NCBI RefSeq assembly: GCF_003054195.1
Contig: NZ_QBKP01000010.1
Coordinates: 80,347 to 144,346 of the forward strand
Direction: 5' to 3'
DNA: 64,000 nucleotides
DNA from: Gemmobacter caeni
Lineage (GTDB): Bacteria; Pseudomonadota; Alphaproteobacteria; Rhodobacterales; Rhodobacteraceae
The notes under the pieces are model-generated. The model saw only the letters and a program-made list of their open reading frames with translations. It searched no databases and had not been told where the DNA came from. Each line of letters begins with the position of its first letter. The stretch's first letter is position 1. Shown one piece after another: positions 1 to 64,000 of the stretch. The translations under genes were made by a program, and so were the position numbers.

Positions 1-349
1 TGGCGATGGGCGCGATCCCGTTCGAAACGGTCGCGGCGGGGACATCGCGCAGATTCACAAAGAATTTCTCGAACCAGCGTTCAAGGTTCAGCCCGTTCCA
101 CAGGATCAGATCCGCCCCCTGCGCCTTCACCAGATCACGCGGCGTCGGCTCGTATCCGTGAATCTCGGCACCGGGGCGGGTGATCGAAACCACCTCGGCC
201 GCATCACCGGCCACATTCTGCGCCATATCGGCAATGATGGTGAAGGTGGTGACGACCTTCAGCCGCTCCTGCGCGGCGGCGGCGGCCCCCGTCAGGCCGG
301 TCAGGGCAAGGCCTGTGGCCATGCCCAAAATTGCTCGTCTGCAGATCAT
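1..349 (-). CDS. sitA: Mn/Fe ABC transporter substrate-binding protein, SitA-like (partial)
   Basis: The N-terminal 116 codons of a periplasmic metal-binding protein run off the left edge. The start is the ATG ending at 349. A signal peptide covers about residues 1-25 and ends in an Ala-rich c-region. It is followed by the cluster-9 metal receptor pattern: VVTTFTIIADMAQNVAGDA, then GAEIHGYEPTP with His63 as the likely first metal ligand, then DLILWNGLNLERWFEKF. This wording is closest to SitA/YfeA-type manganese/iron receptors rather than ZnuA, because no His-rich loop is visible in the part present. The gene diverges from a Fur-family regulator, the usual setting for sit operons. The transporter's ATPase and permeases should lie to the left of the window. 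The family is clear; the metal (Mn versus Fe or Zn) is inferred. Confidence 0.85.
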   Translation of the reverse strand, partial: MICRRAILGMATGLALTGLTGAAAAAQERLKVVTTFTIIADMAQNVAGDAAEVVSITRPGAEIHGYEPTPRDLVKAQGADLILWNGLNLERWFEKFFVNLRDVPAATVSNGIAPIA

Positions 350-405
350 CGGATTCTCCCTGTCGCCCCACATGCATTTAGGAATGATTTGCAACTGTCA
401 AGCCA

Positions 406-424
406 GATGCGAGTCATTTGCATC
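406..424. promoter_or_regulatory. candidate Fur/Mur operator between sitA and the regulator
   Basis: A 19-bp imperfect inverted repeat has GATGC and GCATC arms around a 9-bp centre. Related TTGCA motifs lie nearby, giving three TTGCA-type half-sites between about 387 and 436. It has the length of a Fur box but matches the classical AT-rich consensus at only about half its positions. Alphaproteobacterial Mur boxes are known to diverge from that consensus. Its place between two divergent genes fits an autoregulated operator. The site is inferred, not proven. Confidence 0.45.
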
Positions 425-465
425 TGAGACTTGCATCCGCACGGGAAAATGCGCGAAGAGAAAGT

Positions 466-909
466 ATGACCGACCACGACCACAGAACCGAAAAGCTGAC
501 AGACGCGCTGCGTCAGGCAGGCGTGCGCATCACCCGCCAGCGGGCGGCGCTGCTGTCGGTGCTTGCCGATGCCGAAGACCACCCCGAAGCCACCGAGCTT
601 CACCGCCGCGCCGAAGAAGTGGTGCCGGGCATTTCCCTCTCGACCGTCTATCGCACCCTGACCGAGCTGGAGATGCAGGGTGTGATCCTGCGCCATCAGT
701 TCGAAGGCACGCCCGCACGCTTTGAACATACCGAAACGCATCACCACGACCATATGATCGACGTGGAAACCGGCGAGGTGGTGGAATTTGCGAACGAACG
801 GATCGAGCGGCTTCAGGCCGAGATCGCCGATGCGATGGGCTACGAAATCGTCCATCACCGGCTGGAGCTTTATGTCCGCAAAAAGCGAAGCCCAGCCCCG
901 CAGGGGTAA
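466..909 (+). CDS. Fur-family metal-responsive repressor (Fur/Mur)
   Basis: A 147-aa ferric or manganese uptake regulator. The N-terminal winged helix carries the family pattern VRITRQRAALLSVL and LSTVYRTLTELEMQGV. The C-terminal dimerisation domain carries the metal-site motif HHHDHMIDVETGEVVEF. No CxxC structural zinc pair is visible near the C terminus, as in many alphaproteobacterial Fur/Mur proteins. I chose the ATG at 466, preceded by an AGAGAAAG ribosome site, over an in-frame ATG at 418 that would lie inside the operator repeat. Divergence from sitA suggests that it represses manganese/iron uptake when metal is sufficient. In this bacterial group such proteins often act as Mur (Mn-sensing); which metal is sensed cannot be read from the sequence. 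Confidence 0.88.
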   Translation: MTDHDHRTEKLTDALRQAGVRITRQRAALLSVLADAEDHPEATELHRRAEEVVPGISLSTVYRTLTELEMQGVILRHQFEGTPARFEHTETHHHDHMIDVETGEVVEFANERIERLQAEIADAMGYEIVHHRLELYVRKKRSPAPQG

Positions 910-1004
910 GGGCGCGGAAATCCGCGATTACGGCGCGGCCCTTTGCAGCTTCCCCCGATGATCCGGCCATTTCCCTTGCCGCCGCAAGCTGGCAGACTGA
1001 TCCA

Positions 1005-2516
1005 ATGACCCGCCGCCTGCCTCTTCTGGAAAGCCCGGTGAAGCTTGCTGCCCTTGGCGTCGGGCTTGGCCTTGCCCTGCTGACGGGCCTTGGCCTCTGG
1101 CAACACCGGACGCTGACCACGGAACTTGCGCAGCAAACCGCTGTGCTGCACCGTCTGGCCTCGCAGCGGGCCGATCAGCATGACGCGCATCTGACCGCAC
1201 TTTCTGCCATTGCAGTGGCCAGCGACGAACCGGATCAACGGCTGTTTCTGGAGGTGGCGGCAACGATCACCCGCTTTTATCCGCGCATCAGCGCCGTCAC
1301 GCTGGTGCCGCTGATCGCGGAAGGCCGCACGGTCGGTGCCGCGATAAACCCGACCCTTGCCGCGAATATCCGGGCGGCTGCACTGGCGTCCGGGGGCGGG
1401 ATCGCGCTGCTGCCTGATCCGGGGCGGGAGGGCCACTACATCATGGTCAAGCGCAGCCCCAATTCCGCTGCCGCGCGCTATGGGCTCAGCCTGTCCATCG
1501 ACGCCGCCGGTCTGCTGGACGAGGCCGGGGACTACTGGCGCCAGCCCAGCGTGGGCGTGACCCTGTCGCTGCCCGATGGCACCCCGCTGCTTCACCATGG
1601 TGCGTTCGGCGCGGCGCACGAAACCCGGACCCTTGGCAGCGTCTCGCAGCCTCTGGTGCTGGAAACCACCCGCAGCGTCACCCCTTCCGATCTGTTTCCG
1701 CCGTTACGCACCGGCCTGATCCTGCTGGTCGCCATGCTTCTGGCCGGGGCGGCGCTGGCTCTTCTGCGTCAACGGCAACGCGCACGGCAGGCCCTGGAAC
1801 AGGCGCGGCTCAGCGCACTCGACTCGCGGCTGGCCCATGCGGCACGGGTGAATGCATTGGGCGAGCTGGCCAGCGGACTGACGCACGAGCTGACGCAGCC
1901 GCTGACCGCCATTCTGGCGCAGGCACAGGCCGGGCGGCGCTTGCTCGCGCGCGATGACCGGGACCGGCTTGCCTCCGTGCTGGAAGATACCGTGACGCAG
2001 GCCCGCCGCGCCTCGGCCATACTGGAACGCTTTCGCAACTGGTCGCGGCCGCAAGCTGCGCCGGTGCAGGCTTTCGACCTGCGTGAGGCGCTGAACAATG
2101 TCGCAGCCCTGCTGGCGCCGCAGGCGGCGGCGCAGGGGGTAAGACTGACCTTCGATCTGCCCGCCGAGGCGGTTCGCGTCCGTGCCGATCCGGTCGAGAT
2201 GGAGCAGGTTTGCTTCAACCTGCTGAGGAATGCGCTGGAAGCATTGCAAGACCGGCCCGACGGGCAGATCCGTGTCACCTTGCGGGCGGGGGCCGGCCGT
2301 GCGGAACTTACGGTGCGCGACACCGGCCCCGGCGTCGCGCCCGATCTGCGGCCCCGGCTGTTCACGCCCTTCACCACCACCCGCCCGGAAGGCACCGGGC
2401 TGGGCCTCGCGCTCAGCCAGCGGCTGATCGAACGCGCCGGGGGCGAAATCGGGCTGGAAGACAGCGCCGAAGGTGCCAGCTTTCGCATCACCCTGCCGCT
2501 GGAGGGCGCCGCATGA
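1005..2516 (+). CDS. membrane sensor histidine kinase
   Basis: A 503-aa two-component sensor. A first membrane helix lies at about residues 13-30. An extracytoplasmic sensory region of about 200 residues follows, then a second helix at about 230-250. The dimerisation/phosphoacceptor domain has the H-box GELASGLTHELTQPL, with phosphoacceptor His294. The ATPase domain has the N box (NLLRNALEAL), the G1 box (DTGPGVAP) and the G2 box (GTGLGLALS). It overlaps the response regulator by ATGA (2513-2516), so the two are translationally coupled. The kinase core resembles the FixL/DctB class. The sensory region is not recognised. The nearby secreted HbpS-type gene suggests that it may read a signal delivered by that protein, but this is inference from context. 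Confidence 0.88.
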   Translation: MTRRLPLLESPVKLAALGVGLGLALLTGLGLWQHRTLTTELAQQTAVLHRLASQRADQHDAHLTALSAIAVASDEPDQRLFLEVAATITRFYPRISAVTLVPLIAEGRTVGAAINPTLAANIRAAALASGGGIALLPDPGREGHYIMVKRSPNSAAARYGLSLSIDAAGLLDEAGDYWRQPSVGVTLSLPDGTPLLHHGAFGAAHETRTLGSVSQPLVLETTRSVTPSDLFPPLRTGLILLVAMLLAGAALALLRQRQRARQALEQARLSALDSRLAHAARVNALGELASGLTHELTQPLTAILAQAQAGRRLLARDDRDRLASVLEDTVTQARRASAILERFRNWSRPQAAPVQAFDLREALNNVAALLAPQAAAQGVRLTFDLPAEAVRVRADPVEMEQVCFNLLRNALEALQDRPDGQIRVTLRAGAGRAELTVRDTGPGVAPDLRPRLFTPFTTTRPEGTGLGLALSQRLIERAGGEIGLEDSAEGASFRITLPLEGAA

Positions 2517-3121
2517 CCCGCCCTGTCTATCTGGTCGATGATGATGCGGCGGTGCGTCAGGCGCTGACGCTGCTGTTGTCGACGGTCGATATTCCCGTGA
2601 CTGGATTTGCCGATCCGCAAGCCTTTCTGGCCCGCCTGCCGCAGCTGACGCCCGGCTGCCTGATCCTGGATATCCGCATGCCGGTGATTTCCGGCCTGAA
2701 GTTGCAGGAACGTCTGGCGGAACTTGCAGTCGACTGGCCCACCATCGTGATGTCCGGTCATGGTGATATCGAGGCCTGCCGCCGCGCCTTTCGCAACGGG
2801 GCTATCGACTTCCTGTCAAAGCCGGTGGACGAGCAGGATCTGATCGACGCGATCCAGAAGGCGCAGGGCATTCTGGACCGCCAACTGGACCGTCGGGCCG
2901 AACTCGCGGAAACGCTCGCTCTGCTGGCAGCCCTGACCCCGCGCGAGGCGGAGGTGCTGGAGCGCATCGCAGCAGGTTTCACCACGCGCCAGATCGCCGG
3001 GGGGCTGGGCCTGTCCCCCCGCACGGTGGAAAGCCATCGCGCCTCCATCGCAGCCAAGCTCGGGACAATCTCGCAGGCAGAGATGACCCGGCTCTGGCTG
3101 GAAGGCCGCGCCACTCCGTAG
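2513..3121 (+). CDS. response regulator, receiver plus LuxR-type HTH (FixJ family)
   Basis: A 202-aa FixJ/NarL-class regulator. The receiver domain (about 1-120) has the acidic pocket VDDD, phosphoacceptor Asp53 in ILDIRMP, the MSGHGD switch segment and the conserved Lys in FLSKPVD. The C-terminal HTH (about 140-195) has the signatures LTPREAEVLERIAAG and LSPRTVESHRASIAAKLG. The start is the ATG overlapping the kinase stop codon. Its own stop codon lies inside a perfect inverted repeat (3114-3131) just before the HbpS-type gene. A regulator of this type probably acts on the downstream promoter. The cognate signal is unknown. Confidence 0.9.
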   Translation: MTRPVYLVDDDAAVRQALTLLLSTVDIPVTGFADPQAFLARLPQLTPGCLILDIRMPVISGLKLQERLAELAVDWPTIVMSGHGDIEACRRAFRNGAIDFLSKPVDEQDLIDAIQKAQGILDRQLDRRAELAETLALLAALTPREAEVLERIAAGFTTRQIAGGLGLSPRTVESHRASIAAKLGTISQAEMTRLWLEGRATP

Positions 3122-3150
3122 TTCTACGGAGACTGCGTGCAAGGCCTACG
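3114..3150. promoter_or_regulatory. candidate response-regulator site: inverted repeat plus repeated CTACG
   Basis: CTCCGTAG and CTACGGAG form a perfect 8-bp inverted repeat with a 2-bp centre (3114-3131), overlapping the regulator's stop codon. A second CTACG (3146-3150) lies 22 bp after the first (3124-3128), about two helical turns. Repeats phased like this are typical of sites for LuxR/FixJ-class dimers. Its position 60-100 bp before the HbpS-type gene suggests that the adjacent two-component system controls that gene. The repeats are seen directly; the role is inferred. Confidence 0.4.
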
Positions 3151-3182
3151 AATACCGGCCCCGGCGTCGCAGGTTTAGGTTT

Positions 3183-3201
3183 CTGTCATCACTCATGACA
3201 G
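3183..3201 (+). promoter_or_regulatory. inverted repeat overlapping the ribosome site of the HbpS-type gene
   Basis: CTGTCAT, a 5-nt spacer and ATGACAG form a perfect 7-bp inverted repeat. The right arm ends where the AGGAG ribosome site (3200-3204) of the gene starting at 3211 begins. In RNA it would form a hairpin abutting the ribosome site; in DNA it could be a dimer site close to the transcription start. Neither role is established. Confidence 0.35.
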
Positions 3202-3210
3202 GAGATACCG

Positions 3211-3696
3211 ATGATCCGCATTCCCGTTCTGGCTGCCGTCCTGCTGGCGCCCTTTGCCGCCACCGCGCAGGATCTGCCGACCGCACCCTATCTGCCGCTG
3301 GACATGGCGGTGAAAGCCGCCGATGCCGCCGTGCAGGCCTGCGCCGCAGAAGGGCACAAGGTCAGCGTGGCCATCGTGGCCCGCGACGGTGCCACCAAGG
3401 TAATGCTGAAGGCCGATGGCTCTGGCCCGCATACAGGCAGCAGCGCCACCGGCAAGGCCTTCACTGCGGCGGCAATGGGCCGCGATACCGCCGGTCTGGC
3501 CGAGTTCATCGCCGGAAAACCTGCCAATGATGGTCTGCGCGATATGGATGCGCGGATGGTCATTCAGGCGGGCGGCCTGCCGATCCGCATGGGCGAGGCC
3601 CTGGTGGGCGGCATCGGTGTCGGCGGCGCGCCCTCGGGCGACATCGACGCGGCTTGCGCGGTGACGGGCCTGAGCGCCATCGGCGCCATGCAGTAA
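3211..3696 (+). CDS. secreted GlcG/HbpS-family protein
   Basis: A 161-aa protein with a signal peptide (about residues 1-20, ending FAATAQ) and a single GlcG/HbpS domain (formerly DUF336). Visible family features are the N-terminal helix with alternating Ala and Lys, the strand VSVAIVARDGATKVML, the GKAFTAAAMG helix and the closing GGLPIRMGEALVGGIGVGGAPSGDIDAACA. Members form octamers. The best known, Streptomyces HbpS, binds heme and signals to the SenS/SenR two-component system. Here too the gene lies next to a kinase/regulator pair. The start ATG has a good AGGAG site 6 nt upstream. A role as periplasmic accessory sensor or heme/cofactor binder is inference; related proteins also occur near alcohol-oxidation genes. 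Confidence 0.8.
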   Translation: MIRIPVLAAVLLAPFAATAQDLPTAPYLPLDMAVKAADAAVQACAAEGHKVSVAIVARDGATKVMLKADGSGPHTGSSATGKAFTAAAMGRDTAGLAEFIAGKPANDGLRDMDARMVIQAGGLPIRMGEALVGGIGVGGAPSGDIDAACAVTGLSAIGAMQ

Positions 3697-3707
3697 GCAC
3701 AATGGCT

Positions 3708-3732
3708 GCCCTGCCGGACACCCCGGCAGGGC
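3708..3732. terminator. bidirectional terminator hairpin between converging genes
   Basis: A perfect 10-bp stem (GCCCTGCCGG with CCGGCAGGGC) and a 5-nt loop fill the 40-bp gap between the converging HbpS-type gene and nosX. There is no U-tract on either side, so it may rely on Rho or act only as an RNA 3' end stabiliser. Confidence 0.65.
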
Positions 3733-3736
3733 GGGG

Positions 3737-4645
3737 TCACAATGGCACAAGCGACAGGGCAGCGGTTTCGGCAAACCGATCACAGAGCGCGGTGATGTCG
3801 GCGCGGTCCTGTATCAGGCAGGCGGCGGTTGACAGCGCATCGGCCAGCGCCGCCGAAGGCGCGGCGATGGTCACCGCGCGCCAGACCGGCCGCGCGGGGT
3901 TGCCCGTCACCGGGTCAAGGATATGGCCCCGCATCCCTGCCGCATCGAAAGTCGTGCCCAGCGTGCCCGAGGTCGCCAGTGCCCGGTCGCGCAACGGCAC
4001 GGTTCTGCCGTCCTGCAACTGCACCGGCCAGTCACCGCCGCGCGGATCGCCGCCGAGCGCACGCATCTCGCCCGTGTCGATCAGGATGTCGCCCAGCCCC
4101 TCTGCCCGCAGCAGATCCGTCACCCGGTCAGCGATATAGCCCTGTGCGATACCGTTCAGTGTCAGCGCCATGCCGGGGTCGATCCGGACCTGCCCCGCCT
4201 CGATCCGCAGCCGGTGCCAGCCGGTCCGGGCGCGGGCAGCGGCCAGTTCGCCGACATCAGGAACCCGACCCCGGCTCGCCGTTTCGGCCTGCAAGGACCA
4301 GAGCGGTTGCACTGTCGGATCGAAGCGGCCCCCGCTTGCCGCATGAACCCGTCCCGCCAGCGTCAGGCACTCCAGCAGGTCGAATGGCGGTGCCTCCAGC
4401 ACACCCGCCACATTCAGCCGCATCAGCGCCGATGACGGGCGGTACAAGCTGAACACATCCTCCAGCCGGGCAATCTCGGCCATGGCGCGGGCGGCAATCG
4501 CCGGGGCTTCGGGATGCGCCAGCCGCAGCGTCACCTGCGCGCCGAGTGCCTGCCCGGTGGCAATATGCAAGGGCGGCGCGGCGCGGGCGGCTGCGGGCAG
4601 CGCCATCACGGCGGAAATGGCAAGAAAGCGGCGACGGGTCAGCAT
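3737..4645 (-). CDS. nosX: NosX, ApbE-type FAD:protein FMN transferase
   Basis: A 302-aa periplasmic flavin transferase of the ApbE family, the last gene of the nos operon. A twin-arginine-like signal (RRRFLAISAVMALPAAARA) occupies residues 3-21. The FAD-binding/transfer core contains GAQVTLRLAHPE, FDPTVQPLW, LTLNGIAQGYIADRV and ILIDTGEMRALGGD, with the Mg-ligand region TSGTLGTTFD. NosX covalently attaches FMN to a Thr of NosR, which feeds electrons to nitrous oxide reductase. I chose the ATG at 4645, which has a GGAGG site, over an upstream in-frame start that would put the Tat motif deep inside the protein. It lies 4 bp after nosL, so the two are co-translated. Confidence 0.93.
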   Translation of the reverse strand: MLTRRRFLAISAVMALPAAARAAPPLHIATGQALGAQVTLRLAHPEAPAIAARAMAEIARLEDVFSLYRPSSALMRLNVAGVLEAPPFDLLECLTLAGRVHAASGGRFDPTVQPLWSLQAETASRGRVPDVGELAAARARTGWHRLRIEAGQVRIDPGMALTLNGIAQGYIADRVTDLLRAEGLGDILIDTGEMRALGGDPRGGDWPVQLQDGRTVPLRDRALATSGTLGTTFDAAGMRGHILDPVTGNPARPVWRAVTIAAPSAALADALSTAACLIQDRADITALCDRFAETAALSLVPL

Positions 4646-4649
4646 CGGA

Positions 4650-5201
4650 TCAACCTCCGGTCTGGCGGGACAGGTCTTGCAGGCGGCGCTGCCAGTCGGC
4701 GTCTTCTGCGGTATCGGGGGCGGCAAGGGTCACAAGCGCATCGGGGATCGCCTGCAAGGACATGACCTGCCCGCCGTGGCGGGCGGCAAAGGCGCGGGCG
4801 GCGACGATATCGGAAAAGGGCACGAATTCCGGTGCCCCCATGCCGCCTTCAATTTCGGCCCCGACAACGTAATGCGCCGTCCGCGCGTCGATCCAGTTGG
4901 TCGCGCCGGGGGTTTCCCATGTGGCGCCGGGCGCGGCCATATCATTGACCCAGACCGCCAGCACGCGGTGGCTTTGTTCCGGCGCGCGCAGATAGGCGAC
5001 CAGATCGCGAACCTGGCTGAAGAACAGCGGTGCGCCGGGCAGCCCCTCCAGATGGGCCTGCGCCTTGGGGCCCGGATGCTCCAGCAGGTTCATCTGGCAG
5101 TAGTAGCCCACCGCATCGGGGGTCAGCGCCACCGGATCGATGACTTGCGCGGCCTGTTCCTGACAGGCGGCCAGCAGCAGCATGAGGAACAGGCGTTTCA
5201 T
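4650..5201 (-). CDS. nosL: NosL copper chaperone lipoprotein
   Basis: A 183-aa outer-membrane or periplasm-facing lipoprotein with a lipobox LLAAC (lipidated Cys13). The mature part contains YYCQMNLLEHPGPKAQ, the NosL Cu(I) site motif (C-x-M) and the conserved H and G residues, then FFSQVRDLVAYL. NosL delivers copper to apo-NosZ for assembly of the CuZ centre. The start ATG overlaps the nosY stop as ATGA. In-frame upstream extensions would overlap nosY heavily and lack a signal peptide. The C-terminal tail, after VTLAAPDTAED, is unremarkable. Confidence 0.92.
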   Translation of the reverse strand: MKRLFLMLLLAACQEQAAQVIDPVALTPDAVGYYCQMNLLEHPGPKAQAHLEGLPGAPLFFSQVRDLVAYLRAPEQSHRVLAVWVNDMAAPGATWETPGATNWIDARTAHYVVGAEIEGGMGAPEFVPFSDIVAARAFAARHGGQVMSLQAIPDALVTLAAPDTAEDADWQRRLQDLSRQTGG

Positions 5202-6022
5202 GGCGTCACCCTGCGAAACCCGAGCACGGCAAGCGCCAGCACCAGCAGTGGCCACAGCAGCACAGAGGCCAGTGACTGCCACGGCGGGATGGTTGCGGAC
5301 GCACCCGCCACGCCCGCCGCCGCAGCCGTCGCCTCGGATGCCGCGAGGTTGTAGAGCCGGAACGCATCGGCCGGGTTCGCCAGCAAGGCCAGCGGAAAGG
5401 CGTTGAGCGTGAACCACCCGCCATTGTCGGCCACCACCGCGGCCAGCAGGCCAAGGTCATAAAGAACCACCAGCCCGAGCCACAGCCCGATTGCCAGCCC
5501 GGCCGCCCCCGAGGGCCGCCGTGACAGGGCCGACAGCGCATAGCCCACGCTGATGAAGGTCGCGCCCAGCAGAACCGAGGTCCAGAACAGTCGGATCAGC
5601 GCAGGCAGCCCGGCAACCGCCCCCGGATCGGACGAGAGCGCCGCAACAGCGGCCAGCCCGTAGCCCGTGCCGCAAGCCAGGGCCAGCACCGCCAGATGCG
5701 CCAGCATCTTGCCCACCAGCACCTCGGTCCGCGCGACCGGATAGGTCAGCAGCAGGGGCAATGTGCCGCGCTCCGCCTCGCCCGCGATGGCATCAAAGCT
5801 CATCAGCAGCGCCAGAAGCGGCACAAGATAGACACCCAGCGAGGTGAGGGAGGCCACGATGACTGACAGCCGGTCCACCCCCAGCCCTCCGGTAGGCGCC
5901 GATCCGGCGGCGGCCAGCACCAGCGAGAACAGGCCCATCAGCGCAACGGCAATGGAAACCCAGCGATTGCGCAGCGAGATGCGGAACTCGCAGGCGGCGG
6001 TGGCAAGAATGCGTCGGATCAT
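5198..6022 (-). CDS. nosY: NosY ABC transporter permease
   Basis: A 274-aa integral membrane protein with six predicted helices: about residues 17-37, 55-75, 105-130, 140-160, 170-195 and a final helix at about 248-268. It is an ABC-2-type permease that, with NosF and NosD, forms the complex required for sulfur/copper maturation of the CuZ centre of NosZ. It shares ATGA overlaps with nosF upstream and nosL downstream. The length is normal for the family. Confidence 0.93.
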   Translation of the reverse strand: MIRRILATAACEFRISLRNRWVSIAVALMGLFSLVLAAAGSAPTGGLGVDRLSVIVASLTSLGVYLVPLLALLMSFDAIAGEAERGTLPLLLTYPVARTEVLVGKMLAHLAVLALACGTGYGLAAVAALSSDPGAVAGLPALIRLFWTSVLLGATFISVGYALSALSRRPSGAAGLAIGLWLGLVVLYDLGLLAAVVADNGGWFTLNAFPLALLANPADAFRLYNLAASEATAAAAGVAGASATIPPWQSLASVLLWPLLVLALAVLGFRRVTP

Positions 6023-6903
6023 TGCCCGGCCCTCTGGCTGAAATGGCTGTAGATGTCTTCAAGGCTGGGGGGCAGCACCTCCAGATCGGCAACCGCATCG
6101 CCCATCGCGGTGATCCGCGCCAACAGCGCCAGCTTCTCGTCCTGCGCACAGGTCAGATGCAGCGCACCGCCCACTGCCACCGCGCCCGGCAGATCCAGTT
6201 CTGCCCCCGCGCGCGGCGTCACATGCAGGGCGACGGGCAGCGCCGCCTGCCGCCGCAGATCGGCCAGCGGGCCTTCGGCCACGAGCCGCCCTTTCGAGAG
6301 GATCAGGATACGATCCGTCCGCGCCTCCACCTCGGTCAGCGCATGCGAGGAGAGCAGGATCGAAGCCCCGCGCGCCGCCAGCCCGTCCAGCAGCGCATAG
6401 AAATCGCGCCGCGACACCGGATCAAGGCCCGAAGTCGGTTCGTCCAGCACCAGAAGGCGCGGGCTGCCGATCAACGCCTGCGCAAGGCCGACACGCTGCC
6501 GCATCCCCTTGGAATAGGTGCCGATCCGCCGTCGCGCGGCTGCGCCCAGCCCCACCTGCTCCAGCAGTGGCAGCGCCGCCGTTGCAGGCTCACCGCGCAG
6601 CGCGAGGTAGTGGCGCATCTGTTCCAGCCCGGTCAGCGCCGGGTGGAAGGCCGCGTTTTCCGGCAGATAGGCCACCTGCGCCCGTGCCGCAGCCGACCCC
6701 GGCGCGGCGCTGCAGACCGTAACCTGCCCCGCCGTTTGCGGGATCAGCCCGAGGATGATCTTCATCATCGTCGACTTGCCCGCACCATTATGGCCCAGCA
6801 GCGCGACACGCTCGCCCGGCGCGACGGAAAGCGTCACGTCCGACAGGGCCGTCACCCCCGCGAATTGCTTAGTGAGACCCGAGATCGTCAGGGTTGAAGT
6901 CAT
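6019..6903 (-). CDS. nosF: NosF ABC transporter ATPase
   Basis: A 294-aa ATPase with Walker A GHNGAGKST, signature motif YSKGMRQRVGLAQAL, Walker B LLVLDEPTSGLD and a switch His in LLSSHALTE. A C-terminal extension of about 80 residues follows, as in other NosF proteins. It energises the NosDFY machine that matures nitrous oxide reductase. The ATG at 6903 gives a 35-nt overlap with the end of nosD. This is the only long overlap in the operon; no later Met gives a complete nucleotide-binding fold. Confidence 0.94.
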   Translation of the reverse strand: MTSTLTISGLTKQFAGVTALSDVTLSVAPGERVALLGHNGAGKSTMMKIILGLIPQTAGQVTVCSAAPGSAAARAQVAYLPENAAFHPALTGLEQMRHYLALRGEPATAALPLLEQVGLGAAARRRIGTYSKGMRQRVGLAQALIGSPRLLVLDEPTSGLDPVSRRDFYALLDGLAARGASILLSSHALTEVEARTDRILILSKGRLVAEGPLADLRRQAALPVALHVTPRAGAELDLPGAVAVGGALHLTCAQDEKLALLARITAMGDAVADLEVLPPSLEDIYSHFSQRAGQ

Positions 6904-8194
6904 CGAATTTGCCTTTCGCCCAACGGCCGGCCACTTCGGCCTCCATCGCGGCGATGTCTGCGGATACGGGAAGGGTGAGCGGCGCCATCAGCGGCGCACT
7001 GTCCACCACGCCACCGGGCAGCGTGGCGGGGAAGTTGGATTGCGACCAGCGGATCAGCTGCACCGAAGGCGCGCCGGTCAGCAGCCGGGCCGCAGGCTGC
7101 GACCACAGAATATGGTCCATCAGATCGTTCGGACGGAACACTGAATCAGCGATGCCATCACCATTCAGGTCGAAGGCCGGATGATCCGACCAGTAATTGC
7201 CGCGCCCCTTGAAGCTCCATTCCAGAAGCCGGGTGCCGACATATTTCACCTGCTCGGCATTGCCGATGAAGGCATTCCCGGTCAGCACATTACGTTCCGA
7301 TCCGGCGGTGAAGTGGATGCCGATGCCGCAGCCCTCGAACCTGTTGCCCCAGATCAGGTTCTTGTGGGCATTGTAGATGAACAGGCATTTCTTCGTGCCG
7401 CCCCGCACCAGATTGCCCGAGACATCGGCGCTGTTGGCGAAGTTCAGCATCACGCCATGCTCGCGGTCGCCGAGGCTGCGGTTGCCCTGCACCTTCACCC
7501 GGTCGGAGAACATGATGGCAAAGCCAAGATGGTTGCCGATGCTGATGTTGTCCGACACCTCGCTGTCATGGGTATACATGTAGTGGACGGCGAAGCGCAG
7601 GTCCCGGAACAGGTTGCCGCGATACAGCCCCTTGCGCGAGGTGTTGGAAAAGATGCCGTCGCGTCCCCAGCGCACGGAATTGCCGGTGACGACCGTGCCG
7701 GGACTGTTCCAGATGTAGATACCGTTGCCCCGGTCATTCATGCGGGGGTTCCGGCGGCCCTCGATCACATTGCCGGTGACCTGCGCATCGCGCCCGCCAT
7801 GCACGTCGATCCCGTGCATGTTGTCCTGCAGCAGCAGACCCGAAATTCGGGCACGGTCGGCGCCCTTGAGGATCTTCACCCCTGAGTCCAGATCGGCATT
7901 GGCATTGCCCGATCCGGTGACGCTGAACCCTTCCAGCGTCACATCAGGCGCGGCGATGGTGATGACGGTGCCCTGTCCCAGCCCGTCAACCCGTGCCCCG
8001 CGCGGGCCGCGCAGGGTCAGCGGGCGGTCGATGCGGATGGGACCAGGGTAGTCCCCCTCCTGCAACAGGAGCACATCGCCGGGGGCTGCCCCGGCGATGG
8101 CGGCGGCCAGCCCCGTCCCCGGCGCCACGGCGCGCTGGTCCGCCAAAGCGGGCAGTGCCAGAAGGCACAGGGCAAGGGCCAGCCGGAGGGTCAT
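6869..8194 (-). CDS. nosD: NosD periplasmic copper/sulfur-handling protein
   Basis: A 441-aa periplasmic protein with a short Sec signal ([14 protein letters not shown]) and a right-handed beta-helix built from parallel repeats of the CASH/NosD type. These are visible as recurring patterns such as [36 protein letters not shown] and GIHFTAG. NosD binds the NosFY membrane complex, and copper from NosL passes through it for CuZ assembly. The start is the ATG overlapping the nosZ stop as ATGA at 8191-8194. Longer in-frame extensions lie inside nosZ and have no signal peptide. Confidence 0.93.
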
Positions 8195-10119
8195 TTCGGC
8201 TCCACGAACATGCGGCCGCGCATTTCCATGTGCAGCGCGTGGCAGAACCACTGGCAGTAATACCAGTAAACCCCCGGATTCGCCGCGACGAAGGTCACCG
8301 ACGAAGTCTGCTGTGGCCCGATCTCCATGGCGACGCCGTGATTGCCCATGGTAAAACCGTGGGTCAGATCGTCGATGTCATCGAGGTTGGTAATGGTCAC
8401 CGTGACCTCGTCGCCCTGCTTGACGGTGAACTCTTCCAGCGCGAACTGCGGCGCCTGGCTGGACATGTAGACCCGCACCTTGTTGCCGTCGCGGATCACC
8501 TGATCCTGCCAGCCGTCAAGATCCACGCCATCGGCCTCGGCCTGCCTGCGGGTTTCTGCCCACATCGGATCATTGCGATCCCAGACCGATTTGATGTTGG
8601 TCATCTTGCTGGCATGAACCGCAATCGCATCATGGGGTTCGGCGAAGGTGGGGCCGTCATGCACCACCACCATCCTGTCGCCCGAAATGTCGATCAGCTG
8701 GTCATTCTCGGGCTTCAGCGGACCGACATTCAGGAAGCGGTCTTTCGAGAACTTGCAGAGACAGACCATCCATTTTCCGTCGGCCTCCAGCGTTTCGCCC
8801 ATCGAGGTCTTCAGGTGGCCGGGCTGATACTGCACATCCACCTTGTCGAGGATCGGATCGACCTTTTCGCCCTTGTAGGCGGCAATCGCCTTGTCGATGT
8901 TCCACTTCACCACCTGGCTGTCGAGGAACAGCGAGGTAAAGACGTTACCCTGCCCGTCAAAGGCGTTGTGGAGCGGGCCAAGACCCAGTTCGGGCTCGGC
9001 CACCACACAGGAGCGCGGTTCGGCCCCGGCAAACACCGCATCCAGCAGTGTCACGTCGATCACCGTAACGGTGGGCGACAGCTTGCCACCGATGCAGAGG
9101 TGGCGCTTGTCGGGCGCCATGTTGCAGCCATGCGGGTTGTTGGCGACCGGGATATACCGGGTGAACTGGCTGTTCGCCTCTTTCCGGCCATCCAGAACCT
9201 TGACGCCGTTCACCTCCTGATACTGCCCGGCCGCGATGGCCTTCTCGATCTCGGCGAGGTTGAAGACGACCACATGGTCCATCTCGCTGGCCGTCATATC
9301 GGCCAGATTCATGCCCATTTCACTGTTGTAGCTCGTCGAGAAGGCCCATTTGCCCTCGTAGTCGGCATCGCAGTTGTCAAGGTTGCCCGACACCATCACC
9401 TGCCATGCGACATCCCACTTGTCGGCATCCACAGCGGTGAAAATGTTCACATAGGTGCTGACATCCTTCATGGTGGAACCGTCGTTCACCAGCGGCGCTT
9501 CATCCTCGCCGTTGCAGAAGACATAGTTGGAACGCGGCCATTTCTGCGGACGCATGCCGTGAATGCCCTTGGCATTCGGGATTTCCAGAATGGCGTCGCA
9601 TTTCATCACATCACCACGCACCCGCGCCACACGGGTATTGGCCTTGTCGTTCATATAGAGGTAGCGGCCGTCATACTTGCCCTCGGTATAGGACATGTGG
9701 ACATGGTGCAGGTCGCCATTGTCATGGATCTTCTTGCCATTGGCCTCCAGCAGCTTCTTTGTGCTGTCGCTCATCGTGCGCTGGTGGATGCGGATGGATT
9801 CATTCGTCTGCCCCCAGCCGGTTGCGGAGCAGCGGTTGAACACCGGCACGCGCATCAGTTCGCGCATCGAGGGGATGCCCAGAATGCGCATCTCGCCGGT
9901 CTGGCCCGAAGACCAGAAGCCATAGTATTCATCAAGCTGCCCCGGCGCGACCTCGATGCCCGCGGCGCGGGCGGCGCTTGTCGCGGCCATGGTGGCAAGG
10001 CCCGAGGCACCGGCGCCAAGCGCCAGCCGTCCACCAAGGGTGCTGGCAAGGGCGGCCCCGCCTGCGGTGGCGCCCAGCAGGGAACGGCGGCTCAGGCCGG
10101 ATTTCGGTTCGGTGGTCAT
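8191..10119 (-). CDS. nosZ: NosZ nitrous oxide reductase, clade I (Tat-exported)
   Basis: A 642-aa catalytic enzyme that reduces N2O to N2 in the periplasm. The N terminus carries a Tat signal ([17 protein letters not shown]), the hallmark of clade I. A seven-bladed propeller holds the CuZ ligands; DLHHVHMS gives two of the His, and others occur in [21 protein letters not shown] and EPHDA. The C-terminal cupredoxin domain has the CuA motif [13 protein letters not shown] at about residues 620-632. The length is standard. The start overlaps the nosR stop as ATGA, with GGAGTG as ribosome site. There is therefore no intergenic room for the separate nosZ promoter found in some other organisms. Confidence 0.97.
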
Positions 10120-12284
10120 CGGATCACTCCTTCAGAGGCGACGGGTTTTGCGTTGGGATGCCCGGCGGGTGGCGTGCCGATCGCCTCGCGCCGCTTCATC
10201 TTCTTGATGACCACCGGGCAGATGGTTTTTGACTGGTACAGAACCTGGCAGTGCAGGCAGTTCACGCATTCATTGGGGTTGATTTCCCCGGTCGGATGAA
10301 TGGCTTGCACCGGGCACTGGTTCGCGCAGCTCTGACAGGGGCTGCCGCATTCCTTGTAGCGTTTCAGCCAGTCGAACATGCGGATGCGCGCGGGGATCGC
10401 CAGCGCCGCCCCCAGCGGGCAGAGATAGCGGCAATAGAACCGCTCCACGAACAGCCCGGCCATCAGCAACGCCGCCGCATAGGCGACGAAGGGCCAGGCG
10501 CGGATGAATTTCAGGATGATCGCGGTCTTGAACGGCTCTACCTCTGCCAGATGCTCAGCCTGTTCGATGGACATGAGGCTGACCCCGAACAGGCCGAGGA
10601 AGATCATGTATTTCACCGGCCAGAGCCGTTCATGCAGGCCCCAGGGCAGTGTCCATTGCGGCACATGGAGCGCCCGCGCGATGCGGTTGGTGATTTCCTG
10701 AAGCGCGCCGAAGGGGCAAAGCCAGCCGCAATAGGCCCCGCGCCCCCAGAACAGCAGCGCCGCCGCTACGGCGAACCACAGGATGAAGGTCAGCGGGTCC
10801 AAAAGGAACGCCTGCCAGGAAAACCCGTTCACCAGCGCGCCGAACAGCGCCATCAGGTTCACGACCGACAGTTGCGCATTGGCGATCCAGCCCAGCCAGA
10901 CCAGCGTGACGGTCAGAAAGCCCATGCGGAACCAGAAGAAAAGCCGCGCATTACGGGTGGCGAAGGTCTGGAAGAAGAACACCCCGGTCAGCACCAGCAG
11001 CATCCCGCCAAGCGCGATGATGTCGGCCTTCGAGCCGCGCCAGATCTTCTTCCACAGATCGGCCTGGGCGCTGCCTTCCTCCTGCGTAGCCATCGCTTCG
11101 GCAGGGGCCGGCACGGGCGTTACCTTGCGCAGATAGGCGGCGGGCAACTGGTAGCCCAGATCAAAGGTGGTAAATGCCTTTTCGATCGGCCCGATCTCGC
11201 GCTGCACGAGCAACTGGATGCGGAAGGGTTTCGCCGGATCAAAGCCGCTGTCGGCGGGAATGCGGAACAGGTCTTTCTCGGTGAAATCCGGCGCATCGGC
11301 AGGGGCGAGGCTGACAAGCCTGCGGTGCATCCGGTCGCGGAAGCGCACCGAGACATCGTCCTGAATCAGCACGATGCGGTCAAAGATGCCGCCGCGCACA
11401 TAGCCAGACCCCTTGAAGCTGTAGAGGCCGCGCCCCGCCAGCATCAGCGCATGATCGCCCGGTTGCAGCCAGCCTTGCAGATTGGCGTATTCCGCCTCGC
11501 CCAGCAGCGCGCGGCCGATCCCCGGCACGGACACCAGCGCCGACTGCATCTCGATATAGCGGGTGTTAGGCGCATCCTTCAGCGCGCGTTCGCCCGCCCG
11601 CTTGTCCTCCAGCGCGGCGAAAGCCTCGTTCACCTGCGCCACGTCCAGCGACAGGCGGCGCAACGTGCCGTCGCCTTCCATCGTGGCCCAGTCGGCAGGG
11701 GCGGCGGCATCGGGATCGATCTGCAACACCGGCCCCTGCGCAGGGGCCTCGGGGTGAAGACCGCCAAGCCCCAGCGCCCGTGCCACCTTCAGCCCCGAGC
11801 GCACGATGGAATCGTCGATCACCATGACCGTGACCGTGGCGCCGGAAATGATGTCGACATCATGTCCGGTGCCGCCGGCATTGACCTCGGCCACCAGATC
11901 CAGCCCGACATAGCCCGCGACCATCGCCTTGATTTTCGCATCGGGAATGCCGATCAGCACGATGGGTTCAGAATGCTTGACCAGCGCGACACCCAGAATG
12001 CGCGCCTGCGGGTCCAGCGCGACAAGCGTGTGGATCGGCTTGCCGGAATAGCCGGTGGTGCCGACAAAATCGCTGGTCGCGAAAGCCCAGCCGATGGTTT
12101 CGCCGCCCCTGAGGACGGGAACAACCGGCAGGTCGTCACGCATCGGACCATAGCCATCGGCCTGTGGCACCAGTTCAGCGGCGGGCAGTTTGGCCAGGAG
12201 GCCGGGCAAAAGCGGCTCGGCCAGTGCGAACCGTGGCAGCATCAGCGTAAGGCAAACAAGAATCAGGCGGACAAGCAGAATCAT
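10116..12284 (-). CDS. nosR: NosR membrane flavo-iron-sulfur protein
   Basis: A 722-aa polytopic protein needed for electron supply to NosZ and for nosZ expression. A signal peptide or first helix covers about residues 1-22. A periplasmic FMN-binding domain includes SGATVT, whose Thr accepts FMN from NosX. Six membrane helices follow (about 410-640) with two CxxxCP motifs (YCGWLCPFG and YCRYLCPLG). A cytoplasmic two-[4Fe-4S] ferredoxin domain ([13 protein letters not shown] and [12 protein letters not shown]) closes the protein. It overlaps nosC upstream and nosZ downstream by ATGA. The domain order and length are typical. Confidence 0.96.
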
Positions 12285-12757
12285 CGGGCAACCTCTTTCA
12301 GGTGCCCGGGTTCTGCCCCGGCGCTGCGCAAGAGGACTTGACCAAACTCAAGACCCGTGGCGAAACGTCGGGGCTGCGGCAGGCCGCCGCGCCGGCGATG
12401 ACGTATGTGCGATGCCAGCGGTGGACCGCGCGGCATCGGGCGCAGGTGCTGGCGCCGCATGACGGTCGCACCGGACAACACCCTGCCCAGCCGGACAAAG
12501 CCGACCGGCGCGGGGCGAACGACGACAGCAGGTTCGGGCAGAAACGTCAGGACTGGCAGGCACTTCACACAATCGCAGCAACGCTTGCCGTCAACGGGGT
12601 TGCCTTGCGCATCCAGCAGGATTGTAGAGGCCCCGCCTTCTCCGCAGATCACCATTTCGGTGACGCCGCCAAGGGCCGCATCACCGCGCAGCGCGCCTGA
12701 CAGCACGAAGGCCAGCGTCAGCGAAAGGCAGAGAAGGGCTTGGAAAAGGCGGCGCAT
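12281..12757 (-). CDS. nosC: NosC, small CxxCxxC protein of unknown function
   Basis: A 158-aa protein at the head of the operon, the position of nosC in Paracoccus. The N-terminal hydrophobic segment (residues 4-24) looks like a signal or anchor. Cys60, Cys63 and Cys66 form the CxxCxxC motif (sequence CCDCVKC), preceded by EMVICGEGGAS. The C-terminal 90 residues are Arg/Pro-rich and low in complexity. The family's function is not established; a metal-handling role is only suggested by the Cys cluster. No clear ribosome site precedes the ATG. The FNR-type box is centred 41.5 bp before the ATG, which would place the transcription start on the start codon itself. Confidence 0.82.
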   Translation of the reverse strand: MRRLFQALLCLSLTLAFVLSGALRGDAALGGVTEMVICGEGGASTILLDAQGNPVDGKRCCDCVKCLPVLTFLPEPAVVVRPAPVGFVRLGRVLSGATVMRRQHLRPMPRGPPLASHIRHRRRGGLPQPRRFATGLEFGQVLLRSAGAEPGHLKEVAR

Positions 12758-12763
12758 GCGGCA

Positions 12764-12805
12764 GGTCTAGGTCCGCAGGGCCGCCACAGCCTTGACCATA
12801 GTCAA
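12764..12805 (-). promoter_or_regulatory. FNR/NNR-type promoter of the nos operon
   Basis: The box TTGACCATAGTCAA (12792-12805) is an inverted repeat of TTGAC. A -10-like TAGACC (read on the minus strand, 12764-12769) lies at the spacing of a class II Crp/FNR promoter. The transcription start predicted from the box, 41.5 bp away, is 12757, the A of the nosC ATG. The half-sites cannot tell FnrP from NNR/DNR-type NO sensors. Confidence 0.8.
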
Positions 12806-12815
12806 GACAGCCGAG

Positions 12816-13706
12816 TCAGAGCGTTGCCGCTGGCCGGGCGCCCGGCGCGGCGGACAGAAAGCCATTGCAGAAACTCTGTCCCGGCATCAGGCGGGCAAGG
12901 TCGCCAAGCGACAGAGGGCGACCGCCTGCGAGCGCCGACGCCCACAGATGCACCACTCCGGCGAAATCCCCGGCATGCGGCGACAGCCGCAGCGCCGCCA
13001 CCCCGGCGGCTTGCAGCGCCTCCAGATGGCTGGCCGCCGTGGTGATCGCCCGCCCTAGCGTCTGCACACCATTCACGGTCAGGAAGGGCTGGCCGTCCAG
13101 CGTGTCGATATCGCGACCGTCCGGGTCATCGCCGCAGACAAACTGGCAACTGTCCTTGGCGCGGTCATGCAGCCGCGCGTGATAGCACCGGCCCGAGATC
13201 GCCAGCGGCACACGACCATGCCCCCAGACCTCGACCGCGACGCCAGCCGAACGGCCAGCCGCAGCCAGACGCGCGACCGAGGGCAAGGGCAGCTCCGGCG
13301 GCAGGCAGATGCGGGTGGCACCCCGTCGTGCCAGCCAGTCCAGCGTGCCCTCGTTGTAGACATTGACCACCGGGCCAACCCAGAAGGCCGCACCTTGCGG
13401 CAGGTGGCGCAGCACGCTCAGGTCATTCACCTCGACCGGCAGCCCGGCTTCTGCCAGTTCGGCGGTCTGGCGCCTTTCACGCGGCAGCGTAATCAGCGCG
13501 AGACTGGCCAGTGCCACCTCCTTGCCCGCCACCTGCAAGCAATCGACGGCAGCCGGGATTTCGTGCTGCCAGAAAGGCAGGCGCTTTGAACAGACCCATT
13601 CCCCGACCGAAACCCGCGTGGCAGGCGTCCTGGCGAGAGTTGCATATAAGGCGCGCACAGTTTCAGCAGGCCAGAAGAAGGGGATGGCGCCGATCATCAG
13701 GTCCAA
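12816..13706 (-). CDS. ubiV: UbiV, oxygen-independent ubiquinone hydroxylation protein
   Basis: A 296-aa protein of the U32 peptidase-like family. With UbiU it forms a heterodimer, each subunit carrying a [4Fe-4S] cluster, that hydroxylates ubiquinone precursors without O2. Cluster Cys are visible in EWVCSKR (about residue 40) and in GRCYHARLHDRAKDSCQFVC (about 170-190). The best start is a TTG at 13706: GGAGGTAA, which includes the ubiU stop codon, lies at ideal spacing (7 nt), and the protein then begins MDLMIGAIPFFWP. The next ATG (13697) is 16 nt from that site. Upstream ATGs overlap ubiU and have no ribosome site. The C-terminal tail after NGFL is variable. Confidence 0.9.
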   Translation of the reverse strand: MDLMIGAIPFFWPAETVRALYATLARTPATRVSVGEWVCSKRLPFWQHEIPAAVDCLQVAGKEVALASLALITLPRERRQTAELAEAGLPVEVNDLSVLRHLPQGAAFWVGPVVNVYNEGTLDWLARRGATRICLPPELPLPSVARLAAAGRSAGVAVEVWGHGRVPLAISGRCYHARLHDRAKDSCQFVCGDDPDGRDIDTLDGQPFLTVNGVQTLGRAITTAASHLEALQAAGVAALRLSPHAGDFAGVVHLWASALAGGRPLSLGDLARLMPGQSFCNGFLSAAPGARPAATL

Positions 13707-13710
13707 GGGC

Positions 13711-14706
13711 TTACCTCCATGTCTTCGCATAGGCACCTGTCGTGGCGGCCTGTCCTTCGGTCAGGCTGGCCAACAGGCTGTCCGGCATCGGCGCCCCGCT
13801 GGCCGCCGCATCCACTGCCGCGCGGAAGGTGCGGACAACCTGCGCCACATAGGCGCGGCTGCGCTGCCGCCCCTCGATCTTCAGCGCCCGAACACCGGCT
13901 CGCGCCAGCGCGGGGATCAGACGGGTGGCATCCAGACTTGCGGGATCTTCAAAGATGTGGCCGGTCTGCCCCCCTCCCCTGCCGTCAGGCGCGCTGAAAC
14001 AGCCCTTGCACAGCGTCGGATAGGGCACCGGCGCCTCTTTGGCGGTCCGGTGGATCAGATAGCCGCCCAGCCGCGCCTCGTTCCGGCCAGCGACATCGGC
14101 ATAGGCCACATGGCTGGCCGGAGAGCAGACCCCGTTCATGTTCGGCGACAGCCCCGTCGCCCAGGACGACAGCGAACAGCGCCCCTCGGCCATGACGCAA
14201 AGCCCGCCGAAGACGAATACCTCGGTCTCCACAGTCACTTCGCGGGTGATGGCGGCAATTTCGGCCACGGTCAGCACGCGGGGCAACACGACACGCCTCA
14301 CACCAAAAGCCTCGGCATAAAGGTTGATCGCGTCGGGATTGGCGGCAGCCGCCTGCACCGAAAGATGCAGCCGCAGACCGGGATGATGCTCGACGGCATG
14401 TGCCAGAAGGCCGGGATCGGCAAGGATCACCGCATCCGCGCCCGCCGCCGTCGCGTCGGCCACCGCACGGTGCCAGAGCGTCTGTTCCCCCGCGCGGGGA
14501 AAGGTGTTGATCGCCACCAGAACCTTCGCATGACGCGCATGGGCGAAGGCCACGCCTGCGGCCAGTTCGGCGCGGCTGAAATTCAGGCCGGGAAAGTTGC
14601 GGGCATTCGTCTCGTCGGCAAAGCCGCAGTAGACGGCATGGGCCCCCGCCTCTACAGCCGCCCGCAGAGCAGCGGGAGTACCCGCCGGACAGACCAGCTC
14701 CATCAT
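13711..14706 (-). CDS. ubiU: UbiU, oxygen-independent ubiquinone hydroxylation protein
   Basis: A 331-aa U32-family protein. The start MELVCPAGTPAALRAAVEAGA is diagnostic. Four cluster Cys are present in GGLCVMAEGRCSLS, MNGVCSPASH and TLCKGCF (about residues 165-235). It is the partner of UbiV; the pair uses prephenate rather than O2 as oxygen donor in E. coli. Two consecutive ATGs (14706 and 14703) overlap the ubiT stop codon, so translation is coupled and either may be used. It lies in the minus-strand operon ubiT-ubiU-ubiV that ends just before the nos promoter. Confidence 0.93.
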   Translation of the reverse strand: MMELVCPAGTPAALRAAVEAGAHAVYCGFADETNARNFPGLNFSRAELAAGVAFAHARHAKVLVAINTFPRAGEQTLWHRAVADATAAGADAVILADPGLLAHAVEHHPGLRLHLSVQAAAANPDAINLYAEAFGVRRVVLPRVLTVAEIAAITREVTVETEVFVFGGLCVMAEGRCSLSSWATGLSPNMNGVCSPASHVAYADVAGRNEARLGGYLIHRTAKEAPVPYPTLCKGCFSAPDGRGGGQTGHIFEDPASLDATRLIPALARAGVRALKIEGRQRSRAYVAQVVRTFRAAVDAAASGAPMPDSLLASLTEGQAATTGAYAKTWR

Positions 14707-15203
14707 CGCATTCCTCCGGTATGACGGGTCAGCATCAGGCCTGACCGCCGTGCCAGCAGGGCCGCGCCCCGCCGCAGTATCGGTGCCAGCGGGCCGCCCT
14801 CGGCCGCCAGTTCGTCGGTCAGATCCAGTTCGGCATCATCCAGCGCATTACGGATGGCCAGCACCGCCGCAGTATCGCCCGAGATTTCCAGCGCGCCCGA
14901 GAAGAACAGCGCATCGCCGTCCGCCCCGCCATGCAGCATGTCCAGAAAAGCTGCCAGCCGCCCCCGGATCACCGCATCGCAGGCCACATCGCGTCGCACG
15001 GCGGTCAGGCGCAGGGCGGCAGGCTCCATCAGCAGCGGAAAGGGTGCGTCGGTGACGTCGATCAGAATGCGGGCGCCTGCCTTGTCACCCAGACGGCGCA
15101 GGATCGCCGGATGGCGGCGCGCCATGCCGCGCATCAGGCGGGTCAGGATCAGGTTCAGCGGGCCGGGCAGCACAAACGCCGGGAACGGAAAGTCAGGTTG
15201 CAT
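14703..15203 (-). CDS. ubiT: UbiT, SCP2-domain lipid-binding accessory factor
   Basis: A 166-aa protein with a sterol-carrier (SCP2) fold that binds ubiquinone intermediates for the anaerobic pathway. Typical elements are the helix LNLILTRLMRGMARRHPAILRRLG, the strands RILIDVTDAPFPLLMEP, and DALFFSGALEISGDTAAVLAIRNALDDAELD. The ATG at 15203 (MQPDFPFPAF) is preferred. It lacks a good Shine-Dalgarno sequence, and the FNR-type box is centred 41.5 bp upstream of it, so this mRNA too may be leaderless. The upstream in-frame start (15251) lies inside the FNR box and is rejected. Confidence 0.9.
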   Translation of the reverse strand: MQPDFPFPAFVLPGPLNLILTRLMRGMARRHPAILRRLGDKAGARILIDVTDAPFPLLMEPAALRLTAVRRDVACDAVIRGRLAAFLDMLHGGADGDALFFSGALEISGDTAAVLAIRNALDDAELDLTDELAAEGGPLAPILRRGAALLARRSGLMLTRHTGGMR

Positions 15204-15209
15204 GACCGG

Positions 15210-15279
15210 GGCATAACGCCTCTGCGCCGGGCAGGACTTGACTATGATCAAGATTGGCAGCCGCCTCCGGGTCTATCAC
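15210..15279. promoter_or_regulatory. shared FNR-type site for divergent ubiTUV and ubiDX
   Basis: TTGACTATGATCAA (15238-15251) is an FNR-type box between divergent operons. Toward ubiD, a TATCAC -10 element (15274-15279) lies at class II spacing, predicting a start near 15286 and a 21-nt leader before ATG 15307. Toward ubiT, TATGCC (minus strand, 15210-15215) lies at the same spacing, predicting a start at 15203, the ubiT ATG. One regulator dimer may drive both directions. FnrP, NNR or DNR cannot be distinguished. Confidence 0.8.
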
Positions 15280-15306
15280 GCGACAAAAGAGAACCGGACC
15301 CCCGTG

Positions 15307-16788
15307 ATGCGTGACCTGCCTGTCTTTCCCGATCTGCGCGCCTTCCTCGACCATCTGGCGCGGACGGGCGGTCTGGCGAAAGTCGCCGCGCCGGTGGACA
15401 CAAGACACGAGATGACAGCCATGATGCTGGCGGCCCTTCGGGCCGGAGGGCCCGCCCTGCGCTTTGACGCGGCCATGGTGCACGGCCGGGCTGCTGCGCT
15501 GCCGGTCATCGGCAATCTGTTCGGCACCCGGGCGCGCGTCGCGGCCGGGCTGGGGATCACGCCTGACCGGGTGCCGGACCTGGGCGCATTTCTGGCCGCC
15601 CTGCGCGCGCCGGCCCCGGTTGCCGGTCTGCGGGACGCATTGTCACGCTGGCCGATGATGCGCGCGGCGCTGTCTGCGCGTGCGAAAGTTCTGACCCGCC
15701 CTCCGGTGCAGGCAGCGCGGCTGGCCGATCTTTCTGCGCTGCCCGTACAGGTGCCATGGCCAGAAGATGCAGGGCCGCTGATCACCTGGCCGGTGGTCAT
15801 CACCCGCCCGCCCGGCGCCGCGCCCGGAGATCTGAATGCCTTGAACCTCGGGGTTTACCGCGCGCAGGTGATCGGGCCGGATCGGCTGATCCTGCGCTGG
15901 CTCGCCCATCGTGGCGGCGCGGCGCATTACCGTGCCTGGGCTGCCCGGTCCGCGCCGATGCCGGTAGCCATCGCCCTCGGCTGCGATCCGGCGTTGTTGC
16001 TGTCAGCCGCGCTGCCGCTGCCCGAAACGGTGTCGGAGCTCACCTTTTCCGGCGTGTTGCGCGGAGCGCGAGCCGAGGTAGCGGCTGCCGTCAGCGTGCC
16101 GTTGATGGTACCCGCACGCGCCGAAATCGTGATCGAGGGCTGGGTTCACCCCGACGAAACTGCGCCCGAAGGCCCGTTCGGCGACCATAGCGGCTATTAC
16201 AATGCAGCCGAGCCTTTCCCCGTCATGCGGGTCAGCGCCATCACCTGCCGGGATGATCCGCTGTATCTGTCCACCATCACCGGGCGCCCGCCCGACGAAC
16301 CCTCCGTCATTGGCGAGGTGTTCAATGATCTGACGCTGCCGGTGATCCGCGCACAAATCCCCGAGGTGCTGGACCTCTGGTTGCCGCCCGCCGCCTGTTC
16401 CTACCGGATCGCCGTGGTCAGGATCGCCAAAAGCTATCCCGGTCAGGCGCGCCGCGTGATGATGGCGCTTTGGGGCATGTTGCCGCAGTTCAGCTATACC
16501 AAGATGATCGTCGTGGTGGACGAGGACATCGACGCCCGCAACTGGGACGATGTGCTCTGGGCGATCTCGACCCGGATGGATCCCGGTCGCGATATTATGC
16601 AGGTGACCGGCACGCCGATGGACTATCTGGATTTCGCCAGCCCGACAGAGGCCCTTGCAGGCAAGATAGGGCTGGATGCAACCACCAAGACCGGGACGGA
16701 GACCACGCGCGACTGGGGCCGCATAATGGCGCTGGACCCGGCCCATGAAGCCCGCGCCGCCACGCTTCTGGCAGAAGTTCTTCGATGA
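15307..16788 (+). CDS. ubiD: UbiD, 3-polyprenyl-4-hydroxybenzoate decarboxylase
   Basis: A 493-aa prenylated-FMN-dependent decarboxylase of ubiquinone synthesis. Family landmarks are NLFGTRARVAAGLG, WPVVITRPPG, NLGVYRAQVIGPDRLILRWL, the active-site segment APEGPFGDHSGYYN (about residues 280-294) and MMALWGMLPQFSYTKMIVVVDEDID. I chose the ATG at 15307 (a GTG at 15304 is possible). The region upstream to 15238 is in frame but contains the FNR box and predicted promoter, so it cannot be coding. It is coupled to ubiX by ATGA and co-regulated with ubiTUV. UbiD also serves aerobic synthesis, so this copy may be an additional, anaerobically induced one. Confidence 0.92.
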   Translation: MRDLPVFPDLRAFLDHLARTGGLAKVAAPVDTRHEMTAMMLAALRAGGPALRFDAAMVHGRAAALPVIGNLFGTRARVAAGLGITPDRVPDLGAFLAALRAPAPVAGLRDALSRWPMMRAALSARAKVLTRPPVQAARLADLSALPVQVPWPEDAGPLITWPVVITRPPGAAPGDLNALNLGVYRAQVIGPDRLILRWLAHRGGAAHYRAWAARSAPMPVAIALGCDPALLLSAALPLPETVSELTFSGVLRGARAEVAAAVSVPLMVPARAEIVIEGWVHPDETAPEGPFGDHSGYYNAAEPFPVMRVSAITCRDDPLYLSTITGRPPDEPSVIGEVFNDLTLPVIRAQIPEVLDLWLPPAACSYRIAVVRIAKSYPGQARRVMMALWGMLPQFSYTKMIVVVDEDIDARNWDDVLWAISTRMDPGRDIMQVTGTPMDYLDFASPTEALAGKIGLDATTKTGTETTRDWGRIMALDPAHEARAATLLAEVLR

Positions 16789-17351
16789 GCGCGCGGGTGG
16801 TTCTGGGGGTTTCGGGAGCTTCAGGCGCCATGCTGGCGCGGGATTGCGCGCGGCTGTTGCACCGGCTTGGGGCCGGGGTTGATCTGGTCATCTCACCCAT
16901 GGCGCGCCGCACACTGGCCGAGGAACTTGGGCCCGACGCCGAGGCGGAGCTTTGCGCCCTTGCCAACCGCTGCCATGAGATCCGCGACCTTGGCGCCAGC
17001 ATCGCCTCGGGGTCGTATCCCGTGGCGGGGATGATCGTCGCCCCCTGTTCGATGCGCAGCCTTGCCGCGATCGCGCAGGGGCTGGACGACACGCTGCTGA
17101 CCCGCGCGGCGGGTGTGCAACTGAAAGAGCGCCGCCCGCTGGTCCTGCTGGCGCGCGAGGCTCCGCTGACGCTGGCGCATCTGCGCAACATGACCGCCGC
17201 CACCGAAATGGGGGCGGTGATCCTGCCGCCGGTGCCGGCCTTCTACCTCCGGCCGGCCTCGCTGGCAGAGGCCAGTGCGCAGATCGCTGCCCGCGCGGTA
17301 GATCTGCTGCGCCTCGCAGGGCCCACCGCCACGCCATGGCGCCCGGCCTGA
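16785..17351 (+). CDS. ubiX: UbiX flavin prenyltransferase
   Basis: A 188-aa enzyme that attaches a dimethylallyl group to FMN to make the prenyl-FMN cofactor of UbiD. The start VVLGVSGASGAMLARDCARLL is the FMN-binding signature. MIVAPCSMRSLAAIAQGLDDTLLTRAAGVQLKERRPLVLLAREAPL covers the active site, so all family segments are in order, and AFYLRP is near the end. It overlaps ubiD by ATGA and completes the decarboxylase pair. The length is normal. Confidence 0.94.
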   Translation: MSARVVLGVSGASGAMLARDCARLLHRLGAGVDLVISPMARRTLAEELGPDAEAELCALANRCHEIRDLGASIASGSYPVAGMIVAPCSMRSLAAIAQGLDDTLLTRAAGVQLKERRPLVLLAREAPLTLAHLRNMTAATEMGAVILPPVPAFYLRPASLAEASAQIAARAVDLLRLAGPTATPWRPA

Positions 17352-17515
17352 GCCGGGGTTTCAAACTGCCCTGTGATGATGACCTTTGAGGCGCTGGTGC
17401 TGAAACGGCGGGCGGATCGGGGGGCCGGCCGGCAGCGCCGGGGGCTGCGGGATTGCCATGTCGCGGGGTGCGCCGCATCCTGTGGCTCACCCTGTCCTGC
17501 TGACTGACCGGCCTG

Positions 17516-18091
17516 ATGAAACCCCTGTCCATCGTCCTGATCGAAAAAATCCCAGAACGCGCCGTGCTGATCACCGAGGCCTTGCGTGCAGAATGTGAAG
17601 TGACGGTGATCGACAGTGAGCAGGGGCTGGCCCGGCGTATTGCCGAACTCGCCCCTGATCTGGTGCTGATCGACGTGGCCAACCCCTCGCGCGATACGCT
17701 GGAAGAACTCAGCCTCGCCTCCTCGCCCATGGAACGCCCGGTGGCAATGTTCGTCGACCGCTCTGACCGCGATCTGACGCGCGCGGCCATCGAGGCGGGG
17801 CTTTCGGCCTATGTGGTGAACGGCCTCAGGGCCGAGCGTCTGCGCCCGGTGCTGGATGCCGCCATCGCACGCTTTCACCTGTTCCAGCGGATTCGCGCCG
17901 AACTGGCCGCCACGCGCGCGGCGCTGGAAGAACGCAAGATCGTCGACCGCGCCAAGGGCATTCTGATGAAGGCGCGCGGCATCGGCGAGGACGAGGCCTA
18001 TGCCCTGCTGCGCCGCACTGCGATGGACCAGAAGAAGAAGATCGCCGAAATCGCGCAAGCCATCCTCACGGCAGCGGACCTGCTGAAATGA
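17516..18091 (+). CDS. nasT: NasT, ANTAR-domain antitermination regulator
   Basis: A 191-aa RNA-binding regulator. The N-terminal pseudo-receiver domain (about 1-120, with VLIDVANPS) is followed by a coiled linker and the ANTAR domain (about 130-188: EERKIVDRAKGILMKARGIGEDEAYALLRR). In Paracoccus and Azotobacter, NasT is held by NasS without nitrate. When nitrate binds NasS, free NasT binds a two-hairpin leader and stops termination. Such a leader lies just before cobA here. NasT overlaps nasS by ATGA. No strong ribosome site precedes the ATG. The 164-bp gap before it shows no clear operator. Confidence 0.93.
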   Translation: MKPLSIVLIEKIPERAVLITEALRAECEVTVIDSEQGLARRIAELAPDLVLIDVANPSRDTLEELSLASSPMERPVAMFVDRSDRDLTRAAIEAGLSAYVVNGLRAERLRPVLDAAIARFHLFQRIRAELAATRAALEERKIVDRAKGILMKARGIGEDEAYALLRRTAMDQKKKIAEIAQAILTAADLLK

Positions 18092-19173
18092 GCCATCTGT
18101 CCGTCACCGCCGGGTTTCTGCCACTGATCGACGCCGCACCGCTGATCGTGGCGCGTGAACTGGCCTTCGCCGAGGAGGAGGGGCTGAACCTGACCTTGCG
18201 CCGCGCGCCCTCGTGGTCGGCGCTGCGGGATCTGCTGACCTTTGGTCAGGTCGATGCGGCCTCGATGCTGTCACCCATTCCGGTGGCTCAGGCGCTTGGG
18301 CTGGGCGGCGGGGCTGCGGCGCTGGATGCGTTGATGGTCACATCGCTGGGGGGCGAGATGATCGCCTTTCCTGATCATATCGTCCGGCAACTGGGCGGGG
18401 CGGATCGCACCGATCCGGTGGCTCTTCGCTCTGCGCTGCCGATGCCGCTGCGGATCGGGGTGCCCTTTCCCTTCTCGATCCATGCCGAGCTTCTGTATCG
18501 CTGGCTGGGAGAGAAGATCACGGTGCAGACCGTACCGCCGCCGCTGTTGCCCGACGCCATGGCGGCAGGCGAGCTGGATCTGTTCATCGTGGGCGAACCC
18601 TGGGCAACCGGGGCGGCAGACCGGGGCATCGCAAGCCTTCTGCTTCCTGGCACCGCGATCTGGCGGGCGCCGCCCGACAAGGTGCTGGCGATGCGGCGCG
18701 ACCGGGCCGAGGCCGACCCTGACCTGACCGGCCGTCTGATGCGGGCCGTCTGGCGGGCCTGCCGCTGGCTGCGGCTGCGCAAGAACCGGATCACGGCCGC
18801 CGAGATTATGGCCCGCAGCCCCTATCTCGACCTGCCGCCCGACCTGATCGAGCGCGCGATGGACAGCGGTGTGGAGTTCTTCGAAGGCTGCGCGACCTTT
18901 CCCTGGCGCAGTCAGGCTGAATGGATCGGCGCACGGCTGGCCCGCAGACACGGGCTGGATGTCATGCAGGCCCGCCATGCCGCGCAGGCAGTGTTTCGCA
19001 GCGATCTTTACCGTCTCCATCTGAGACCGGCAGGGGCAGACCTGCCCGCCGCCTCCTCCCGGCTGGAAGGCGCGGTCAGCGAGCCCGGCCTGCATCCGGC
19101 AGCCGCGGGACGGGTGCTTCTGTTGCCAGACAGGTTCTTCGACGGTGCGGTTTTTGATCCAGACACCGCCTGA
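18088..19173 (+). CDS. nasS: NasS nitrate/nitrite sensor (NrtA-like)
   Basis: A 361-aa cytoplasmic protein of the NrtA/CmpA nitrate-binding fold without a signal peptide, which marks it as a sensor rather than a transport receptor. Segments typical of the family are TAGFLPLIDAAPLIVARELAFAEEEGLNL, DAASMLSPIPVAQALGLGG, MAAGELDLFIVGEPW and EIMARSPYLDLPPDLI. It binds nitrate/nitrite and releases NasT. The start overlaps nasT (ATGA). The last 50 residues after YRLHLRPAG are variable. Confidence 0.92.
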   Translation: MSHLSVTAGFLPLIDAAPLIVARELAFAEEEGLNLTLRRAPSWSALRDLLTFGQVDAASMLSPIPVAQALGLGGGAAALDALMVTSLGGEMIAFPDHIVRQLGGADRTDPVALRSALPMPLRIGVPFPFSIHAELLYRWLGEKITVQTVPPPLLPDAMAAGELDLFIVGEPWATGAADRGIASLLLPGTAIWRAPPDKVLAMRRDRAEADPDLTGRLMRAVWRACRWLRLRKNRITAAEIMARSPYLDLPPDLIERAMDSGVEFFEGCATFPWRSQAEWIGARLARRHGLDVMQARHAAQAVFRSDLYRLHLRPAGADLPAASSRLEGAVSEPGLHPAAAGRVLLLPDRFFDGAVFDPDTA

Positions 19174-19268
19174 TCCGCACATATTATAGGCATTTTCCGC
19201 GCCTTCACCGGCTGACCCGGCGGATCGCTTGACCAGACCGGCAGCGGGGCGCAGCGTGAAGGAGACTT

Positions 19269-19364
19269 CGGGAACAATGGCGTTCCCGCAAGACACCCCC
19301 CGAACATCATCCGAGCAAAGCCGCTCGACCGCAGGGTCCGTTCCCTGCTGTCGTGCGGCTTTTT
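19269..19364 (+). ncRNA. nas leader: ANTAR-type hexaloop hairpin and intrinsic terminator
   Basis: Hairpin P1 (19269-19288) has a perfect 7-bp stem CGGGAAC/GTTCCCG and the six-base loop AATGGC. A at loop position 1 and G at position 4 match the known ANTAR target rule. Downstream, 19317-19362 folds as AAAGCCGC with GCGGCTTT around an inner hairpin GCAGGG-TCCGTT-CCCTGC, followed by a T-run: an intrinsic terminator. The inner loop also has six bases with G at position 4 but U at position 1. NasT binding should prevent termination and allow cobA-nasABGC expression when nitrate is present. Confidence 0.82.
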
Positions 19365-19386
19365 CATTTCCAGAAAGGGACACCCC

Positions 19387-19413
19387 ATGATCCCGACTGC
19401 GGTGAAGACATGA
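19387..19413 (+). CDS. possible 8-codon upstream ORF coupled to cobA
   Basis: ATG preceded by AAAGGGA encodes MIPTAVKT and stops at a TGA that overlaps the cobA ATG (ATGA, 19410-19413). It follows the attenuator, so ribosomes loading here would be passed to cobA, whose own ribosome site is weak. It could equally be chance. No function is assigned to the peptide. Confidence 0.35.
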   Translation: MIPTAVKT

Positions 19414-20207
19414 GCCTGCTGCCCCCCGACCCACCCCACGGGCACCCGCTGGGCAGGATTGCCCTTGTCGGCGCCGGGCCCGGCGCGGCCGATCTGCTGA
19501 CCACGCGGGCGCTGAACCGGCTACGCGAGGCCGATGTCGTGTTCCATGACCGGCTGGTCAGCCCCGAGGTGCTGGCCCTGACCCCGGCGCGCAAGGTCGA
19601 TGTCGGCAAGGCGGTCGGTGCGAACCACTGGCCCCAGCCCCGCATCAATTGCGTTGTAATCGCGGCCGCCCTGTCGGGACTGCGGGTCGTGCGGCTGAAA
19701 TCCGGCGATCCTTCGGTCTTCGGCCACGCCTGCGAAGAGATAGAGGCCGCCCGACTTGCGGGCGTGCCGGTCGAGATCGTGCCCGGCATCACGGCGGCCA
19801 GCGCCGCCGCCGCCGCGCTGACCCGCCCGCTGACCGAGCGGGGCCAGACCGAGCGGCTGGTGCTCGCCACTGCCACCTGCCGCACCGGCGAAACCGCCGA
19901 TCTGGCAGGCAGCTTCCGGCCCGGCACCACGCTGGCGCTTTACATGGCGATGCACCGCCTGACCGCCGTCGAGGCGGCACTGCTGGCCACCGGCGCCCCC
20001 GAAACCTGCACGGTCGAAATCGTTCAGCAGGCCGGAACTGCGGCAGAGCGCATCCTGACAACTGTGCTGCGCGGCATGGCCGCCGCAGCCGCCGACATGA
20101 CCAATCCGGCCATCCTGCTGATCCGATGGCCCGGCCCGCTCGCCCGAAAGGGCGCCCGCCCCAGCGGCAGCCATGTTGCCGCCGCCTCGCCCCTCCTCAT
20201 TCTCTGA
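19410..20207 (+). CDS. cobA: uroporphyrinogen-III C-methyltransferase (SUMT)
   Basis: A 265-aa SAM-dependent methyltransferase that makes precorrin-2, the precursor of siroheme. The signatures are VGAGPGAADLLTTRALNRLREADVVFHDRLVS, VGKAVGANHWPQPRIN, RLKSGDPSVFGHACEEIEA and VEIVPGITAASAAAA. The placement before nasB, whose enzyme carries siroheme, explains its presence. Heme d1 is also made from siroheme, so it may help the nir operon as well. The start is the ATG at 19410; an upstream in-frame start would lie within the terminator. No precorrin-2 dehydrogenase/ferrochelatase domain is fused, so siroheme completion must come from elsewhere. Confidence 0.92.
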   Translation: MSLLPPDPPHGHPLGRIALVGAGPGAADLLTTRALNRLREADVVFHDRLVSPEVLALTPARKVDVGKAVGANHWPQPRINCVVIAAALSGLRVVRLKSGDPSVFGHACEEIEAARLAGVPVEIVPGITAASAAAAALTRPLTERGQTERLVLATATCRTGETADLAGSFRPGTTLALYMAMHRLTAVEAALLATGAPETCTVEIVQQAGTAAERILTTVLRGMAAAAADMTNPAILLIRWPGPLARKGARPSGSHVAAASPLLIL

Positions 20208-20227
20208 CGAAACCGGAGCCCGAGCCC

Positions 20228-21415
20228 ATGGCCCAGATTTCCCTTTCCTCCCCGACCAGGGCGCTGACCCTGTCCACCTTCGCCTTCACCATTTGCTTTG
20301 CCGTCTGGACGATCTTTGCGATCATCGGCCTGCAAATCCGTGAATTGCTTCAACTCACCGACACCCAGTTCGGCCTGCTGGTCGGCATGCCGGTGTTGAC
20401 CGGATCGCTGGTGCGCGTCGTGCTTGGCATCTGGACAGACCGTATCGGCGGCAGATCAGTCTTTACACTGACCATGCTGGCCGCCGCGCTGGCGACCCTG
20501 CTGCTCAGCTTTGCGACCACCTATGCACAATTCCTTGTCGCGGCGCTTGGCGTCGGTCTGGCAGGCGGCACCTTTGCGGTGGGCGTCGCCTATGTCTCGC
20601 GGTTCTACCCCGCCGGACGGCAGGGCACGGCGCTTGGCATTTTCGGCGTCGGGAATGTCGGCGCCGCGCTGACCAAGTTCGGCGCGCCGTTCCTGATGAT
20701 CGCCTTGGGTTGGCAAGGCGCGGCGCAGGTCTATGCCGCCGTGCTGGCCGTGACCGCGCTCCTGTTCTGGCTCATGTCCGAGGATGATCCGCAACAGGCC
20801 ACCGCCACTCCCCGCAGCCTGAAGGCAGAATTTGCCGTCATGGCCGACATCCGCGTGCTGCGCTTCTCGCTTTACTACTTCTTCGTCTTTGGTGGCTTCG
20901 TCGCGCTGGCACTGTGGCTGCCGCGCTACCTGATCGGGGTTTACCAGTTCGATGTGGCGACGGCAGGCATGATCGGCGCGGCCTATTCGCTGCCCGGTTC
21001 GGTGTTCCGCGCCTGGGGCGGCGCGCTGTCCGACAAATACGGCGCGCGGGCAATCCTGTACTGGACCTTCGGCGTCTCGGCTGTGGCGACCCTGCTGCTG
21101 GCGCTGCCGCTGGGTATCGGACCCGCGGGCTTCATCGCCATTGTCTTCGTTCTGGGCCTGTTCATGGCGCTTGGCAAGGCGGCGGTCTACAAGCACATCC
21201 CCGTCTATTATCCGCAGAATGTGGGGGCCGTCGGCGGCATGGTCGGCATGATCGGCGGGCTTGGCGGCTTCGTCCTGCCGCTGCTGTTCGGCTGGCTGCG
21301 CGATGTGACCGGCGACTGGTCAAGCTGCTTTGCCGCCCTGTTCGTGATCGTGCTGGCCAGCCTCGTCTGGATGCAGTCCGCGATCCGCCGCCTTCCCGAT
21401 GGTCAACCTGCCTGA
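20228..21415 (+). CDS. nasA: NasA nitrate/nitrite transporter (MFS, NNP family)
   Basis: A 395-aa transporter with 12 predicted helices. The nitrate/nitrite-porter glycine-rich motifs are AGGTFAVGVAYVSRFYPAGR followed by GTALGIFGVGNVGAAL in the first half and NVGAVGGMVGMIGGLGGF in the second. The start is the ATG at 20228 (MAQISLSSPTRAL). A longer in-frame extension overlaps cobA and is rejected. It imports nitrate (and probably nitrite) for assimilation. It lies 20 bp after cobA and 17 bp before nasB, in the same operon. Confidence 0.92.
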   Translation: MAQISLSSPTRALTLSTFAFTICFAVWTIFAIIGLQIRELLQLTDTQFGLLVGMPVLTGSLVRVVLGIWTDRIGGRSVFTLTMLAAALATLLLSFATTYAQFLVAALGVGLAGGTFAVGVAYVSRFYPAGRQGTALGIFGVGNVGAALTKFGAPFLMIALGWQGAAQVYAAVLAVTALLFWLMSEDDPQQATATPRSLKAEFAVMADIRVLRFSLYYFFVFGGFVALALWLPRYLIGVYQFDVATAGMIGAAYSLPGSVFRAWGGALSDKYGARAILYWTFGVSAVATLLLALPLGIGPAGFIAIVFVLGLFMALGKAAVYKHIPVYYPQNVGAVGGMVGMIGGLGGFVLPLLFGWLRDVTGDWSSCFAALFVIVLASLVWMQSAIRRLPDGQPA

Positions 21416-21432
21416 ACCCGCGAGGACACCCC

Positions 21433-23868
21433 ATGACCCAGCGACTTGTCATCATCGGTGCCGGAATGGCCTCTGGCCGGCTGATCGAGCATCTGCGCGA
21501 CACCGCCCCGGACGCCTGGCACATCACCCTGTTCAACGCCGAACCGCGCGGCAACTACAACCGCCTCATGCTGTCCCCGGTGCTGTCGGGCGAAAAGACT
21601 TACGCCGAGATCGTTACCCATGACGACGCCTTCTATGCCGCGCATGGCATCGATTGCCGCTTCGGGGAAAGCGTGACCCGGATCGACCGCGCGGCGAAGG
21701 TGGTTCACGGCGCAGGCGGCCCGGTGCCTTATGACCGGCTGGTCATTGCCACCGGCTCGGCGCCCTTCATCCTTCCGGTGCCGGGCAAGGATCTGCCGGG
21801 CGTCGTGACCTACCGCGATCTGGAGGATACCAATGCCATGATCGCGGCCAGCCGTCCCGGCGCGCGGGCCGTGGTGATCGGCGGCGGGCTTCTGGGTCTG
21901 GAGGCCGCTGCGGGCATGGCCGCGCGCGGTGCCGATGTGACGGTGATTCACCTGATGGGCCACCTGATGGAGCGTCAGCTTGACCCCGCCGCCAGTTACC
22001 TTTTGCAAAAAGATCTGGAACGGCGCGGCATCCGTGTCCATTGCCGGGGGGCGACCAAGGCAATCCTCGGCACCGACCAGGTTGAAGCCGTGCTGCTGGA
22101 GGATGGCACCGTCTACGGCGCCGATCTGGTGTGCATGGCGGTCGGCATCCGCCCCGAGGTGCGCCTTGCCAATGACGCGCAGCTTGAGGTCGGGCGCGGC
22201 ATCGTGGTCGATGCACAGCTGACCACATCGGACCCTGCGATCTTCGCGCTTGGCGAATGCGTCGAGTTTGACAGCCAGCTCTTCGGTCTCGTCGCCCCGC
22301 TTTACGATCAGGCAAAGGTGCTGGCCGGGGTGCTGAACGGCCGTGTGGCAGCCTTTGCCCCGGTGCAGACCGCCACCAAGCTGAAGGTCACCGGCTGCGA
22401 CCTGTTCAGCGCAGGCGATTTCGCCGAGGCGCCGGGGCGCGAGGAAATCGTGTTCCGCGACCCGGCGCGCGGCATCTACAAACGGCTGGTGATCGCGGAT
22501 GACCGGCTGATCGGTGCGGTGATGTATGGCGACACGGCAGATGGCAACTGGTTCTTCCAGCAGATCAGGGAGGGCGCCGATATCTCGGCCCGGCGCGAGA
22601 CACTGATCTTCGGCCCCGCGTTTGAAGGGGGTGTCCAGTCGGACCCTCTTGCAGCCGTTGCAGCCTTGCCGCCTGAGGCAGAGATCTGTGGCTGCAACGG
22701 CGTCTGCAAGGGACAGATCGTCCGGGCGATCGGCGAGGGGGCAACCGATCTGGGGCTGGTGCGCGCCCGCACCAAGGCCAGCGCCTCCTGCGGGACATGC
22801 ACAGGGCTGGTGGAACAGGTTCTGGCCGCGACGCTGGGCGATGCCTTCTCCCGGCCCGCTGCGCAGCCGATGTGCAGATGCACCAGCCTCACACATGACG
22901 AGGTGCGCCGCCTGATCAAGGCCAATGCCTTGAAATCCATGCCCGCGGTGATGCAGGAACTGGGCTGGAACAGCTCATGCGGCTGCGCCACCTGTCGCCC
23001 GGCGCTGAACTTCTACCTTCTGGCCGACTGGCCGCTGGACTACCGCGACGACGGCCAGAGCCGTTTCGTCAACGAACGCCTGCATGCCAATATCCAGAAG
23101 GATGGCAGCTTCAGCGTCGTGCCGCGCATGTGGGGCGGTGTCACCAATGCCGCCGAGCTGCGCGCCATTGCCGATGCTGCTGACAAATATGACGTGCCCA
23201 TGGTCAAGGTCACAGGCGGACAGCGGATCGACCTGCTGGGTGTGCGGAAAGAGGATCTGCCCGCGATCTGGGCCGATCTGAATGCCGCCGGTCTGGTTTC
23301 CGGTCATGCCTATTCCAAGGGCCTGCGCACGGTGAAAACCTGTGTGGGGTCGGAATTCTGCCGCTTCGGCACGCAGGATTCGACGGGGCTGGGCATCAGG
23401 CTGGAACAACGGCTCTGGGGTTCATGGACGCCTCACAAGGTCAAGCTTGCGGTGTCGGGCTGCCCGCGCAACTGCGCCGAAGCGACCTGCAAGGATGTGG
23501 GGATCATCTGCGTTGACAGCGGCTATCAGATCGGTGTCGGCGGCGCGGCGGGCATGGATCTGAAGGAAACCGAGCGTCTTGCCGCCGTCGCCACCGAGGA
23601 CGAGGCCATTGCCCTCTCCGTCGCCTTCATCCAGCTTTACCGCGAGAATGCCCGCTATCTGGACCGGCCCTACAAATGGCTGAAGAAGGTCGGTCTGGAT
23701 TGGGTAAAGGATCGGGTGCTGGACCCGGAAATCCGCGCCGGGCTGATCGAACGCTTCGACCTGTCACAATCCGTCTGCCAGAAAGACCCCTGGGCCGAAC
23801 GCGCCACGCCCGAGGCGGCGCGGCGGTTCCACCCCCTTGCCACGCTGATGCAGGAGGCCGCAGAATGA
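21433..23868 (+). CDS. nasB: NasB assimilatory NADH nitrite reductase, large subunit
   Basis: An 811-aa NirB-type enzyme reducing nitrite to ammonium. The domain order is FAD/NAD(P)H-binding pyridine-nucleotide reductase (about 1-300, with GAGMASGRL and GGGLLGLEAA), a BFD-like [2Fe-2S] domain (CGCNGVCKGQI ... SCGTCTGLVE), a second Cys-rich segment (MCRCTSLTHDEV ... SSCGCATCRP), then the siroheme/[4Fe-4S] domain. The cluster/heme ligands there are TCVGSEFCRFG and SGCPRNCAEATC (about residues 637-685). The start ATG is at 21433; the long open frame before it overlaps nasA. It overlaps nasG by ATGA. Confidence 0.95.
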   Translation: MTQRLVIIGAGMASGRLIEHLRDTAPDAWHITLFNAEPRGNYNRLMLSPVLSGEKTYAEIVTHDDAFYAAHGIDCRFGESVTRIDRAAKVVHGAGGPVPYDRLVIATGSAPFILPVPGKDLPGVVTYRDLEDTNAMIAASRPGARAVVIGGGLLGLEAAAGMAARGADVTVIHLMGHLMERQLDPAASYLLQKDLERRGIRVHCRGATKAILGTDQVEAVLLEDGTVYGADLVCMAVGIRPEVRLANDAQLEVGRGIVVDAQLTTSDPAIFALGECVEFDSQLFGLVAPLYDQAKVLAGVLNGRVAAFAPVQTATKLKVTGCDLFSAGDFAEAPGREEIVFRDPARGIYKRLVIADDRLIGAVMYGDTADGNWFFQQIREGADISARRETLIFGPAFEGGVQSDPLAAVAALPPEAEICGCNGVCKGQIVRAIGEGATDLGLVRARTKASASCGTCTGLVEQVLAATLGDAFSRPAAQPMCRCTSLTHDEVRRLIKANALKSMPAVMQELGWNSSCGCATCRPALNFYLLADWPLDYRDDGQSRFVNERLHANIQKDGSFSVVPRMWGGVTNAAELRAIADAADKYDVPMVKVTGGQRIDLLGVRKEDLPAIWADLNAAGLVSGHAYSKGLRTVKTCVGSEFCRFGTQDSTGLGIRLEQRLWGSWTPHKVKLAVSGCPRNCAEATCKDVGIICVDSGYQIGVGGAAGMDLKETERLAAVATEDEAIALSVAFIQLYRENARYLDRPYKWLKKVGLDWVKDRVLDPEIRAGLIERFDLSQSVCQKDPWAERATPEAARRFHPLATLMQEAAE

Positions 23869-24200
23869 CGCGCTGGATCGACATTGCCGCGCTGGAAGAT
23901 ATTCCGCTGCGGGGCGCCCGCACCCTGCGCACGCCCGAAGGCTGTGTCGCGGTGTTCCGCACACATGACAACCGAGTTTTCGCGCTGGATGATCGCTGCC
24001 CCCACAAGGGCGGGCCGCTGTCCGATGGCATCGTGCACGGCCATGCCGTCACCTGCCCGCTGCATGCCTGGGTCTTCGATCTGGAAACCGGCCGGACACA
24101 GGGCGCGGATGAGGGGGTGGTAGCCACCTATCCCGCGCAGGTTATGGCGGGCCGCGTACTGATCGACGTGGATCGGCTGGCCGGAAAGCGCGTCGCATGA
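23865..24200 (+). CDS. nasG: NasG nitrite reductase small subunit, Rieske ferredoxin
   Basis: A 111-aa NirD-type protein with a Rieske [2Fe-2S] site, CPHKGGPLSDG and CPLHAWVFDL (C-x-H ... C-x2-H). It passes electrons from NADH to the nitrite reductase. It overlaps nasB and nasC by ATGA on both sides, so NasB, NasG and NasC are made in tight coupling. In Paracoccus, NasG also serves the nitrate reductase NasC, an idea this arrangement supports. Confidence 0.94.
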   Translation: MTRWIDIAALEDIPLRGARTLRTPEGCVAVFRTHDNRVFALDDRCPHKGGPLSDGIVHGHAVTCPLHAWVFDLETGRTQGADEGVVATYPAQVMAGRVLIDVDRLAGKRVA

Positions 24201-26791
24201 TCCGCTCGACCTGTCCCTATTGCGGTGTCGGTTGTGGTGTCCTGCTGGCCCCTGCGGGTGAAAGCGGGCTGATCGTGCGGGGCGACCCGGACCATCCGGC
24301 CAATCGCGGACGGCTGTGTTCCAAGGGCACCGCACTTGGCGAGACGGTCGGGCGCTCCGGACGCCTGAGCACGCCCGAGATCCACGGAAGACCCGCAGAC
24401 TGGGATCAGGCGCTGAGCCTGATCGCCACCCGCTTTCGCCAGACCATTGCCGCACACGGGCCGGAGTCGGTGGCGCTTTATCTGTCCGGACAGATGCTGA
24501 CCGAGGATTACTATGTCGCCAACAAGCTGATGAAGGGGTTCATCGGCAGCGCCAATGTCGATACCAACTCGCGGCTCTGCATGGCCTCGACCGTGGCGGG
24601 GCATGCCCGGGCCTTCGGTGCCGATACCGTGCCCGGCATCTATGACGATCTGGAGGAGGCGGATCTGATCGTCCTTGTCGGGTCGAACCTCGCCTGGTGC
24701 CATCCAGTCCTGTGGCAGCGGATCGAGGCGGCACGGGCCACGCGGGGCACGAAGATCGTAGTCATCGACCCACGCCGCAGCGTCACCGCAGGGGCGGCCG
24801 ACCTGCATCTGCCCATTGCCCCCGGCGCGGATGTGGCGCTGTTCAACCGGCTGCTGGCCGCACTGGCAGACCGGGAGCTTCTGACCAGCGATGCCACCGG
24901 GCTGGAGGCGGCGGTGCAATCCGCACGCGCCGACAGCGGCGAAACCGGCCTTGGCCCTGCGGATCTTGCACGGTTTCTTGATCTGTGGTGTCGCACGGAA
25001 AAGGTCGTGACGGTGTTTTCGCAGGGCGTGAACCAGTCCAGTTCGGGCACCGACAAGGTGAATGCGATCCTGAACTGCCATCTGGCGACGGGGCGCATCG
25101 GCCGCCCCGGCATGGGACCGTTCAGCGTGACTGGCCAGCCCAATGCCATGGGCGGGCGCGAGGTGGGCGGGCTGGCCAACCAGCTGGCCTGTCACCTGTC
25201 GCTGGAAAACCCGGCCCATCGCGCGGCGGTCGCACAATTCTGGCGAGCCCCGCGCATGGCCGAACGACCAGGGCTGAAGGCGGTGGACCTGTTCCGCGCC
25301 GTGGGTGACGGGCGGGTCAAGGCGCTGTGGATCATCCACACCAACCCCGCCGTCACCCTGCCCGAGGCCGATGCAGTGCGTGCAGCCATCGCAGCCTGCG
25401 AATTCGTTGCTGTCAGCGACGTGACCGGCGCCACAGATACCGCGCGGCTGGCCCATGTTCTGCTGCCCGCCGCCGCATGGGCCGAGAAATCGGGCACCGT
25501 CACCAATTCCGACCGCACGATCAGCCGCCAGCGTGCGGTACTGGTGCCACCCGGCGCCGCCCGCCCCGACTGGTGGATGCTCGCCGGGGTGGCGCGGCGT
25601 ATGGGCTTTGACGGGTTCGACTGGCCCGGCCCAGCCGCGATCTTCCGCGAACATGCCGCTTTGTCTGGAATTGCGGGGGCGCTGGGGCGCGATTTCGATA
25701 TTTCGGGCAAGGCCGCGATCAGTGATGCCGACTATGACAGAATGGAACCCTTTCGCTGGCCCAGCACTGCGTTGCGGCAAGGGGGCCGGTTCTTTGGCGA
25801 CAGCCGGTATTTCACCCCCGACGGCAGGCCGAGCATGATTGCGGTGACAAGCACCCCACCGCAGGCGATGCTTACCCCGGAGCATCCGTTCCGGCTGAAC
25901 ACCGGACGCATTCGCGACCAGTGGCATACCATGACGCGCACCGGACAGGCGCCCCGGCTCAACCAGCATCTTGGCGAACCCTTTGTCGAGGTTCACCCCT
26001 CTGACGCGCTGCGCTCGGGCCTGTCGCCCTGGTCACTGGCCGAGGTCCGCTCTGTCTCCGGCAATGCGGTGCTGCGCGTGGTGGTCACCGATCGCGTGCG
26101 CCCCCGGCAGATTTTCGCCCCGATGCACTGGACCGGCGAGACGGCGCCCACAGGCCGGATAGACGCCGTGGTCAGCGCCGTGACGGACCCTCTGTCAGGT
26201 CAGCCCGAATCGAAAGCTGCGGCAGTATCTCTGCGACCCTGGCCTGCTCGCTGGTTTGCTTTTGCCTGCGCCGCCGGAAGCATCGCGCCTGACGGGGGCT
26301 ACTGGGCGCGGCGGGTCACCGAAACCGGCCTTGCCGCCGAACTCGCCTTACTGGAAGCCCCGGATAATCCCTTAGCCTTTGCGCGCGCACTGTTTGACCT
26401 GCCGGATGCAGAAGTCATGCAAACGGAAGATGCGGCGCGCGGTCAGGTTTCCATCGCGCTGATCCTGTCGGGGCGCGTGGTGGCACTGTTGTTCGCGGCC
26501 CCCTCCCCTGTGATGATCGCGCGGGATGCCGCTATCGCACGGATCGGCATGCCGCGCGGCGCCGCGACCCTCGCCCCCTGTGCAGGCGGCTCGGACCGGG
26601 CCGATAACGGGCCACTGGTTTGCGCCTGCACAGGTGTCGGCCGCAACCGTCTGCAATCGGCCTTCCGCGACGGAGCCTGCGATCTGGCGGCCATCGGGCA
26701 GGCGACAGGGGCAGGCACCAATTGCGGCGCCTGTCGGCCCGAGATTGCGGCAATGCTGGCACAACTGGCCCGACCTCAGGCTGCGGAATAA
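24197..26791 (+). CDS. nasC: NasC assimilatory nitrate reductase, Mo-bis-MGD catalytic subunit
   Basis: An 864-aa cytoplasmic molybdoenzyme of the DMSO-reductase family. The N-terminal [4Fe-4S] ligands are CPYCGVGC and later RLCSKG. The Mo-bis-MGD core spans about residues 50-690, with SNLAWCHPVL, NAMGGREVGG and LNTGRIRDQWHTMTRTG. A C-terminal BFD-type [2Fe-2S] domain (CACTGVGRNRLQSAF and GTNCGACRPE, about 810-860) accepts electrons from the NADH/NasG side. It ends the nas operon, 5 bp from the converging ABC gene. It creates demand for molybdate, which may explain the next operon. Confidence 0.95.
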   Translation: MIRSTCPYCGVGCGVLLAPAGESGLIVRGDPDHPANRGRLCSKGTALGETVGRSGRLSTPEIHGRPADWDQALSLIATRFRQTIAAHGPESVALYLSGQMLTEDYYVANKLMKGFIGSANVDTNSRLCMASTVAGHARAFGADTVPGIYDDLEEADLIVLVGSNLAWCHPVLWQRIEAARATRGTKIVVIDPRRSVTAGAADLHLPIAPGADVALFNRLLAALADRELLTSDATGLEAAVQSARADSGETGLGPADLARFLDLWCRTEKVVTVFSQGVNQSSSGTDKVNAILNCHLATGRIGRPGMGPFSVTGQPNAMGGREVGGLANQLACHLSLENPAHRAAVAQFWRAPRMAERPGLKAVDLFRAVGDGRVKALWIIHTNPAVTLPEADAVRAAIAACEFVAVSDVTGATDTARLAHVLLPAAAWAEKSGTVTNSDRTISRQRAVLVPPGAARPDWWMLAGVARRMGFDGFDWPGPAAIFREHAALSGIAGALGRDFDISGKAAISDADYDRMEPFRWPSTALRQGGRFFGDSRYFTPDGRPSMIAVTSTPPQAMLTPEHPFRLNTGRIRDQWHTMTRTGQAPRLNQHLGEPFVEVHPSDALRSGLSPWSLAEVRSVSGNAVLRVVVTDRVRPRQIFAPMHWTGETAPTGRIDAVVSAVTDPLSGQPESKAAAVSLRPWPARWFAFACAAGSIAPDGGYWARRVTETGLAAELALLEAPDNPLAFARALFDLPDAEVMQTEDAARGQVSIALILSGRVVALLFAAPSPVMIARDAAIARIGMPRGAATLAPCAGGSDRADNGPLVCACTGVGRNRLQSAFRDGACDLAAIGQATGAGTNCGACRPEIAAMLAQLARPQAAE

Positions 26792-26796
26792 GGCAT

Positions 26797-27552
26797 TCAG
26801 CGCAGCAGATTCCCCAGACCGCGCCGCACCGCCTCTTCAGGCATTTCGTAAAGGGCGGCGAGACGGGCGGGGGCAAGCTGATCTGCCACAGGGCCCAGCC
26901 GCGCGGTACCGCTCCGGTCGATGGTCAGCACCTCGGACGCCAGCCTTGCCGCCTGCGCCGGGTCATGTGTGCTGAACATGAGACCCAGCCTGCGGCGGGC
27001 CAGCCGCTCCATCAGATCGGCCAGCCGTTCCCGATTGGCAAAATCCAGCGCGGAGGAGGGTTCATCCATCAACAGGGCCGGTGCATTCTGCGCCAGCGCC
27101 CGCGCGATCAGGACCAACTGGCGCTCGCCGCCGGAAAGCCGCGTCACCAGCCGCTCGGCATGGGACAGCAGGCCGATCTCCTCCAGCGCAGCAGTGGCAG
27201 CCGCGTGATCGGCCTTGCCGGGGGCGGCAAAGCCGGAGAGGTGCATCGTCCGCCCCATCAGGACAAAATCGCGCACAGTCCACGGAAAAGCCGCCTGCAT
27301 GGCCTGTGGGACCAGGGCCAGCCGGGCCGCAATGGCCCGGCGCGGCAAGGGCAGGGAGGCACCTTGCAGCCTGATCGTTCCCGCCGCTGCCGGGGTCAGG
27401 CCAAGAAGGGTTCGGAACAGCGTGCTCTTGCCGGTTCCGTTCGGACCGAGAAGGGCCAGAACCTGACCGGGGTGCAGGGTGAAGGAAATGTCGCGCACCA
27501 GCACGCGCCGCCCGGCAGCGATGGCCAGCCCGCTGGCATGGATCAGTTCCAT
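26797..27552 (-). CDS. ABC importer ATPase (FecE/BtuD type), probably molybdate
   Basis: A 251-aa ATPase with Walker A LLGPNGTGKST, signature RLSGGERQLVLIARAL, Walker B ALLMDEPSSALD and switch His in FSTHDPA. It is the last gene of a five-gene minus-strand operon and overlaps the permease gene by 10 nt. By sequence it belongs to the class II importer group (iron siderophore, B12, or MolBCA-type molybdate/tungstate). The linked Mop protein favours molybdate, as in Haemophilus MolC. Iron or cobalamin remains possible. Confidence 0.85.
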   Translation of the reverse strand: MELIHASGLAIAAGRRVLVRDISFTLHPGQVLALLGPNGTGKSTLFRTLLGLTPAAAGTIRLQGASLPLPRRAIAARLALVPQAMQAAFPWTVRDFVLMGRTMHLSGFAAPGKADHAAATAALEEIGLLSHAERLVTRLSGGERQLVLIARALAQNAPALLMDEPSSALDFANRERLADLMERLARRRLGLMFSTHDPAQAARLASEVLTIDRSGTARLGPVADQLAPARLAALYEMPEEAVRRGLGNLLR

Positions 27553-28598
27553 CTCCGGCCTCCGCGCGCCAGCAGGGTCAGAAAGACCGGCGCCCCCAGA
27601 ATGGCGGTCAGCACGCCAAGCGGCACTTCGGTCACGGCAAGGCTGCGCGCAGCGGTGTCGATCAGCACCATGAAGGCCGCGCCCAGCAGCGCTGCCAGCG
27701 GCAAGACCCGGTCAAAACGCGCACCTGCCAGCAGGCGTGCCATATGGGGCACCATCAGACCGACCCAGCCGATCGTGCCCGCCGTGGCAACCGCTGCCGC
27801 CGTCATCAACGTGGCACAGACAATCACGACAAGGCGCAGCCGCGTGGTTTCCACGCCAAGGGCGCGGGCTTCCTCTTCGCCAAGCGCCAGCAGGCCGATG
27901 CGCCAGCGCATCAGGATCAGCGGCCCCGCCCCCAGCAGAAGGGCGGGCAGAAGGAAGGCCACATCGGCAGTCCGGGTTCCCGCAAGGCCGCCCAGCAGCC
28001 AGAACGTCATGGCGGGAAGCTGGTCATCGGGATCGGCCGGCGTTTTCACCATGGCGGTTCCGGCCCCGGCCAGCGCCCCGATGGCGATGCCGGTCAGGAT
28101 CAGCGACAGCGCCTCACCCCGGTTGCCGAAGGCCACGGCCAGGGCCATCACCAGCCCGACGGTGGCCATGCCGCCCGTGAAGCTCAGCCCCTGGATGGCA
28201 AGGATCGGCAGGCCCAGAAGAATCCCCAGAACCGCGCCAAACCCCGCCCCGGCGGAAACACCCAGAATATCGGGCGAGACCAGCGGATTGCGGAAAGTCA
28301 CCTGATAGGCCGCCCCAGCCGCCGACAGCGCGGCACCAACCAGCCCCGCAGCCAGCACACGCGGCAAACGGATCTGGAACAGAACCGAGGCTTCGGGTCC
28401 GTCTGGCAGCCGCCCCGAAAGCGCCGCCAGCATCAGCCCGCCGATCTGCCGCAGGGAGAGACCGTAAGGGCCGACCATCAGGGACAGCGCAAGGCACAGC
28501 AGTAAAACCGCTGCTGCAACCCCGGTCTGCGGCAGCCGCCCCACCGGGACCGCACCCCGTCGCGACCTAGTTTTCAAGAAGTCCGGCCACTGCCGCAT
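27543..28598 (-). CDS. ABC importer permease, FecCD/BtuC family
   Basis: A membrane permease of about 350 aa with roughly ten predicted helices. The family motifs are FQIRLPRVLAAGLVGAALSAAGAAYQ, NPLVSPDILGVSAGAGFGA and the coupling region ALGVETTRLR, followed by GTIGWVGLMVPHMARLL. It is a type II importer permease like BtuC, FhuB and MolB. Two adjacent ATGs (28601 and 28598) are possible starts; both overlap the end of the binding-protein gene. The helix count and the length are normal. Confidence 0.88.
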   Translation of the reverse strand: MRQWPDFLKTRSRRGAVPVGRLPQTGVAAAVLLLCLALSLMVGPYGLSLRQIGGLMLAALSGRLPDGPEASVLFQIRLPRVLAAGLVGAALSAAGAAYQVTFRNPLVSPDILGVSAGAGFGAVLGILLGLPILAIQGLSFTGGMATVGLVMALAVAFGNRGEALSLILTGIAIGALAGAGTAMVKTPADPDDQLPAMTFWLLGGLAGTRTADVAFLLPALLLGAGPLILMRWRIGLLALGEEEARALGVETTRLRLVVIVCATLMTAAAVATAGTIGWVGLMVPHMARLLAGARFDRVLPLAALLGAAFMVLIDTAARSLAVTEVPLGVLTAILGAPVFLTLLARGGRRWN

Positions 28599-29646
28599 CA
28601 TCCAGAGTCACATGATAAAACAGCTTGTAGAAACGGGCGACCTCGGCCCCCAGATCACCTTCCGCGACCTCTGGGTAGAAGCTGTGCATCAACCAGTGCA
28701 GGCCGATCAGCCGGTTCACCGAGGGCGGACTGTCGATGAAGCCGAAGGGTTCGGCGGGGGCCAGCAGAACCCGCGCGTCCCGCACGGCCGGAACATCGCT
28801 CCAGCCCGGCAGGGTGGCCACATCCCTCGCAAAGTCGCGGTCAATGGTCACGACAGTGGCGGGCGCCCAGGCCAGAATCTGCTCGACCGAGGTTGTCACC
28901 AATCCGCGGTCGGGGCCGCCCACCACATTGAGCCCACCTGCCCAGTCGATGATTTCCGCGTTGATCGCGCCTCTGGCGGCGCTTTCAAGTCCCTCCGGCC
29001 CGCGCGCCAGATAGACAGTCGGCCGGTCCTCGGGCGGCACGGCCTCAAGCACCCGCGTCACCATGGCAAAGGTCGCCTCGGCATAGCTTGCCAGCGCCTC
29101 GCCCCGTTCGGGCACGCCAAGGATTTCGGCCATCTGGCGGATCGCCGCCGGCCTATTGGCAAATGACCCGTCAATCAGCACATAGGGCACACCCGTCTGT
29201 TCCTGCACCTTGGTGGCCAGCGTCAGATAGGTTTCGTTGACGGTTCCGAAATCGACGATAAGATCCGGTTTCGCCGCCAGCAGCACCTCAAGGTTCAGCG
29301 TTCCGCCCTTGCCGGATAACCGCCCGAGTTCGGGCAGCGCGTGGGTCGCGGTCTGAAGATAGGGCAGATCCCGGTCGCGCGGCGCGCGCACCCAGCCGAT
29401 CATCGCCTCCGGCTTCAGGGCGTAAAGCAGCACCGACGCAGGGGGGCCTGCCGCGAAAACGCGCATCGGCTGATCCGGCACGGTGACCTTGCGACCCGTC
29501 GCGTCAAGGATTTCACGCGCCGAAGCCGTGAAAGCGCCGGCGAAGACCAGCAGGACCGCTGCAACCAGAACGGCCAGCATCCTGACCCGGACGGGGCGGC
29601 GGGTGTCCCCCGGCTCTGACAGGCTCTTGGCTATGCGCAGGGACAT
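28567..29646 (-). CDS. periplasmic binding protein of FecB/MolA type
   Basis: A 359-aa receptor with a signal peptide (about residues 20-45, ending TASA) and a two-lobed helical-backbone fold. It begins REILDATGRKVTVPDQPMRVFAAGPPASVLLYALKPEAMIGW and includes LLAAKPDLIVDFG. This class binds iron chelates, B12 or, as in MolA, molybdate/tungstate. The start at 29646 has GGAG at 7-nt spacing, and the longer ORF start at 29712 lies inside the upstream gene. It overlaps the TrmO-like gene by 16 nt. The substrate is inferred from the Mop neighbour, not from binding residues. Confidence 0.82.
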   Translation of the reverse strand: MSLRIAKSLSEPGDTRRPVRVRMLAVLVAAVLLVFAGAFTASAREILDATGRKVTVPDQPMRVFAAGPPASVLLYALKPEAMIGWVRAPRDRDLPYLQTATHALPELGRLSGKGGTLNLEVLLAAKPDLIVDFGTVNETYLTLATKVQEQTGVPYVLIDGSFANRPAAIRQMAEILGVPERGEALASYAEATFAMVTRVLEAVPPEDRPTVYLARGPEGLESAARGAINAEIIDWAGGLNVVGGPDRGLVTTSVEQILAWAPATVVTIDRDFARDVATLPGWSDVPAVRDARVLLAPAEPFGFIDSPPSVNRLIGLHWLMHSFYPEVAEGDLGAEVARFYKLFYHVTLDDAAVAGLLEN

Positions 29647-30125
29647 GACAGGTCTCCTTTCAGGGCAGCGCCTTCCGGCTTGATGTCGAGCAGGGGCGTG
29701 CCATTGACGCAATCAAGTCCCCGCACCGAAAGCAGAGGCCCTTCAATCGCAATGACCCGGACATGGCTCGAGGCGATCGGATTGGGGCGAAGCGGGGATC
29801 TTATGGCGAAGGTGCCAAGGGTTTCTCCATCCGACCTCGGGCTTTGCTGCAACAGGTCCCGCCGCGCCAGATGCAGCCAGTACAGCAACTGAAGCCGGTC
29901 TTTCGCGAGAATACCCTTCAGCGCGGGCTGCCAGCGGGGGTGCAGGTTGATCCAACAGACGGGGCCATCGACCTCGTCGCCCCATTTCGGGCAGGCATGC
30001 GGGTCGGCCCAGGGGGTGTGGATCGTGCCGATGAACTGAACTGTCGCGTCCTGAGCCATCTGCGATTCGGTCACAATCTCGCCGGGGCGCAGGCCGTTCC
30101 AGACAAGCGGAGCCTGCGGCATCAT
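29631..30125 (-). CDS. TrmO/TsaA-like SAM-dependent methyltransferase
   Basis: A 164-aa protein of the YaeB/TsaA beta-barrel family. The signature LGTFAIRSPLRPNPIASSHVRV and the later GTPLLDIKPEG are diagnostic. E. coli TrmO methylates t6A37 in threonine tRNA. This protein lacks the C-terminal domain seen in E. coli and lies inside a metal-oxyanion transport operon. I recall related proteins linked to molybdate uptake genes, so its role here may differ from tRNA modification. It starts at ATG 30125 (or 30122), overlapping the mop stop by ATGA. Confidence 0.75.
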   Translation of the reverse strand: MMPQAPLVWNGLRPGEIVTESQMAQDATVQFIGTIHTPWADPHACPKWGDEVDGPVCWINLHPRWQPALKGILAKDRLQLLYWLHLARRDLLQQSPRSDGETLGTFAIRSPLRPNPIASSHVRVIAIEGPLLSVRGLDCVNGTPLLDIKPEGAALKGDLSCPCA

Positions 30126-30331
30126 TCAACGGTTCCGACCATGACATCGCTGGCCTTGATGACGGCAATGGCCTGGCCGCCCACCATCAGACCCAGATCC
30201 TGCACCGCGCTGTTGGTGATCGAGGCGGTCAGCACGCTGCCGCCAATGTCGATCCTGACATGGCTGGTGACAGCGCCTGTGGTGATATCCACCACCGTCC
30301 CGGAAAGCATGTTCCTCGCGCTCAGCTTCAT
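30122..30331 (-). CDS. mop: Mop, single-domain molybdenum-pterin/oxyanion-binding protein
   Basis: A 69-aa molbindin beginning MKLSARNMLSGTVVDITTGAVTSHVRIDIGG and containing SNSAV-like TNSAVQDLGLMVGGQAIAVIKASDVMVG, the TOBE/Mop fold in full. Such proteins assemble as hexamers that store molybdate in the cytoplasm. The true start is the ATG at 30331; the long open frame beyond it runs into the divergent promoter. It leads an operon with a TrmO-like protein and an ABC importer, which points to molybdate as the substrate. Confidence 0.9.
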   Translation of the reverse strand: MKLSARNMLSGTVVDITTGAVTSHVRIDIGGSVLTASITNSAVQDLGLMVGGQAIAVIKASDVMVGTVE

Positions 30332-30349
30332 GTTGCCACCTGTGGATTC

Positions 30350-30371
30350 GATATGTTCATTGAAACATATC
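30350..30371. promoter_or_regulatory. perfect inverted repeat before mop: candidate ModE-type Mo-box
   Basis: GATATGTT, six bases, AACATATC: a perfect 8-bp inverted repeat 19 bp before the mop ATG. The AT-rich arms with a TAT core and 6-bp spacer recall ModE boxes, though they do not match the E. coli consensus exactly. Placed over the expected promoter, it would act as an operator for repression by Mo-loaded ModE. No modE gene is in the window. The divergent AAA+ regulator is another candidate binder. Confidence 0.6.
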
Positions 30372-30528
30372 CCGCATCGATCAGCCTCGTCCAGAAGCAA
30401 TGCGCGCGCACTCGCGCGATTGCCGGCAGGGTTGAGAGGGCCGCTGGCGGATGCCCGCTGTCTCCGACCAATGTTCCATCTCCGATGGCGGCGGTCTGTG
30501 CTACAGTCCCCACGGGAGGCGATGCGCC

Positions 30529-32280
30529 ATGAAAGACCTGCGGCATGTCGAGGAGATCGGGCGGGTGCTGGACGGCAGCCAGACCGGGCGGGACAGCTTT
30601 GTCTCTGCCTCCTGGCGGCGCTGCGTCGAGCTTTACGGCATGGACCCGACCCGCTCTGACCCCGCCCATATCGTGACCGAGGCAGAACTGCGTGATCACC
30701 GCAAGCAGGCCGAATGGCTGATCGCCACGGCAAGATCAGGGTTGCAGTCGTTGTTCCGGCAGGTTGCGGGACAGAACTATGTGCTGCTGCTGACCGATGC
30801 CAAGGGCGTCTGCGTCGACTTTTTCGGCGACGATCTTTTCACCGAGGATCTGCGCCGCTCGGGCCTTTATCTCGGGTCGAACTGGTCGGAGAACCTGGCC
30901 GGAACCTGCGGGGTCGGTGCCTGCATCGTCCTGCAGGAGCCGGTGACGGTGCATCAGGATGACCATTTCGGCAATGCGCATACCGCCCTGTCCTGCACGG
31001 CGGCGCCGATCTTCGACAGCCTTGGTCAGCTTGCGGCGGTGCTGGATATCTCGCTGCTGCGATCTCCTGCGCCCAAGACCAGCCAGAACCTTGCGATGAG
31101 CCTTGTGACCACGGCGGCGCGGCGGGTCGAAATGGCGAACCTGATGGCCGAAAGCCCGCGCGACTGGGTGCTGCGGCTTTCGTCCAGCCCGGAATTTCTG
31201 GACGTCGATCCCGAGGCGGCGGTGCGGCTGGATGGCTCCGGGCGTGTACTGGGCTACACGCGCGCCGCGCGCCGGCTGTTTCCCGAGGGTGGAACGATCC
31301 TCGGGCACCGGATCGACGAAGTTCTGAACATGAGCGTCGACGACCTGCCCGATCTGATGCGCGACCGCCCGACCGAAGAGCGCGTGATCGAAACGCGCGA
31401 CGGCGGAGCATTGTTCGGGCATGCCATCGCCCCCAAAGCGCCGCGCCAGCCGCATCAGCGGATGCGCACCGGCGGGGCGCTGGCCGGGCTGACCGGCGGG
31501 GACGCCGGTATGTCGCGTCTGCTGGATCAGGCCGAGCGGCTGGCCCCCGGCACCGTGCCGCTGCTGATCACGGGTGAAACCGGCACCGGCAAGACCAAGC
31601 TTGCACGGGCGATCCACATGACGGGCAAGGCGCAGGGGTTCATCAGCCTCGAATGCGCCGGGCTGACGCCGGAGGCTCTGGCCGATGCCTGTCTGGAAGC
31701 CGTTGGCCCCACCACGCTTCTCCTGCGCCGGATCGAGGATCTCGCCCCGGAAACCGCCGTCGCGCTGAGCGGGCTGCTGGATCGCAGGCCCAACCTGCGC
31801 CCGCTGTCCACGACCTGTCTTGATCCGGCCCGGATCGGCCTGCCGTGCCCGCTGTTTCACCGGCTGGCGGGCTTTGTGCTGGAAGTGCCGCCTTTGCGGA
31901 TGCGGCGGGATATCGACTGGCTGATGTCGCGCCACCTGCGCCGCCACGCGGCCGACACGATCCGTCTGTCGCCTTCCGCCCGTGCCGATCTGATGGGACG
32001 GCGCTGGCCCGGCAATATCCGCGAACTCGAACAGGTGCTCGATGTCGCGGCGGCGCTTTGCATCGGGCCGGTCATCGACCTGCACGATCTGCCCGGCCCG
32101 GTCGAGGCTGCGCCTTCACCCGAACCGCCCGCCGCAGGCTCAGCCGATCCGTGGGCGGCGCTGGAGCAGGTTCTGGTCGCCTGCGACTGGAACATGGCGC
32201 GCGCCGCCCGACGGTTCGGGGTCAACCGTTCGACCATCCTGCGCCGGATACGCGCCGCCGGGTTGCAGCCGCCCGCGTGA
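30529..32280 (+). CDS. AcoR-like GAF/AAA+/Fis regulator with degenerate AAA+ domain
   Basis: A 583-aa transcription regulator. The N-terminal sensor region (about 1-200, GAF-like, with NWSENLAGTCGVGACIVL) is of AcoR type. A second linker/PAS-like part spans about 215-300, then AAA+ (about 320-510), then a Fis HTH (WNMARAARRFGVNRSTILRRI). Walker A GETGTGKTKLARAIH is present, but the GAFTGA sigma-54 loop and its flanks are missing, and the Walker B acidic pair is replaced (TTLLLRRIEDL). It therefore probably does not remodel sigma-54 polymerase. The ATG at 30529 has a GGGAGG site. It precedes the monooxygenase/dehydrogenase genes, its likely targets. Confidence 0.85.
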   Translation: MKDLRHVEEIGRVLDGSQTGRDSFVSASWRRCVELYGMDPTRSDPAHIVTEAELRDHRKQAEWLIATARSGLQSLFRQVAGQNYVLLLTDAKGVCVDFFGDDLFTEDLRRSGLYLGSNWSENLAGTCGVGACIVLQEPVTVHQDDHFGNAHTALSCTAAPIFDSLGQLAAVLDISLLRSPAPKTSQNLAMSLVTTAARRVEMANLMAESPRDWVLRLSSSPEFLDVDPEAAVRLDGSGRVLGYTRAARRLFPEGGTILGHRIDEVLNMSVDDLPDLMRDRPTEERVIETRDGGALFGHAIAPKAPRQPHQRMRTGGALAGLTGGDAGMSRLLDQAERLAPGTVPLLITGETGTGKTKLARAIHMTGKAQGFISLECAGLTPEALADACLEAVGPTTLLLRRIEDLAPETAVALSGLLDRRPNLRPLSTTCLDPARIGLPCPLFHRLAGFVLEVPPLRMRRDIDWLMSRHLRRHAADTIRLSPSARADLMGRRWPGNIRELEQVLDVAAALCIGPVIDLHDLPGPVEAAPSPEPPAAGSADPWAALEQVLVACDWNMARAARRFGVNRSTILRRIRAAGLQPPA

Positions 32281-32420
32281 TCTGTTGCGTGGGCGTTGCA
32301 CGCGCAACATGCCGCGCCGCAGCGACCACTTTTCCCCGGCATCAGCCCTCGCAAAAGTGGATCGCGCCCGATTCATCGCCCGATACTTCCTCGCGAGACA
32401 CGCGCAGAGGAGGAGACGCG

Positions 32421-34220
32421 ATGCTTGATATGACAGTGGTCAGCCAAACACAGGAGATGCTGGACAGCCTCAACGCCGCACTGGAGGGCGGCGATGCCGA
32501 GCGCGCGGCGGCGCTGTTTGCGACCGATAGCTACTGGCGCGACCTGGTTGCGGTAAGCTGGAACCTCAAGACGGTCGAGGGGCCTGCGGGGGTGGCGGAC
32601 CTGCTGCACAGCCAGCTTGCCCGCACCCGGCCCGGCAACTTCCAGATCCAGACCGGAGAGACCCCCGCCGAGGAGGGCGGTGTGATCACGGCATGGATCA
32701 CCTTCGAGACGAAGGCCGGGCGCGGCTGGGGCCTGATGCGGTTGCGCGATGGCCGGATCTGGACCCTGCTGACCGCACTTCAGGAGTTGAAGGGCTTCGA
32801 GGAACCCCGCGGCACCCGTCGTCCGATGGGGGCCGAACACGGCGCGCAGAAGAACCGCAGTTCCTGGAAGGAACGCCGCGAGGCGGAGGAGGCAAGCCTG
32901 GGCTACACCACCCAGCCCTATGTCGTGATCATCGGCGGCGGTCAGGGCGGCATCGCGCTTGGTGCGCGGCTGCGCCAGCTTGGCGTGCCCGCCATCGTGC
33001 TGGACAAGCATGACCGGCCCGGCGACCAGTGGCGCAGCCGCTACAAGTCGCTCTGCCTGCATGACCCGATCTGGTACGACCACCTGCCCTACATCAAGTT
33101 TCCCGACAACTGGCCGGTCTTCACCCCCAAGGACAAGGTCGGCGACTGGCTGGAGATGTATACCAAGGTCATGGAGATCAATTACTGGACGCGCTCTGAA
33201 GTGACGCGCGCCAGCCATGATCCGGCCACCGGAAAGTGGCGGGTCGAGGTCAACCGCGACGGCGAGGCGGTTACGCTGGAACCCACACATCTGGTGCTGG
33301 CGACCGGCATGTCTGGCAAACCGAACATGCCGCGTTTCCCCGGCATGGAGACGTTCAGGGGCACGATCCAGCATTCGTCCCAGCATGAGGGGCCGGATGC
33401 CTGGGCAGGCAGGAAGGCCGTGGTCATCGGCTCCAACAATTCGGCCCATGACATCTGCGCCGCGCTATGGGAGGGCGATGCCGATGTGACGATGGTGCAG
33501 CGTTCGTCCACGCATATCGTGCGCTCGGACAGCCTGATGGAGATCGGTCTTGGCGCGCTTTATTCCGAACAGGCGGTGGCCAATGGCATGACGACCGAAA
33601 AGGCGGACATGATCTTCGCCTCGCTGCCTTACAAAATCATGCACGAATTCCAGATCCCGCTTTACGACCAGATGCGTGAACGCGACGCGGCCTTCTACGC
33701 CGGGCTGGAAAAGGCGGGTTTCGATCTGGACTGGGGCGATGATGGTTCGGGCCTGTTCATGAAATACCTGCGCCGCGGCTCGGGCTATTACATCGACGTG
33801 GGCGCGAGCCAGCTGATCATCGACGGCGAGGTGAAGCTGGCGAAGGGCGGCATTGATCATTTCGAGGAAGACGCCGTTGTGCTGACCGATGGCACACGGC
33901 TGCCGGCCGATCTGGTGGTGCTGGCGACGGGCTATGGCTCGATGAACGGCTGGGCGGCCGATCTGATCAGCCAGCAGGTCGCCGACAAGGTCGGCAAGGT
34001 CTGGGGACTTGGCTCCGACACCACGAAAGACCCCGGCCCGTGGGAGGGCGAGCAGCGCAACATGTGGAAGCCGACGCAGCAGGAGCAGCTTTGGTTTCAC
34101 GGCGGCAACCTGCACCAGTCGCGACACTATTCGCTGTATCTGGCGCTTCAGCTCAAGGCCCGGATGGAGGGGATCGAGACCCCGGTCTACGGGCTGCAAG
34201 AGGTGCATCACCTGTCCTGA
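32421..34220 (+). CDS. NTF2-like domain fused to flavin-containing monooxygenase
   Basis: A 599-aa protein. Residues 1-130 form a SnoaL/NTF2-like domain (MLDMTVVSQTQEMLDSLNAA, ATDSYWRDLVAVSWNLKT). Residues 165-590 are a class B flavin monooxygenase with the FAD motif GGGQGG (about 171-176), the FMO fingerprint FRGTIQHSSQH, the NADPH motif GSNNSAHD and the ATGY segment near the end. Such enzymes oxygenate ketones, amines or sulfur compounds. The substrate is unknown. A strong AGGAGG site precedes the ATG. It is followed after 68 bp by a butanediol-type dehydrogenase, which suggests a pathway for a diol/ketol or an alcohol. Confidence 0.85.
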   Translation: MLDMTVVSQTQEMLDSLNAALEGGDAERAAALFATDSYWRDLVAVSWNLKTVEGPAGVADLLHSQLARTRPGNFQIQTGETPAEEGGVITAWITFETKAGRGWGLMRLRDGRIWTLLTALQELKGFEEPRGTRRPMGAEHGAQKNRSSWKERREAEEASLGYTTQPYVVIIGGGQGGIALGARLRQLGVPAIVLDKHDRPGDQWRSRYKSLCLHDPIWYDHLPYIKFPDNWPVFTPKDKVGDWLEMYTKVMEINYWTRSEVTRASHDPATGKWRVEVNRDGEAVTLEPTHLVLATGMSGKPNMPRFPGMETFRGTIQHSSQHEGPDAWAGRKAVVIGSNNSAHDICAALWEGDADVTMVQRSSTHIVRSDSLMEIGLGALYSEQAVANGMTTEKADMIFASLPYKIMHEFQIPLYDQMRERDAAFYAGLEKAGFDLDWGDDGSGLFMKYLRRGSGYYIDVGASQLIIDGEVKLAKGGIDHFEEDAVVLTDGTRLPADLVVLATGYGSMNGWAADLISQQVADKVGKVWGLGSDTTKDPGPWEGEQRNMWKPTQQEQLWFHGGNLHQSRHYSLYLALQLKARMEGIETPVYGLQEVHHLS

Positions 34221-34288
34221 CGCGACTGCACCATCCTCCCCGGCCTCACGAGGGCCGGGAACCTTTCCCTGCACCGAAGGAGACTTCC

Positions 34289-35341
34289 ATGAAAGCCGCA
34301 CGTTGGCATGGCGTGAAGGACATTCGCGTCGAAGATATCGACATCCCTGCCCCCGGCCCCGGAGAGGTCGCGATCAAGGTTGCCTGGACCGGGATCTGCG
34401 GCAGCGACCTGCATGAATATCTGGCCGGGCCGATCTTCATTCCGGTAAGCGAGGCCCATCCGCTGAGCCGCGACAAGGCGCCGATCACCATGGGCCACGA
34501 ATATTGCGGCACCGTCACCGAGCTGGGCGAGGGCGTGACGGGCCTGCGCCCCGGCGACCGGGTGGCCATCGAGCCGATCTTTGCCTGCGGAACCTGTCCG
34601 GGCTGCCGCGAGGGGAAATACAACCTCTGTGACAGCCTTGGTTTCGTCGGGCTTTCCGGCGGTCACGGCGGTTTTGCCGCAACCTCGGTTGTGCCTGCGC
34701 GCATGGTCCACAAGATGCCGGACGAGCTGTCGATGGAACAGGGCGCGCTGGTCGAACCCGCCGCCGTGGCGCTGCATGCGGTGCGGATGTCGGCGATCCG
34801 GGCCGGGGATACCGCTGCCGTCTTTGGCGCGGGCCCCATCGGGCTTCTGGTGGTCGAGGCGCTGCGCGTCGCGGGCGCGGCGCAAATCCACGTCGTCGAA
34901 CCCTCGCCCGAGCGGCGGCGCAAGGCGCTGGAACTGGGTGCGACCACCGCGATTGACCCGATGACGGCCGATCCGGTCGAGATGATCCGCGCAGTGACCG
35001 GCGGTGTTCATGTGGCCTTCGAGGTGACCGGAGTTCCGCGCGTATTGCCGCAGTGCATCGACAGCACCCGGCATGAGGGCCAGACGCTGATCGTCTCGAT
35101 CTGGGAGGGTGACGCGGCTTTCCACCCCAACACCGTCGTGCTGAAAGAGCGTCAGCTTCAGGGCACCATCGCCTATCGCCACATCTATCCGGCAGTGATG
35201 GAGCTTATGGTGCAGGGCTATTTCAGCGCCGAGAAGCTGGTCACCAAGCGCATCGCGCTGGACGATATTGTCACGCAGGGGTTCGAGGCGCTGGTGGCCG
35301 AAAAATCGCAGGTGAAGATTCTGGTAAAGGCACCCGAGTAA
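34289..35341 (+). CDS. zinc-dependent alcohol dehydrogenase, 2,3-butanediol/sorbitol type
   Basis: A 350-aa medium-chain dehydrogenase. The catalytic zinc region is GICGSDLHEY and MGHEYCGTV. The structural zinc Cys are CGTCPGCREGKYNLC. The NAD motif is VFGAGPIGLLV. The loop GPIFIPVSEAHPLS is typical of (R,R)-butanediol dehydrogenases. It lies in the same orientation after the monooxygenase gene and under the same AcoR-like regulator. AcoR family members control acetoin/butanediol use elsewhere, which makes a C4 diol/ketol substrate plausible but unproven. Confidence 0.87.
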   Translation: MKAARWHGVKDIRVEDIDIPAPGPGEVAIKVAWTGICGSDLHEYLAGPIFIPVSEAHPLSRDKAPITMGHEYCGTVTELGEGVTGLRPGDRVAIEPIFACGTCPGCREGKYNLCDSLGFVGLSGGHGGFAATSVVPARMVHKMPDELSMEQGALVEPAAVALHAVRMSAIRAGDTAAVFGAGPIGLLVVEALRVAGAAQIHVVEPSPERRRKALELGATTAIDPMTADPVEMIRAVTGGVHVAFEVTGVPRVLPQCIDSTRHEGQTLIVSIWEGDAAFHPNTVVLKERQLQGTIAYRHIYPAVMELMVQGYFSAEKLVTKRIALDDIVTQGFEALVAEKSQVKILVKAPE

Positions 35342-35358
35342 TCGTGGCCTGAGGAAGG

Positions 35359-35383
35359 GCCCCCGGTTCGGCGGACCGGGGGC
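35359..35383. terminator. terminator hairpin after the alcohol dehydrogenase
   Basis: GCCCCCGGT pairs with ACCGGGGGC (9 bp, 7-nt loop) in the gap between the dehydrogenase and the converging TauE/SafE gene. It lacks a U-tract and could serve both directions. Confidence 0.65.
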
Positions 35384-35416
35384 TTACCATCCCCCTGCCC
35401 CGCTGTCCGGCCTTTG

Positions 35417-36145
35417 TCAGCGCAGCACGGGGTAAACCGCCAGACAGGCCGACAGGCACAGCAGCCCGGCGGAAAGATTGTGATAGGCCGAGACGCTGAT
35501 ATATCCGGACAGGCGGCGCCCAAGACTGTCGGCCAGCAGCAGCACGGGCAGCGCAGACAGCGCCAACCAGCCAAGACCCGCATCCGCCGCACCGCTTTGC
35601 ACCAGCACCGGCAGTGCGCAGATGGAAAGCGCCCCGAAGAACAGCAGCAGGGTGGCCCGCGTCCGATCAGGCGCATCGGGGCGCGACAGGGCATGCAGGA
35701 CAACGGGCGGGCCGGGCATCGCGGCAAGCCCACCCATGAAACCCGCCAGAAACCCGGCCACGCCGACCGGCATCCGGCGTAGAAGTCCGGCGAGGGGCGG
35801 CGGGGCCACCCTCATCCCCACGCCCGTCAGCACCAGCCCCGCCAATGCCACGCGCGCGCCCTCGGCAGGCACCGACAGCAGCGCGAGCTGGCCGAGCGGT
35901 ATGGCAGGCAGCGCCCAGACCAGCAGCCGCAGCAGATAGCCCCGGTCCAGCCGCCGCCATGAGACAAACACATCCCGTGGCACCATCGCCACCTGAAGAA
36001 CGATGGTCAGCGCCACGGCCTTGGGCACTGCCATATGCAGGCTGAGCAGCGGCACCGCCAACAGCGCGAAACCAAAGCCGGTGACCGCCCGCGCCAGCCC
36101 GGCGACCAGAATGGCCGCGAGCACGGCGGGCAGCATTATGCTCAT
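35417..36145 (-). CDS. TauE/SafE-family anion exporter
   Basis: A 242-aa membrane protein with about eight helices and the family pattern of two repeated halves: LARAVTGFGFALLAVPLLSL near the start and GVAGFLAGFMGGLAAMPGPPVVL in the middle. TauE-family proteins export sulfite or related organosulfur anions. At the end of a taurine cluster it most likely removes sulfite made by Xsc. The ATG at 36145 overlaps the pta stop by one base. A longer in-frame start lies inside pta. Confidence 0.82.
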   Translation of the reverse strand: MSIMLPAVLAAILVAGLARAVTGFGFALLAVPLLSLHMAVPKAVALTIVLQVAMVPRDVFVSWRRLDRGYLLRLLVWALPAIPLGQLALLSVPAEGARVALAGLVLTGVGMRVAPPPLAGLLRRMPVGVAGFLAGFMGGLAAMPGPPVVLHALSRPDAPDRTRATLLLFFGALSICALPVLVQSGAADAGLGWLALSALPVLLLADSLGRRLSGYISVSAYHNLSAGLLCLSACLAVYPVLR

Positions 36146-37146
36146 CAGGCGGCGTCCCTGCATTGGGCCGAAGTGACGGCGATCACCGCCAGCACATCTT
36201 CGGCGCTGCATCCGCGCGACAGGTCGTTTGCCGGACGGTTCAGCCCCTGCAGCACAGGCCCGATGGCGGTCAGCCCGCCCAGCCGCTGCGCGATCTTGTA
36301 TCCGATATTCCCCGATGCCAGATCGGGAAAGACAAAGACATTGGGGCGCCCCGACAGACGGCTGCCCGGTGCCTTGCGGCTGCGGATCGCATCGTCGATG
36401 GCCGCATCGAACTGGATCTCGCCGTCGATTTCCAGATCCGGCTCGGCTGCCCGCACCCGCTCCAGCGCCTCGCGGATACGGGCGAGACTGTCATGTTCCG
36501 CCGATCCGGCGGTGGAAAAGGACAGCAGCGCCACGCGGGGCGTCTCGTTCAGCAGGGCGCGGGAAGAGGCGGCGGAGGCGCGGGCAATGTCGGCCAGCTC
36601 TGCCGCTGTCGGGGTGATGACCAGCCCGCAATCGGCAAAGACCATGCCGCCCTTGATCGGCGCGTCCTTGGCGCAGGACAGCATCAGGAAGAAGCTGGAC
36701 ACCGTATTGATGCCCGGCGCGCGCCCGATGAACTGCAAGGCAGCCCGCACGGTATCGGCAGTGGTGGCGACCGCCCCGCCCACGGTGCCATCGGCCTGAC
36801 CAAGCCGCACCCGCAGTGCGGCCTGCACCAGCGGATCGCGCACCAGATCACGGGCCTGATCCGGCGTCACCCCCCGCGCCGCGCGCAGGCGGTGGCATTC
36901 GGCCGCCAGCGCCTCCAGATCCGGCGCGCGGGCCGGGTCGATCACCGCCACCGCGCCGGGCGCTGCCCCCAGCGCATCCAGCGCCAGACCCACACGCGCC
37001 GGATCGCCCAGCAGGGTGATGCGGGCCAGCCCTCGTGCCACGGCCTGAACGGCAGCGGCCTGGATGCGGGGGTCTTCACCCTCTGGCAACAGGATGTGGC
37101 GCGGCGTGGCGTGGCAGGCTTCAAGAATGCGGTCCAGCGGTTTCAT
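36145..37146 (-). CDS. pta: phosphate acetyltransferase of taurine catabolism
   Basis: A 333-aa Pta-type enzyme converting acetyl phosphate to acetyl-CoA. Diagnostic segments are HILLPEGEDPRIQAAA, ADGTVGGAVATTADTVRAAL, MVFADCGLVITPTA, SFSTAGSAEH and VFVFPDLASGNIGYKIAQRL. Xsc releases acetyl phosphate, so this enzyme completes the route to central metabolism. It starts 3 bp after the tauZ stop codon, in one operon with xsc. The length matches the short Pta form without the N-terminal regulatory domain. Confidence 0.94.
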   Translation of the reverse strand: MKPLDRILEACHATPRHILLPEGEDPRIQAAAVQAVARGLARITLLGDPARVGLALDALGAAPGAVAVIDPARAPDLEALAAECHRLRAARGVTPDQARDLVRDPLVQAALRVRLGQADGTVGGAVATTADTVRAALQFIGRAPGINTVSSFFLMLSCAKDAPIKGGMVFADCGLVITPTAAELADIARASAASSRALLNETPRVALLSFSTAGSAEHDSLARIREALERVRAAEPDLEIDGEIQFDAAIDDAIRSRKAPGSRLSGRPNVFVFPDLASGNIGYKIAQRLGGLTAIGPVLQGLNRPANDLSRGCSAEDVLAVIAVTSAQCRDAA

Positions 37147-37149
37147 GGC

Positions 37150-38163
37150 TCAATCCAGCAGATGCAGGCCGGTCAGCACGAAGCTGCCGATAAACAGGGT
37201 TTCGACGACCAGCAGGCCGATGGCGACAGGACCGACCTCCAGCATTTTTGCCAGCGAGGTCTTGATGCCGACCGCCGCAATCGAGATCAGCAGCGCCCAG
37301 CGGGACAGGAGTGCCGCGGCCTCGGCCAACTCTGCCGGGATCAGACCCATAGAATTGAGGGCGGCCAGGGCCACGAAGCCCAGAACGAAGCCCGGCAGCA
37401 ACGGCGGACGCGCGCCTTCGGTCGCCGCCAGCCCCTTCGCCCGGATCGCGAGCGAGGCGATCAGCACAACCGGCGCCAGCATCGACACCCGGATCAGTTT
37501 GACCAGCGTCGCGGTTTCACCCGCTTCCTGCCCGACCGAGAAGCCCGCGCCCACGACCTGCGCGACGTCATGGATGGTGCCGCCCAGAAACACCCCGCTT
37601 TCAATCGCAGTGAAGCCGAGCGCGTTGGAAATCATGGGGTAAACCACCATGGCCACGGTTGACAGCACGGTCACCGCCAGCACGGTGAACACAAGATCGC
37701 GTTCCGATTTCTCGTGCCGGGGCAGGATCGCCGAAATCGCCATGGCGGCCGAGGCGCCGCAGATCGCCACCGACCCGCCGGTGAGCAGCCCAAAGCGCCA
37801 GTCGCGTCCGGTCAGCCGGGCCAAGGCCAGCCCGCACAGGATGGTTGCCCCCACCCCCGCCACGGTCAGCGCGATCAGGCCGGGGCCAAGGGCGCCCAAC
37901 ATCTCGACCGAGATCCGCACCCCCAGCAGCGCAACCCCCAGACGCAGGACGGTGCGCGCGGTGAAGGCGATGCCCGGAGCGGTACGGCTGCCATCTTCGG
38001 ACAGGAAATTGAGCGCGAGGCCCAGCAGCAACGCCATCAGCATGGCGGGCGCGCCGTAATGTTCCGACAGGAATTGTGCCGTCACGCCCACCAGCGTGGC
38101 GGTGATGAGGCCGGGAAACAGCAGCCGGATCTGCGACGGCGCGCGGGTAACGGTGTCAAGCAT
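37150..38163 (-). CDS. tauZ: TauZ, YeiH-family putative sulfate exporter
   Basis: A 337-aa membrane protein of the UPF0324/YeiH family with about ten helices. Signatures are LRLGVALLGVRISVEMLGALG, TGGSVAICGASAAMAISAILP and GGTIHDVAQVVGAGFSVG. A gene of this type in alphaproteobacterial taurine clusters was named tauZ and proposed to export sulfate. The ATG at 38163 with GAGG is preferred over a TTG at 38175. It is separated from xsc by a strong hairpin (38186-38216), so it may be expressed at a different level from xsc. Confidence 0.82.
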   Translation of the reverse strand: MLDTVTRAPSQIRLLFPGLITATLVGVTAQFLSEHYGAPAMLMALLLGLALNFLSEDGSRTAPGIAFTARTVLRLGVALLGVRISVEMLGALGPGLIALTVAGVGATILCGLALARLTGRDWRFGLLTGGSVAICGASAAMAISAILPRHEKSERDLVFTVLAVTVLSTVAMVVYPMISNALGFTAIESGVFLGGTIHDVAQVVGAGFSVGQEAGETATLVKLIRVSMLAPVVLIASLAIRAKGLAATEGARPPLLPGFVLGFVALAALNSMGLIPAELAEAAALLSRWALLISIAAVGIKTSLAKMLEVGPVAIGLLVVETLFIGSFVLTGLHLLD

Positions 38164-38185
38164 GACGAACCTCAAGAGAAAGGGT

Positions 38186-38216
38186 CGGCGCGGCCCGCAT
38201 TATCGGGGCCGCGCCG
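38186..38216 (-). repeat. strong hairpin between xsc and tauZ
   Basis: Two 11-nt arms (CGGCGCGGCCC and GGGCCGCGCCG) pair perfectly around a 9-nt loop within the 59-bp gap. No U-tract follows in the operon direction. It is probably a partial terminator or mRNA-stabilising stem that lowers tauZ-pta-tauE relative to xsc. Confidence 0.7.
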
Positions 38217-38222
38217 GATGTC

Positions 38223-40004
38223 TCAGACCGCGCCGCGTTGCGGGCGCATGTCCTCACGGCTGATCCCCGCCACCGGCACGGGCTTTTTCATCGCATCCCG
38301 GCGGAAGGGCTCGCCCAGTTCCTGATTGAGCAGAACCTCGATGAAGGTAGTCTTGCGGTCCTTCATCTGACGCTCCACCGCGCGGCGCAGTTCTTCGGTC
38401 AGATCGGCGGTGGAGCGGACCTGCACGCCATGCGCCCCGCAAGCCCTCGCAATCGCGGCATAGCTTGTGTCGCGGTCCAGTTCGGTGCCGACGAAGTTGT
38501 TGTCATACCACAGCGTCGTGTTGCGCTTTTCGGCGCCCCACTGATAGTTGCGGAAGATCACCATGGTGATGGCGGGCCAGTCGTCGCGGCCACAGGCCGT
38601 CATCTCGTTCATCGAGATACCGAAGGCACCGTCACCGGCAAAACCGATCACCGGGGTATCGGGGCAGCCGATCTTGGCGCCGAGGATCGCGGGGAAGCCA
38701 TAGCCGCAGGGGCCGAACAGGCCGGGTGCCAGATATTTGCGGCCCTTTTCAAAAGCGGGATAGGCGTTGCCGATGGCGCAGTTGTTGCCGATGTCGGACG
38801 AAATGATGGCCTCGTCCGGCATCGCGGCCTGAATGGCGCGCCAGGCCTGACGCGGCGACATCAGATCGGCGTCGCGGCTGCGGGCCTCCTCGTTCCAGAC
38901 GGTGCCCGGATCATCCTGTTCGTGATCGAGGCTGGAAAGCTCCTGCGCCCAGCGGGATTTGGTCTGCGAAACCAGCGCGCGGCGATCGGCCCGGCCTTCG
39001 TCGCCCGCGGTGCCCGAAAGCTGTGCGAGGATGCCGCGCGCCACCTTGCCGGCATCGCCCTGAATGCCGACCGTCACCTTCTTGGTCAGCCCGATCCGGT
39101 CGGCGTTGATATCGACCTGAATGATCTTGGCCTCCTTCGGCCAGTAGTCGATGCCATAGCCCGGCAGGGTCGAGAACGGGTTGAGCCGCGTGCCCAGTGC
39201 CAGCACCACATCGGCCTTGGCGATGACCTCCATCGCGGCTTTCGAGCCGTTGTAGCCCAAGGGACCCATGGCCAGCGGATGCGTGCCGGGGAAGCTGTCA
39301 TTGTGCTGGTAGTTGGAGCAGACCGGCGCATCCAGCCGTTCGGCCAGCGCCACCACATCGGGGATCGCCCCGCCCAGCACCACACCCGCGCCCGACAGGA
39401 TCACCGGGAACCGGGCCTCGGACACCAGGCGCGCGGCCTCGGCCACCGCTTCTTCGCCGCCCGCAGGGCGTTCGAAATGCACCATCTGCGGCAGATCGAC
39501 GTCAATCACCTGCGTCCACATGTCCCGCGGGATGTTGATCTGCGCCGGGGCCGAATTGCGCCATGCCCGCAGGATCACGCGGTTCAGCACCTCAGGGATG
39601 CGCGAGGCGTCGCGCACTTCTTCCTGATAGCAGACGCTGTCGGCGAACAGGCGCATCTGCTCCATCTCCTGAAAACCGCCCTGACCGATGGTCTTGTTGG
39701 CGGCCTGCGGCGTCACCAGCAGCATGGGGGTATGGTTCCAGTAGGCGGTTTTCACTGCCGTCACGAAGCCGGTGACGCCCGGCCCGTTCTGGGCAATCGC
39801 CATGGCCATCTTGCCGGTGGCGCGGATGAAGCCGTCGCACATCAGGCCGCCATTGGTTTCATGCGCCACATCCCAGAAGGTGATGCCCGCCTTGGGGAAC
39901 AGATCAGAAACCGGCATCATGGCGGAACCGATGATGCCGAAGGCATGTTCGATCCCGTGCATCTGAAGCACTTTCACGAAGGCTTCTTCGGTGGTCATTT
40001 TCAT
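38223..40004 (-). CDS. xsc: sulfoacetaldehyde acetyltransferase
   Basis: A 593-aa thiamine-diphosphate enzyme that cleaves sulfoacetaldehyde with phosphate to acetyl phosphate and sulfite. The start MTTEEAFVKVLQMHGIEHAFGIIGSAMMPVSDLFP is typical of Xsc. The ThDP motif is GFAGDGAFGISMNEMTACGR...N (GDG...N). NYQWGAEKRNTTLWYDNNFVG is an Xsc signature segment. It is transcribed after tauY (24-bp gap with an AGGAG site). The length is normal. Confidence 0.96.
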   Translation of the reverse strand: MKMTTEEAFVKVLQMHGIEHAFGIIGSAMMPVSDLFPKAGITFWDVAHETNGGLMCDGFIRATGKMAMAIAQNGPGVTGFVTAVKTAYWNHTPMLLVTPQAANKTIGQGGFQEMEQMRLFADSVCYQEEVRDASRIPEVLNRVILRAWRNSAPAQINIPRDMWTQVIDVDLPQMVHFERPAGGEEAVAEAARLVSEARFPVILSGAGVVLGGAIPDVVALAERLDAPVCSNYQHNDSFPGTHPLAMGPLGYNGSKAAMEVIAKADVVLALGTRLNPFSTLPGYGIDYWPKEAKIIQVDINADRIGLTKKVTVGIQGDAGKVARGILAQLSGTAGDEGRADRRALVSQTKSRWAQELSSLDHEQDDPGTVWNEEARSRDADLMSPRQAWRAIQAAMPDEAIISSDIGNNCAIGNAYPAFEKGRKYLAPGLFGPCGYGFPAILGAKIGCPDTPVIGFAGDGAFGISMNEMTACGRDDWPAITMVIFRNYQWGAEKRNTTLWYDNNFVGTELDRDTSYAAIARACGAHGVQVRSTADLTEELRRAVERQMKDRKTTFIEVLLNQELGEPFRRDAMKKPVPVAGISREDMRPQRGAV

Positions 40005-40028
40005 TGCGTCTCTCCTTCTGCGCAGCCG

Positions 40029-41426
40029 TCAGCCGCGTTCGTCCTGAAAGTGGTAAAGCTTGTAGAGTCCCCACTGGCCGAGCCGCCGGAACGGCGTCTT
40101 CCAGCCCTCGTGAGGCAGTTCCTGATGGAAGATCGGCAGACGCGGCACATCCGAGGCGCGCCCGGCGACCATCTGGGCCATGCGCCGCCCGGCCTGGGCG
40201 GAATACATGACGCCATTGCCGCCATAACCCATGGCGTAAAAGGCATTGGGCAGGCCGGGCATGGCGGTGATGCGGGGCATCATATCATGGCTGACATCGA
40301 CCCAGCCCCACCAGCTGTAATCCAGATCAATGCCGCGCAACGCCGGGAACTTGCGGGCCAGCGCTGCGCGCAGGCCTGCCAGGTGCGCCGGATTGTCCGC
40401 ATCCTGCCCGGTGATCGCCGCGCGGGACCCGATCTGCACCCGCCCGTCGGGCAACAGGCGATAGTAATGGCGCAGGGTGCGCGTGTCAGTCAGCGGCGAC
40501 CCGACCCTGATGCCACAGGCCTCACGCTCGGCCGCCGTCAGCTTGCGGGTGACGATGGAGTTCGACATGATCGGCATGATCCGGTCACGCAGGCGCGGAT
40601 GCAGGCCGCGCGGCGCATAGCCTGCCGTTGCCACCGCCACCGCCCGCGCCCGCACCGTGCCGCCGGGGGTATGCAGATGGTGAACACCATTGATCGTCTG
40701 CCAGCTTTCCACCGGGCTGTCGGTATGGACCTTCGCCCCCAGCTCGCGCGCCACGCGCAGATAGCCGAAGGCCAGTTTCGCGGCATGGATCGCGGTGCCG
40801 TCCGGCTCCCACATGGCGCCATGGGCTTCCTGATCGCGCACCGCCGTTTCGTGCAGTTCCTCACGGTTAAGTATCCGGGCACCGTAACCGAAGGTTTCGC
40901 GCAGAAGGGCCGCTTCCTTCGCCAGCTTCGGCATCATCCAGCCCTTGTGAGCGATATAGTAATGCCCGCCGTCCTGCGGTTCGCAGTCGATGGCATGATC
41001 GCGGATCAGGCCACGGAACAGATCGAAGGCTTCAGTGACCTCGGCGTGCAGGCCCTTCGCGGTTTCCACGCCCCAGCGCTCGATCCACTGCGAACGTTTG
41101 AGCCGCCCGGACGAGATCTGTGCCTGTCCGCCGTTGCGGGTGGAGCAGCCATAAGCCACCCCGTTGGCCTCCAGCACATGCGCCTTGATGCCAAACTCTT
41201 TGGCCAGATGCAGCGCGCAGGACAGCCCGGTATAGCCAGAGCCAATCACAACGACATCGACATCCATGTCGCCTGTCACCGGGCCGTCATCCTGCGGAGC
41301 AGGCCCGGCGGTGCCGATCCAGTAGGTCGGGGCATAGTCGCAGCCACTTCCGATGGATTTATCCGTCACCGGATCATACTTCTGGTTGTATGGTGCGCGT
41401 GCGCGTCTTGGTGTCGTGCCTTGCAT
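40029..41426 (-). CDS. tauY: taurine dehydrogenase large subunit, FAD-dependent (TauY)
   Basis: A 465-aa flavoprotein of the glycine/D-amino-acid oxidase family. The FAD motif is VVVIGSGYTGLSCALHLA (about residues 58-75), followed by GCSTRNGGQAQISSGRLKRS. GSRAAITGQD and WWGWVDVSHDMMPRI lie in the C-terminal half. In Paracoccus and Rhodobacter, TauY with TauX deaminates taurine to sulfoacetaldehyde, the substrate of Xsc. The neighbours tauX and xsc make the assignment firm. An AGGA site precedes the ATG. Confidence 0.9.
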   Translation of the reverse strand: MQGTTPRRARAPYNQKYDPVTDKSIGSGCDYAPTYWIGTAGPAPQDDGPVTGDMDVDVVVIGSGYTGLSCALHLAKEFGIKAHVLEANGVAYGCSTRNGGQAQISSGRLKRSQWIERWGVETAKGLHAEVTEAFDLFRGLIRDHAIDCEPQDGGHYYIAHKGWMMPKLAKEAALLRETFGYGARILNREELHETAVRDQEAHGAMWEPDGTAIHAAKLAFGYLRVARELGAKVHTDSPVESWQTINGVHHLHTPGGTVRARAVAVATAGYAPRGLHPRLRDRIMPIMSNSIVTRKLTAAEREACGIRVGSPLTDTRTLRHYYRLLPDGRVQIGSRAAITGQDADNPAHLAGLRAALARKFPALRGIDLDYSWWGWVDVSHDMMPRITAMPGLPNAFYAMGYGGNGVMYSAQAGRRMAQMVAGRASDVPRLPIFHQELPHEGWKTPFRRLGQWGLYKLYHFQDERG

Positions 41427-41456
41427 CGACGCATTCCTGCTATGGTGGGGATGGGA

Positions 41457-41840
41457 TCAGCGCGTCTGGATGACGGGGCGCTGTTTGCGGAAAGCCTGCT
41501 TCATCACCAGCTTGCCGTCGCGCAGGGTGAACAGGTCCACCCCCTGCGCCTCGGTCCGGCGGCCTTCGGCATCGGTGCCGCGAAACGTCCATTCCGACAC
41601 GGCGCGGTCGCCGCAGACGAAATGCCGGTGATCAGCCCATTCTGCATCGGGCATCGCCGTCCAGACCGCGACAAACGCCTGGGCAATAGCGTCGCGGCCT
41701 TCGATCCGCGTGCCGAACACTTCGGACCCGCCGACGGTGGTGAACACGCAATCTTCGGCGAAATGGGTCATCACGGCATCGATGTCATGGCGGTTGAAGG
41801 CATCGAACGTAGCCTTCAGGTCATCGGCGGTCAGGGTCAT
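41457..41840 (-). CDS. tauX: taurine dehydrogenase small subunit (TauX), NTF2-like fold
   Basis: A 127-aa protein with a SnoaL/NTF2-like domain: LKATFDAFNRHDIDAVMTHFAEDCVF, GRDAIAQAFVAVWTAMPDAEW and VSEWTFRGTDAEGRR. A small protein of this fold is the known partner of TauY. The start at 41840 (AGGA with 6-nt spacing) is preferred to an in-frame ATG 15 nt upstream that would have no ribosome site. It lies between the transporter genes and tauY. Its mechanistic role in the dehydrogenase is unclear. Confidence 0.88.
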   Translation of the reverse strand: MTLTADDLKATFDAFNRHDIDAVMTHFAEDCVFTTVGGSEVFGTRIEGRDAIAQAFVAVWTAMPDAEWADHRHFVCGDRAVSEWTFRGTDAEGRRTEAQGVDLFTLRDGKLVMKQAFRKQRPVIQTR

Positions 41841-41894
41841 GGTTGGTCCTTTCAAGAGTGGCCGGGCCAGAACGGGCAGGCCGGAAAACGGAGG

Positions 41895-43235
41895 TCAGTA
41901 GCCCATCACCCTGGGCAGCCAGAGCGCGATTTCAGGGAAGGCCGCGATCACGGCGATCATCGCGGTGCTGGCGGCGGCGAATGGCAGGGCGCGCACCGAG
42001 ATTTCCTCGATGGAAACCTTGGAAATCCCGGCGGCGATAAAGAGGTTCTCGCCCAGCGGCGGGGTCTGGAACCCGACCGAAAGAGTGCAGATCATCACGA
42101 TACCGAAGTGGACCGGGTCGATCCCCACCGAATAGGCCACCGGCAGCATCACCGGCACGAGGATCATGATGGCGGCCAGCGTTTCCATGAACATGCCGAC
42201 GAACAGCAGGAAGACGATGATCAGCGCCCAGATCACGGCGATATTCTGCGTGAGGCCCAGCATCGCATCGGCGATATGCGCGGGGATCTGGTTTTCCACC
42301 AGAATGCGGCCGAAGATCGTGGCGGTGAACAGCACCAGCAGCACACGCCCCGTCAGCCAGGTCGTCGCCTCAAGCGATTTCATCACCTCGGTCAGGCGGA
42401 TCTCCCGATAAATGAAGATGCCGACGAACAGCGTATAGGCAATGGCGACGATGGCAGCCTCGGTCGGGGTGAAGAGCCCGGCATAGATGCCGCCGAGGAT
42501 CACGAAGGGGGCCATCAGCGCCCAGAATCCCTTGCGGCAGGCGTCAAAGATATGGGCGGGCGACAGCGGGTCGGCCCCGCCACAATAGCCTGCCGCGCGG
42601 CAGCGCAGCCAGTTCATCACCAGAAGGCCCGCCGCCATCAGGAAGCCCGGCAGGAACCCCGCGATGAACAGCTTGGAAATCGACACGGTCTGGAAGGCGC
42701 CGAATTTCTCCACCGCCTCGGCGGGGGGCTGCATGCCCATGGCCGAGATCCCGAAAATCACCATCGGAATGGACGGCGGGATGACGATGCCCAGCCCGCC
42801 CGAGGCGGCGGTGACGGCGGCGCCATAGCCCTTGGCATAGACCGCCCGCACCATGGCAGGGATCATCAGCATCCCCACCGCCGCTGTCGTGGCGGGGCCG
42901 GAGCCGGAAATCGCGCCGAAGAACAGGCAGGCCACCACCGTGGCGGCCGAGATGCCGCCGGTGAACGGGCCGGCCAGGCTTTCCGCGACAGTGATCAGAC
43001 GGCGCGAGATGCCTGCCGCCTCCATCAGTGCCCCGGCAAGAATGAAGGCCGGCAGCGCCATCAGCGGGAAGGCCCCGACCGAGGAAAAGGCGATCTGTAC
43101 CATCTTGATCGGGTTGTCGCCGAGGAACCACATCGTCGTCAGCGCCGAGACACCCAGCCCGACCGAAATCGGTGCCCCGAGGATCATCAGGAAGAAGAAG
43201 GTGCCAAAAAGGACCAGCGTGATCTGACCGTCCAT
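41895..43235 (-). CDS. tauM: TRAP transporter large permease (TauM)
   Basis: A 446-aa DctM-type membrane protein with about 12 helices. Landmarks are MALPAFILAGALMEAAGISRRL, FGAISGSGPATTAAVG, GGLGIVIPPSIPMVIFG and GIYAGLFTPTEAAIVA. It is the Na+-coupled transport subunit of the taurine TRAP system. The ATG overlaps the tauL stop codon by one base. The long in-frame extension to 43727 runs over tauL and is not coding. Confidence 0.94.
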   Translation of the reverse strand: MDGQITLVLFGTFFFLMILGAPISVGLGVSALTTMWFLGDNPIKMVQIAFSSVGAFPLMALPAFILAGALMEAAGISRRLITVAESLAGPFTGGISAATVVACLFFGAISGSGPATTAAVGMLMIPAMVRAVYAKGYGAAVTAASGGLGIVIPPSIPMVIFGISAMGMQPPAEAVEKFGAFQTVSISKLFIAGFLPGFLMAAGLLVMNWLRCRAAGYCGGADPLSPAHIFDACRKGFWALMAPFVILGGIYAGLFTPTEAAIVAIAYTLFVGIFIYREIRLTEVMKSLEATTWLTGRVLLVLFTATIFGRILVENQIPAHIADAMLGLTQNIAVIWALIIVFLLFVGMFMETLAAIMILVPVMLPVAYSVGIDPVHFGIVMICTLSVGFQTPPLGENLFIAAGISKVSIEEISVRALPFAAASTAMIAVIAAFPEIALWLPRVMGY

Positions 43236-43771
43236 CACACCGCCTCCGCCCTGGTTGCGGCGGCAAGAGCGGCCATATCCACTTCGTCGGGGTCGCGCGG
43301 GTCCTGGCCCCGCACAAGCTTCAGATAGTTGACCTGAAGAATGCGCAGCGTCATCAGCGTGAAGGCAACGGGCAGCACCAGCATGACCCATTTCATCGGC
43401 CAGCCCAGCGTTTGCGCCTTCACGAAAGGCTTCATCAGGCTCAGATATTCGATGGCGTAGCGGATGAAGACCAGATTGAAACCGATCCAGGCCAGATCCC
43501 CCACCGCCTCGACCCAGCGCGCCACGGACCGCGGCAGCCGGTTGATGTGGAAGGACACGCGGTTGTGCGCATACATGCGCGCCGCATAGCTGGCCCCGAA
43601 ATAGGCGAACCAGACGAACAGGATGACGGAAAGCTCTTCGATCCAGGTGATCGAATTGCCGAAAACCGACCGCGCGACGATCTGCACGAAAAGCAGGCAG
43701 ACGAAGCAGGCGAGCAGAAGCTGGCAAAGATAACTTTCCAGCTTGTCGAGATGGCGCCAGAAGGAAGACAT
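43235..43771 (-). CDS. tauL: TRAP transporter small permease (TauL)
   Basis: A 178-aa DctQ-type protein with four helices and the motif VFGNSITWIEELSVILFVWFAYFGASYAAR typical of small TRAP subunits. It partners TauM and the receptor TauK. The start at 43771 has an AAGGG site; another in-frame ATG six codons upstream has none. The highly charged C-terminal tail is normal. Confidence 0.92.
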   Translation of the reverse strand: MSSFWRHLDKLESYLCQLLLACFVCLLFVQIVARSVFGNSITWIEELSVILFVWFAYFGASYAARMYAHNRVSFHINRLPRSVARWVEAVGDLAWIGFNLVFIRYAIEYLSLMKPFVKAQTLGWPMKWVMLVLPVAFTLMTLRILQVNYLKLVRGQDPRDPDEVDMAALAAATRAEAV

Positions 43772-43837
43772 GGCTGACCCTTGTTGCAAGACGACAGGGG
43801 GTGGGACCGCGCTACAGGAGGCGGCCCCCGGTGGCGA

Positions 43838-44848
43838 TCACTCGACGGTCGGGCGACCGAGCGAGGCGAGGACGCCGTTCAGCACCTCCTTGCCGCCGAT
43901 GCTGTCATAGAATTTTGGCCAGACGGTCGTGGTGGCACGTTCGATGAACTCTGCCTCGCCATCCGCCGGGTCGCTGATCTCCATGCCCTTGGCCACCAGG
44001 TCCGTCTTGATCTGCGCCTCCTGATCACGCAGGAACTGCCCCGAGGCCAGCGTTGCCTCCTGCCCCGCCGCCAGCACATTGGCCTGCTCTTCGGGGCTGA
44101 GCGACTGAAACAGCTGTTCCGAGACGATCAGCGGCTCGATCGAAAAGATGTAGCGGATGTTGGTGACATATTTCTGCACCTCGTCGAACTTCATCGCGTG
44201 CACGGTCATGTAGGGGTTGTCCTGCCCGTCCACGACCTTCTGTTGCAGCGCGGCAAAGGTTTCCGACCAGGCCATCGGCGTCGGATTGATGCCCCAGGAC
44301 TTGTAGGTCTCGATCATGATCTCGTTCTTAGGCACCCGCACGACGAGACCCTGAAGATCGGCCACCGTGGTCACAGGCTTCCTGGAATTGGTGAGGACAC
44401 GGAACCCCGAATAGGCCCAGCCGATGATGCGCACGCCCGCTTCCTCGACCGTGCGGTCAACCATCTGCTGACCGATTTCGCCTTGGGTAATCTTCTCGGC
44501 ATCCTCCAGCGACAGGATGACATAGGGCAGGGTCAGCGTGCCGACCGAGGGCGAGAAGGGCGTGATATTGTTGATGGCGAGGATCGAGAAATCCAGCGTG
44601 CCAGTCGCGGCCGCCGTCACCGTATCCTGTTCATCGCCAAGCTGGCCGTTCAGGAACAGCCTGGCGCTGTCCGCGCCGCCGGATTTTTCTTCCAGCGCCT
44701 TGATGAAGGCAAGGCCAAGGGCCTCTTGCGTGCCGCCTGCCCCGTCACCGACCGCAATACGGAAATCGCGTGCGGCAGCCGGGACGGCGCTGGCCAGAAG
44801 CATGGCAAGGACAGTCGCACGGCGCAGCGTGCGGGACGAAAAGGTCAT
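43838..44848 (-). CDS. tauK: TRAP transporter substrate-binding protein (TauK)
   Basis: A 336-aa DctP-family receptor with a signal peptide (about residues 1-26, ending AAA-R). Family segments are ALEEKSGGADSARLFLNGQLGDEQD, FRVLTNSRKPV-TTVADLQGLVVRVP with the anion-binding Arg, and FAALQQKVVDGQDNPYMTV. In this cluster its ligand should be taurine. It is the first gene of the operon, facing tauR across 108 bp that contain two TauR-box-like repeats. Confidence 0.92.
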   Translation of the reverse strand: MTFSSRTLRRATVLAMLLASAVPAAARDFRIAVGDGAGGTQEALGLAFIKALEEKSGGADSARLFLNGQLGDEQDTVTAAATGTLDFSILAINNITPFSPSVGTLTLPYVILSLEDAEKITQGEIGQQMVDRTVEEAGVRIIGWAYSGFRVLTNSRKPVTTVADLQGLVVRVPKNEIMIETYKSWGINPTPMAWSETFAALQQKVVDGQDNPYMTVHAMKFDEVQKYVTNIRYIFSIEPLIVSEQLFQSLSPEEQANVLAAGQEATLASGQFLRDQEAQIKTDLVAKGMEISDPADGEAEFIERATTTVWPKFYDSIGGKEVLNGVLASLGRPTVE

Positions 44849-44918
44849 GGTGGAACTCCCTGTTCAGCCGACTCTCCCGGTCGTGCTGCGTCAGGTTGTC
44901 ACGCGACGTCAGGCATGT

Positions 44919-44950
44919 TTATATCCAGATGCGCACAAACTTAGGTCCAG
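44919..44950 (-). promoter_or_regulatory. two TauR-box-like direct repeats
   Basis: TTATATCCAG (44919-44928) and TTAGGTCCAG (44941-44950) are direct repeats 22 bp apart. Read on the minus strand they are CTGGATATAA and CTGGACCTAA. As I recall, Rhodobacter TauR binds direct repeats of about CTGGACYTAA, so the right-hand copy matches fully and the left-hand one partly. They lie between divergent tauK and tauR, as expected for a MocR-type activator/autorepressor. Confidence 0.75.
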
Positions 44951-44956
44951 TTTCGC

Positions 44957-46429
44957 ATGCCGCTGACCGGCCAGATCTCACCCGACATGTTCTTCGTGGA
45001 TCGCAACCGGCGCGAGCCGTTGCAGATGCAGCTTACGGCCTCGATCACCTCGGCCCTGCTGGATACGCGGGCACAACCGGGAAGCCGGATGCCTTCGACG
45101 CGCGCACTGGCGACGCATCTTGGCCTGTCTCGCCTGACCGTCACGCTGGTTTATCAGGAGCTTGTGGCGCAGGGCTATCTTGAAAGCCTGCCGCGGTCCG
45201 GTTTCACGGTTTCGCAGAAAGTGCCGCACCGGCGTCTGGAAGCGATTGACCAGACAGCGGTCAGCCGCGTGAACTGGGCCGCGCGCCTGCCTGATCTGAC
45301 ACGGCGGCGACGCATCGTGAAGCCGCTGGACTGGCGCAGCTATCCCTATCCGTTCATCTACGGGCAGGCGGACCCGAAGCTGTTCAACCACACCGCCTGG
45401 CGCGATTGTGCCCGCCGCGCACTGGGCGCGCGCGACTTCGCCGAACTGGCGGATGACAGCCTGACGCAGGATGACCCGGTGCTGGTGGATTACATCTGCC
45501 GCAACACCCTGCCCCGCCGCGGCATCCGCGCCCGGCCGGAAGAGGTGCTGATCACGCTGGGCGCGCAGAACGCCCTTTGGATCGCGGTCGGGCTGCTGGC
45601 CTTGCCGGACCGGCTGGCGGTGGTCGAAGACCCTGGTTTCCCCGACTTCGCAGAAAGCCTCCGGCTGCACGGCATGCCCACGCTGTTCGTTCCCACCGAT
45701 GCGGAGGGGCTGAACCCCGATGACCTTCCGCCCCAGACCGGGCTGGTTCTGGTTGCGCCCAGCCACTCCATCCCCGTCGGCATCACCATGACGCTGGAAC
45801 GCCGCCGTGCGCTGCTGGCCGCCGCCGACCGGCATGACTTTCTGGTGGTCGAGGATGATTACGAAACCGAAATGAGCTTTCTCGAACCCCCCTCCCCTTC
45901 GCTCAAGTCGCTGGATGCCTCGGGGCGGGTGATCTATCTGGGCAGTTTTTCCAAATCCTTGTTTCCGGGCCTGCGTATCGGCTATCTGGTCGGGCCCGAG
46001 CCGTTCATCCGGCAGGCGCGGGCGCTGCGCGCGATGATGCTGCGCCATGCGCCCGGACATATGCAGCGCGTGACCGGATATTTTCTGGCGCTCGGCCATT
46101 ACGACGCCCATCTGGTGCGCCTGCGCGAGGTGTTCCGCCGCCGCCGCGAAACGCTTGTCAGCGCCCTGTCACAGACCCCGCTGGAAGTGGTGGGCGCCGC
46201 CCGTCACGGAGGGTCGAGCCTCTGGGTTGCCGCCCCCGAAACCATCGACAGCGCCAGTTTCGCCGAAGCGCTGCGGCCAAAAGGCGTGCTGATCGAGCCG
46301 GGCCATCCGTTCTTTGCTGCCCCTGACGGCATCTGCCGTCACTTCCGTCTGGGCTATTCCTCGATCAGCGAAGACAGGATCAGGGCTGGTGTGGCGCATC
46401 TGGCTGAAACCGTGGCACGACTGGGCTGA
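44957..46429 (+). CDS. tauR: TauR, MocR/GntR-family taurine regulator
   Basis: A 490-aa regulator. The N-terminal GntR winged helix (about 20-90, SRMPSTRALATHLGLSRLTVTLVYQELVAQGYL) is fused to an aminotransferase-like domain (about 125-490) with the PLP lysine in YLGSFSKSLFPGLRIGYLVG. In Rhodobacter, TauR activates taurine genes using PLP and taurine. The start at 44957 places it 7 bp after the nearer TauR-like repeat, so TauR binding should repress its own gene. A shorter start at M11 is possible. Confidence 0.9.
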   Translation: MPLTGQISPDMFFVDRNRREPLQMQLTASITSALLDTRAQPGSRMPSTRALATHLGLSRLTVTLVYQELVAQGYLESLPRSGFTVSQKVPHRRLEAIDQTAVSRVNWAARLPDLTRRRRIVKPLDWRSYPYPFIYGQADPKLFNHTAWRDCARRALGARDFAELADDSLTQDDPVLVDYICRNTLPRRGIRARPEEVLITLGAQNALWIAVGLLALPDRLAVVEDPGFPDFAESLRLHGMPTLFVPTDAEGLNPDDLPPQTGLVLVAPSHSIPVGITMTLERRRALLAAADRHDFLVVEDDYETEMSFLEPPSPSLKSLDASGRVIYLGSFSKSLFPGLRIGYLVGPEPFIRQARALRAMMLRHAPGHMQRVTGYFLALGHYDAHLVRLREVFRRRRETLVSALSQTPLEVVGAARHGGSSLWVAAPETIDSASFAEALRPKGVLIEPGHPFFAAPDGICRHFRLGYSSISEDRIRAGVAHLAETVARLG

Positions 46430-46462
46430 GCCTGCCCCAATATCGGATTTGGACAGGCTTTA
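46430..46462 (+). terminator. terminator after tauR
   Basis: GCCTGCCC (46430-46437) pairs with GGACAGGC (46451-46458) with one mismatch, followed by TTTA. It directly follows the tauR stop codon and insulates the replication genes. Confidence 0.6.
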
Positions 46463-46812
46463 GCACCACGACCGCCCTGCCCCGCGATTCGAATGAGTCC
46501 CGTTTTTGACGCCGACCCGGATGATGGCGACAGCGGCGCCAACAAGATCTGGATTGGCCGCCCCTCGCAAGGGTCCGGCTTTGTGTTTATTTATCAATAA
46601 ATTAGTTGATACCCATGCCCTGCGGGGCGCCGTCCGCGACGGTGTCCCTACACAAGTTGTAGAATTTCCTTGCGTGACGGACCGACTTGGCGCATTTCTG
46701 TTCGTAGCGGAAAACTGCGAGAATTTCGGATTTCTGCGCTACAAAGAACCAAAGGCTCGGAAGAGTATGCTGAGTGCGGGCCAACCGCGCCAGCCTGATA
46801 TGAGAGGGCAGC
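46463..46812. promoter_or_regulatory. repABC upstream region with several small inverted repeats
   Basis: No gene is supported here. It holds an AT-rich palindromic stretch (TTTATT, 4 nt, AATAAA, 46586-46601) that stands out in this GC-rich DNA. It also holds CCGTC/GACGG around CGC (46630-46642), and CTACA/TGTAG around a 5-nt spacer (46648-46662). A 16-bp parS-like sequence lies at 46700-46715. RepA or RepA-RepB autoregulation of the repABC promoter is expected in this interval, so one of the repeats is probably the operator. Confidence 0.5.
46700..46715. other. sequence matching the repABC parS pattern
   Basis: GTTCGTAGCGGAAAAC fits the general repABC centromere pattern GTT-N4-GC-N4-AAC exactly but is not palindromic beyond the ends. 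It lies about 100 bp before repA, a usual parS position. The two fully palindromic repeats after repC are stronger candidates, and a chance match is possible. Confidence 0.4.
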
Positions 46813-47988
46813 ATGACAGCAGAGCAGGTATTTGCCGAGCTTCAAGGCGATGCATCCACATTGCATGAATCGATCCGGATGCATCTGGAGCGCAATTTTG
46901 CGCCGGATGCCCGCAAGCACCTCAGAAGCTTTTCCTCGACCGAAGCGGCAGAATTTCTCGGGTTGGCGCCGGGCCACCTGCGCAAACTGCATGCCGAAGA
47001 CAAGATCCCCGACGTTCCCCTGGATGAACGCGGGCGCAAGCTCTATTCCGCCGAAGATCTGGCGCAGATCCGGCTGGCGCTGGCGCGCACCACGCGCGAC
47101 CCGTCACTGTATCTGCGGGGGCGGGTCGGCACCGAGCCTTTGCAGATCATCTCTTGCGTATCTTTCAAGGGTGGGAGCGCAAAGACCACCACCGCAGCCT
47201 ATCTGAGCCAGTGGTATGCCCTGCACGGCTATCGCGTGCTGGTCATCGACATGGACCCGCAGGCCTCGCTGTCCTCCATGACCGGGCTTCGCCCCGAGAT
47301 CGACTTTACCCAGAAGGGCACGATTTACGACGCGATCCGCTACGAAAACCCGCTGCCGATGAGCGAGGTCGTGCGAAAGACCTATTTCCACGGGCTTGAT
47401 ATTGCGGCGGGCGGTCTGATCCTTTCGGAATATGAAACCGAGACGCCCTACGCCCTGCGGCATGGCTCCGAACCGCCGTTCTATCTGCGTTTGCGCGAAG
47501 CGATCCAGTCCGTAGAATCAAGCTATGATCTTGTTTTCATTGACTGCCCGCCGCAGCTAGGGTTCCTGACGCTTTCGGCGCTGGTGGCCTCTTCCTCGAT
47601 CATCATTCCGGTCGTGCCGAACTTTATCGACGTGGCATCGCTGGCCCAGTTCCTGACCATGACCTCGTCACTGCTGGACACGATCCGCGACGCAGGCATG
47701 ACGCTGGAATACGATTTCCTGCGCTATCTGGTATCGCGTTTCGAGCCATCAGACGGGCCGCAGGCACAGGTTGCCGGGCTTTTGCGAGCGAATTTCGGGA
47801 AGCGGGTAATGACCGAAACCTTCCTGAAATCAACCGCCATTTCCGACGCCGGGCTGACACACCAGACGCTTTTCGAGGTTGGCCGGGGCAGCATGAACCG
47901 CAACACCTACGACCGTGCGATGGAAGCGATCAATGCGGTCGCGCGCGAGCTGGAGCAAGACGTCCATCACGCATGGGGGAGGATCTGA
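46813..47988 (+). CDS. repA: RepA, ParA-type plasmid partition ATPase
   Basis: A 391-aa partition ATPase of the repABC class. The N-terminal region (about 1-110) carries a DNA-binding helix-turn-helix (FSSTEAAEFLGLAPGHLRKLHAE), used for autorepression. The deviant Walker A is SFKGGSAKTTTAAYLS, the A' motif is LVIDMDPQASLS, and Walker B is FIDCPPQLGFLT. It drives segregation with RepB bound at parS. The start ATG has a GAGAGGG site. It is 1 bp from repB, in the standard repA-repB-repC order. Confidence 0.96.
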   Translation: MTAEQVFAELQGDASTLHESIRMHLERNFAPDARKHLRSFSSTEAAEFLGLAPGHLRKLHAEDKIPDVPLDERGRKLYSAEDLAQIRLALARTTRDPSLYLRGRVGTEPLQIISCVSFKGGSAKTTTAAYLSQWYALHGYRVLVIDMDPQASLSSMTGLRPEIDFTQKGTIYDAIRYENPLPMSEVVRKTYFHGLDIAAGGLILSEYETETPYALRHGSEPPFYLRLREAIQSVESSYDLVFIDCPPQLGFLTLSALVASSSIIIPVVPNFIDVASLAQFLTMTSSLLDTIRDAGMTLEYDFLRYLVSRFEPSDGPQAQVAGLLRANFGKRVMTETFLKSTAISDAGLTHQTLFEVGRGSMNRNTYDRAMEAINAVARELEQDVHHAWGRI

Positions 47989-47989
47989 C

Positions 47990-48967
47990 ATGGCACGCAA
48001 GAACATGTTCGAGGGCATCGCCCCCGCCGCCCGGTCCGAAGAAGGCGGGAAAGACCCCCTGCCCCGCCCCGCGCCAAAGATGCCCGAGGTGTTTCAAAGC
48101 GCCGGGCCGATTGCCGCCATCCGCAACGATCTGCGCAGCGTCGGCAGCCGGTCCATTCAGGATATCGACCCCAATCTGATCGAGGATACGGGCCTGAAAG
48201 ACCGCATTGGCGCGCTGGACGAAGATATCGCCGACCTGCGCGACAGCATTGCCAGGCATGGCCAGCAGGTTCCCATCCTGCTGCGCCCGCATCCCAAGCT
48301 CAGCGGGCGTTATCAGGTGGTCTACGGTCGCCGCAGGCTCGCGGCGATCCGGGGGCTTGGGACGCCGGTCAAGGCGCTGATCCGCACGCTGTCTGATGAA
48401 GAGGCAGTGCTGGCGCAGGGGCAGGAAAACAACCTGCGCAAAGACCCGTCCTTCATCGAAAAGGCGCTGTTCGCCGGTGATCTGGAGGAGGCGGGCTATG
48501 ATGCGCGGGTTGTTCAGGATGCGCTGAACGTGAACCGCAGCCATACGTCGCATATGCGCAAGGTGCGCGAAGCCTTTCCGCGTGATGTGCTGGAGCGTAT
48601 CGGGGCCGCGCCCTCAATCGGCTGGAAACGCTGGTATGAGCTGGCGGTGAAAGTGCTGGAACAGGGGATCGACGCCTCAACGATCCACCCTGCCCCATTT
48701 GCTGAAGGCTCCAACTCGGACCAGCGGTTTGCCGCCTGGGTGAAGGCTCTGCCTGAGCCACCAAAGGCGCCAGCAGCGCCGCGCACGCCGGTCAGCATCA
48801 TAGCGAAGGATGGCTCAGACCTGGGCGAAGTCGAACTGAACCGGGGGAAGCTCGGCTTTCGTCCTTCCGCGGGTCAGACTGCCTTCGCTGCCTGGCTGCA
48901 CGAGAATGCGGAAATGGTGTTCTCGCAACTTCACCAGGAGTTCATCACCCGTTCAAGACACGGGTGA
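47990..48967 (+). CDS. repB: RepB, ParB-type centromere-binding protein
   Basis: A 325-aa ParB-like protein with the N-terminal box MARKNMFEGIAP typical of RepB. The nuclease/CTP-binding motifs are LRDSIARHGQQVPILLRPHPKLSGRYQVVYGRRRLAA and VLAQGQENNLRKDPSFIEKA. A helix-turn-helix (QDALNVNRSHTSHMRKV) follows. It binds parS and spreads, stimulating RepA. The ATG at 47990 sits next to the repA stop (TGACATG) with a GGAGG site upstream; an earlier in-frame start inside repA is rejected. Confidence 0.95.
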   Translation: MARKNMFEGIAPAARSEEGGKDPLPRPAPKMPEVFQSAGPIAAIRNDLRSVGSRSIQDIDPNLIEDTGLKDRIGALDEDIADLRDSIARHGQQVPILLRPHPKLSGRYQVVYGRRRLAAIRGLGTPVKALIRTLSDEEAVLAQGQENNLRKDPSFIEKALFAGDLEEAGYDARVVQDALNVNRSHTSHMRKVREAFPRDVLERIGAAPSIGWKRWYELAVKVLEQGIDASTIHPAPFAEGSNSDQRFAAWVKALPEPPKAPAAPRTPVSIIAKDGSDLGEVELNRGKLGFRPSAGQTAFAAWLHENAEMVFSQLHQEFITRSRHG

Positions 48968-49007
48968 TCAGACCTTGAAGCAGAGAAAACAACAAAGGAG
49001 CAGGATC

Positions 49008-49095
49008 GGAAAAGGATAGGCCTCCCGAATGGAACCCACCCGGAAGGCCCGCGCAAACCACAGGGCGCCAACCCTGAGAATGCTCATCTTCTAGC
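49008..49095 (-). ncRNA. candidate ctRNA (incompatibility antisense RNA) of repABC
   Basis: On the minus strand, -35 TTGCGT (49125-49130) and -10 TAGTTT (49102-49107) are spaced by 17 bp, predicting a start near 49095. A hairpin with 9-bp arms (49019-49027 with 49041-49049, one G-U pair) is followed by TATCCTTTT, a good intrinsic terminator. The product would be about 88 nt, complementary to the repB-repC gap. repABC plasmids encode such an antisense RNA here to limit RepC synthesis. Confidence 0.65.
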
Positions 49096-49249
49096 AAGAG
49101 CAAACTAGCGCAGGCCCGAATCACACGCAACATCGCATCGCGGTGATCCGATATCTTTTGTCCTTTTTTCTGGGGAAAAGTATCGCTTTCCTGCCTGATG
49201 TATGCGTCCGGAGACATCGGACCGCCTGGATCGTTCCACTGAACATGCC

Positions 49250-50380
49250 ATGGAACATATTTCGTCATCGCCCGTGCGTGCGCACGTTCGGCGGGCAGGT
49301 ACTTTTTGTTCGCCGCAACCTGCCCGAGCCGCTGCAAAGTCCGAAGATCCGCGCTGGCGGCTGCTTGATCTTGTCCGCATCTGTCGCAGCCCGCTTGGTC
49401 TGCGCGACCGGGATATCACGGTCCTGCGCGGCTTGTTGTCCTTCGTGCCGGATAACGCCGATCCCACGAGGCTGGTTGTCTTTGCCTCCAATCGCGCGCT
49501 GATGGAACGCTGCGACGGGATTGATGAACGCACCCTGCGGCGCCGGATCGTTCATCTTCAGTCAAAAGGGTTGCTGGCCCGCAAACTCAGCCCGAACGGA
49601 AAGCGCTATCAGGTTCGCGATGCGCAACTGGTCTATGGCATCGACCTTGGCCCGCTCTTCAGCCTTGACCTAGATCTTGAGGCGCTGGCGGAGGAGCAAC
49701 GCCGCGAAGAACTGCGGCGCAAAGCTCTGCGCGCAATGATCCGCCACGCATTGTATCACCAGACCAATCCGTCGAAAACCACGGCCTGCGAAGAGGCCCG
49801 TCGCGCCCTGCGCCGTTCGGTCGACAGCCACCAACTGAGCGAACTTCTTGCCGAGATCAACGATACTGTGGATGAAACGTCGGTAGATCAGCCTTCAGCA
49901 ACATCTCATCTGACCGCCAGTGACAGTCAAAATGACCGGCACATTCAGAGTTCAAAAAAAGAATCTTATGAATCTGAATACTGCGACGAATTTATAGCCA
50001 AGGGGCCTGTCACACCTGATTTACCCCAGAACGAGGATCGGAACCCAGTTGATCTTTCCATCGATGAATGTCTTGCCCTGGCCCCCACTGCCGCAGAAAT
50101 GGCGCTGGAGAAGCCACGTTGCTGGCGTGACATTGTTGCCCTTTCCGCTGCTCTGGCACCCGCGATTGGTCTGTCAGCAACCGTCGTTGAGACAGCCCGA
50201 ACCCGTCTCGGCCCCCTTGGCGCGGCGCTCGCTGTTCTGGGTTTGGTCGAGGCATTCGGAAGGATTCGTAACCCCCAAGGCTATCTGTCCCGGCTTTCCG
50301 ACAAGGCACGGCAACAGGGCTTTGATCTTGTGCGTATGTTCCGCTCGCTGGTTAATCGTCGAAGCCCGCAAACGGCATGA
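49250..50380 (+). CDS. repC: RepC replication initiator
   Basis: An initiator of about 376 aa from a repABC plasmid. The N-terminal DNA-binding half contains LRDRDITVLRGLLSFVPD, VFASNRALMERCDGIDERTLRRRIVHLQSKGLLARKLSPNGKRY, the winged-helix core of RepC. A low-complexity middle (about residues 210-255) and a C-terminal helical domain ending GFDLVRMFRSLVNRR follow. The replication origin of such plasmids lies inside repC, and the AT-richer stretch near 49920-50000 is a candidate. I favour the ATG at 49250 (MEHISSSPVRAHVRRAG). An in-frame ATG at 49202 is possible. Confidence 0.92.
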   Translation: MEHISSSPVRAHVRRAGTFCSPQPARAAAKSEDPRWRLLDLVRICRSPLGLRDRDITVLRGLLSFVPDNADPTRLVVFASNRALMERCDGIDERTLRRRIVHLQSKGLLARKLSPNGKRYQVRDAQLVYGIDLGPLFSLDLDLEALAEEQRREELRRKALRAMIRHALYHQTNPSKTTACEEARRALRRSVDSHQLSELLAEINDTVDETSVDQPSATSHLTASDSQNDRHIQSSKKESYESEYCDEFIAKGPVTPDLPQNEDRNPVDLSIDECLALAPTAAEMALEKPRCWRDIVALSAALAPAIGLSATVVETARTRLGPLGAALAVLGLVEAFGRIRNPQGYLSRLSDKARQQGFDLVRMFRSLVNRRSPQTA

Positions 50381-50382
50381 GC

Positions 50383-50402
50383 ATGTTTACCCCGGTAAAC
50401 AT
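50383..50402. other. parS-like perfect palindrome after repC, copy 1
   Basis: A 20-bp site with 9-bp arms ATGTTTACC and GGTAAACAT around CC. The 16-bp core GTTTACCCCGGTAAAC has the GTT...AAC ends and length of repABC parS sites. It lies 2 bp after the repC stop, one of the usual positions of parS. Confidence 0.75.
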
Positions 50403-50430
50403 TGGTACCCCCACGAGGAGACCATCAGAC

Positions 50431-50448
50431 GTATACCCGGGTAAACAT
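50431..50448. other. parS-like palindrome after repC, copy 2
   Basis: GTATACCCGGGTAAAC followed by AT is nearly identical to copy 1 (the centre is CG instead of CC and one arm base differs). The copies are 46 bp apart in the same orientation. Two close repeats fit RepB clusters at a centromere. Confidence 0.72.
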
Positions 50449-50514
50449 GGCTTGGCTGCGCAGCATTTTATGCATCGGGACAGAATAACATCTTCCGTGC
50501 CATGCTTGCTTCGG

Positions 50515-52044
50515 TTACGCCTCCGGCAGCGTCCCCTTCTGGTAAAGCTGCGCAAAACGTCTCCGCAGTTCAGCTTTCTGGACTTTGCCCATCGCGTTCC
50601 GTGGCAGTTCCGGCACAAAAAGCACACGCTTGGGCTGCTTGTAGCGGGCAAGCTGATCGCCAATCGCGCGGAGAATGCCCGCCTCGTCAATCACGCCTTC
50701 CGTTTCGCCAACCACGATGGCGGTGACGCCCTCGCCAAGATCGGGATGCGGCAGCCCGATCACCGCGCTCTCAGCCACCCCGGTAATCTCATCAATCAGC
50801 GCCTCGATCTCCCTGGGATAGACATTGTAGCCGCCCGAGATCACCAGATCCTTGTCACGCCCGACAATGCGCAGGTAGCCATCCTCGCCGATCTGCCCCA
50901 GATCGCCGGTAATAAAGAAACCATCCGCGCGAAATTCCGCCGCTGTCTTTTCCGGCATGTTCCAGTAACCGGCAAAAACATTCGGCCCCCGGACCTCAAT
51001 AGCGCCTATCTCGCCTCGTGGCAGAGGTCCGGCGGTTTCGCGATCAGTGATGCGGATTTCCACCCCGGGTAAGGCCATGCCAACCGCACCGGGCTTGCGG
51101 GAACCGTCATAAGGGTTGGATGCGATCATACAGGTTTCGGTCATCCCGTAGCGTTCAAGAATAGCGTGGCCGGTCTGTGCCTCGAAGTCACGGTGATCTT
51201 CCGGCAGCAGCGGGGCCGAACCGGAAACGAAAAGCCGCATGTTTGAGGTCGCTGCATGATCAAGACGGCCGGATTTCAGCAGCCGTGTGTAGAAGGTGGG
51301 CACACCCATCAATACTGTTGCCCGGCTCATCAGGCCGATCACCTCCTCCGTGTCAAACCGTGTCAGCCAGATCATCGCGGCACCAGCCGCAAGCGTCATG
51401 TTAACGGCTACAAACAGGCCGTGGGTGTGGAAGATCGGCAGCGCATGGATCAGGCGGTCATCAGCGGTATAGCGCCAGATCTGCGACAAGGCGGCGGTGT
51501 TGGACGCAAGATTGCCATGGGTCAACACCGCGCCCTTTGACCGGCCGGTAGTGCCAGATGTGTAAAGGATGGCGGCTGCATCCTCCATCTTCCGCGCAAC
51601 ATGGTTTGTCATAGGGTGGGCCATACGGACCTGATCCATCAGCGTGCCATCCGCCTTGGCGCCCAGACTTTCGACGCGCAGCACCGCTGACTGGCAGCCC
51701 CGGTGCTCTGACAGCGTTGCTGGGCTGCACAGGAACAGGCGCGGGGCGGCGTCTGCCAGGAAATAGTCGATCTCTGCGTCGGTATAAGCCGTGTTGAGCG
51801 GCAGATAGACCGCGCCGACCTGAAGCGTGGCAAGGTAAAGGCAGATCGCCTCAGGGCTCTTTTCGGTCTGCGCCGCGACTCGATCACCGGGTTGCACACC
51901 AAAGCCGATCAGGACGGTGGCCAGACGATGCACCAGATCGCGCGCCTGCGCATAGGTGATATCGGGCGCGCCCGGCCTTTCGAACAGCGTCTTTTGGGGG
52001 GCGCCTTCGGTCGAGGCAAGGAAGCTTTCATAGATCGTCTGCAT
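50515..52044 (-). CDS. matB: malonyl-CoA synthetase
   Basis: A 509-aa acyl-CoA synthetase of the ANL family. It has the AMP-binding motif ILYTSGTTGRSKGAVLTHGNL, YGMTETCMI, the hinge and ATP motif GYLRIVGRDKDLVISGGYNVYPREIE, and the catalytic Lys near PRNAMGKVQK. Its MatB identity rests on overall sequence pattern and on the neighbouring malonyl-CoA decarboxylase. It converts malonate, CoA and ATP to malonyl-CoA. It follows matA by 18 bp in one operon. Confidence 0.92.
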   Translation of the reverse strand: MQTIYESFLASTEGAPQKTLFERPGAPDITYAQARDLVHRLATVLIGFGVQPGDRVAAQTEKSPEAICLYLATLQVGAVYLPLNTAYTDAEIDYFLADAAPRLFLCSPATLSEHRGCQSAVLRVESLGAKADGTLMDQVRMAHPMTNHVARKMEDAAAILYTSGTTGRSKGAVLTHGNLASNTAALSQIWRYTADDRLIHALPIFHTHGLFVAVNMTLAAGAAMIWLTRFDTEEVIGLMSRATVLMGVPTFYTRLLKSGRLDHAATSNMRLFVSGSAPLLPEDHRDFEAQTGHAILERYGMTETCMIASNPYDGSRKPGAVGMALPGVEIRITDRETAGPLPRGEIGAIEVRGPNVFAGYWNMPEKTAAEFRADGFFITGDLGQIGEDGYLRIVGRDKDLVISGGYNVYPREIEALIDEITGVAESAVIGLPHPDLGEGVTAIVVGETEGVIDEAGILRAIGDQLARYKQPKRVLFVPELPRNAMGKVQKAELRRRFAQLYQKGTLPEA

Positions 52045-52062
52045 GGATGTCTCCGGCTGAAA

Positions 52063-53397
52063 TCAGCGTGTCAGGGCGGCGGCGAGGGGCGCGCCGGTGG
52101 CGATGGTGCCATCGCGTACGAAAGCCTCATGCTGGGCTTCGATGGCGGCGGGTTCGTAGAGGTAATTGACCATCAGCCCATGGCCGCGCGTCAGTGCGCC
52201 TTCGGACAGATCGGCAGGCCAGTTCACCCGCCAGGCGGCAGCTCCATTCCCCAGATGAAACCGCGCCACCGGATCGCGGGGCGCACCGGAGCGGTTGCGG
52301 GCGCCGGTGAGGTAGCGGGCCGCAAGTGCCTCGACCTCGGGTTTCAGCCGGGCTGCTTCGGCAGTATCGTTCTGCCATCCGTCGACAGCCAGCCGCTTTG
52401 CCAGGGCCGGACCGCGCGCGTCTTCGCCGCTGGCAAGCCAGGCCGCAAAATCCGGGGCAGGGGAGAGGGTCACGAACCTGCGCAGCGCGGGAAGCTCTGC
52501 GGCAAGTTCGGCCACCACCTGCTTGATCAGAAAATTACCGAAAGAGACGCCCTTCAGCCCGGCCAGCGTGTTGTTGATTGAATAGAACACCGCAGTCGTC
52601 GCTTCCTCCGCCTCAGGTGCGACGGGCGCGGTCAGGATCGGGGCGATGCGGTCGGGGGTATCGCGGGTCAGCGCCACCTCGACGAAGATCAGTGGCTCAT
52701 CCCCGGTCGCGGGATGGAAGAAGGCATAGACCCGCCGGTCGGCAGGATCGAGCCTGCGGCGCAGATCCTCCCATCCCTGCATCGGGTGGACAGATTCGTA
52801 GGCCATGATCTTTTCAAGGACGGAAGCCGGAGTGGACCAGTCGATCCGTTCCATCCGCAGGAAACCCCTGTTGAACCATGAGGCAAAAAGATGCGCGAAA
52901 TCGGCATCCAGCGGCCGCAGGGACGCATCGTTGCGCATCGCGATCAACAGGTCGGCCCGCATATCGACCAGCTTTCGTGTCGCGCCCGGCGCTGTGTTCA
53001 GACGGCGGAGCAGGGTCTGGCGTGGCGGCTCCACAGCGTCAAACAGCGGCACCAGAGTCGCGGCTGAAGGGGCCGCATCATAAGCGGCGAAGGCACGACG
53101 GATCAGGGTGGGGTCAGCGTCAAAGTGGTCACGCAGCAGATCGAAGAAGCCGCGCTTTCCTGTCGCGTCCAGTTCGGCATAGGCGGCAAGGGCCTGTTCC
53201 GCCACCGCGACGCGCGCGGCATCGCCGATGCGGCCCATCAGCACCTCGCAAGCGGCTGCCAGCCGTTCGGGAGCGGGCCGGGCCAGAGCCTTGCGCGTGG
53301 CATTTTCATCCGGTGGCGCTGATTTGCGGCCGATCCGTTCAGTGCCGGTTATGGCCTGAACCAGATCGGTCAGAAAGGCGAGTTTTGGGCGTGGCAT
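52063..53397 (-). CDS. matA: malonyl-CoA decarboxylase
   Basis: A 444-aa decarboxylase that turns malonyl-CoA into acetyl-CoA. The all-helical N-terminal part is followed by the catalytic acetyltransferase-like domain with HPMQGWEDLRRRLDPADRRVYAF, FYSINNTLAGLKGVSFGNFLIKQV and ARFHLGNGA. It is the MCD family in full. With MatB it completes malonate assimilation. A GGAGG site lies at good spacing before the ATG. It is divergent from the GntR regulator matR. Confidence 0.94.
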   Translation of the reverse strand: MPRPKLAFLTDLVQAITGTERIGRKSAPPDENATRKALARPAPERLAAACEVLMGRIGDAARVAVAEQALAAYAELDATGKRGFFDLLRDHFDADPTLIRRAFAAYDAAPSAATLVPLFDAVEPPRQTLLRRLNTAPGATRKLVDMRADLLIAMRNDASLRPLDADFAHLFASWFNRGFLRMERIDWSTPASVLEKIMAYESVHPMQGWEDLRRRLDPADRRVYAFFHPATGDEPLIFVEVALTRDTPDRIAPILTAPVAPEAEEATTAVFYSINNTLAGLKGVSFGNFLIKQVVAELAAELPALRRFVTLSPAPDFAAWLASGEDARGPALAKRLAVDGWQNDTAEAARLKPEVEALAARYLTGARNRSGAPRDPVARFHLGNGAAAWRVNWPADLSEGALTRGHGLMVNYLYEPAAIEAQHEAFVRDGTIATGAPLAAALTR

Positions 53398-53418
53398 GGC
53401 ATATCCTCCTGCGACATC

Positions 53419-53449
53419 TTATACATATTAAGCATAGTGTTGTATATAA
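53419..53449. promoter_or_regulatory. candidate MatR operator
   Basis: In the AT-rich gap between divergent matA and matR, TTATACA (53419-53425) and TTGTATATAA (53440-53449) form an inverted pair whose inner motifs lie 22 bp apart. Rhizobial MatR is reported to bind TTGTATACAA, which the right-hand copy matches except at two positions. Confidence 0.6.
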
Positions 53450-53487
53450 CATGGCGAATGTTGGACATCTTTCGAGGAAGGGTTAAA

Positions 53488-54189
53488 TTGCAACCCGTTA
53501 TCAATCTTCAGCAGGACGTCGCCTTGGATCGCCCGGCCCGAATGAACGCAGCGCAGATTCGGCAGGCGCTGGAAAATGCCATCGTGGATGGCCGATTCGT
53601 GCCGGGTGAAAAGCTGGACCCCGATGCGCTGTCGGCTGAGTTTGCCTGTTCACGCACCCCGATCCGCGATGCGTTACAGGCCCTGGAAGCGTCGGGACTT
53701 GTCCGGATCGAACCGAAGCGCGGCACATTCGTGACCGAGCTTGGCCTCGTCGAACTGACCGAACGATTCGAGGTGATGGCAGAGCTGGAGGCGATGTGCG
53801 CGCGCCTCGCTGCCAGCCGCGCGTCGGCGTCCGAAGTGGCACGCATCCGTACCGCGCAGGCGGGCTGCGAAGCGGCGATCCAGACTGGCGACACCGATGC
53901 CTACTACAGCCGGAATACGGCCTTCCATCAGGCAATCTATGCCGCCTCGGGCAATCGCTTCCTCGAAGCCGAAGCTCTGCGGCTGCAAACCATACTGCAA
54001 CCCTATCGCCGCCGGCAGCTGACGCTCCGTGGACGGATGACGCGTTCGCTGGACGAACATCGCCGCATCGTCGCGGCAATCGAGGCCGGAGAGGCGGTGC
54101 GGGCAGCGGCCGAAATGACTGCACATGTCGTCATTCAGGGCAGCCGTTTTCACGAACTCATCGCGGCGCTGCGGGCGGGCGGGGAATGA
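53488..54189 (+). CDS. matR: MatR, GntR/FadR-family malonate regulator
   Basis: A 233-aa regulator. The winged helix (QIRQALENAIVDGRFVPGEKLDPDALSAEFACSRTPIRDALQALEASGLV) is followed by an FCD ligand-binding domain with the His/Asp metal site residues in DTDAYYSRNTAFHQAIY and SLDEHRRIVAAIEAGE. The start is probably the TTG at 53488, which has GGAAGGG at good spacing. Earlier in-frame starts (53437, 53458) lie in the operator and lack ribosome sites. It probably represses matAB until malonate or malonyl-CoA is present. Confidence 0.88.
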   Translation: MQPVINLQQDVALDRPARMNAAQIRQALENAIVDGRFVPGEKLDPDALSAEFACSRTPIRDALQALEASGLVRIEPKRGTFVTELGLVELTERFEVMAELEAMCARLAASRASASEVARIRTAQAGCEAAIQTGDTDAYYSRNTAFHQAIYAASGNRFLEAEALRLQTILQPYRRRQLTLRGRMTRSLDEHRRIVAAIEAGEAVRAAAEMTAHVVIQGSRFHELIAALRAGGE

Positions 54190-54194
54190 CGAAG

Positions 54195-54219
54195 GGGCCG
54201 CCCCGAACCGGGACGGCCC
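54195..54219. terminator. terminator hairpin between converging genes
   Basis: GGGCCGCCCC and GGGACGGCCC pair with one mismatch (G-U on the minus strand) around GAACC, in the gap between matR and the converging membrane-protein gene. No U-tract. Confidence 0.55.
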
Positions 54220-54237
54220 GCAGGCAGGGCAGGGGGC

Positions 54238-54930
54238 TCAGGCCGCTTTCGGGACAGCGGCGCGGTTGCCCCAGTTCAGCGCAACCGCCAGCACGATGGC
54301 GAGGATACCCGCAGCGGCAGAGCTGTAGATCTCGGACAGCGGCGACAGGAAGATGGCGAGCCCCGCCGCAGCCCCGGTCAGCGCATTGCGGCGCGTGGCG
54401 CTGTTGATGAACATGATCACGACCGCGCCATAAAGGGCGGGCAACGTATAGGCCTTGATCGCCTCCGCCACCGGGGCGGGCAGGACCGCGATCAAGGCGC
54501 TGCCGATCAGCACCAGCGCAATCAGGAACACAAGGTTCACCAGAACGGAGACCACGATGCCCAGCACCGCCGCGACCTCGGCCTTGCGGGTACCCGCCTC
54601 GGCCTCGATGGCGCTTTGACAAGAGATCACCACCGGCATGCGCATGTTGCCGATGTTGCCCGACAGGAAGCTGATATAGGTGCCGCAGACCCCCAGAACC
54701 GGGAAATAGGAAACCGGCTCCACCACCCACATGATGCCGACGATGGTGGCGATGGCCAGAAGGCCCGTCAGGATCGGGCCGACGCCCGGAAAGGCGCCCA
54801 GCACGAACGACAGGTAAAGTGCGGGCATCAGGCACAGCACCATGGCAATAGCCAGCGTCAGCCGACCGATGCGATGGGCGCGCGGGATGAAGCTGCTTCT
54901 GTAGAAACCTTCCATGTTTTGTTCAGGCAT
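54238..54930 (-). CDS. unrecognised six-helix membrane protein paired with DUF5058
   Basis: A 230-aa integral membrane protein with about six hydrophobic helices. I do not recognise a named family. Noticeable conserved-looking parts are the PVLGVCGTYISFLSGNIGNMRMPVV segment (Gly/Asn-rich, in the membrane) and GAVVIMFINSATRRNAL. It starts with a GGGGAGA site 27 bp after the DUF5058 gene and upstream of no other gene in that direction. Two unlike membrane proteins made together next to a hydrolase look like a two-subunit transporter. The substrate is unknown. Confidence 0.6.
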   Translation of the reverse strand: MPEQNMEGFYRSSFIPRAHRIGRLTLAIAMVLCLMPALYLSFVLGAFPGVGPILTGLLAIATIVGIMWVVEPVSYFPVLGVCGTYISFLSGNIGNMRMPVVISCQSAIEAEAGTRKAEVAAVLGIVVSVLVNLVFLIALVLIGSALIAVLPAPVAEAIKAYTLPALYGAVVIMFINSATRRNALTGAAAGLAIFLSPLSEIYSSAAAGILAIVLAVALNWGNRAAVPKAA

Positions 54931-54957
54931 GTTTTGTCTCCCCGTATGTTATTGTGA

Positions 54958-55695
54958 TCAGGCCAGCAGATGCCCGGTGACGGAACCGGCGACGAGCCCG
55001 ACGATCAGCGAAAGGCCCACGGCCCATTCGCGCAGCCAGGCGCGGTGCTTGCCTGCCAGATGCAGCAGAACCATGCACACGGCGGCGGCGATGACGGCGG
55101 CCATGTCATCCGGCTCGATACTGAAATTGCTGAGCCAGGTCTTGTCGACCACGGCATTGACTCCCAGAAGGCCGAAGATGGCGATGGGGGTGGCGGTGCC
55201 GACCGCGCGGATCAGTCCGGGGTTGCTGACCGCCATCTTGTCCTGCGCGCGGTCCAGCCCCTTGGTCAGCAGGAAGGCGGAAAGCAGCCAGCCCATGCCG
55301 CCCAGCGTCATGACCCAGACTGAGGCCGCGAGGGCCTGAAGCGTATAGCTGTCGGCGCCCAGCTTCGCGCCAAGCGCCTTGGCGCCCTGATCGGCGGCGA
55401 GGAACTCGAACACTGCCGAGCCGATGACACCCACCCGCATCAGCGTGACCGGCCCGCCTACCATGGCCATCAGCGAAACCGCGACGAAGAAGATCGCGAT
55501 GGCGGGGCCGACCGAATTGATCGCGGCGGTCTTGTACACCACCCGCCGTTCCTCCGCCGTCAGGATGGCGTAGCGGTCCGAGAAATCCAGCGTCATGCGC
55601 AGATAGAGCAGCGACTGCACCACCACGACGCCGATCACGAGTGTTGCAAAAAGCCACAAGACCGGGCCATTTGCGACCTGAAGAACCTGTTCCAT
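54958..55695 (-). CDS. DUF5058-family membrane protein
   Basis: A 245-aa protein with about seven helices: a first helix (PVLWLFATLVIGVVVVQSLLYLR), then ...YKTAAINSVGPAIAIFFVAVSLMAMVGGPVTLMRVGVIGSAVFEFLA and further hydrophobic segments. The pattern is that of DUF5058, an uncharacterised family. It lies 28 bp after the M20D amidohydrolase gene and before its membrane partner. An import role for an N-acyl or amide compound, which the hydrolase then splits, is inferred from this order only. Confidence 0.7.
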   Translation of the reverse strand: MEQVLQVANGPVLWLFATLVIGVVVVQSLLYLRMTLDFSDRYAILTAEERRVVYKTAAINSVGPAIAIFFVAVSLMAMVGGPVTLMRVGVIGSAVFEFLAADQGAKALGAKLGADSYTLQALAASVWVMTLGGMGWLLSAFLLTKGLDRAQDKMAVSNPGLIRAVGTATPIAIFGLLGVNAVVDKTWLSNFSIEPDDMAAVIAAAVCMVLLHLAGKHRAWLREWAVGLSLIVGLVAGSVTGHLLA

Positions 55696-55723
55696 TTCGA
55701 TTTCCCTGTTGGTGATTATTCGT

Positions 55724-56887
55724 TCAGGCCAGTTCCGCCGCGATCAGGCGGCAGAAATAGCTCGCTGCCGTGGGCAGGATGTCATCGTTGAAATCGAAGC
55801 CCGGATTATGCGGCATGGCACCGGGACCGGCGCCGACCATGACGTAATTGCCGGGCACATCCTCGACCATGAAGGCGAAATCCTCGCTGCCGGTGAAGGG
55901 GGCCACATCGCCATGCACATTCTCGGTGCCGACCGTTTCGGCGGCGACGGCAAGCGCGATCGCGGTCGCATCCGGGTCGTTGACCAGCGGCACGAAGATA
56001 TCCTCGAACATGATTTCGGCGCTGCCGCCATAGGTGGCAGCCACGCTCTGTGCCACCTCGGTCAGGCGCTGGGTCATCTGGTCGCCCACCGCCTTGTTGA
56101 AATAGCGCAGGCAGCCCTTCAGCGACGCCTTGTCGGGGATCACGTTGAAGCTGTTGGTCCCGGCATAGACATCGGTGAAGGATACGATGCCGGATTCGAT
56201 GGGATCGACGTTGCGCGCGACGATGCTTTGCGCCGTCATCACGATGTTCGCGGCGATCTGCGTGGCGTCGATGGTGGTCTGGGGTAGGGCGGCATGGCCG
56301 CCGCGGCCCTGCACCCGGATGGTGAAGAAGCGACTGCCCGCCATCATCCGCCCGCTGCGGGTGAAGATGTGGTCCTTCGCATAGCCTGGCGCGTTGTGAT
56401 AGGCATAGATCCGGTCACAGGGAAACCGCTCCAGCAACCCGTCCTTCAGCATGGCCAGTGCTCCGCCCAGGCCCTCTTCTGCCGGCTGAAAGATGAAATG
56501 CACCTTGCCCGCGAAATCTCGATCGCGCGACAGATGCCAGGCGGTCGCCAGCAAGGTGGCGGTGTGGCCGTCATGGCCACAGGCATGCATCACCCCTGGC
56601 ACTTTGGAACTGTAGGGCTTGCCGGTTTCCTCGGTGATCGGCAGCGCATCCATATCGGCGCGCAGGCCGATGGTACGGTTTGAAGGCCGCGTGCCGTGCA
56701 ACACGCCCACGATACCAGTGCCGCCGATGCCGGTATGCACCTCGTCCAGCCCATATTCGCGCAGCTTGGTTGCCACCAGTTCAGCTGCGAAGGTCTCCTG
56801 AAAGCCAAGCCCCGGATTTTCGTGCATGGCCCGGCGCATGCGGGCGAATTCGTCCTGCGCCGCAACGATGCTTTCGATCATCCCCAT
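55724..56887 (-). CDS. M20D-family amidohydrolase (N-acyl amino acid/hippurate type)
   Basis: A 387-aa metallohydrolase. Metal ligands are in MHACGHDGHTA (about residues 97-107) and QPAEEGLGG (about 133-141), with further His in RGGHAALPQ and a C-terminal GSEDFAFM/PHNPGFDFND. The family cleaves N-acyl amino acids, hippurate or auxin conjugates. It is the first gene of a minus-strand operon with two membrane proteins, divergent from a MarR regulator. A GGGAG site precedes the start. No signal peptide, so it acts in the cytoplasm. Confidence 0.9.
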   Translation of the reverse strand: MGMIESIVAAQDEFARMRRAMHENPGLGFQETFAAELVATKLREYGLDEVHTGIGGTGIVGVLHGTRPSNRTIGLRADMDALPITEETGKPYSSKVPGVMHACGHDGHTATLLATAWHLSRDRDFAGKVHFIFQPAEEGLGGALAMLKDGLLERFPCDRIYAYHNAPGYAKDHIFTRSGRMMAGSRFFTIRVQGRGGHAALPQTTIDATQIAANIVMTAQSIVARNVDPIESGIVSFTDVYAGTNSFNVIPDKASLKGCLRYFNKAVGDQMTQRLTEVAQSVAATYGGSAEIMFEDIFVPLVNDPDATAIALAVAAETVGTENVHGDVAPFTGSEDFAFMVEDVPGNYVMVGAGPGAMPHNPGFDFNDDILPTAASYFCRLIAAELA

Positions 56888-56927
56888 CCTGTTTCTCCCG
56901 AATCAGTCTATATTGTTGCATTTTCAA

Positions 56928-56948
56928 ATAGTCTCATATTGATACTAT
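56928..56948. promoter_or_regulatory. candidate MarR operator (inverted repeat)
   Basis: ATAGTCTCA and TGATACTAT form a 9-bp inverted repeat with one mismatch and a 3-bp centre, in the gap between the divergent amidohydrolase and MarR genes. Length and symmetry fit MarR-family operators. Confidence 0.6.
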
Positions 56949-57006
56949 TGTGCCTAACGAATATTTGCGCCTTGATGGATCAGGGCCGGTATTGCACAGG
57001 GGTCGC

Positions 57007-57543
57007 ATGCCGAAACGCGATGGAAAGGCCGCGATGTACAGGAACTGGTCAAAGGCGTTTCGGCAGGGAAACGCGGTCTACAAGCTGAACATGCTGGGTA
57101 CGGCTGCTGTCAGGGCGCTTGATGATCGTTTCGTCGCCCTGGTGGGGCTTGATGTGCGAACTGTGCGGGTGCTGCGGCTGATCGGCGACAACCCCGGCAT
57201 CGGCTTTGCCGAAATCGCCACCTATGGCGCGCTGGAACGCAGCCTTGCCTCGCGGCTGATCCAGAGCCTTGTGCGCGGCGGGCATGTCGAACGCCGCAAC
57301 GACCCGCAGGATGCGCGCCGCTTTGGCCTTTACATCACGGAAACCGGCGGCACGGCGCGCGCCCGCGCCGATCTTCTGTCGGAGGTCGGGCTGGAGCTGC
57401 TGTTCCAGAACTTCGATCCCGCCGAGGTTGTGGCGTTCACGGGTATGATGGACCGGCTTGCCGACTGGATCGACAGTGATGAGTTCGAACGCGGCGCTGC
57501 CATCCGGCTGGACGAAGCCGCCCGTCGCGCCGAAACGCTTTAA
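57007..57543 (+). CDS. MarR-family regulator
   Basis: A 178-aa winged-helix regulator. The core is VRTVRVLRLIGDNPGIGFAEIATYGALERSLASRLIQSLVRGGHVERRNDPQDARRFGLYITETG, containing the recognition helix and the DxR wing. The ATG at 57007 with AGGGG is preferred over a GTG at 56950, which overlaps the operator. It is divergent from the M20D/DUF5058 operon and convergent with the amidase; it probably represses the former. Ligand unknown. Confidence 0.88.
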   Translation: MPKRDGKAAMYRNWSKAFRQGNAVYKLNMLGTAAVRALDDRFVALVGLDVRTVRVLRLIGDNPGIGFAEIATYGALERSLASRLIQSLVRGGHVERRNDPQDARRFGLYITETGGTARARADLLSEVGLELLFQNFDPAEVVAFTGMMDRLADWIDSDEFERGAAIRLDEAARRAETL

Positions 57544-57557
57544 CCCCGCTGCGGCCG

Positions 57558-59051
57558 TCATTGGGTCGCCAGTGGGGGCGGGGTATGCCGCAGCACCGGG
57601 TCGATGGGGCGGAAAGGCCCGCCAACCGAAAGCTCCACAACCCGCGCTGCCGCCAGAAGCGCCGCCTCGCCGCGCGGCTTGCCGATGATCTGTAGTCCTA
57701 CCGGAAGCCCGCGCGGCCCGATCCCCACCGGCACCGAGATCGCGGGCAGGCCGGTGACGGTCGCCAGGAACGCAAAGCGCAGCCAGTCCATATATCCATG
57801 CAACTGTTGTCCGCCGACTTCGCGCACCCATTCCACCTCTTGCGGATGCGGCATGCATCCCACGACCGGACAGGCCAGCACATCGAAGGTTTCGAACAGC
57901 CGCAGCATGTTGCGGTAGATCACCGTCCGGTCCAGCTGTGCATCGGCGATTTCCGCGATGGTCAGCGTTTCGCCGAAGGCCATGTTCGCCTCCAGCGTAT
58001 CCTTGAAATGGCGGCGGATCTCCTGCGGCAGACGGCGGCCCATCACCGCCCACATCTCGCCGCGCAGGGCGTGATAGGTGCGTTCCAGATGGGGCAGGGG
58101 AGGGCAGGTTTCCTCAACTGTCACCCCTTCGCGCGCCAGCCGCTCCAGCACTTTGCGCAAGTGGGTTTCCATTTCGGCATCCACGGCTGAGAAGCCGCCC
58201 AGATCGGGGGCATAGGCGATGCGCAGTTGGGGTTCGGCTTCGGCGACGGCGGTCTGGAACGACCTGTGCGGTGCGGGGTACGAAATCGGAAAGCGCGGCT
58301 CATACCCCGCCATTGCATCCAGAAACAGCGCGCAATCGCGCACGGACCGCGCCATTGGACCCTGAACCCCTTCGATCATGTAGCCGATGGCGTCCGATCC
58401 ACCGCCGGCCCGGCCGGGACTGGGCCGCAGCCCCACGACGCCGCAATAAGCCGCCGGAGTACGCAGCGATCCTCCGTGATCCGAGCCATGGCTTAGCCAG
58501 ACCTCGCCCGTCGCCAGCGCGGCAGCCGCACCGCCGGATGAACCGCCCGCGTTCAGCCGCGTGTCCCAGGGGTTGAGGGTCGGGCCAAAGACTTCATTGA
58601 ACGTATTGCCGCCCGCTCCAAATTCGGGGGTATTGGTCTTGCCCACCACCAGACCGCCGCGCGCTTCCAGCCGTTCGACAAGCGGGTCGGAATGATCGGG
58701 TATGAAGTCTGCAAGCCCCCGTGTGCCGAAGGTGGTGCGCACCCCGGCGACCGGCGTCAGATCCTTGATGGCCAAGGGCAGGCCACCCAGCCAGCCGGAA
58801 TGCTCCGAAGGTCTGCGGTCCAGCCTGTGCACGGCGGCGCGGGCGCGTTCTTCGCACAGGATGGGCATTGCATTGATCGCCGGTTCCACTTTCTGCAATC
58901 GCGCGCAGGCCGCGTCCAGCAGTTCTTCAGGCGAGATTTCACCTTTGCGCAGCAGGGCCACGACCTCGGTCGCTTCCAGCCTGCACAGGTCCGGCCCGGT
59001 AAATGCGGGCAGGTCATCGTCGATCTTGCTGATCCTTGCGGTGGCGGACAT
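57558..59051 (-). CDS. amidase (amidase-signature family)
   Basis: A 497-aa amidase with the Ser-cisSer-Lys triad: Lys in LPLAIKDLTPV (about residue 95), cis-Ser in GGSSGGAAAALATGE (about 170) and the nucleophile in GSDHGGSLRTPAAYCGVVGLRPSPG (about 195). The length is standard. It could hydrolyse a carboxamide, arylamide or amide ester. It lies between MarR and GntR genes, divergent from the latter across an AT-rich region. A link to the M20D operon by shared catabolism is plausible but not shown. Confidence 0.9.
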   Translation of the reverse strand: MSATARISKIDDDLPAFTGPDLCRLEATEVVALLRKGEISPEELLDAACARLQKVEPAINAMPILCEERARAAVHRLDRRPSEHSGWLGGLPLAIKDLTPVAGVRTTFGTRGLADFIPDHSDPLVERLEARGGLVVGKTNTPEFGAGGNTFNEVFGPTLNPWDTRLNAGGSSGGAAAALATGEVWLSHGSDHGGSLRTPAAYCGVVGLRPSPGRAGGGSDAIGYMIEGVQGPMARSVRDCALFLDAMAGYEPRFPISYPAPHRSFQTAVAEAEPQLRIAYAPDLGGFSAVDAEMETHLRKVLERLAREGVTVEETCPPLPHLERTYHALRGEMWAVMGRRLPQEIRRHFKDTLEANMAFGETLTIAEIADAQLDRTVIYRNMLRLFETFDVLACPVVGCMPHPQEVEWVREVGGQQLHGYMDWLRFAFLATVTGLPAISVPVGIGPRGLPVGLQIIGKPRGEAALLAAARVVELSVGGPFRPIDPVLRHTPPPLATQ

Positions 59052-59104
59052 GACCTCCCTTTCATACCAGTTGCAATGGTTGGGAGCGTCGGGTGAAAAA
59101 GCAG

Positions 59105-59155
59105 GTCTGTCAATAATAACTATAATTTTATAATCTTTAATTATAATTATATGGT
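59105..59155. promoter_or_regulatory. AT-rich island with palindrome before the GntR gene
   Basis: About 45 bp of nearly pure A/T interrupt otherwise GC-rich DNA. It contains the perfect 12-bp palindrome TAATTATAATTA (59138-59149) and related ATAATT repeats. It lies between divergent amidase and GntR genes, so it is a likely operator/promoter for both. Confidence 0.6.
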
Positions 59156-59210
59156 GGAAATTTGTGTGCTATTTCCTGATCGACCATGCCGGATCAAGGA
59201 GTTAGGGAAT

Positions 59211-59849
59211 ATGGGCGCGCAGGCGGATCAGGTTCGCGATGACATCCTGCAACGGGTGCAGGCGCGTGCCCTGCTGCCCGGTGACCGCATTGACGAGGTG
59301 GATCTGCGCGAAAGGCTGATGATTTCCGGCACGCCGATTCGCGAGGCGCTGATCGCGCTCGAAGCTGTGGGTGTGATTGAACGCCGCCCACGCGACGGTG
59401 CGCGCATTGCTGCGCTGGATGCCGAAGCGCTGATGAAGATGATCGAGGTTCTGGCCGAGGCCGAGGGCGCGCTGGCCTATCGCGCGGCGCGGCGCATCGG
59501 CCCGATACAGGCCGAACAACTGTCGGAGGCCGCGCGCGCCTGTCTCGCGGCCAGTGGTCCGCAGCCAGCCTATTATGACCTGAACCTTGCCTTTCACCGC
59601 TGTATCATGGCGGCGGCGGGTAATGAGCACCTGAGGGCGATGGCGTTAGGCGCCGGGAACCGGCTGATCGGCTATCTGGCAGCCCGCCACGCGCTGCCGG
59701 GCGAGCAGATACGCTCGGCCCGCGATCACGAGGCGATCACCGCCGCGATTCTGGATGCGGCGGGGGACCGCGCGCGCGATCTGATGATCGCCCACGTCAC
59801 ATTCTCCGACACGATGGCGCTGGACATCATCAACGCCCTGAGGCGCTGA
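59211..59849 (+). CDS. GntR/FadR-family regulator
   Basis: A 212-aa regulator. The winged helix (QVRDDILQRVQARALLPGDRIDEVDLRERLMISGTPIREALIALEAVGVIERRPRDGARI) is followed by an FCD domain with the ligand/metal residues in DLNLAFHRCIMAA and ARDHEAITAAILDAAG. The start at 59211 has an upstream GGAG. An earlier start (59151) lies beside the AT-rich operator. It probably controls the divergent amidase. Effector unknown. Confidence 0.86.
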   Translation: MGAQADQVRDDILQRVQARALLPGDRIDEVDLRERLMISGTPIREALIALEAVGVIERRPRDGARIAALDAEALMKMIEVLAEAEGALAYRAARRIGPIQAEQLSEAARACLAASGPQPAYYDLNLAFHRCIMAAAGNEHLRAMALGAGNRLIGYLAARHALPGEQIRSARDHEAITAAILDAAGDRARDLMIAHVTFSDTMALDIINALRR

Positions 59850-59862
59850 GGGGCCTCACAGT

Positions 59863-60090
59863 TCAGTAATAGAACTGATCGCGGAAGACGTGCTGCACGA
59901 TCCGGTCACGGGTCAGGCCAAGCTTGGCCAGTTCCGCGTCGCTCAGAGCCTGAAGCTGTTCCACGCGGTCGGCCCGCGACCGGATCCGGCCATAGCGGGT
60001 CAGCGCAGCGCCAATAGATGCGAGAACCTGCGCACCGAACTTCCTGCCAAGGCTCGCGTTGCGGCCCGGAATATCTGATGTATAACTCAT
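59863..60090 (-). CDS. DUF1127-family small protein
   Basis: A 75-aa protein. The C-terminal DUF1127 motif is RVEQLQALSDAELAKLGLTRDRIVQHVFRD, Arg-rich, as in the CcaF1-type RNA-associated proteins of Rhodobacter. An AGGAGG site precedes the ATG at 60090; the longer ORF is not used. It lies at the 3' side of the 2-helix membrane gene. DUF1127 genes are often stress induced and may give rise to 3' sRNAs. Confidence 0.82.
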   Translation of the reverse strand: MSYTSDIPGRNASLGRKFGAQVLASIGAALTRYGRIRSRADRVEQLQALSDAELAKLGLTRDRIVQHVFRDQFYY

Positions 60091-60172
60091 GGAAACCTCC
60101 TGAAGCATGGATCGGTTGGTTTCCCCCCTTAACGGTGAACTTACGTTGGCAGGGCCAAGGTCACAACCGCGC

Positions 60173-60189
60173 ATGCTGCATTGCAGCAT
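60173..60189. repeat. perfect palindrome upstream of the DUF1127 gene
   Basis: ATGCTGCATTGCAGCAT has 8-bp arms around a single T. It lies in the gap between the membrane-protein stop codon and the DUF1127 gene, about 83 bp before its ATG. It could be an operator or the 3' hairpin of the upstream transcript. Its regulator is unknown. Confidence 0.5.
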
Positions 60190-60213
60190 TGCGCTGGGGG
60201 CAAGGCGGGGTTG

Positions 60214-60474
60214 TTACCGCTCGGCCTCGGCGATCAGCCCGCCAATCCAGCGTGCAGCGGCCCAGGTCGCCGGGAGGCCGAGCGGCAGGCTCCAGACCAG
60301 CGCGGACACGGGGGCGATATTGGCAAAACCGGCGGAATGCAGGATCAGCCCCAGCAGGAACAGGTTGATCGCCACCGCTCCGGTCGCAAAAGGCCAGATC
60401 CACAGCCTGAGCCACCAGATCCGGCGCGGGTCAATGGCTGGTGCCGTCTTCGAAGGTGATCTTGTTCCAGACAT
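60214..60474 (-). CDS. small two-helix membrane protein after nirN
   Basis: An 86-aa protein with two hydrophobic helices (about residues 27-47 and 53-75) and basic N-terminal residues. An AGGAAA site 6 nt before the ATG supports the start, so it overlaps the 3' end of nirN by 44 nt in another frame. It belongs to the same transcript as the heme d1 genes. I do not recognise the family. NnrT-type or assembly-factor roles are possible, but the evidence is only location. Confidence 0.6.
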   Translation of the reverse strand: MSGTRSPSKTAPAIDPRRIWWLRLWIWPFATGAVAINLFLLGLILHSAGFANIAPVSALVWSLPLGLPATWAAARWIGGLIAEAER

Positions 60475-62056
60475 TGTATTTTCCTGAAGGCTTGCGCATC
60501 GGCAGTCGGGTGATTTCCTGAAGGGTGCGGCTGTCGTAGACGATCACCGCGCCCTCCTGCTCCCAGACCGAGACCAGCGCCTTGCTGCCGTCGCGGGTGA
60601 ATTCGGTATGGGCCACCGTCTTGCCGGGTTCGGGTTTCAGCACCTTCACCACCTCCAGCGCCTGCTTGTCGATCAGATGCATCTCGCCCTTGTGCGGCCC
60701 GGTAAAGACATCCGCCCAGATCTGCGGTGCGCCGTCGTGGCTGCGCAGGAAGAAGCCCGGCCCCGAAGTTTCGATCACCTTCACCACATGCCAGTCCTGC
60801 ATGTCGATGACGCTGATCCGACCTTCATTCAGATGCGGCACGGCCATGACACGGCGCCCGTCACGCATCCAGCTGATACCGCTGCCGAGATGCGGCATGC
60901 CGGGCAGGGGCAGGCTGGCGATCTCGCGCCCGACATCGAGGTTGACCACCACCCCCGTCTCGCCCTCGCGGTTGGCACCGATCAGGTTGCGATAGTCGGG
61001 GTCGAAGAAAAAGTCGTCCAGCGGTGCCGAGACCGCGATGCGCCGCCGCGCGAACAACCCGCGTTCGACGCCCATCGCCTCTTCCATGCCGTTTTCATTG
61101 GAATGCACCAGCCCCTCGGAATAGGGGCCGCCATCCTCGGTCGTGGCGATTTCCCAGATTTCGGGCACGTCCTTCAGCGCGAGCAGAAAGGTCTTGCGGC
61201 GCGGCGCCTGATAGACGGCAGAGACCCGGCTGGGCCGCCCCTGCCGATCCGCAACCGGGATCACCCGTGCGACGCTCAGATCCTCTGTGGACAGGATCGT
61301 CAGTGTCGCGGGCAGGTAATTTGCCACCGCCAGCCATTTGCCATCGGCGCTCATGGCGATGTTACGGCTATTCAGGCCCGCGCGCACCCGACCGACCTCG
61401 TGCAGTGACCAGATGTCGTATTTCTGCACCCAGCCGTCGCGCGACATGACAAAGACATAGCGCCCGTCAGGGCTGAATTTTGGACCGCCATGCACGGCGA
61501 AGGGAGTTTCGAACCGATCCAGCACCGCGAGACTGTCACCATCCAGCACCGAGATATGGCTGTCGCCGGTTTCCACCACCAGCGTGATGTTCATGGGGTC
61601 GGCGGTGAACACCGGCGCGGGCGCGGCGTGGTAATCGGTGGTCATCTCGCGCGTTGCGCCGATCGCCGCCGCATCCCAGACCGGCGGGGCGGCCAGCGGG
61701 GCCGAGAGATAATCGGCCACCGCCGCGATTTCTTCGGGGCGCAGCGTGTCGCGGAAGGCGGGCATCTGCGTCATCGCGCGACCTTCGGCGATCACCGCCT
61801 GCAACCTGTCGCCCTGCAAACGGCCAAGGCTTTCAGGGATCAAAGCGGGGCCAGTGCCGCCCAGCCGCGTTTCGGCATGGCAGGAGGCGCAAAGATCGGC
61901 ATAGATCGTCGCCCCGTCCGGCCCCGCCTGCGCGGGCCCGGCCAGCCCCAGCAGAACCGCCATTGCCCATTTACCCCGGCGAAAATATCCCCCCGCCGGA
62001 GGCGTCCTGTCCTCGCCGCCAGACGCGCGGTTACAGGAAACGATGCGCCGGATCAT
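60431..62056 (-). CDS. nirN: NirN, cytochrome c/d1-domain dehydrogenase of heme d1 synthesis
   Basis: A 541-aa periplasmic protein. After an export signal, a c-type heme domain follows with CASCH (about residues 57-61) and a Met ligand region [20 protein letters not shown]. The eight-bladed d1-type propeller fills about residues 145-541 ([25 protein letters not shown] ... [14 protein letters not shown]). NirN oxidises dihydro-heme d1 to heme d1 and hands it to NirS. The ATG at 62056 (GGGGA site, 26-nt overlap with nirJ) gives a long n-region. An ATG at 61963 is the alternative. NirS itself is not in the window. Confidence 0.9.
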
Positions 62057-63239
62057 GGCTTTTTCCCCGGAATGGCGTGACGGTCAGCCGCTCGGCCGCA
62101 TCCAGCCCGATTTCGGCGTTGTTCAGATAGCAGGCCGGGTCTTCGGCCCAGGGGTCGCCGGTGATCTGAAGCGCGCGGATGCGTGTATTGCCGCCGCAGA
62201 TCGCCTTGAAGGAGCAGCCGCCGCAGCGCCCTTTCAGGGGACGCGGCCGCTGGCGCAGCGTTGCCAGCATCGGATCGGCCCCGGTCCACAACTGGCTGAA
62301 CGGCGTATCCTTCACCGAACCCACGGTATAATCCGACCAGTAGGTATCGGGATGCACCTTGCCCTGCGGGTCAATATTGGCGACGCCCAGTCCGCTGGAA
62401 TTGCCGCCCCATGCGGCCAGATGCGCCTCGACCTGCGCGGCCTTGTCGGCATCGAAATTGCGCCGCACCCAGCGCAGGAAATAGACGGCATCGGCATCGT
62501 TGTTGCCCGTGACGATTTCCAGCGGCTGATCCTCGGCCACCGCGATCCAGGCGCGGTCCATCAACTGATCCATCGCATGACGGGTGCGGCGGTGGGCGGC
62601 ATCCTCTCCCCGGTTCTTGTCGCCCCGCCCGGCATAGACAAGGTGCGACAGATAGAACTTGTCCACCCCTTCGGCATCGCAAAGGTCCATCATCGCTGGC
62701 AGCATGGCGGCGTTGTCCTGGGTGATGGTGAAGCGCAGCCCCACCTTCACGCCCCGCGCCTTGCAGGCCCGCACCCCGGCGAGGGCCGCGTCAAAGGCGC
62801 CGTCCATGCCACGAAACCAGTCGTTCATCGCGCCGATCCCATCCAGTGAGATGCCGACGTAATCGAAGCCCAGATCGGCAATGCGGTCGATATTTTCGGC
62901 GAGTTTCGTGCCGTTGGTAGACAGCGAGAGGTGGCGGAACCCCAGTTCCCGCGCCCGCGTCGCCAGATCGAAGAAATCGAACCGGCTCAGCGGTTCACCG
63001 CCCGACAGGATCAGCGCGGGAATGCCGAAGGCGTGCAGGTCGTCCAGCACCGCCATGGCCTCTGCGTGACTCAGTTCCCCCGGAAAGGGCACATCGGCCG
63101 AGGTGGTATAGCAATGGCGGCAGCGCAGGTTGCAGGTGCGGGTCAGGTTCCAGATCACCACGGGCTTCACCGCGCCCGAGCGGCGGCGCACCGGGGTGGA
63201 GGCCACCAATTCGCGCATGTATTGGGTCAGACGGAACAT
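62031..63239 (-). CDS. nirJ: NirJ, radical SAM enzyme of heme d1 synthesis
   Basis: A 402-aa radical SAM/SPASM protein. The SAM cluster motif is [11 protein letters not shown] (CxxxCxxC, about residues 35-42) and the SAM-binding GGEPL. The C-terminal SPASM Cys are in [13 protein letters not shown] and DPACYLNN. NirJ removes propionate side chains of 12,18-didecarboxysiroheme on the way to heme d1. It starts 3 bp after the nirH stop and overlaps nirN. Confidence 0.95.
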
Positions 63240-63242
63240 GGC

Positions 63243-63728
63243 TCAGCCCCCATCGGCAAGGCGCATCCCGGTCTTTTTCAGGATGCGGGTGGAATAGAGA
63301 ATATCCTGCGCCCGGCACGCCGGGCCGAGGAGGCGGGCGATCTGCCCGCGTTTCGCCTCGACCTCGGGGCGGCTGGTGCCGTGGATCATGGCAAAGAGGT
63401 TATAGGGCCAGTCGGGCAGGCTGCGCGGGCGCAGGTAGCAATGGCTGACGAAGGGCAGGGCGCCGACTTTGGCGCCAAGCCCGGCCGCGCGGTCGTCGGC
63501 TACGTCCCAGACGCTCATGCCATTCGCCACCATGCCAAGCGCGTAATGGTTGGGCGCCAGCGCGATGCGGCGGATCACGCCCTGGGTCTGCATCCGGGTC
63601 ATGCGGTCCATCACCTCGGCCTCGGTCAGATCGAGCCAGCGGGCGATTTCTGCGAAAGGATGCGGCGTCAGCGGCAGGCCGCCAGCGGTGGCCTGAAGGA
63701 TGCGGCGGTCGGTGGCGTCGATGTTCAT
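63243..63728 (-). CDS. nirH: NirH, siroheme decarboxylase subunit
   Basis: A 161-aa AsnC/Lrp-like protein. HTH-like part (TDRRILQATAGGLPLTPHPFAEIARWLDLTEAEVMDRMTRMQTQGVIRRIAL) and C-terminal sheet (FVSHCYLRPRSLPDWPYNLFAMIHG with His/Arg for substrate). NirDLGH proteins together decarboxylate siroheme. It overlaps the next gene by ATGA. The choice of H rather than G or L rests on gene order (just before nirJ), since the paralogues are similar. The start at 63728 excludes a longer spurious frame. Confidence 0.85.
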   Translation of the reverse strand: MNIDATDRRILQATAGGLPLTPHPFAEIARWLDLTEAEVMDRMTRMQTQGVIRRIALAPNHYALGMVANGMSVWDVADDRAAGLGAKVGALPFVSHCYLRPRSLPDWPYNLFAMIHGTSRPEVEAKRGQIARLLGPACRAQDILYSTRILKKTGMRLADGG

Positions 63729-64000
63729 GCCTCTACCCGGAAGCCGATGAAGAATTCCTGCATCTTCGGGAAAAGATGCACGGTCAGCCCGGTTTCCGCC
63801 GCGATACCGGCGGCGGTCGATGCGATGCCCTCGGGCCTTTCGCAGGCCAGAACGAACCACATGTTCAGCCGGTGCTGGCGTTCATAATTATGCGCGACCT
63901 CGGGATGGGCATTGACCAAAGTCATGACCGCCTCGAAACGGTCCTCGGGCACGGCCATGGCACACAGGCAGAAGGCCCCGCCCATGGCTGCCGCATCGAG
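63725..64000 (-). CDS. nirG: NirG, siroheme decarboxylase subunit (partial)
   Basis: The C-terminal 91 codons of another AsnC/Lrp-like heme d1 protein enter from the right edge; the frame is open to 64000. Visible are FCLCAMAVPEDRFEAVMTLVNAHPEVAHNYERQHRLNMWFVLAC (substrate-binding ferredoxin-like half with NYER/H) and LTVHLFPKMQEFFIGFRVEA. It stops 4 nt into nirH (ATGA overlap). By Paracoccus order it is nirG; nirL/nirD are less likely. The rest and the upstream nir genes lie outside the window. Confidence 0.82.
   Translation of the reverse strand, partial: LDAAAMGGAFCLCAMAVPEDRFEAVMTLVNAHPEVAHNYERQHRLNMWFVLACERPEGIASTAAGIAAETGLTVHLFPKMQEFFIGFRVEA

Follow-up and report, generated by a model that had tools for sequence, protein, structure and literature searches.

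Several described systems resemble the locus analysed here in one feature or another. AbgT, a single large carrier, acts with AbgAB in p-aminobenzoyl-glutamate uptake and M20D hydrolysis, and AzlC/AzlD is a two-subunit exporter of branched-chain amino acids. In E. coli, the two small membrane proteins YjiH and YjiG are co-encoded beside the isoaspartyl dipeptidase IadA. A hydrolase or peptidase of varying family follows yjiH-yjiG in four of the five loci that we examined, among them iadA in E. coli, an amidohydrolase in Serratia and an M20 peptidase in Salinivibrio; the copy in Vibrio lacks an adjoining hydrolase. Among the 15 of 22 literature matches listed, no study of YjiH/YjiG function was evident. 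For Clostridioides difficile, one report describes YfcC, a putative amino-acid antiporter whose gene appears to share an operon with that of an M20D amidohydrolase, under a lysine riboswitch (PMC11477304).

The window, a stretch of 64,000 nucleotides from Gemmobacter caeni, contains a minus-strand operon that runs from 56887 to 54238 in the order M20D amidohydrolase, DUF5058 protein and second membrane protein (the partner), with intergenic gaps of 28 and 27 nt. The gene set and coordinates given by an earlier sequence-only reading, including a divergent MarR gene, were right. The features are as follows.

54238..54930, minus strand: partner membrane protein, proposed subunit 2, 230 aa, recognised by co-conservation with DUF5058
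54958..55695, minus strand: DUF5058 membrane protein, proposed subunit 1, 245 aa, PF16481 at 216.2 bits
55724..56887, minus strand: M20D amidohydrolase, 387 aa, PF01546 at 142.5 bits, PF07687 and TIGR01891
56927..56949, no strand: palindrome AATAGT-N11-ACTATT in the intergenic space between the hydrolase and MarR genes, from the sequence
57034..57543 (proposed start), plus strand: divergent MarR-family regulator, PF12802 and PF01047
57558..59051, minus strand: amidase-signature amidase adjoining the MarR side, PF01425 at 329 bits

The hydrolase scored 316 bits against the NCBIfam subfamily TIGR01891 (cut-off 153.75), which places it in M20D, and it did not reach the NCBIfam equivalogs CpsA and DoeB2. 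Its sequence, in which no hydrophobic N-terminal stretch was seen by eye, indicates a cytoplasmic amide- or peptide-bond hydrolase. The DUF5058 protein belongs to PF16481, covering positions 1–222 of the 222 in the profile at a cut-off of 28.2. The partner of the window matched no Pfam or NCBIfam family at E ≤ 0.1. The MarR reading frame is open from a GTG at 56950; the lengths of Paracoccus homologues (~170 aa) and the position of the operator suggest that the true start is the ATG at 57034. The sequence-only reading had noted a clear operator, and the palindrome, which lies between the MarR and hydrolase genes, is a probable MarR operator. Gemmobacter lutimaris (L017) carries an identical block, and in an intergenic alignment of 14 alphaproteobacterial rows the block is recognisable by eye in most of the others listed and not in L027, one of two copies of the locus in Paracoccus denitrificans (the other is L019). 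The operon would probably be repressed by MarR at this site until the substrate or product appears.

Like AbgT-AbgAB, the locus joins a proposed transporter to an M20D-type hydrolase for an amide-linked amino acid, and, as with AzlC/AzlD, amino-acid transport would require two subunits. No AbgT-family match was found for the two window proteins, nor in the lists, of up to 25 families, drawn up from 63 homologues of either one. One stretch of the window DUF5058 protein resembles AzlD (E = 0.011), at 16.2 bits against a cut-off of 23.7; AzlD matched weakly in only 3 of 63 DUF5058 members, AzlC did not appear in the family list of the partner, and membership in this exporter family was not supported. 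The E. coli arrangement is similar in its two small co-encoded membrane proteins beside a dipeptidase, whereas YjiG has 153 aa and both proteins here have about 230–245 aa. In C. difficile, a putative transport gene likewise stands with an M20D amidohydrolase and an amino-acid riboswitch, but there it is a single YfcC-family carrier under a lysine riboswitch, compared with two proteins of other families here and glycine riboswitches in some genomes.

The partner adjoined DUF5058 in 77 of 80 loci from three bacterial phyla and haloarchaea; the exceptions were a contig end (L060) and two loci where DUF5058 was broken or partial (L071 and L082). A separate draw of 398 genomes by phylum yielded 30 genomes above the cut-off, and the two genes were adjacent in all 30; the L068 genome is shared with the set of 80 loci, and L103-L105, L116, L118 and L119 lie outside the count because they were not members of the draw. 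In one Bacillota family, all 28 genomes had both genes within one ~3.7 kb stretch; three of these genomes are also represented among the 80 loci. When either protein was used as a tblastn query, the same 12 plasmid records were returned (10 are among the 80 loci, the near-identical L015 being uncounted and H3 left out). Pairwise distances within the two families correlated at r = 0.947, uncorrected for species relatedness (5253 pairs from the 103 loci in which each protein formed a single stretch of >150 residues). Some tallies contain duplicates, since L068 and L115 are one place, as are L043 and L200, and L030 and L053 come from one genome. The sequence-only reading had proposed co-occurrence as a check and would have given up its interpretation had the two membrane proteins not been co-conserved; they are, in all three sets of genomes. 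Chance neighbourhood was rejected because the arrangement recurs across distant phyla with a changing hydrolase and gene order.

As a rule, the pair is accompanied by an amide or peptide hydrolase, and this is not M20D only. Such an enzyme was encoded on the same strand within 350 nt of the pair in 70/80 loci and 27/30 phylum-draw loci (68/80 and 21/30 for M20-type enzymes alone), and no close same-strand hydrolase was present in 10/80 and 3/30. Beyond M20D, the types were carbamoylase-type M20, long M20, M42, Amidohydro_3, Xaa-Pro-dipeptidase-like, PGA_cap and AAT/C45. Neighbours were named from Pfam/NCBIfam scans of chosen representatives and their phmmer relatives rather than of every gene, and the rare types became queries after being sighted beside the pair, which makes their adjacency partly circular. 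The AAT/C45 assignment is confined to L145; for L050, L061, L083 and L085 the AAT label was set aside in view of weak phmmer scores (69–87 bits). With one type assigned per locus, the hydrolase type switched at least 10 times on the tree of the pair, and at least 5 switches separated M20-type from other enzymes; with second hydrolases counted as states there were at least 15 type changes. The side of the pair on which the hydrolase lies changed at least 9 times. Hydrolases of such varied type beside the pair are what an amide importer would predict.

AlphaFold models of both proteins were almost wholly helical, with about seven helices each rather than exactly six. The DUF5058 model (pLDDT 82.7) had no fold match in the PDB (best Foldseek E 1.5), and the weak partner model (pLDDT 72.5, pTM 0.50) gave no significant match either (best E 2.3). 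The top, insignificant hit of the latter was a Man-PTS chain (TM 0.25); the hhalign probability of the partner against ManY was 0.2%, and no PTS family was among those listed for the partner. Neither family profile retrieved a PDB sequence at E ≤ 10. Assignment to a transporter of known structure failed because no significant fold match was obtained, and a known fold with another function, which would have spoken against the sequence-only reading, did not appear for either model, that of the partner being weak. The same reading had recognised no transporter family in the pair, and the Pfam families listed for the two sets of 63 homologues included none that would explain either protein. The commonest weak match of the partner, the inositolphosphorylceramide synthase subunit Kei1 (7/63 members, best E 6e-4), is absent from the window protein and was treated as noise. 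The two proteins are not homologous to each other (profile comparison 0.3%). Residues W14, Q27, R87, W136, T144, W220 and E223 are invariant among 68 DUF5058 homologues, as are E71, P72, Y85, F88, G91, N92, P99 and Q105 among 69 partner homologues, and in both proteins conserved polar and charged residues lie in or near the predicted helices.

On balance, we consider it probable that DUF5058 and its partner form a two-subunit importer for N-acyl amino acids or small peptides, which a cytoplasmic hydrolase opens and whose amino acid is catabolised. The pair is probably an importer of a new kind, specific to amides of amino acids, because it stands beside amide hydrolases and, in some lineages, beside glycine genes and glycine-sensing RNAs. 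We infer that the two proteins would act as one complex, moving amide-linked amino-acid derivatives inwards as a secondary, ion- or proton-coupled transporter; the adjoining enzyme, M20D in the window, would then cleave the amide. The results thus favour the amide importer of two subunits that the sequence-only reading had put forward, with a hydrolase beside the pair as the rule and with transport and complex formation as its presumed parts. A broader proposal is offered tentatively, namely an obligate two-protein secondary transporter of unsolved fold in Bacteria and haloarchaea, which may import amides of amino acids, glycine conjugates among them. In this proposal, glycine riboswitches would control it in some Bacillota, and the hydrolases exchanged beside it would be of at least seven types, drawn from five Pfam-level families. 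If true, haloarchaea and at least three bacterial phyla would share a new transporter family whose two subunits are both mandatory and apparently unrelated. DUF5058, so far a Pfam domain of unknown function, would gain a role, as would the partner family, which matches no Pfam or NCBIfam model, and the use of conjugated amino acids as nutrients by some bacteria and archaea would be accounted for. An open-access literature search, with preprints and most subscription papers outside its scope, returned no paper on this membrane pair.

Glycine-cleavage, glyA or glycine-reductase genes lay near the pair in 17 of the 80 loci (11 haloarchaeal, 4 Bacillota and 2 Kocuria), with GrdB and Gly_reductase in L068/L115. 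Three genomes (L043, L039 and L180/L205) have a same-strand glycine riboswitch immediately upstream of DUF5058, and three more have one within the gene run adjoining the pair; L180/L205 also has a second aptamer-like stretch, seen by eye, and a strong hairpin ahead of DUF5058. The operon of the pair in L206 diverges from a glycine riboswitch of the tandem type, which is followed by sdaAB, sdaAA, gcvT, gcvH, gcvPA and gcvPB (the sda names were given by eye from N-termini); no further glycine riboswitch site was found in the L206 genome. Five of the ten genomes searched have their glycine riboswitches elsewhere. The Rfam scans covered bacterial loci; they found no glycine riboswitch in the 17 loci scanned of the 30 in the phylum draw or in 6 loci scanned of 22 from Actinomycetota, and one directly upstream in only 2 of the 17 named Bacilli loci. 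Glycine genes were near the pair in just 1 of the 30 phylum-draw loci, and no glycine gene was near it in the window. The nearby catabolic genes and riboswitches point to glycine as the product in some lineages. Glycine would most likely be the amino acid released in haloarchaea, in some of the Bacillota and perhaps in part of the Actinomycetota, the substrates being glycine conjugates, and it would be fed to glycine cleavage, serine hydroxymethyltransferase and serine/threonine dehydratase, or, in one Bacillota MAG, to glycine reductase. Riboswitch and glycine-cleavage neighbourhood together make this substrate class directly testable.

The pair might instead be a permease for the free amino acid, either an exporter of excess glycine or an amide/glycine exchanger, with the amide entering by another route. 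Glycine movement may matter at the 12 of 80 loci that have near the pair a protein of the TRIC family, a family annotated as a glycine transporter. Glycine riboswitches are reported as OFF switches before alanine/glycine symporters as well as ON switches before catabolic genes (PMC11477304). We nevertheless find such a permease unlikely: what stays constant beside the pair is an amide hydrolase, whatever its type, which is a better fit to an amide substrate, most loci have no glycine genes, and the reading frames scanned in the L040, L041 and L043 gene runs included no other transporter gene.

The architecture shared with yjiH-yjiG raises another alternative, in which the partner has a highly diverged Gate/nucleoside-recognition fold and the system is a distant cousin of the pair beside isoaspartyl dipeptidase. 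The best local match between the partner profile and YjiH does fall on a look-alike P-x-LG-x-x-G stretch. However, hhalign probabilities were ≤2.6% in all eight comparisons, so that Gate/YjiH-YjiG membership was not supported, and no Gate family was among the 25 listed of 26 weakly matching Pfam families (63 partner members, E ≤ 1), which leaves this kinship rather improbable. A role other than transport, in which the pair would serve as a membrane platform to anchor the hydrolase or as a sensor to regulate it, we regard as very improbable. Neither a binding protein nor a coupling ATPase is encoded directly with the pair in the window, as such a role would allow, but unrelated hydrolase families are exchanged beside one pair, which makes a specific docking partner unlikely, and the predictions for both proteins are almost entirely helical, with the conserved polar residues noted above.

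Malonate genes flank the pair in the window and in L020 and L021, and could indicate another substrate. Malonyl amides were rejected as a general substrate, being local at best, since malonyl-CoA decarboxylase lay near the pair at only these three of the 80 loci. The amidase beyond MarR is possibly linked in function; relatives of it (E ≤ 1e-10) were present in 17 of the 80 loci, the window included.

The M20D hydrolase, the DUF5058 membrane protein and its partner form one compact run on the minus strand, separated by 28 and 27 nt. The sequence-only reading had described this run, and coordinates, Pfam and NCBIfam agree with it.

56887-55724, minus strand: M20D hydrolase, first gene of the run (TIGR01891, 316 bits; NCBIfam cut-off 153.75)
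55695-54958, minus strand: DUF5058 membrane protein (PF16481, 216 bits in Pfam)
54930-54238, minus strand: partner membrane protein, third gene of the run
56927-56949: palindrome AATAGT-N11-ACTATT, identical in Gemmobacter lutimaris

A MarR-family gene diverges from the run, as had also been described, and the palindrome lies between it and the hydrolase. By eye, and uncounted, the palindrome block could be made out in the majority of the 14 alphaproteobacterial intergenic regions aligned. The hydrolase reached no NCBIfam equivalog, so its substrate is not readable from that collection.

The two membrane proteins are predicted to be helical, with a fair model for DUF5058 (pLDDT 82.7, pTM 0.69) and a weak one for the partner (pLDDT 72.5, pTM 0.50). 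Invariant polar residues were Gln27, Arg87, Thr144 and Glu223 in DUF5058, and Glu71, Asn92 and Gln105 in the partner. The partner had no Pfam match at E ≤ 0.1, and neither protein matched NCBIfam. The PDB returned nothing for either protein in the sequence search (E ≤ 10), nor at a meaningful E in the fold search, for which the partner model was weak. Among the families listed for 63 members of each protein (25 of 26 for the partner, 25 of 37 for DUF5058), none was a convincing transporter family; the commonest weak match of the partner was Kei1 (7/63, best E 6e-4), and DUF485 and VSP (4/63 each) came next after DUF5058 itself. The observation that neither protein matches a recognised transporter family held among the Pfam families listed, in NCBIfam and in both PDB searches. 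The two proteins were also considered as mutual homologues, and no relation was detectable.

A search of genome contigs with a DUF5058 alignment gave 69 loci, by record title 12 from Alphaproteobacteria, 17 from Bacilli, 15 from Halobacteria, 22 from Actinomycetota and three from MAGs (labelled Clostridia, Bacillota and Acidobacteria). With ten plasmid loci and the window they make a set of 80, in 77 of which the partner profile matches the gene adjoining DUF5058. The three others are a contig end (locus L060) and broken or partial DUF5058 genes (L071, L082); among the 77, the partner is a split or partial ORF as deposited in L006, L012, L014, L059 and L072, and is cut by the contig end in L045. 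Since these loci had been reached through conserved DUF5058 peptides, a second set was drawn by searching 398 genomes of one phylum with PF16481; the partner adjoins DUF5058 in all 30 genomes over the cut-off (the L068 genome is common to both sets). In one Bacillota family, 28 of 159 genomes passed the cut-off, three of them also in the 80-locus set, and all 28 carry both proteins within one stretch of ~3.7 kb. Conversely, tblastn with the partner returned the same 12 plasmid records as with DUF5058, and the partner profile found a partner in 22/22 DUF5058 genomes searched. Of the extra partner copies examined, L103 and L104 also have DUF5058, and L105 stops at a contig edge. The pairwise distances among DUF5058 proteins follow those among the partners (correlation 0.947 over 5253 pairs), and shared ancestry contributes to this value. 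The co-conservation on which the sequence-only reading depended is thus borne out in all three sets. In genome G706 (L112:8990-9688), an in-frame TGA, which may be a mutation, an error or recoding, splits DUF5058; the partner and the hydrolases are open frames. Paracoccus denitrificans DSM 413 has two copies of the trio (L019, L027), each with an M20D gene upstream.

The expected association with M20 hydrolases was likewise found. An amide or peptide hydrolase is encoded on the pair's strand, no more than 350 nt away, in 70/80 and 27/30 loci, and M20-type enzymes alone account for 68/80 and 21/30; an M20-type enzyme shares the stretch in 27 of the 28 Bacillota-family genomes. The M20 kinds comprise M20D, a longer form (~480-500 aa) and a carbamoylase type (TIGR01879). 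M42, Amidohydro_3, PGA_cap, AAT/C45 and a Xaa-Pro-dipeptidase-like amidohydrolase (238 bits, under that model's cut-off) were also seen; the rare types were chosen as queries after being sighted beside the pair, which makes their adjacency partly circular. In a FastTree tree built from 103 concatenated pairs, nine of them from loci without a hydrolase label, hydrolase type (one per locus) changes at least ten times, or 15 times if second hydrolases are counted as states, M20-type versus other at least five times, and the side of the hydrolase at least nine times. That the membrane pair stays constant while the hydrolase is exchanged fits best with a pair that handles the compound opened by the hydrolase. 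PGA_cap (PF09587) proteins stand in for the hydrolase immediately behind the pair in L159:10148-11524 and L162:2840-4180, a hint that part of this family acts on peptides or amides.

Genes for glycine cleavage, SHMT or glycine reductase, at least one per locus, lie in the fetched stretch of 17/80 loci: 11 haloarchaeal, three from Bacilli (L040, L041, L043), two from Kocuria (L066, with an SHMT relative as its sole such gene, and L078) and the Bacillota MAG L068, with GrdB and Gly_reductase. On haloarchaeal plasmids the trio lies near varying sets of gcvT, gcvH, gcvPA, gcvPB, lpdA, lipA and glyA, none of which is near the trio on the Halalkalicoccus plasmid. The three Bacilli loci carry, on one strand, DUF5058, partner, M20D, glyA, gcvT, gcvH, gcvPA and gcvPB (in L041, two further ORFs separate glyA and gcvT, and no clear gcvPB was seen up to the stretch end), and Rfam places a glycine riboswitch between hydrolase and glyA in each. 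Directly upstream of DUF5058, on the same strand, a glycine riboswitch was found in 2/17 named Bacilli loci scanned, L043 (RF03166 at 113.5 bits) and L039 (113.8 bits against a gathering score of 110). When the 28 Bacillota-family loci were scanned with ~1.5 kb on each side, two had such a same-strand upstream riboswitch (L180, and L200 from the L043 genome) and one a divergent riboswitch (L189); L180 also shows another stretch resembling an aptamer, as well as a strong hairpin plus T-run ahead of DUF5058. In L206, from the L189 genome, the trio diverges from a tandem glycine riboswitch, downstream of which come putative sdaAB and sdaAA (named by eye from their N-termini), gcvT, gcvH, gcvPA and gcvPB, and this is the sole glycine riboswitch site found in that genome. 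Across ten such genomes (~40 Mb), five of them chosen for a riboswitch close to the pair, there are 35 aptamers; at that density we roughly estimate ~0.1 aptamer by chance in the 28 stretches. The other five genomes have glycine riboswitches elsewhere.

This genomic context makes glycine conjugates a likely substrate in some lineages. Other results speak against glycine as the substrate throughout: glycine genes occur in 1/30 phylum-draw loci, Rfam found no glycine riboswitch in 17 scanned loci of that draw or in six scanned of the 22 Actinomycetota loci, and no gene of these kinds is close to the window's pair. It follows that the substrate either varies with lineage or spans a wider class of amides. 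Judged from its gene neighbourhood, the pair most likely imports amide-linked amino acids.

The architecture of E. coli YjiH-YjiG-IadA works alike, and peptidase exchange is seen there too, although one Vibrio YjiH-YjiG copy has no hydrolase beside it; membership of the pair in the YjiH/YjiG family is not detectable. C. difficile YfcC-M20D under a lysine riboswitch, described in PMC11477304, resembles the trio in architecture. We found no paper on DUF5058/PF16481 in open-access full text, a body of literature that leaves out preprints and most subscription papers. The pair is an undescribed two-protein membrane system, widespread but patchy. PF16481 exceeded its cut-off in the window's own genome alone, both among 289 genomes of its class and among 398 of its phylum, with one further genome giving a weak sub-cut-off match in each search. 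A partner search of 41 genomes (its own and relatives) gave three matches: the own genome, a congener (90% identity) and another genome in which the match is weak and covers 63 residues. This sporadic spread, together with plasmid copies, suggests horizontal transfer.

In 12/80 loci, mostly haloarchaeal (L007, L010, L011, L016, L044-L046, L048, L049, L051, L065, L081), the surroundings of the pair include a TRIC-family channel-like protein; the matches in two Arthrobacter are weak. In the window, a malonate module (50515-54189) adjoins the pair, with a malonyl-CoA ligase-like AMP-binding protein, malonyl-CoA decarboxylase and a divergent GntR/FCD regulator. An amidase-signature amidase and a divergent GntR/FCD regulator of its own occupy 57558-59849; 17/80 loci hold a relative of the amidase, which in several of them directly follows the M20 gene. 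Paracoccus marinaquae (L021) has the labelled genes in the same order as the window over the whole island.
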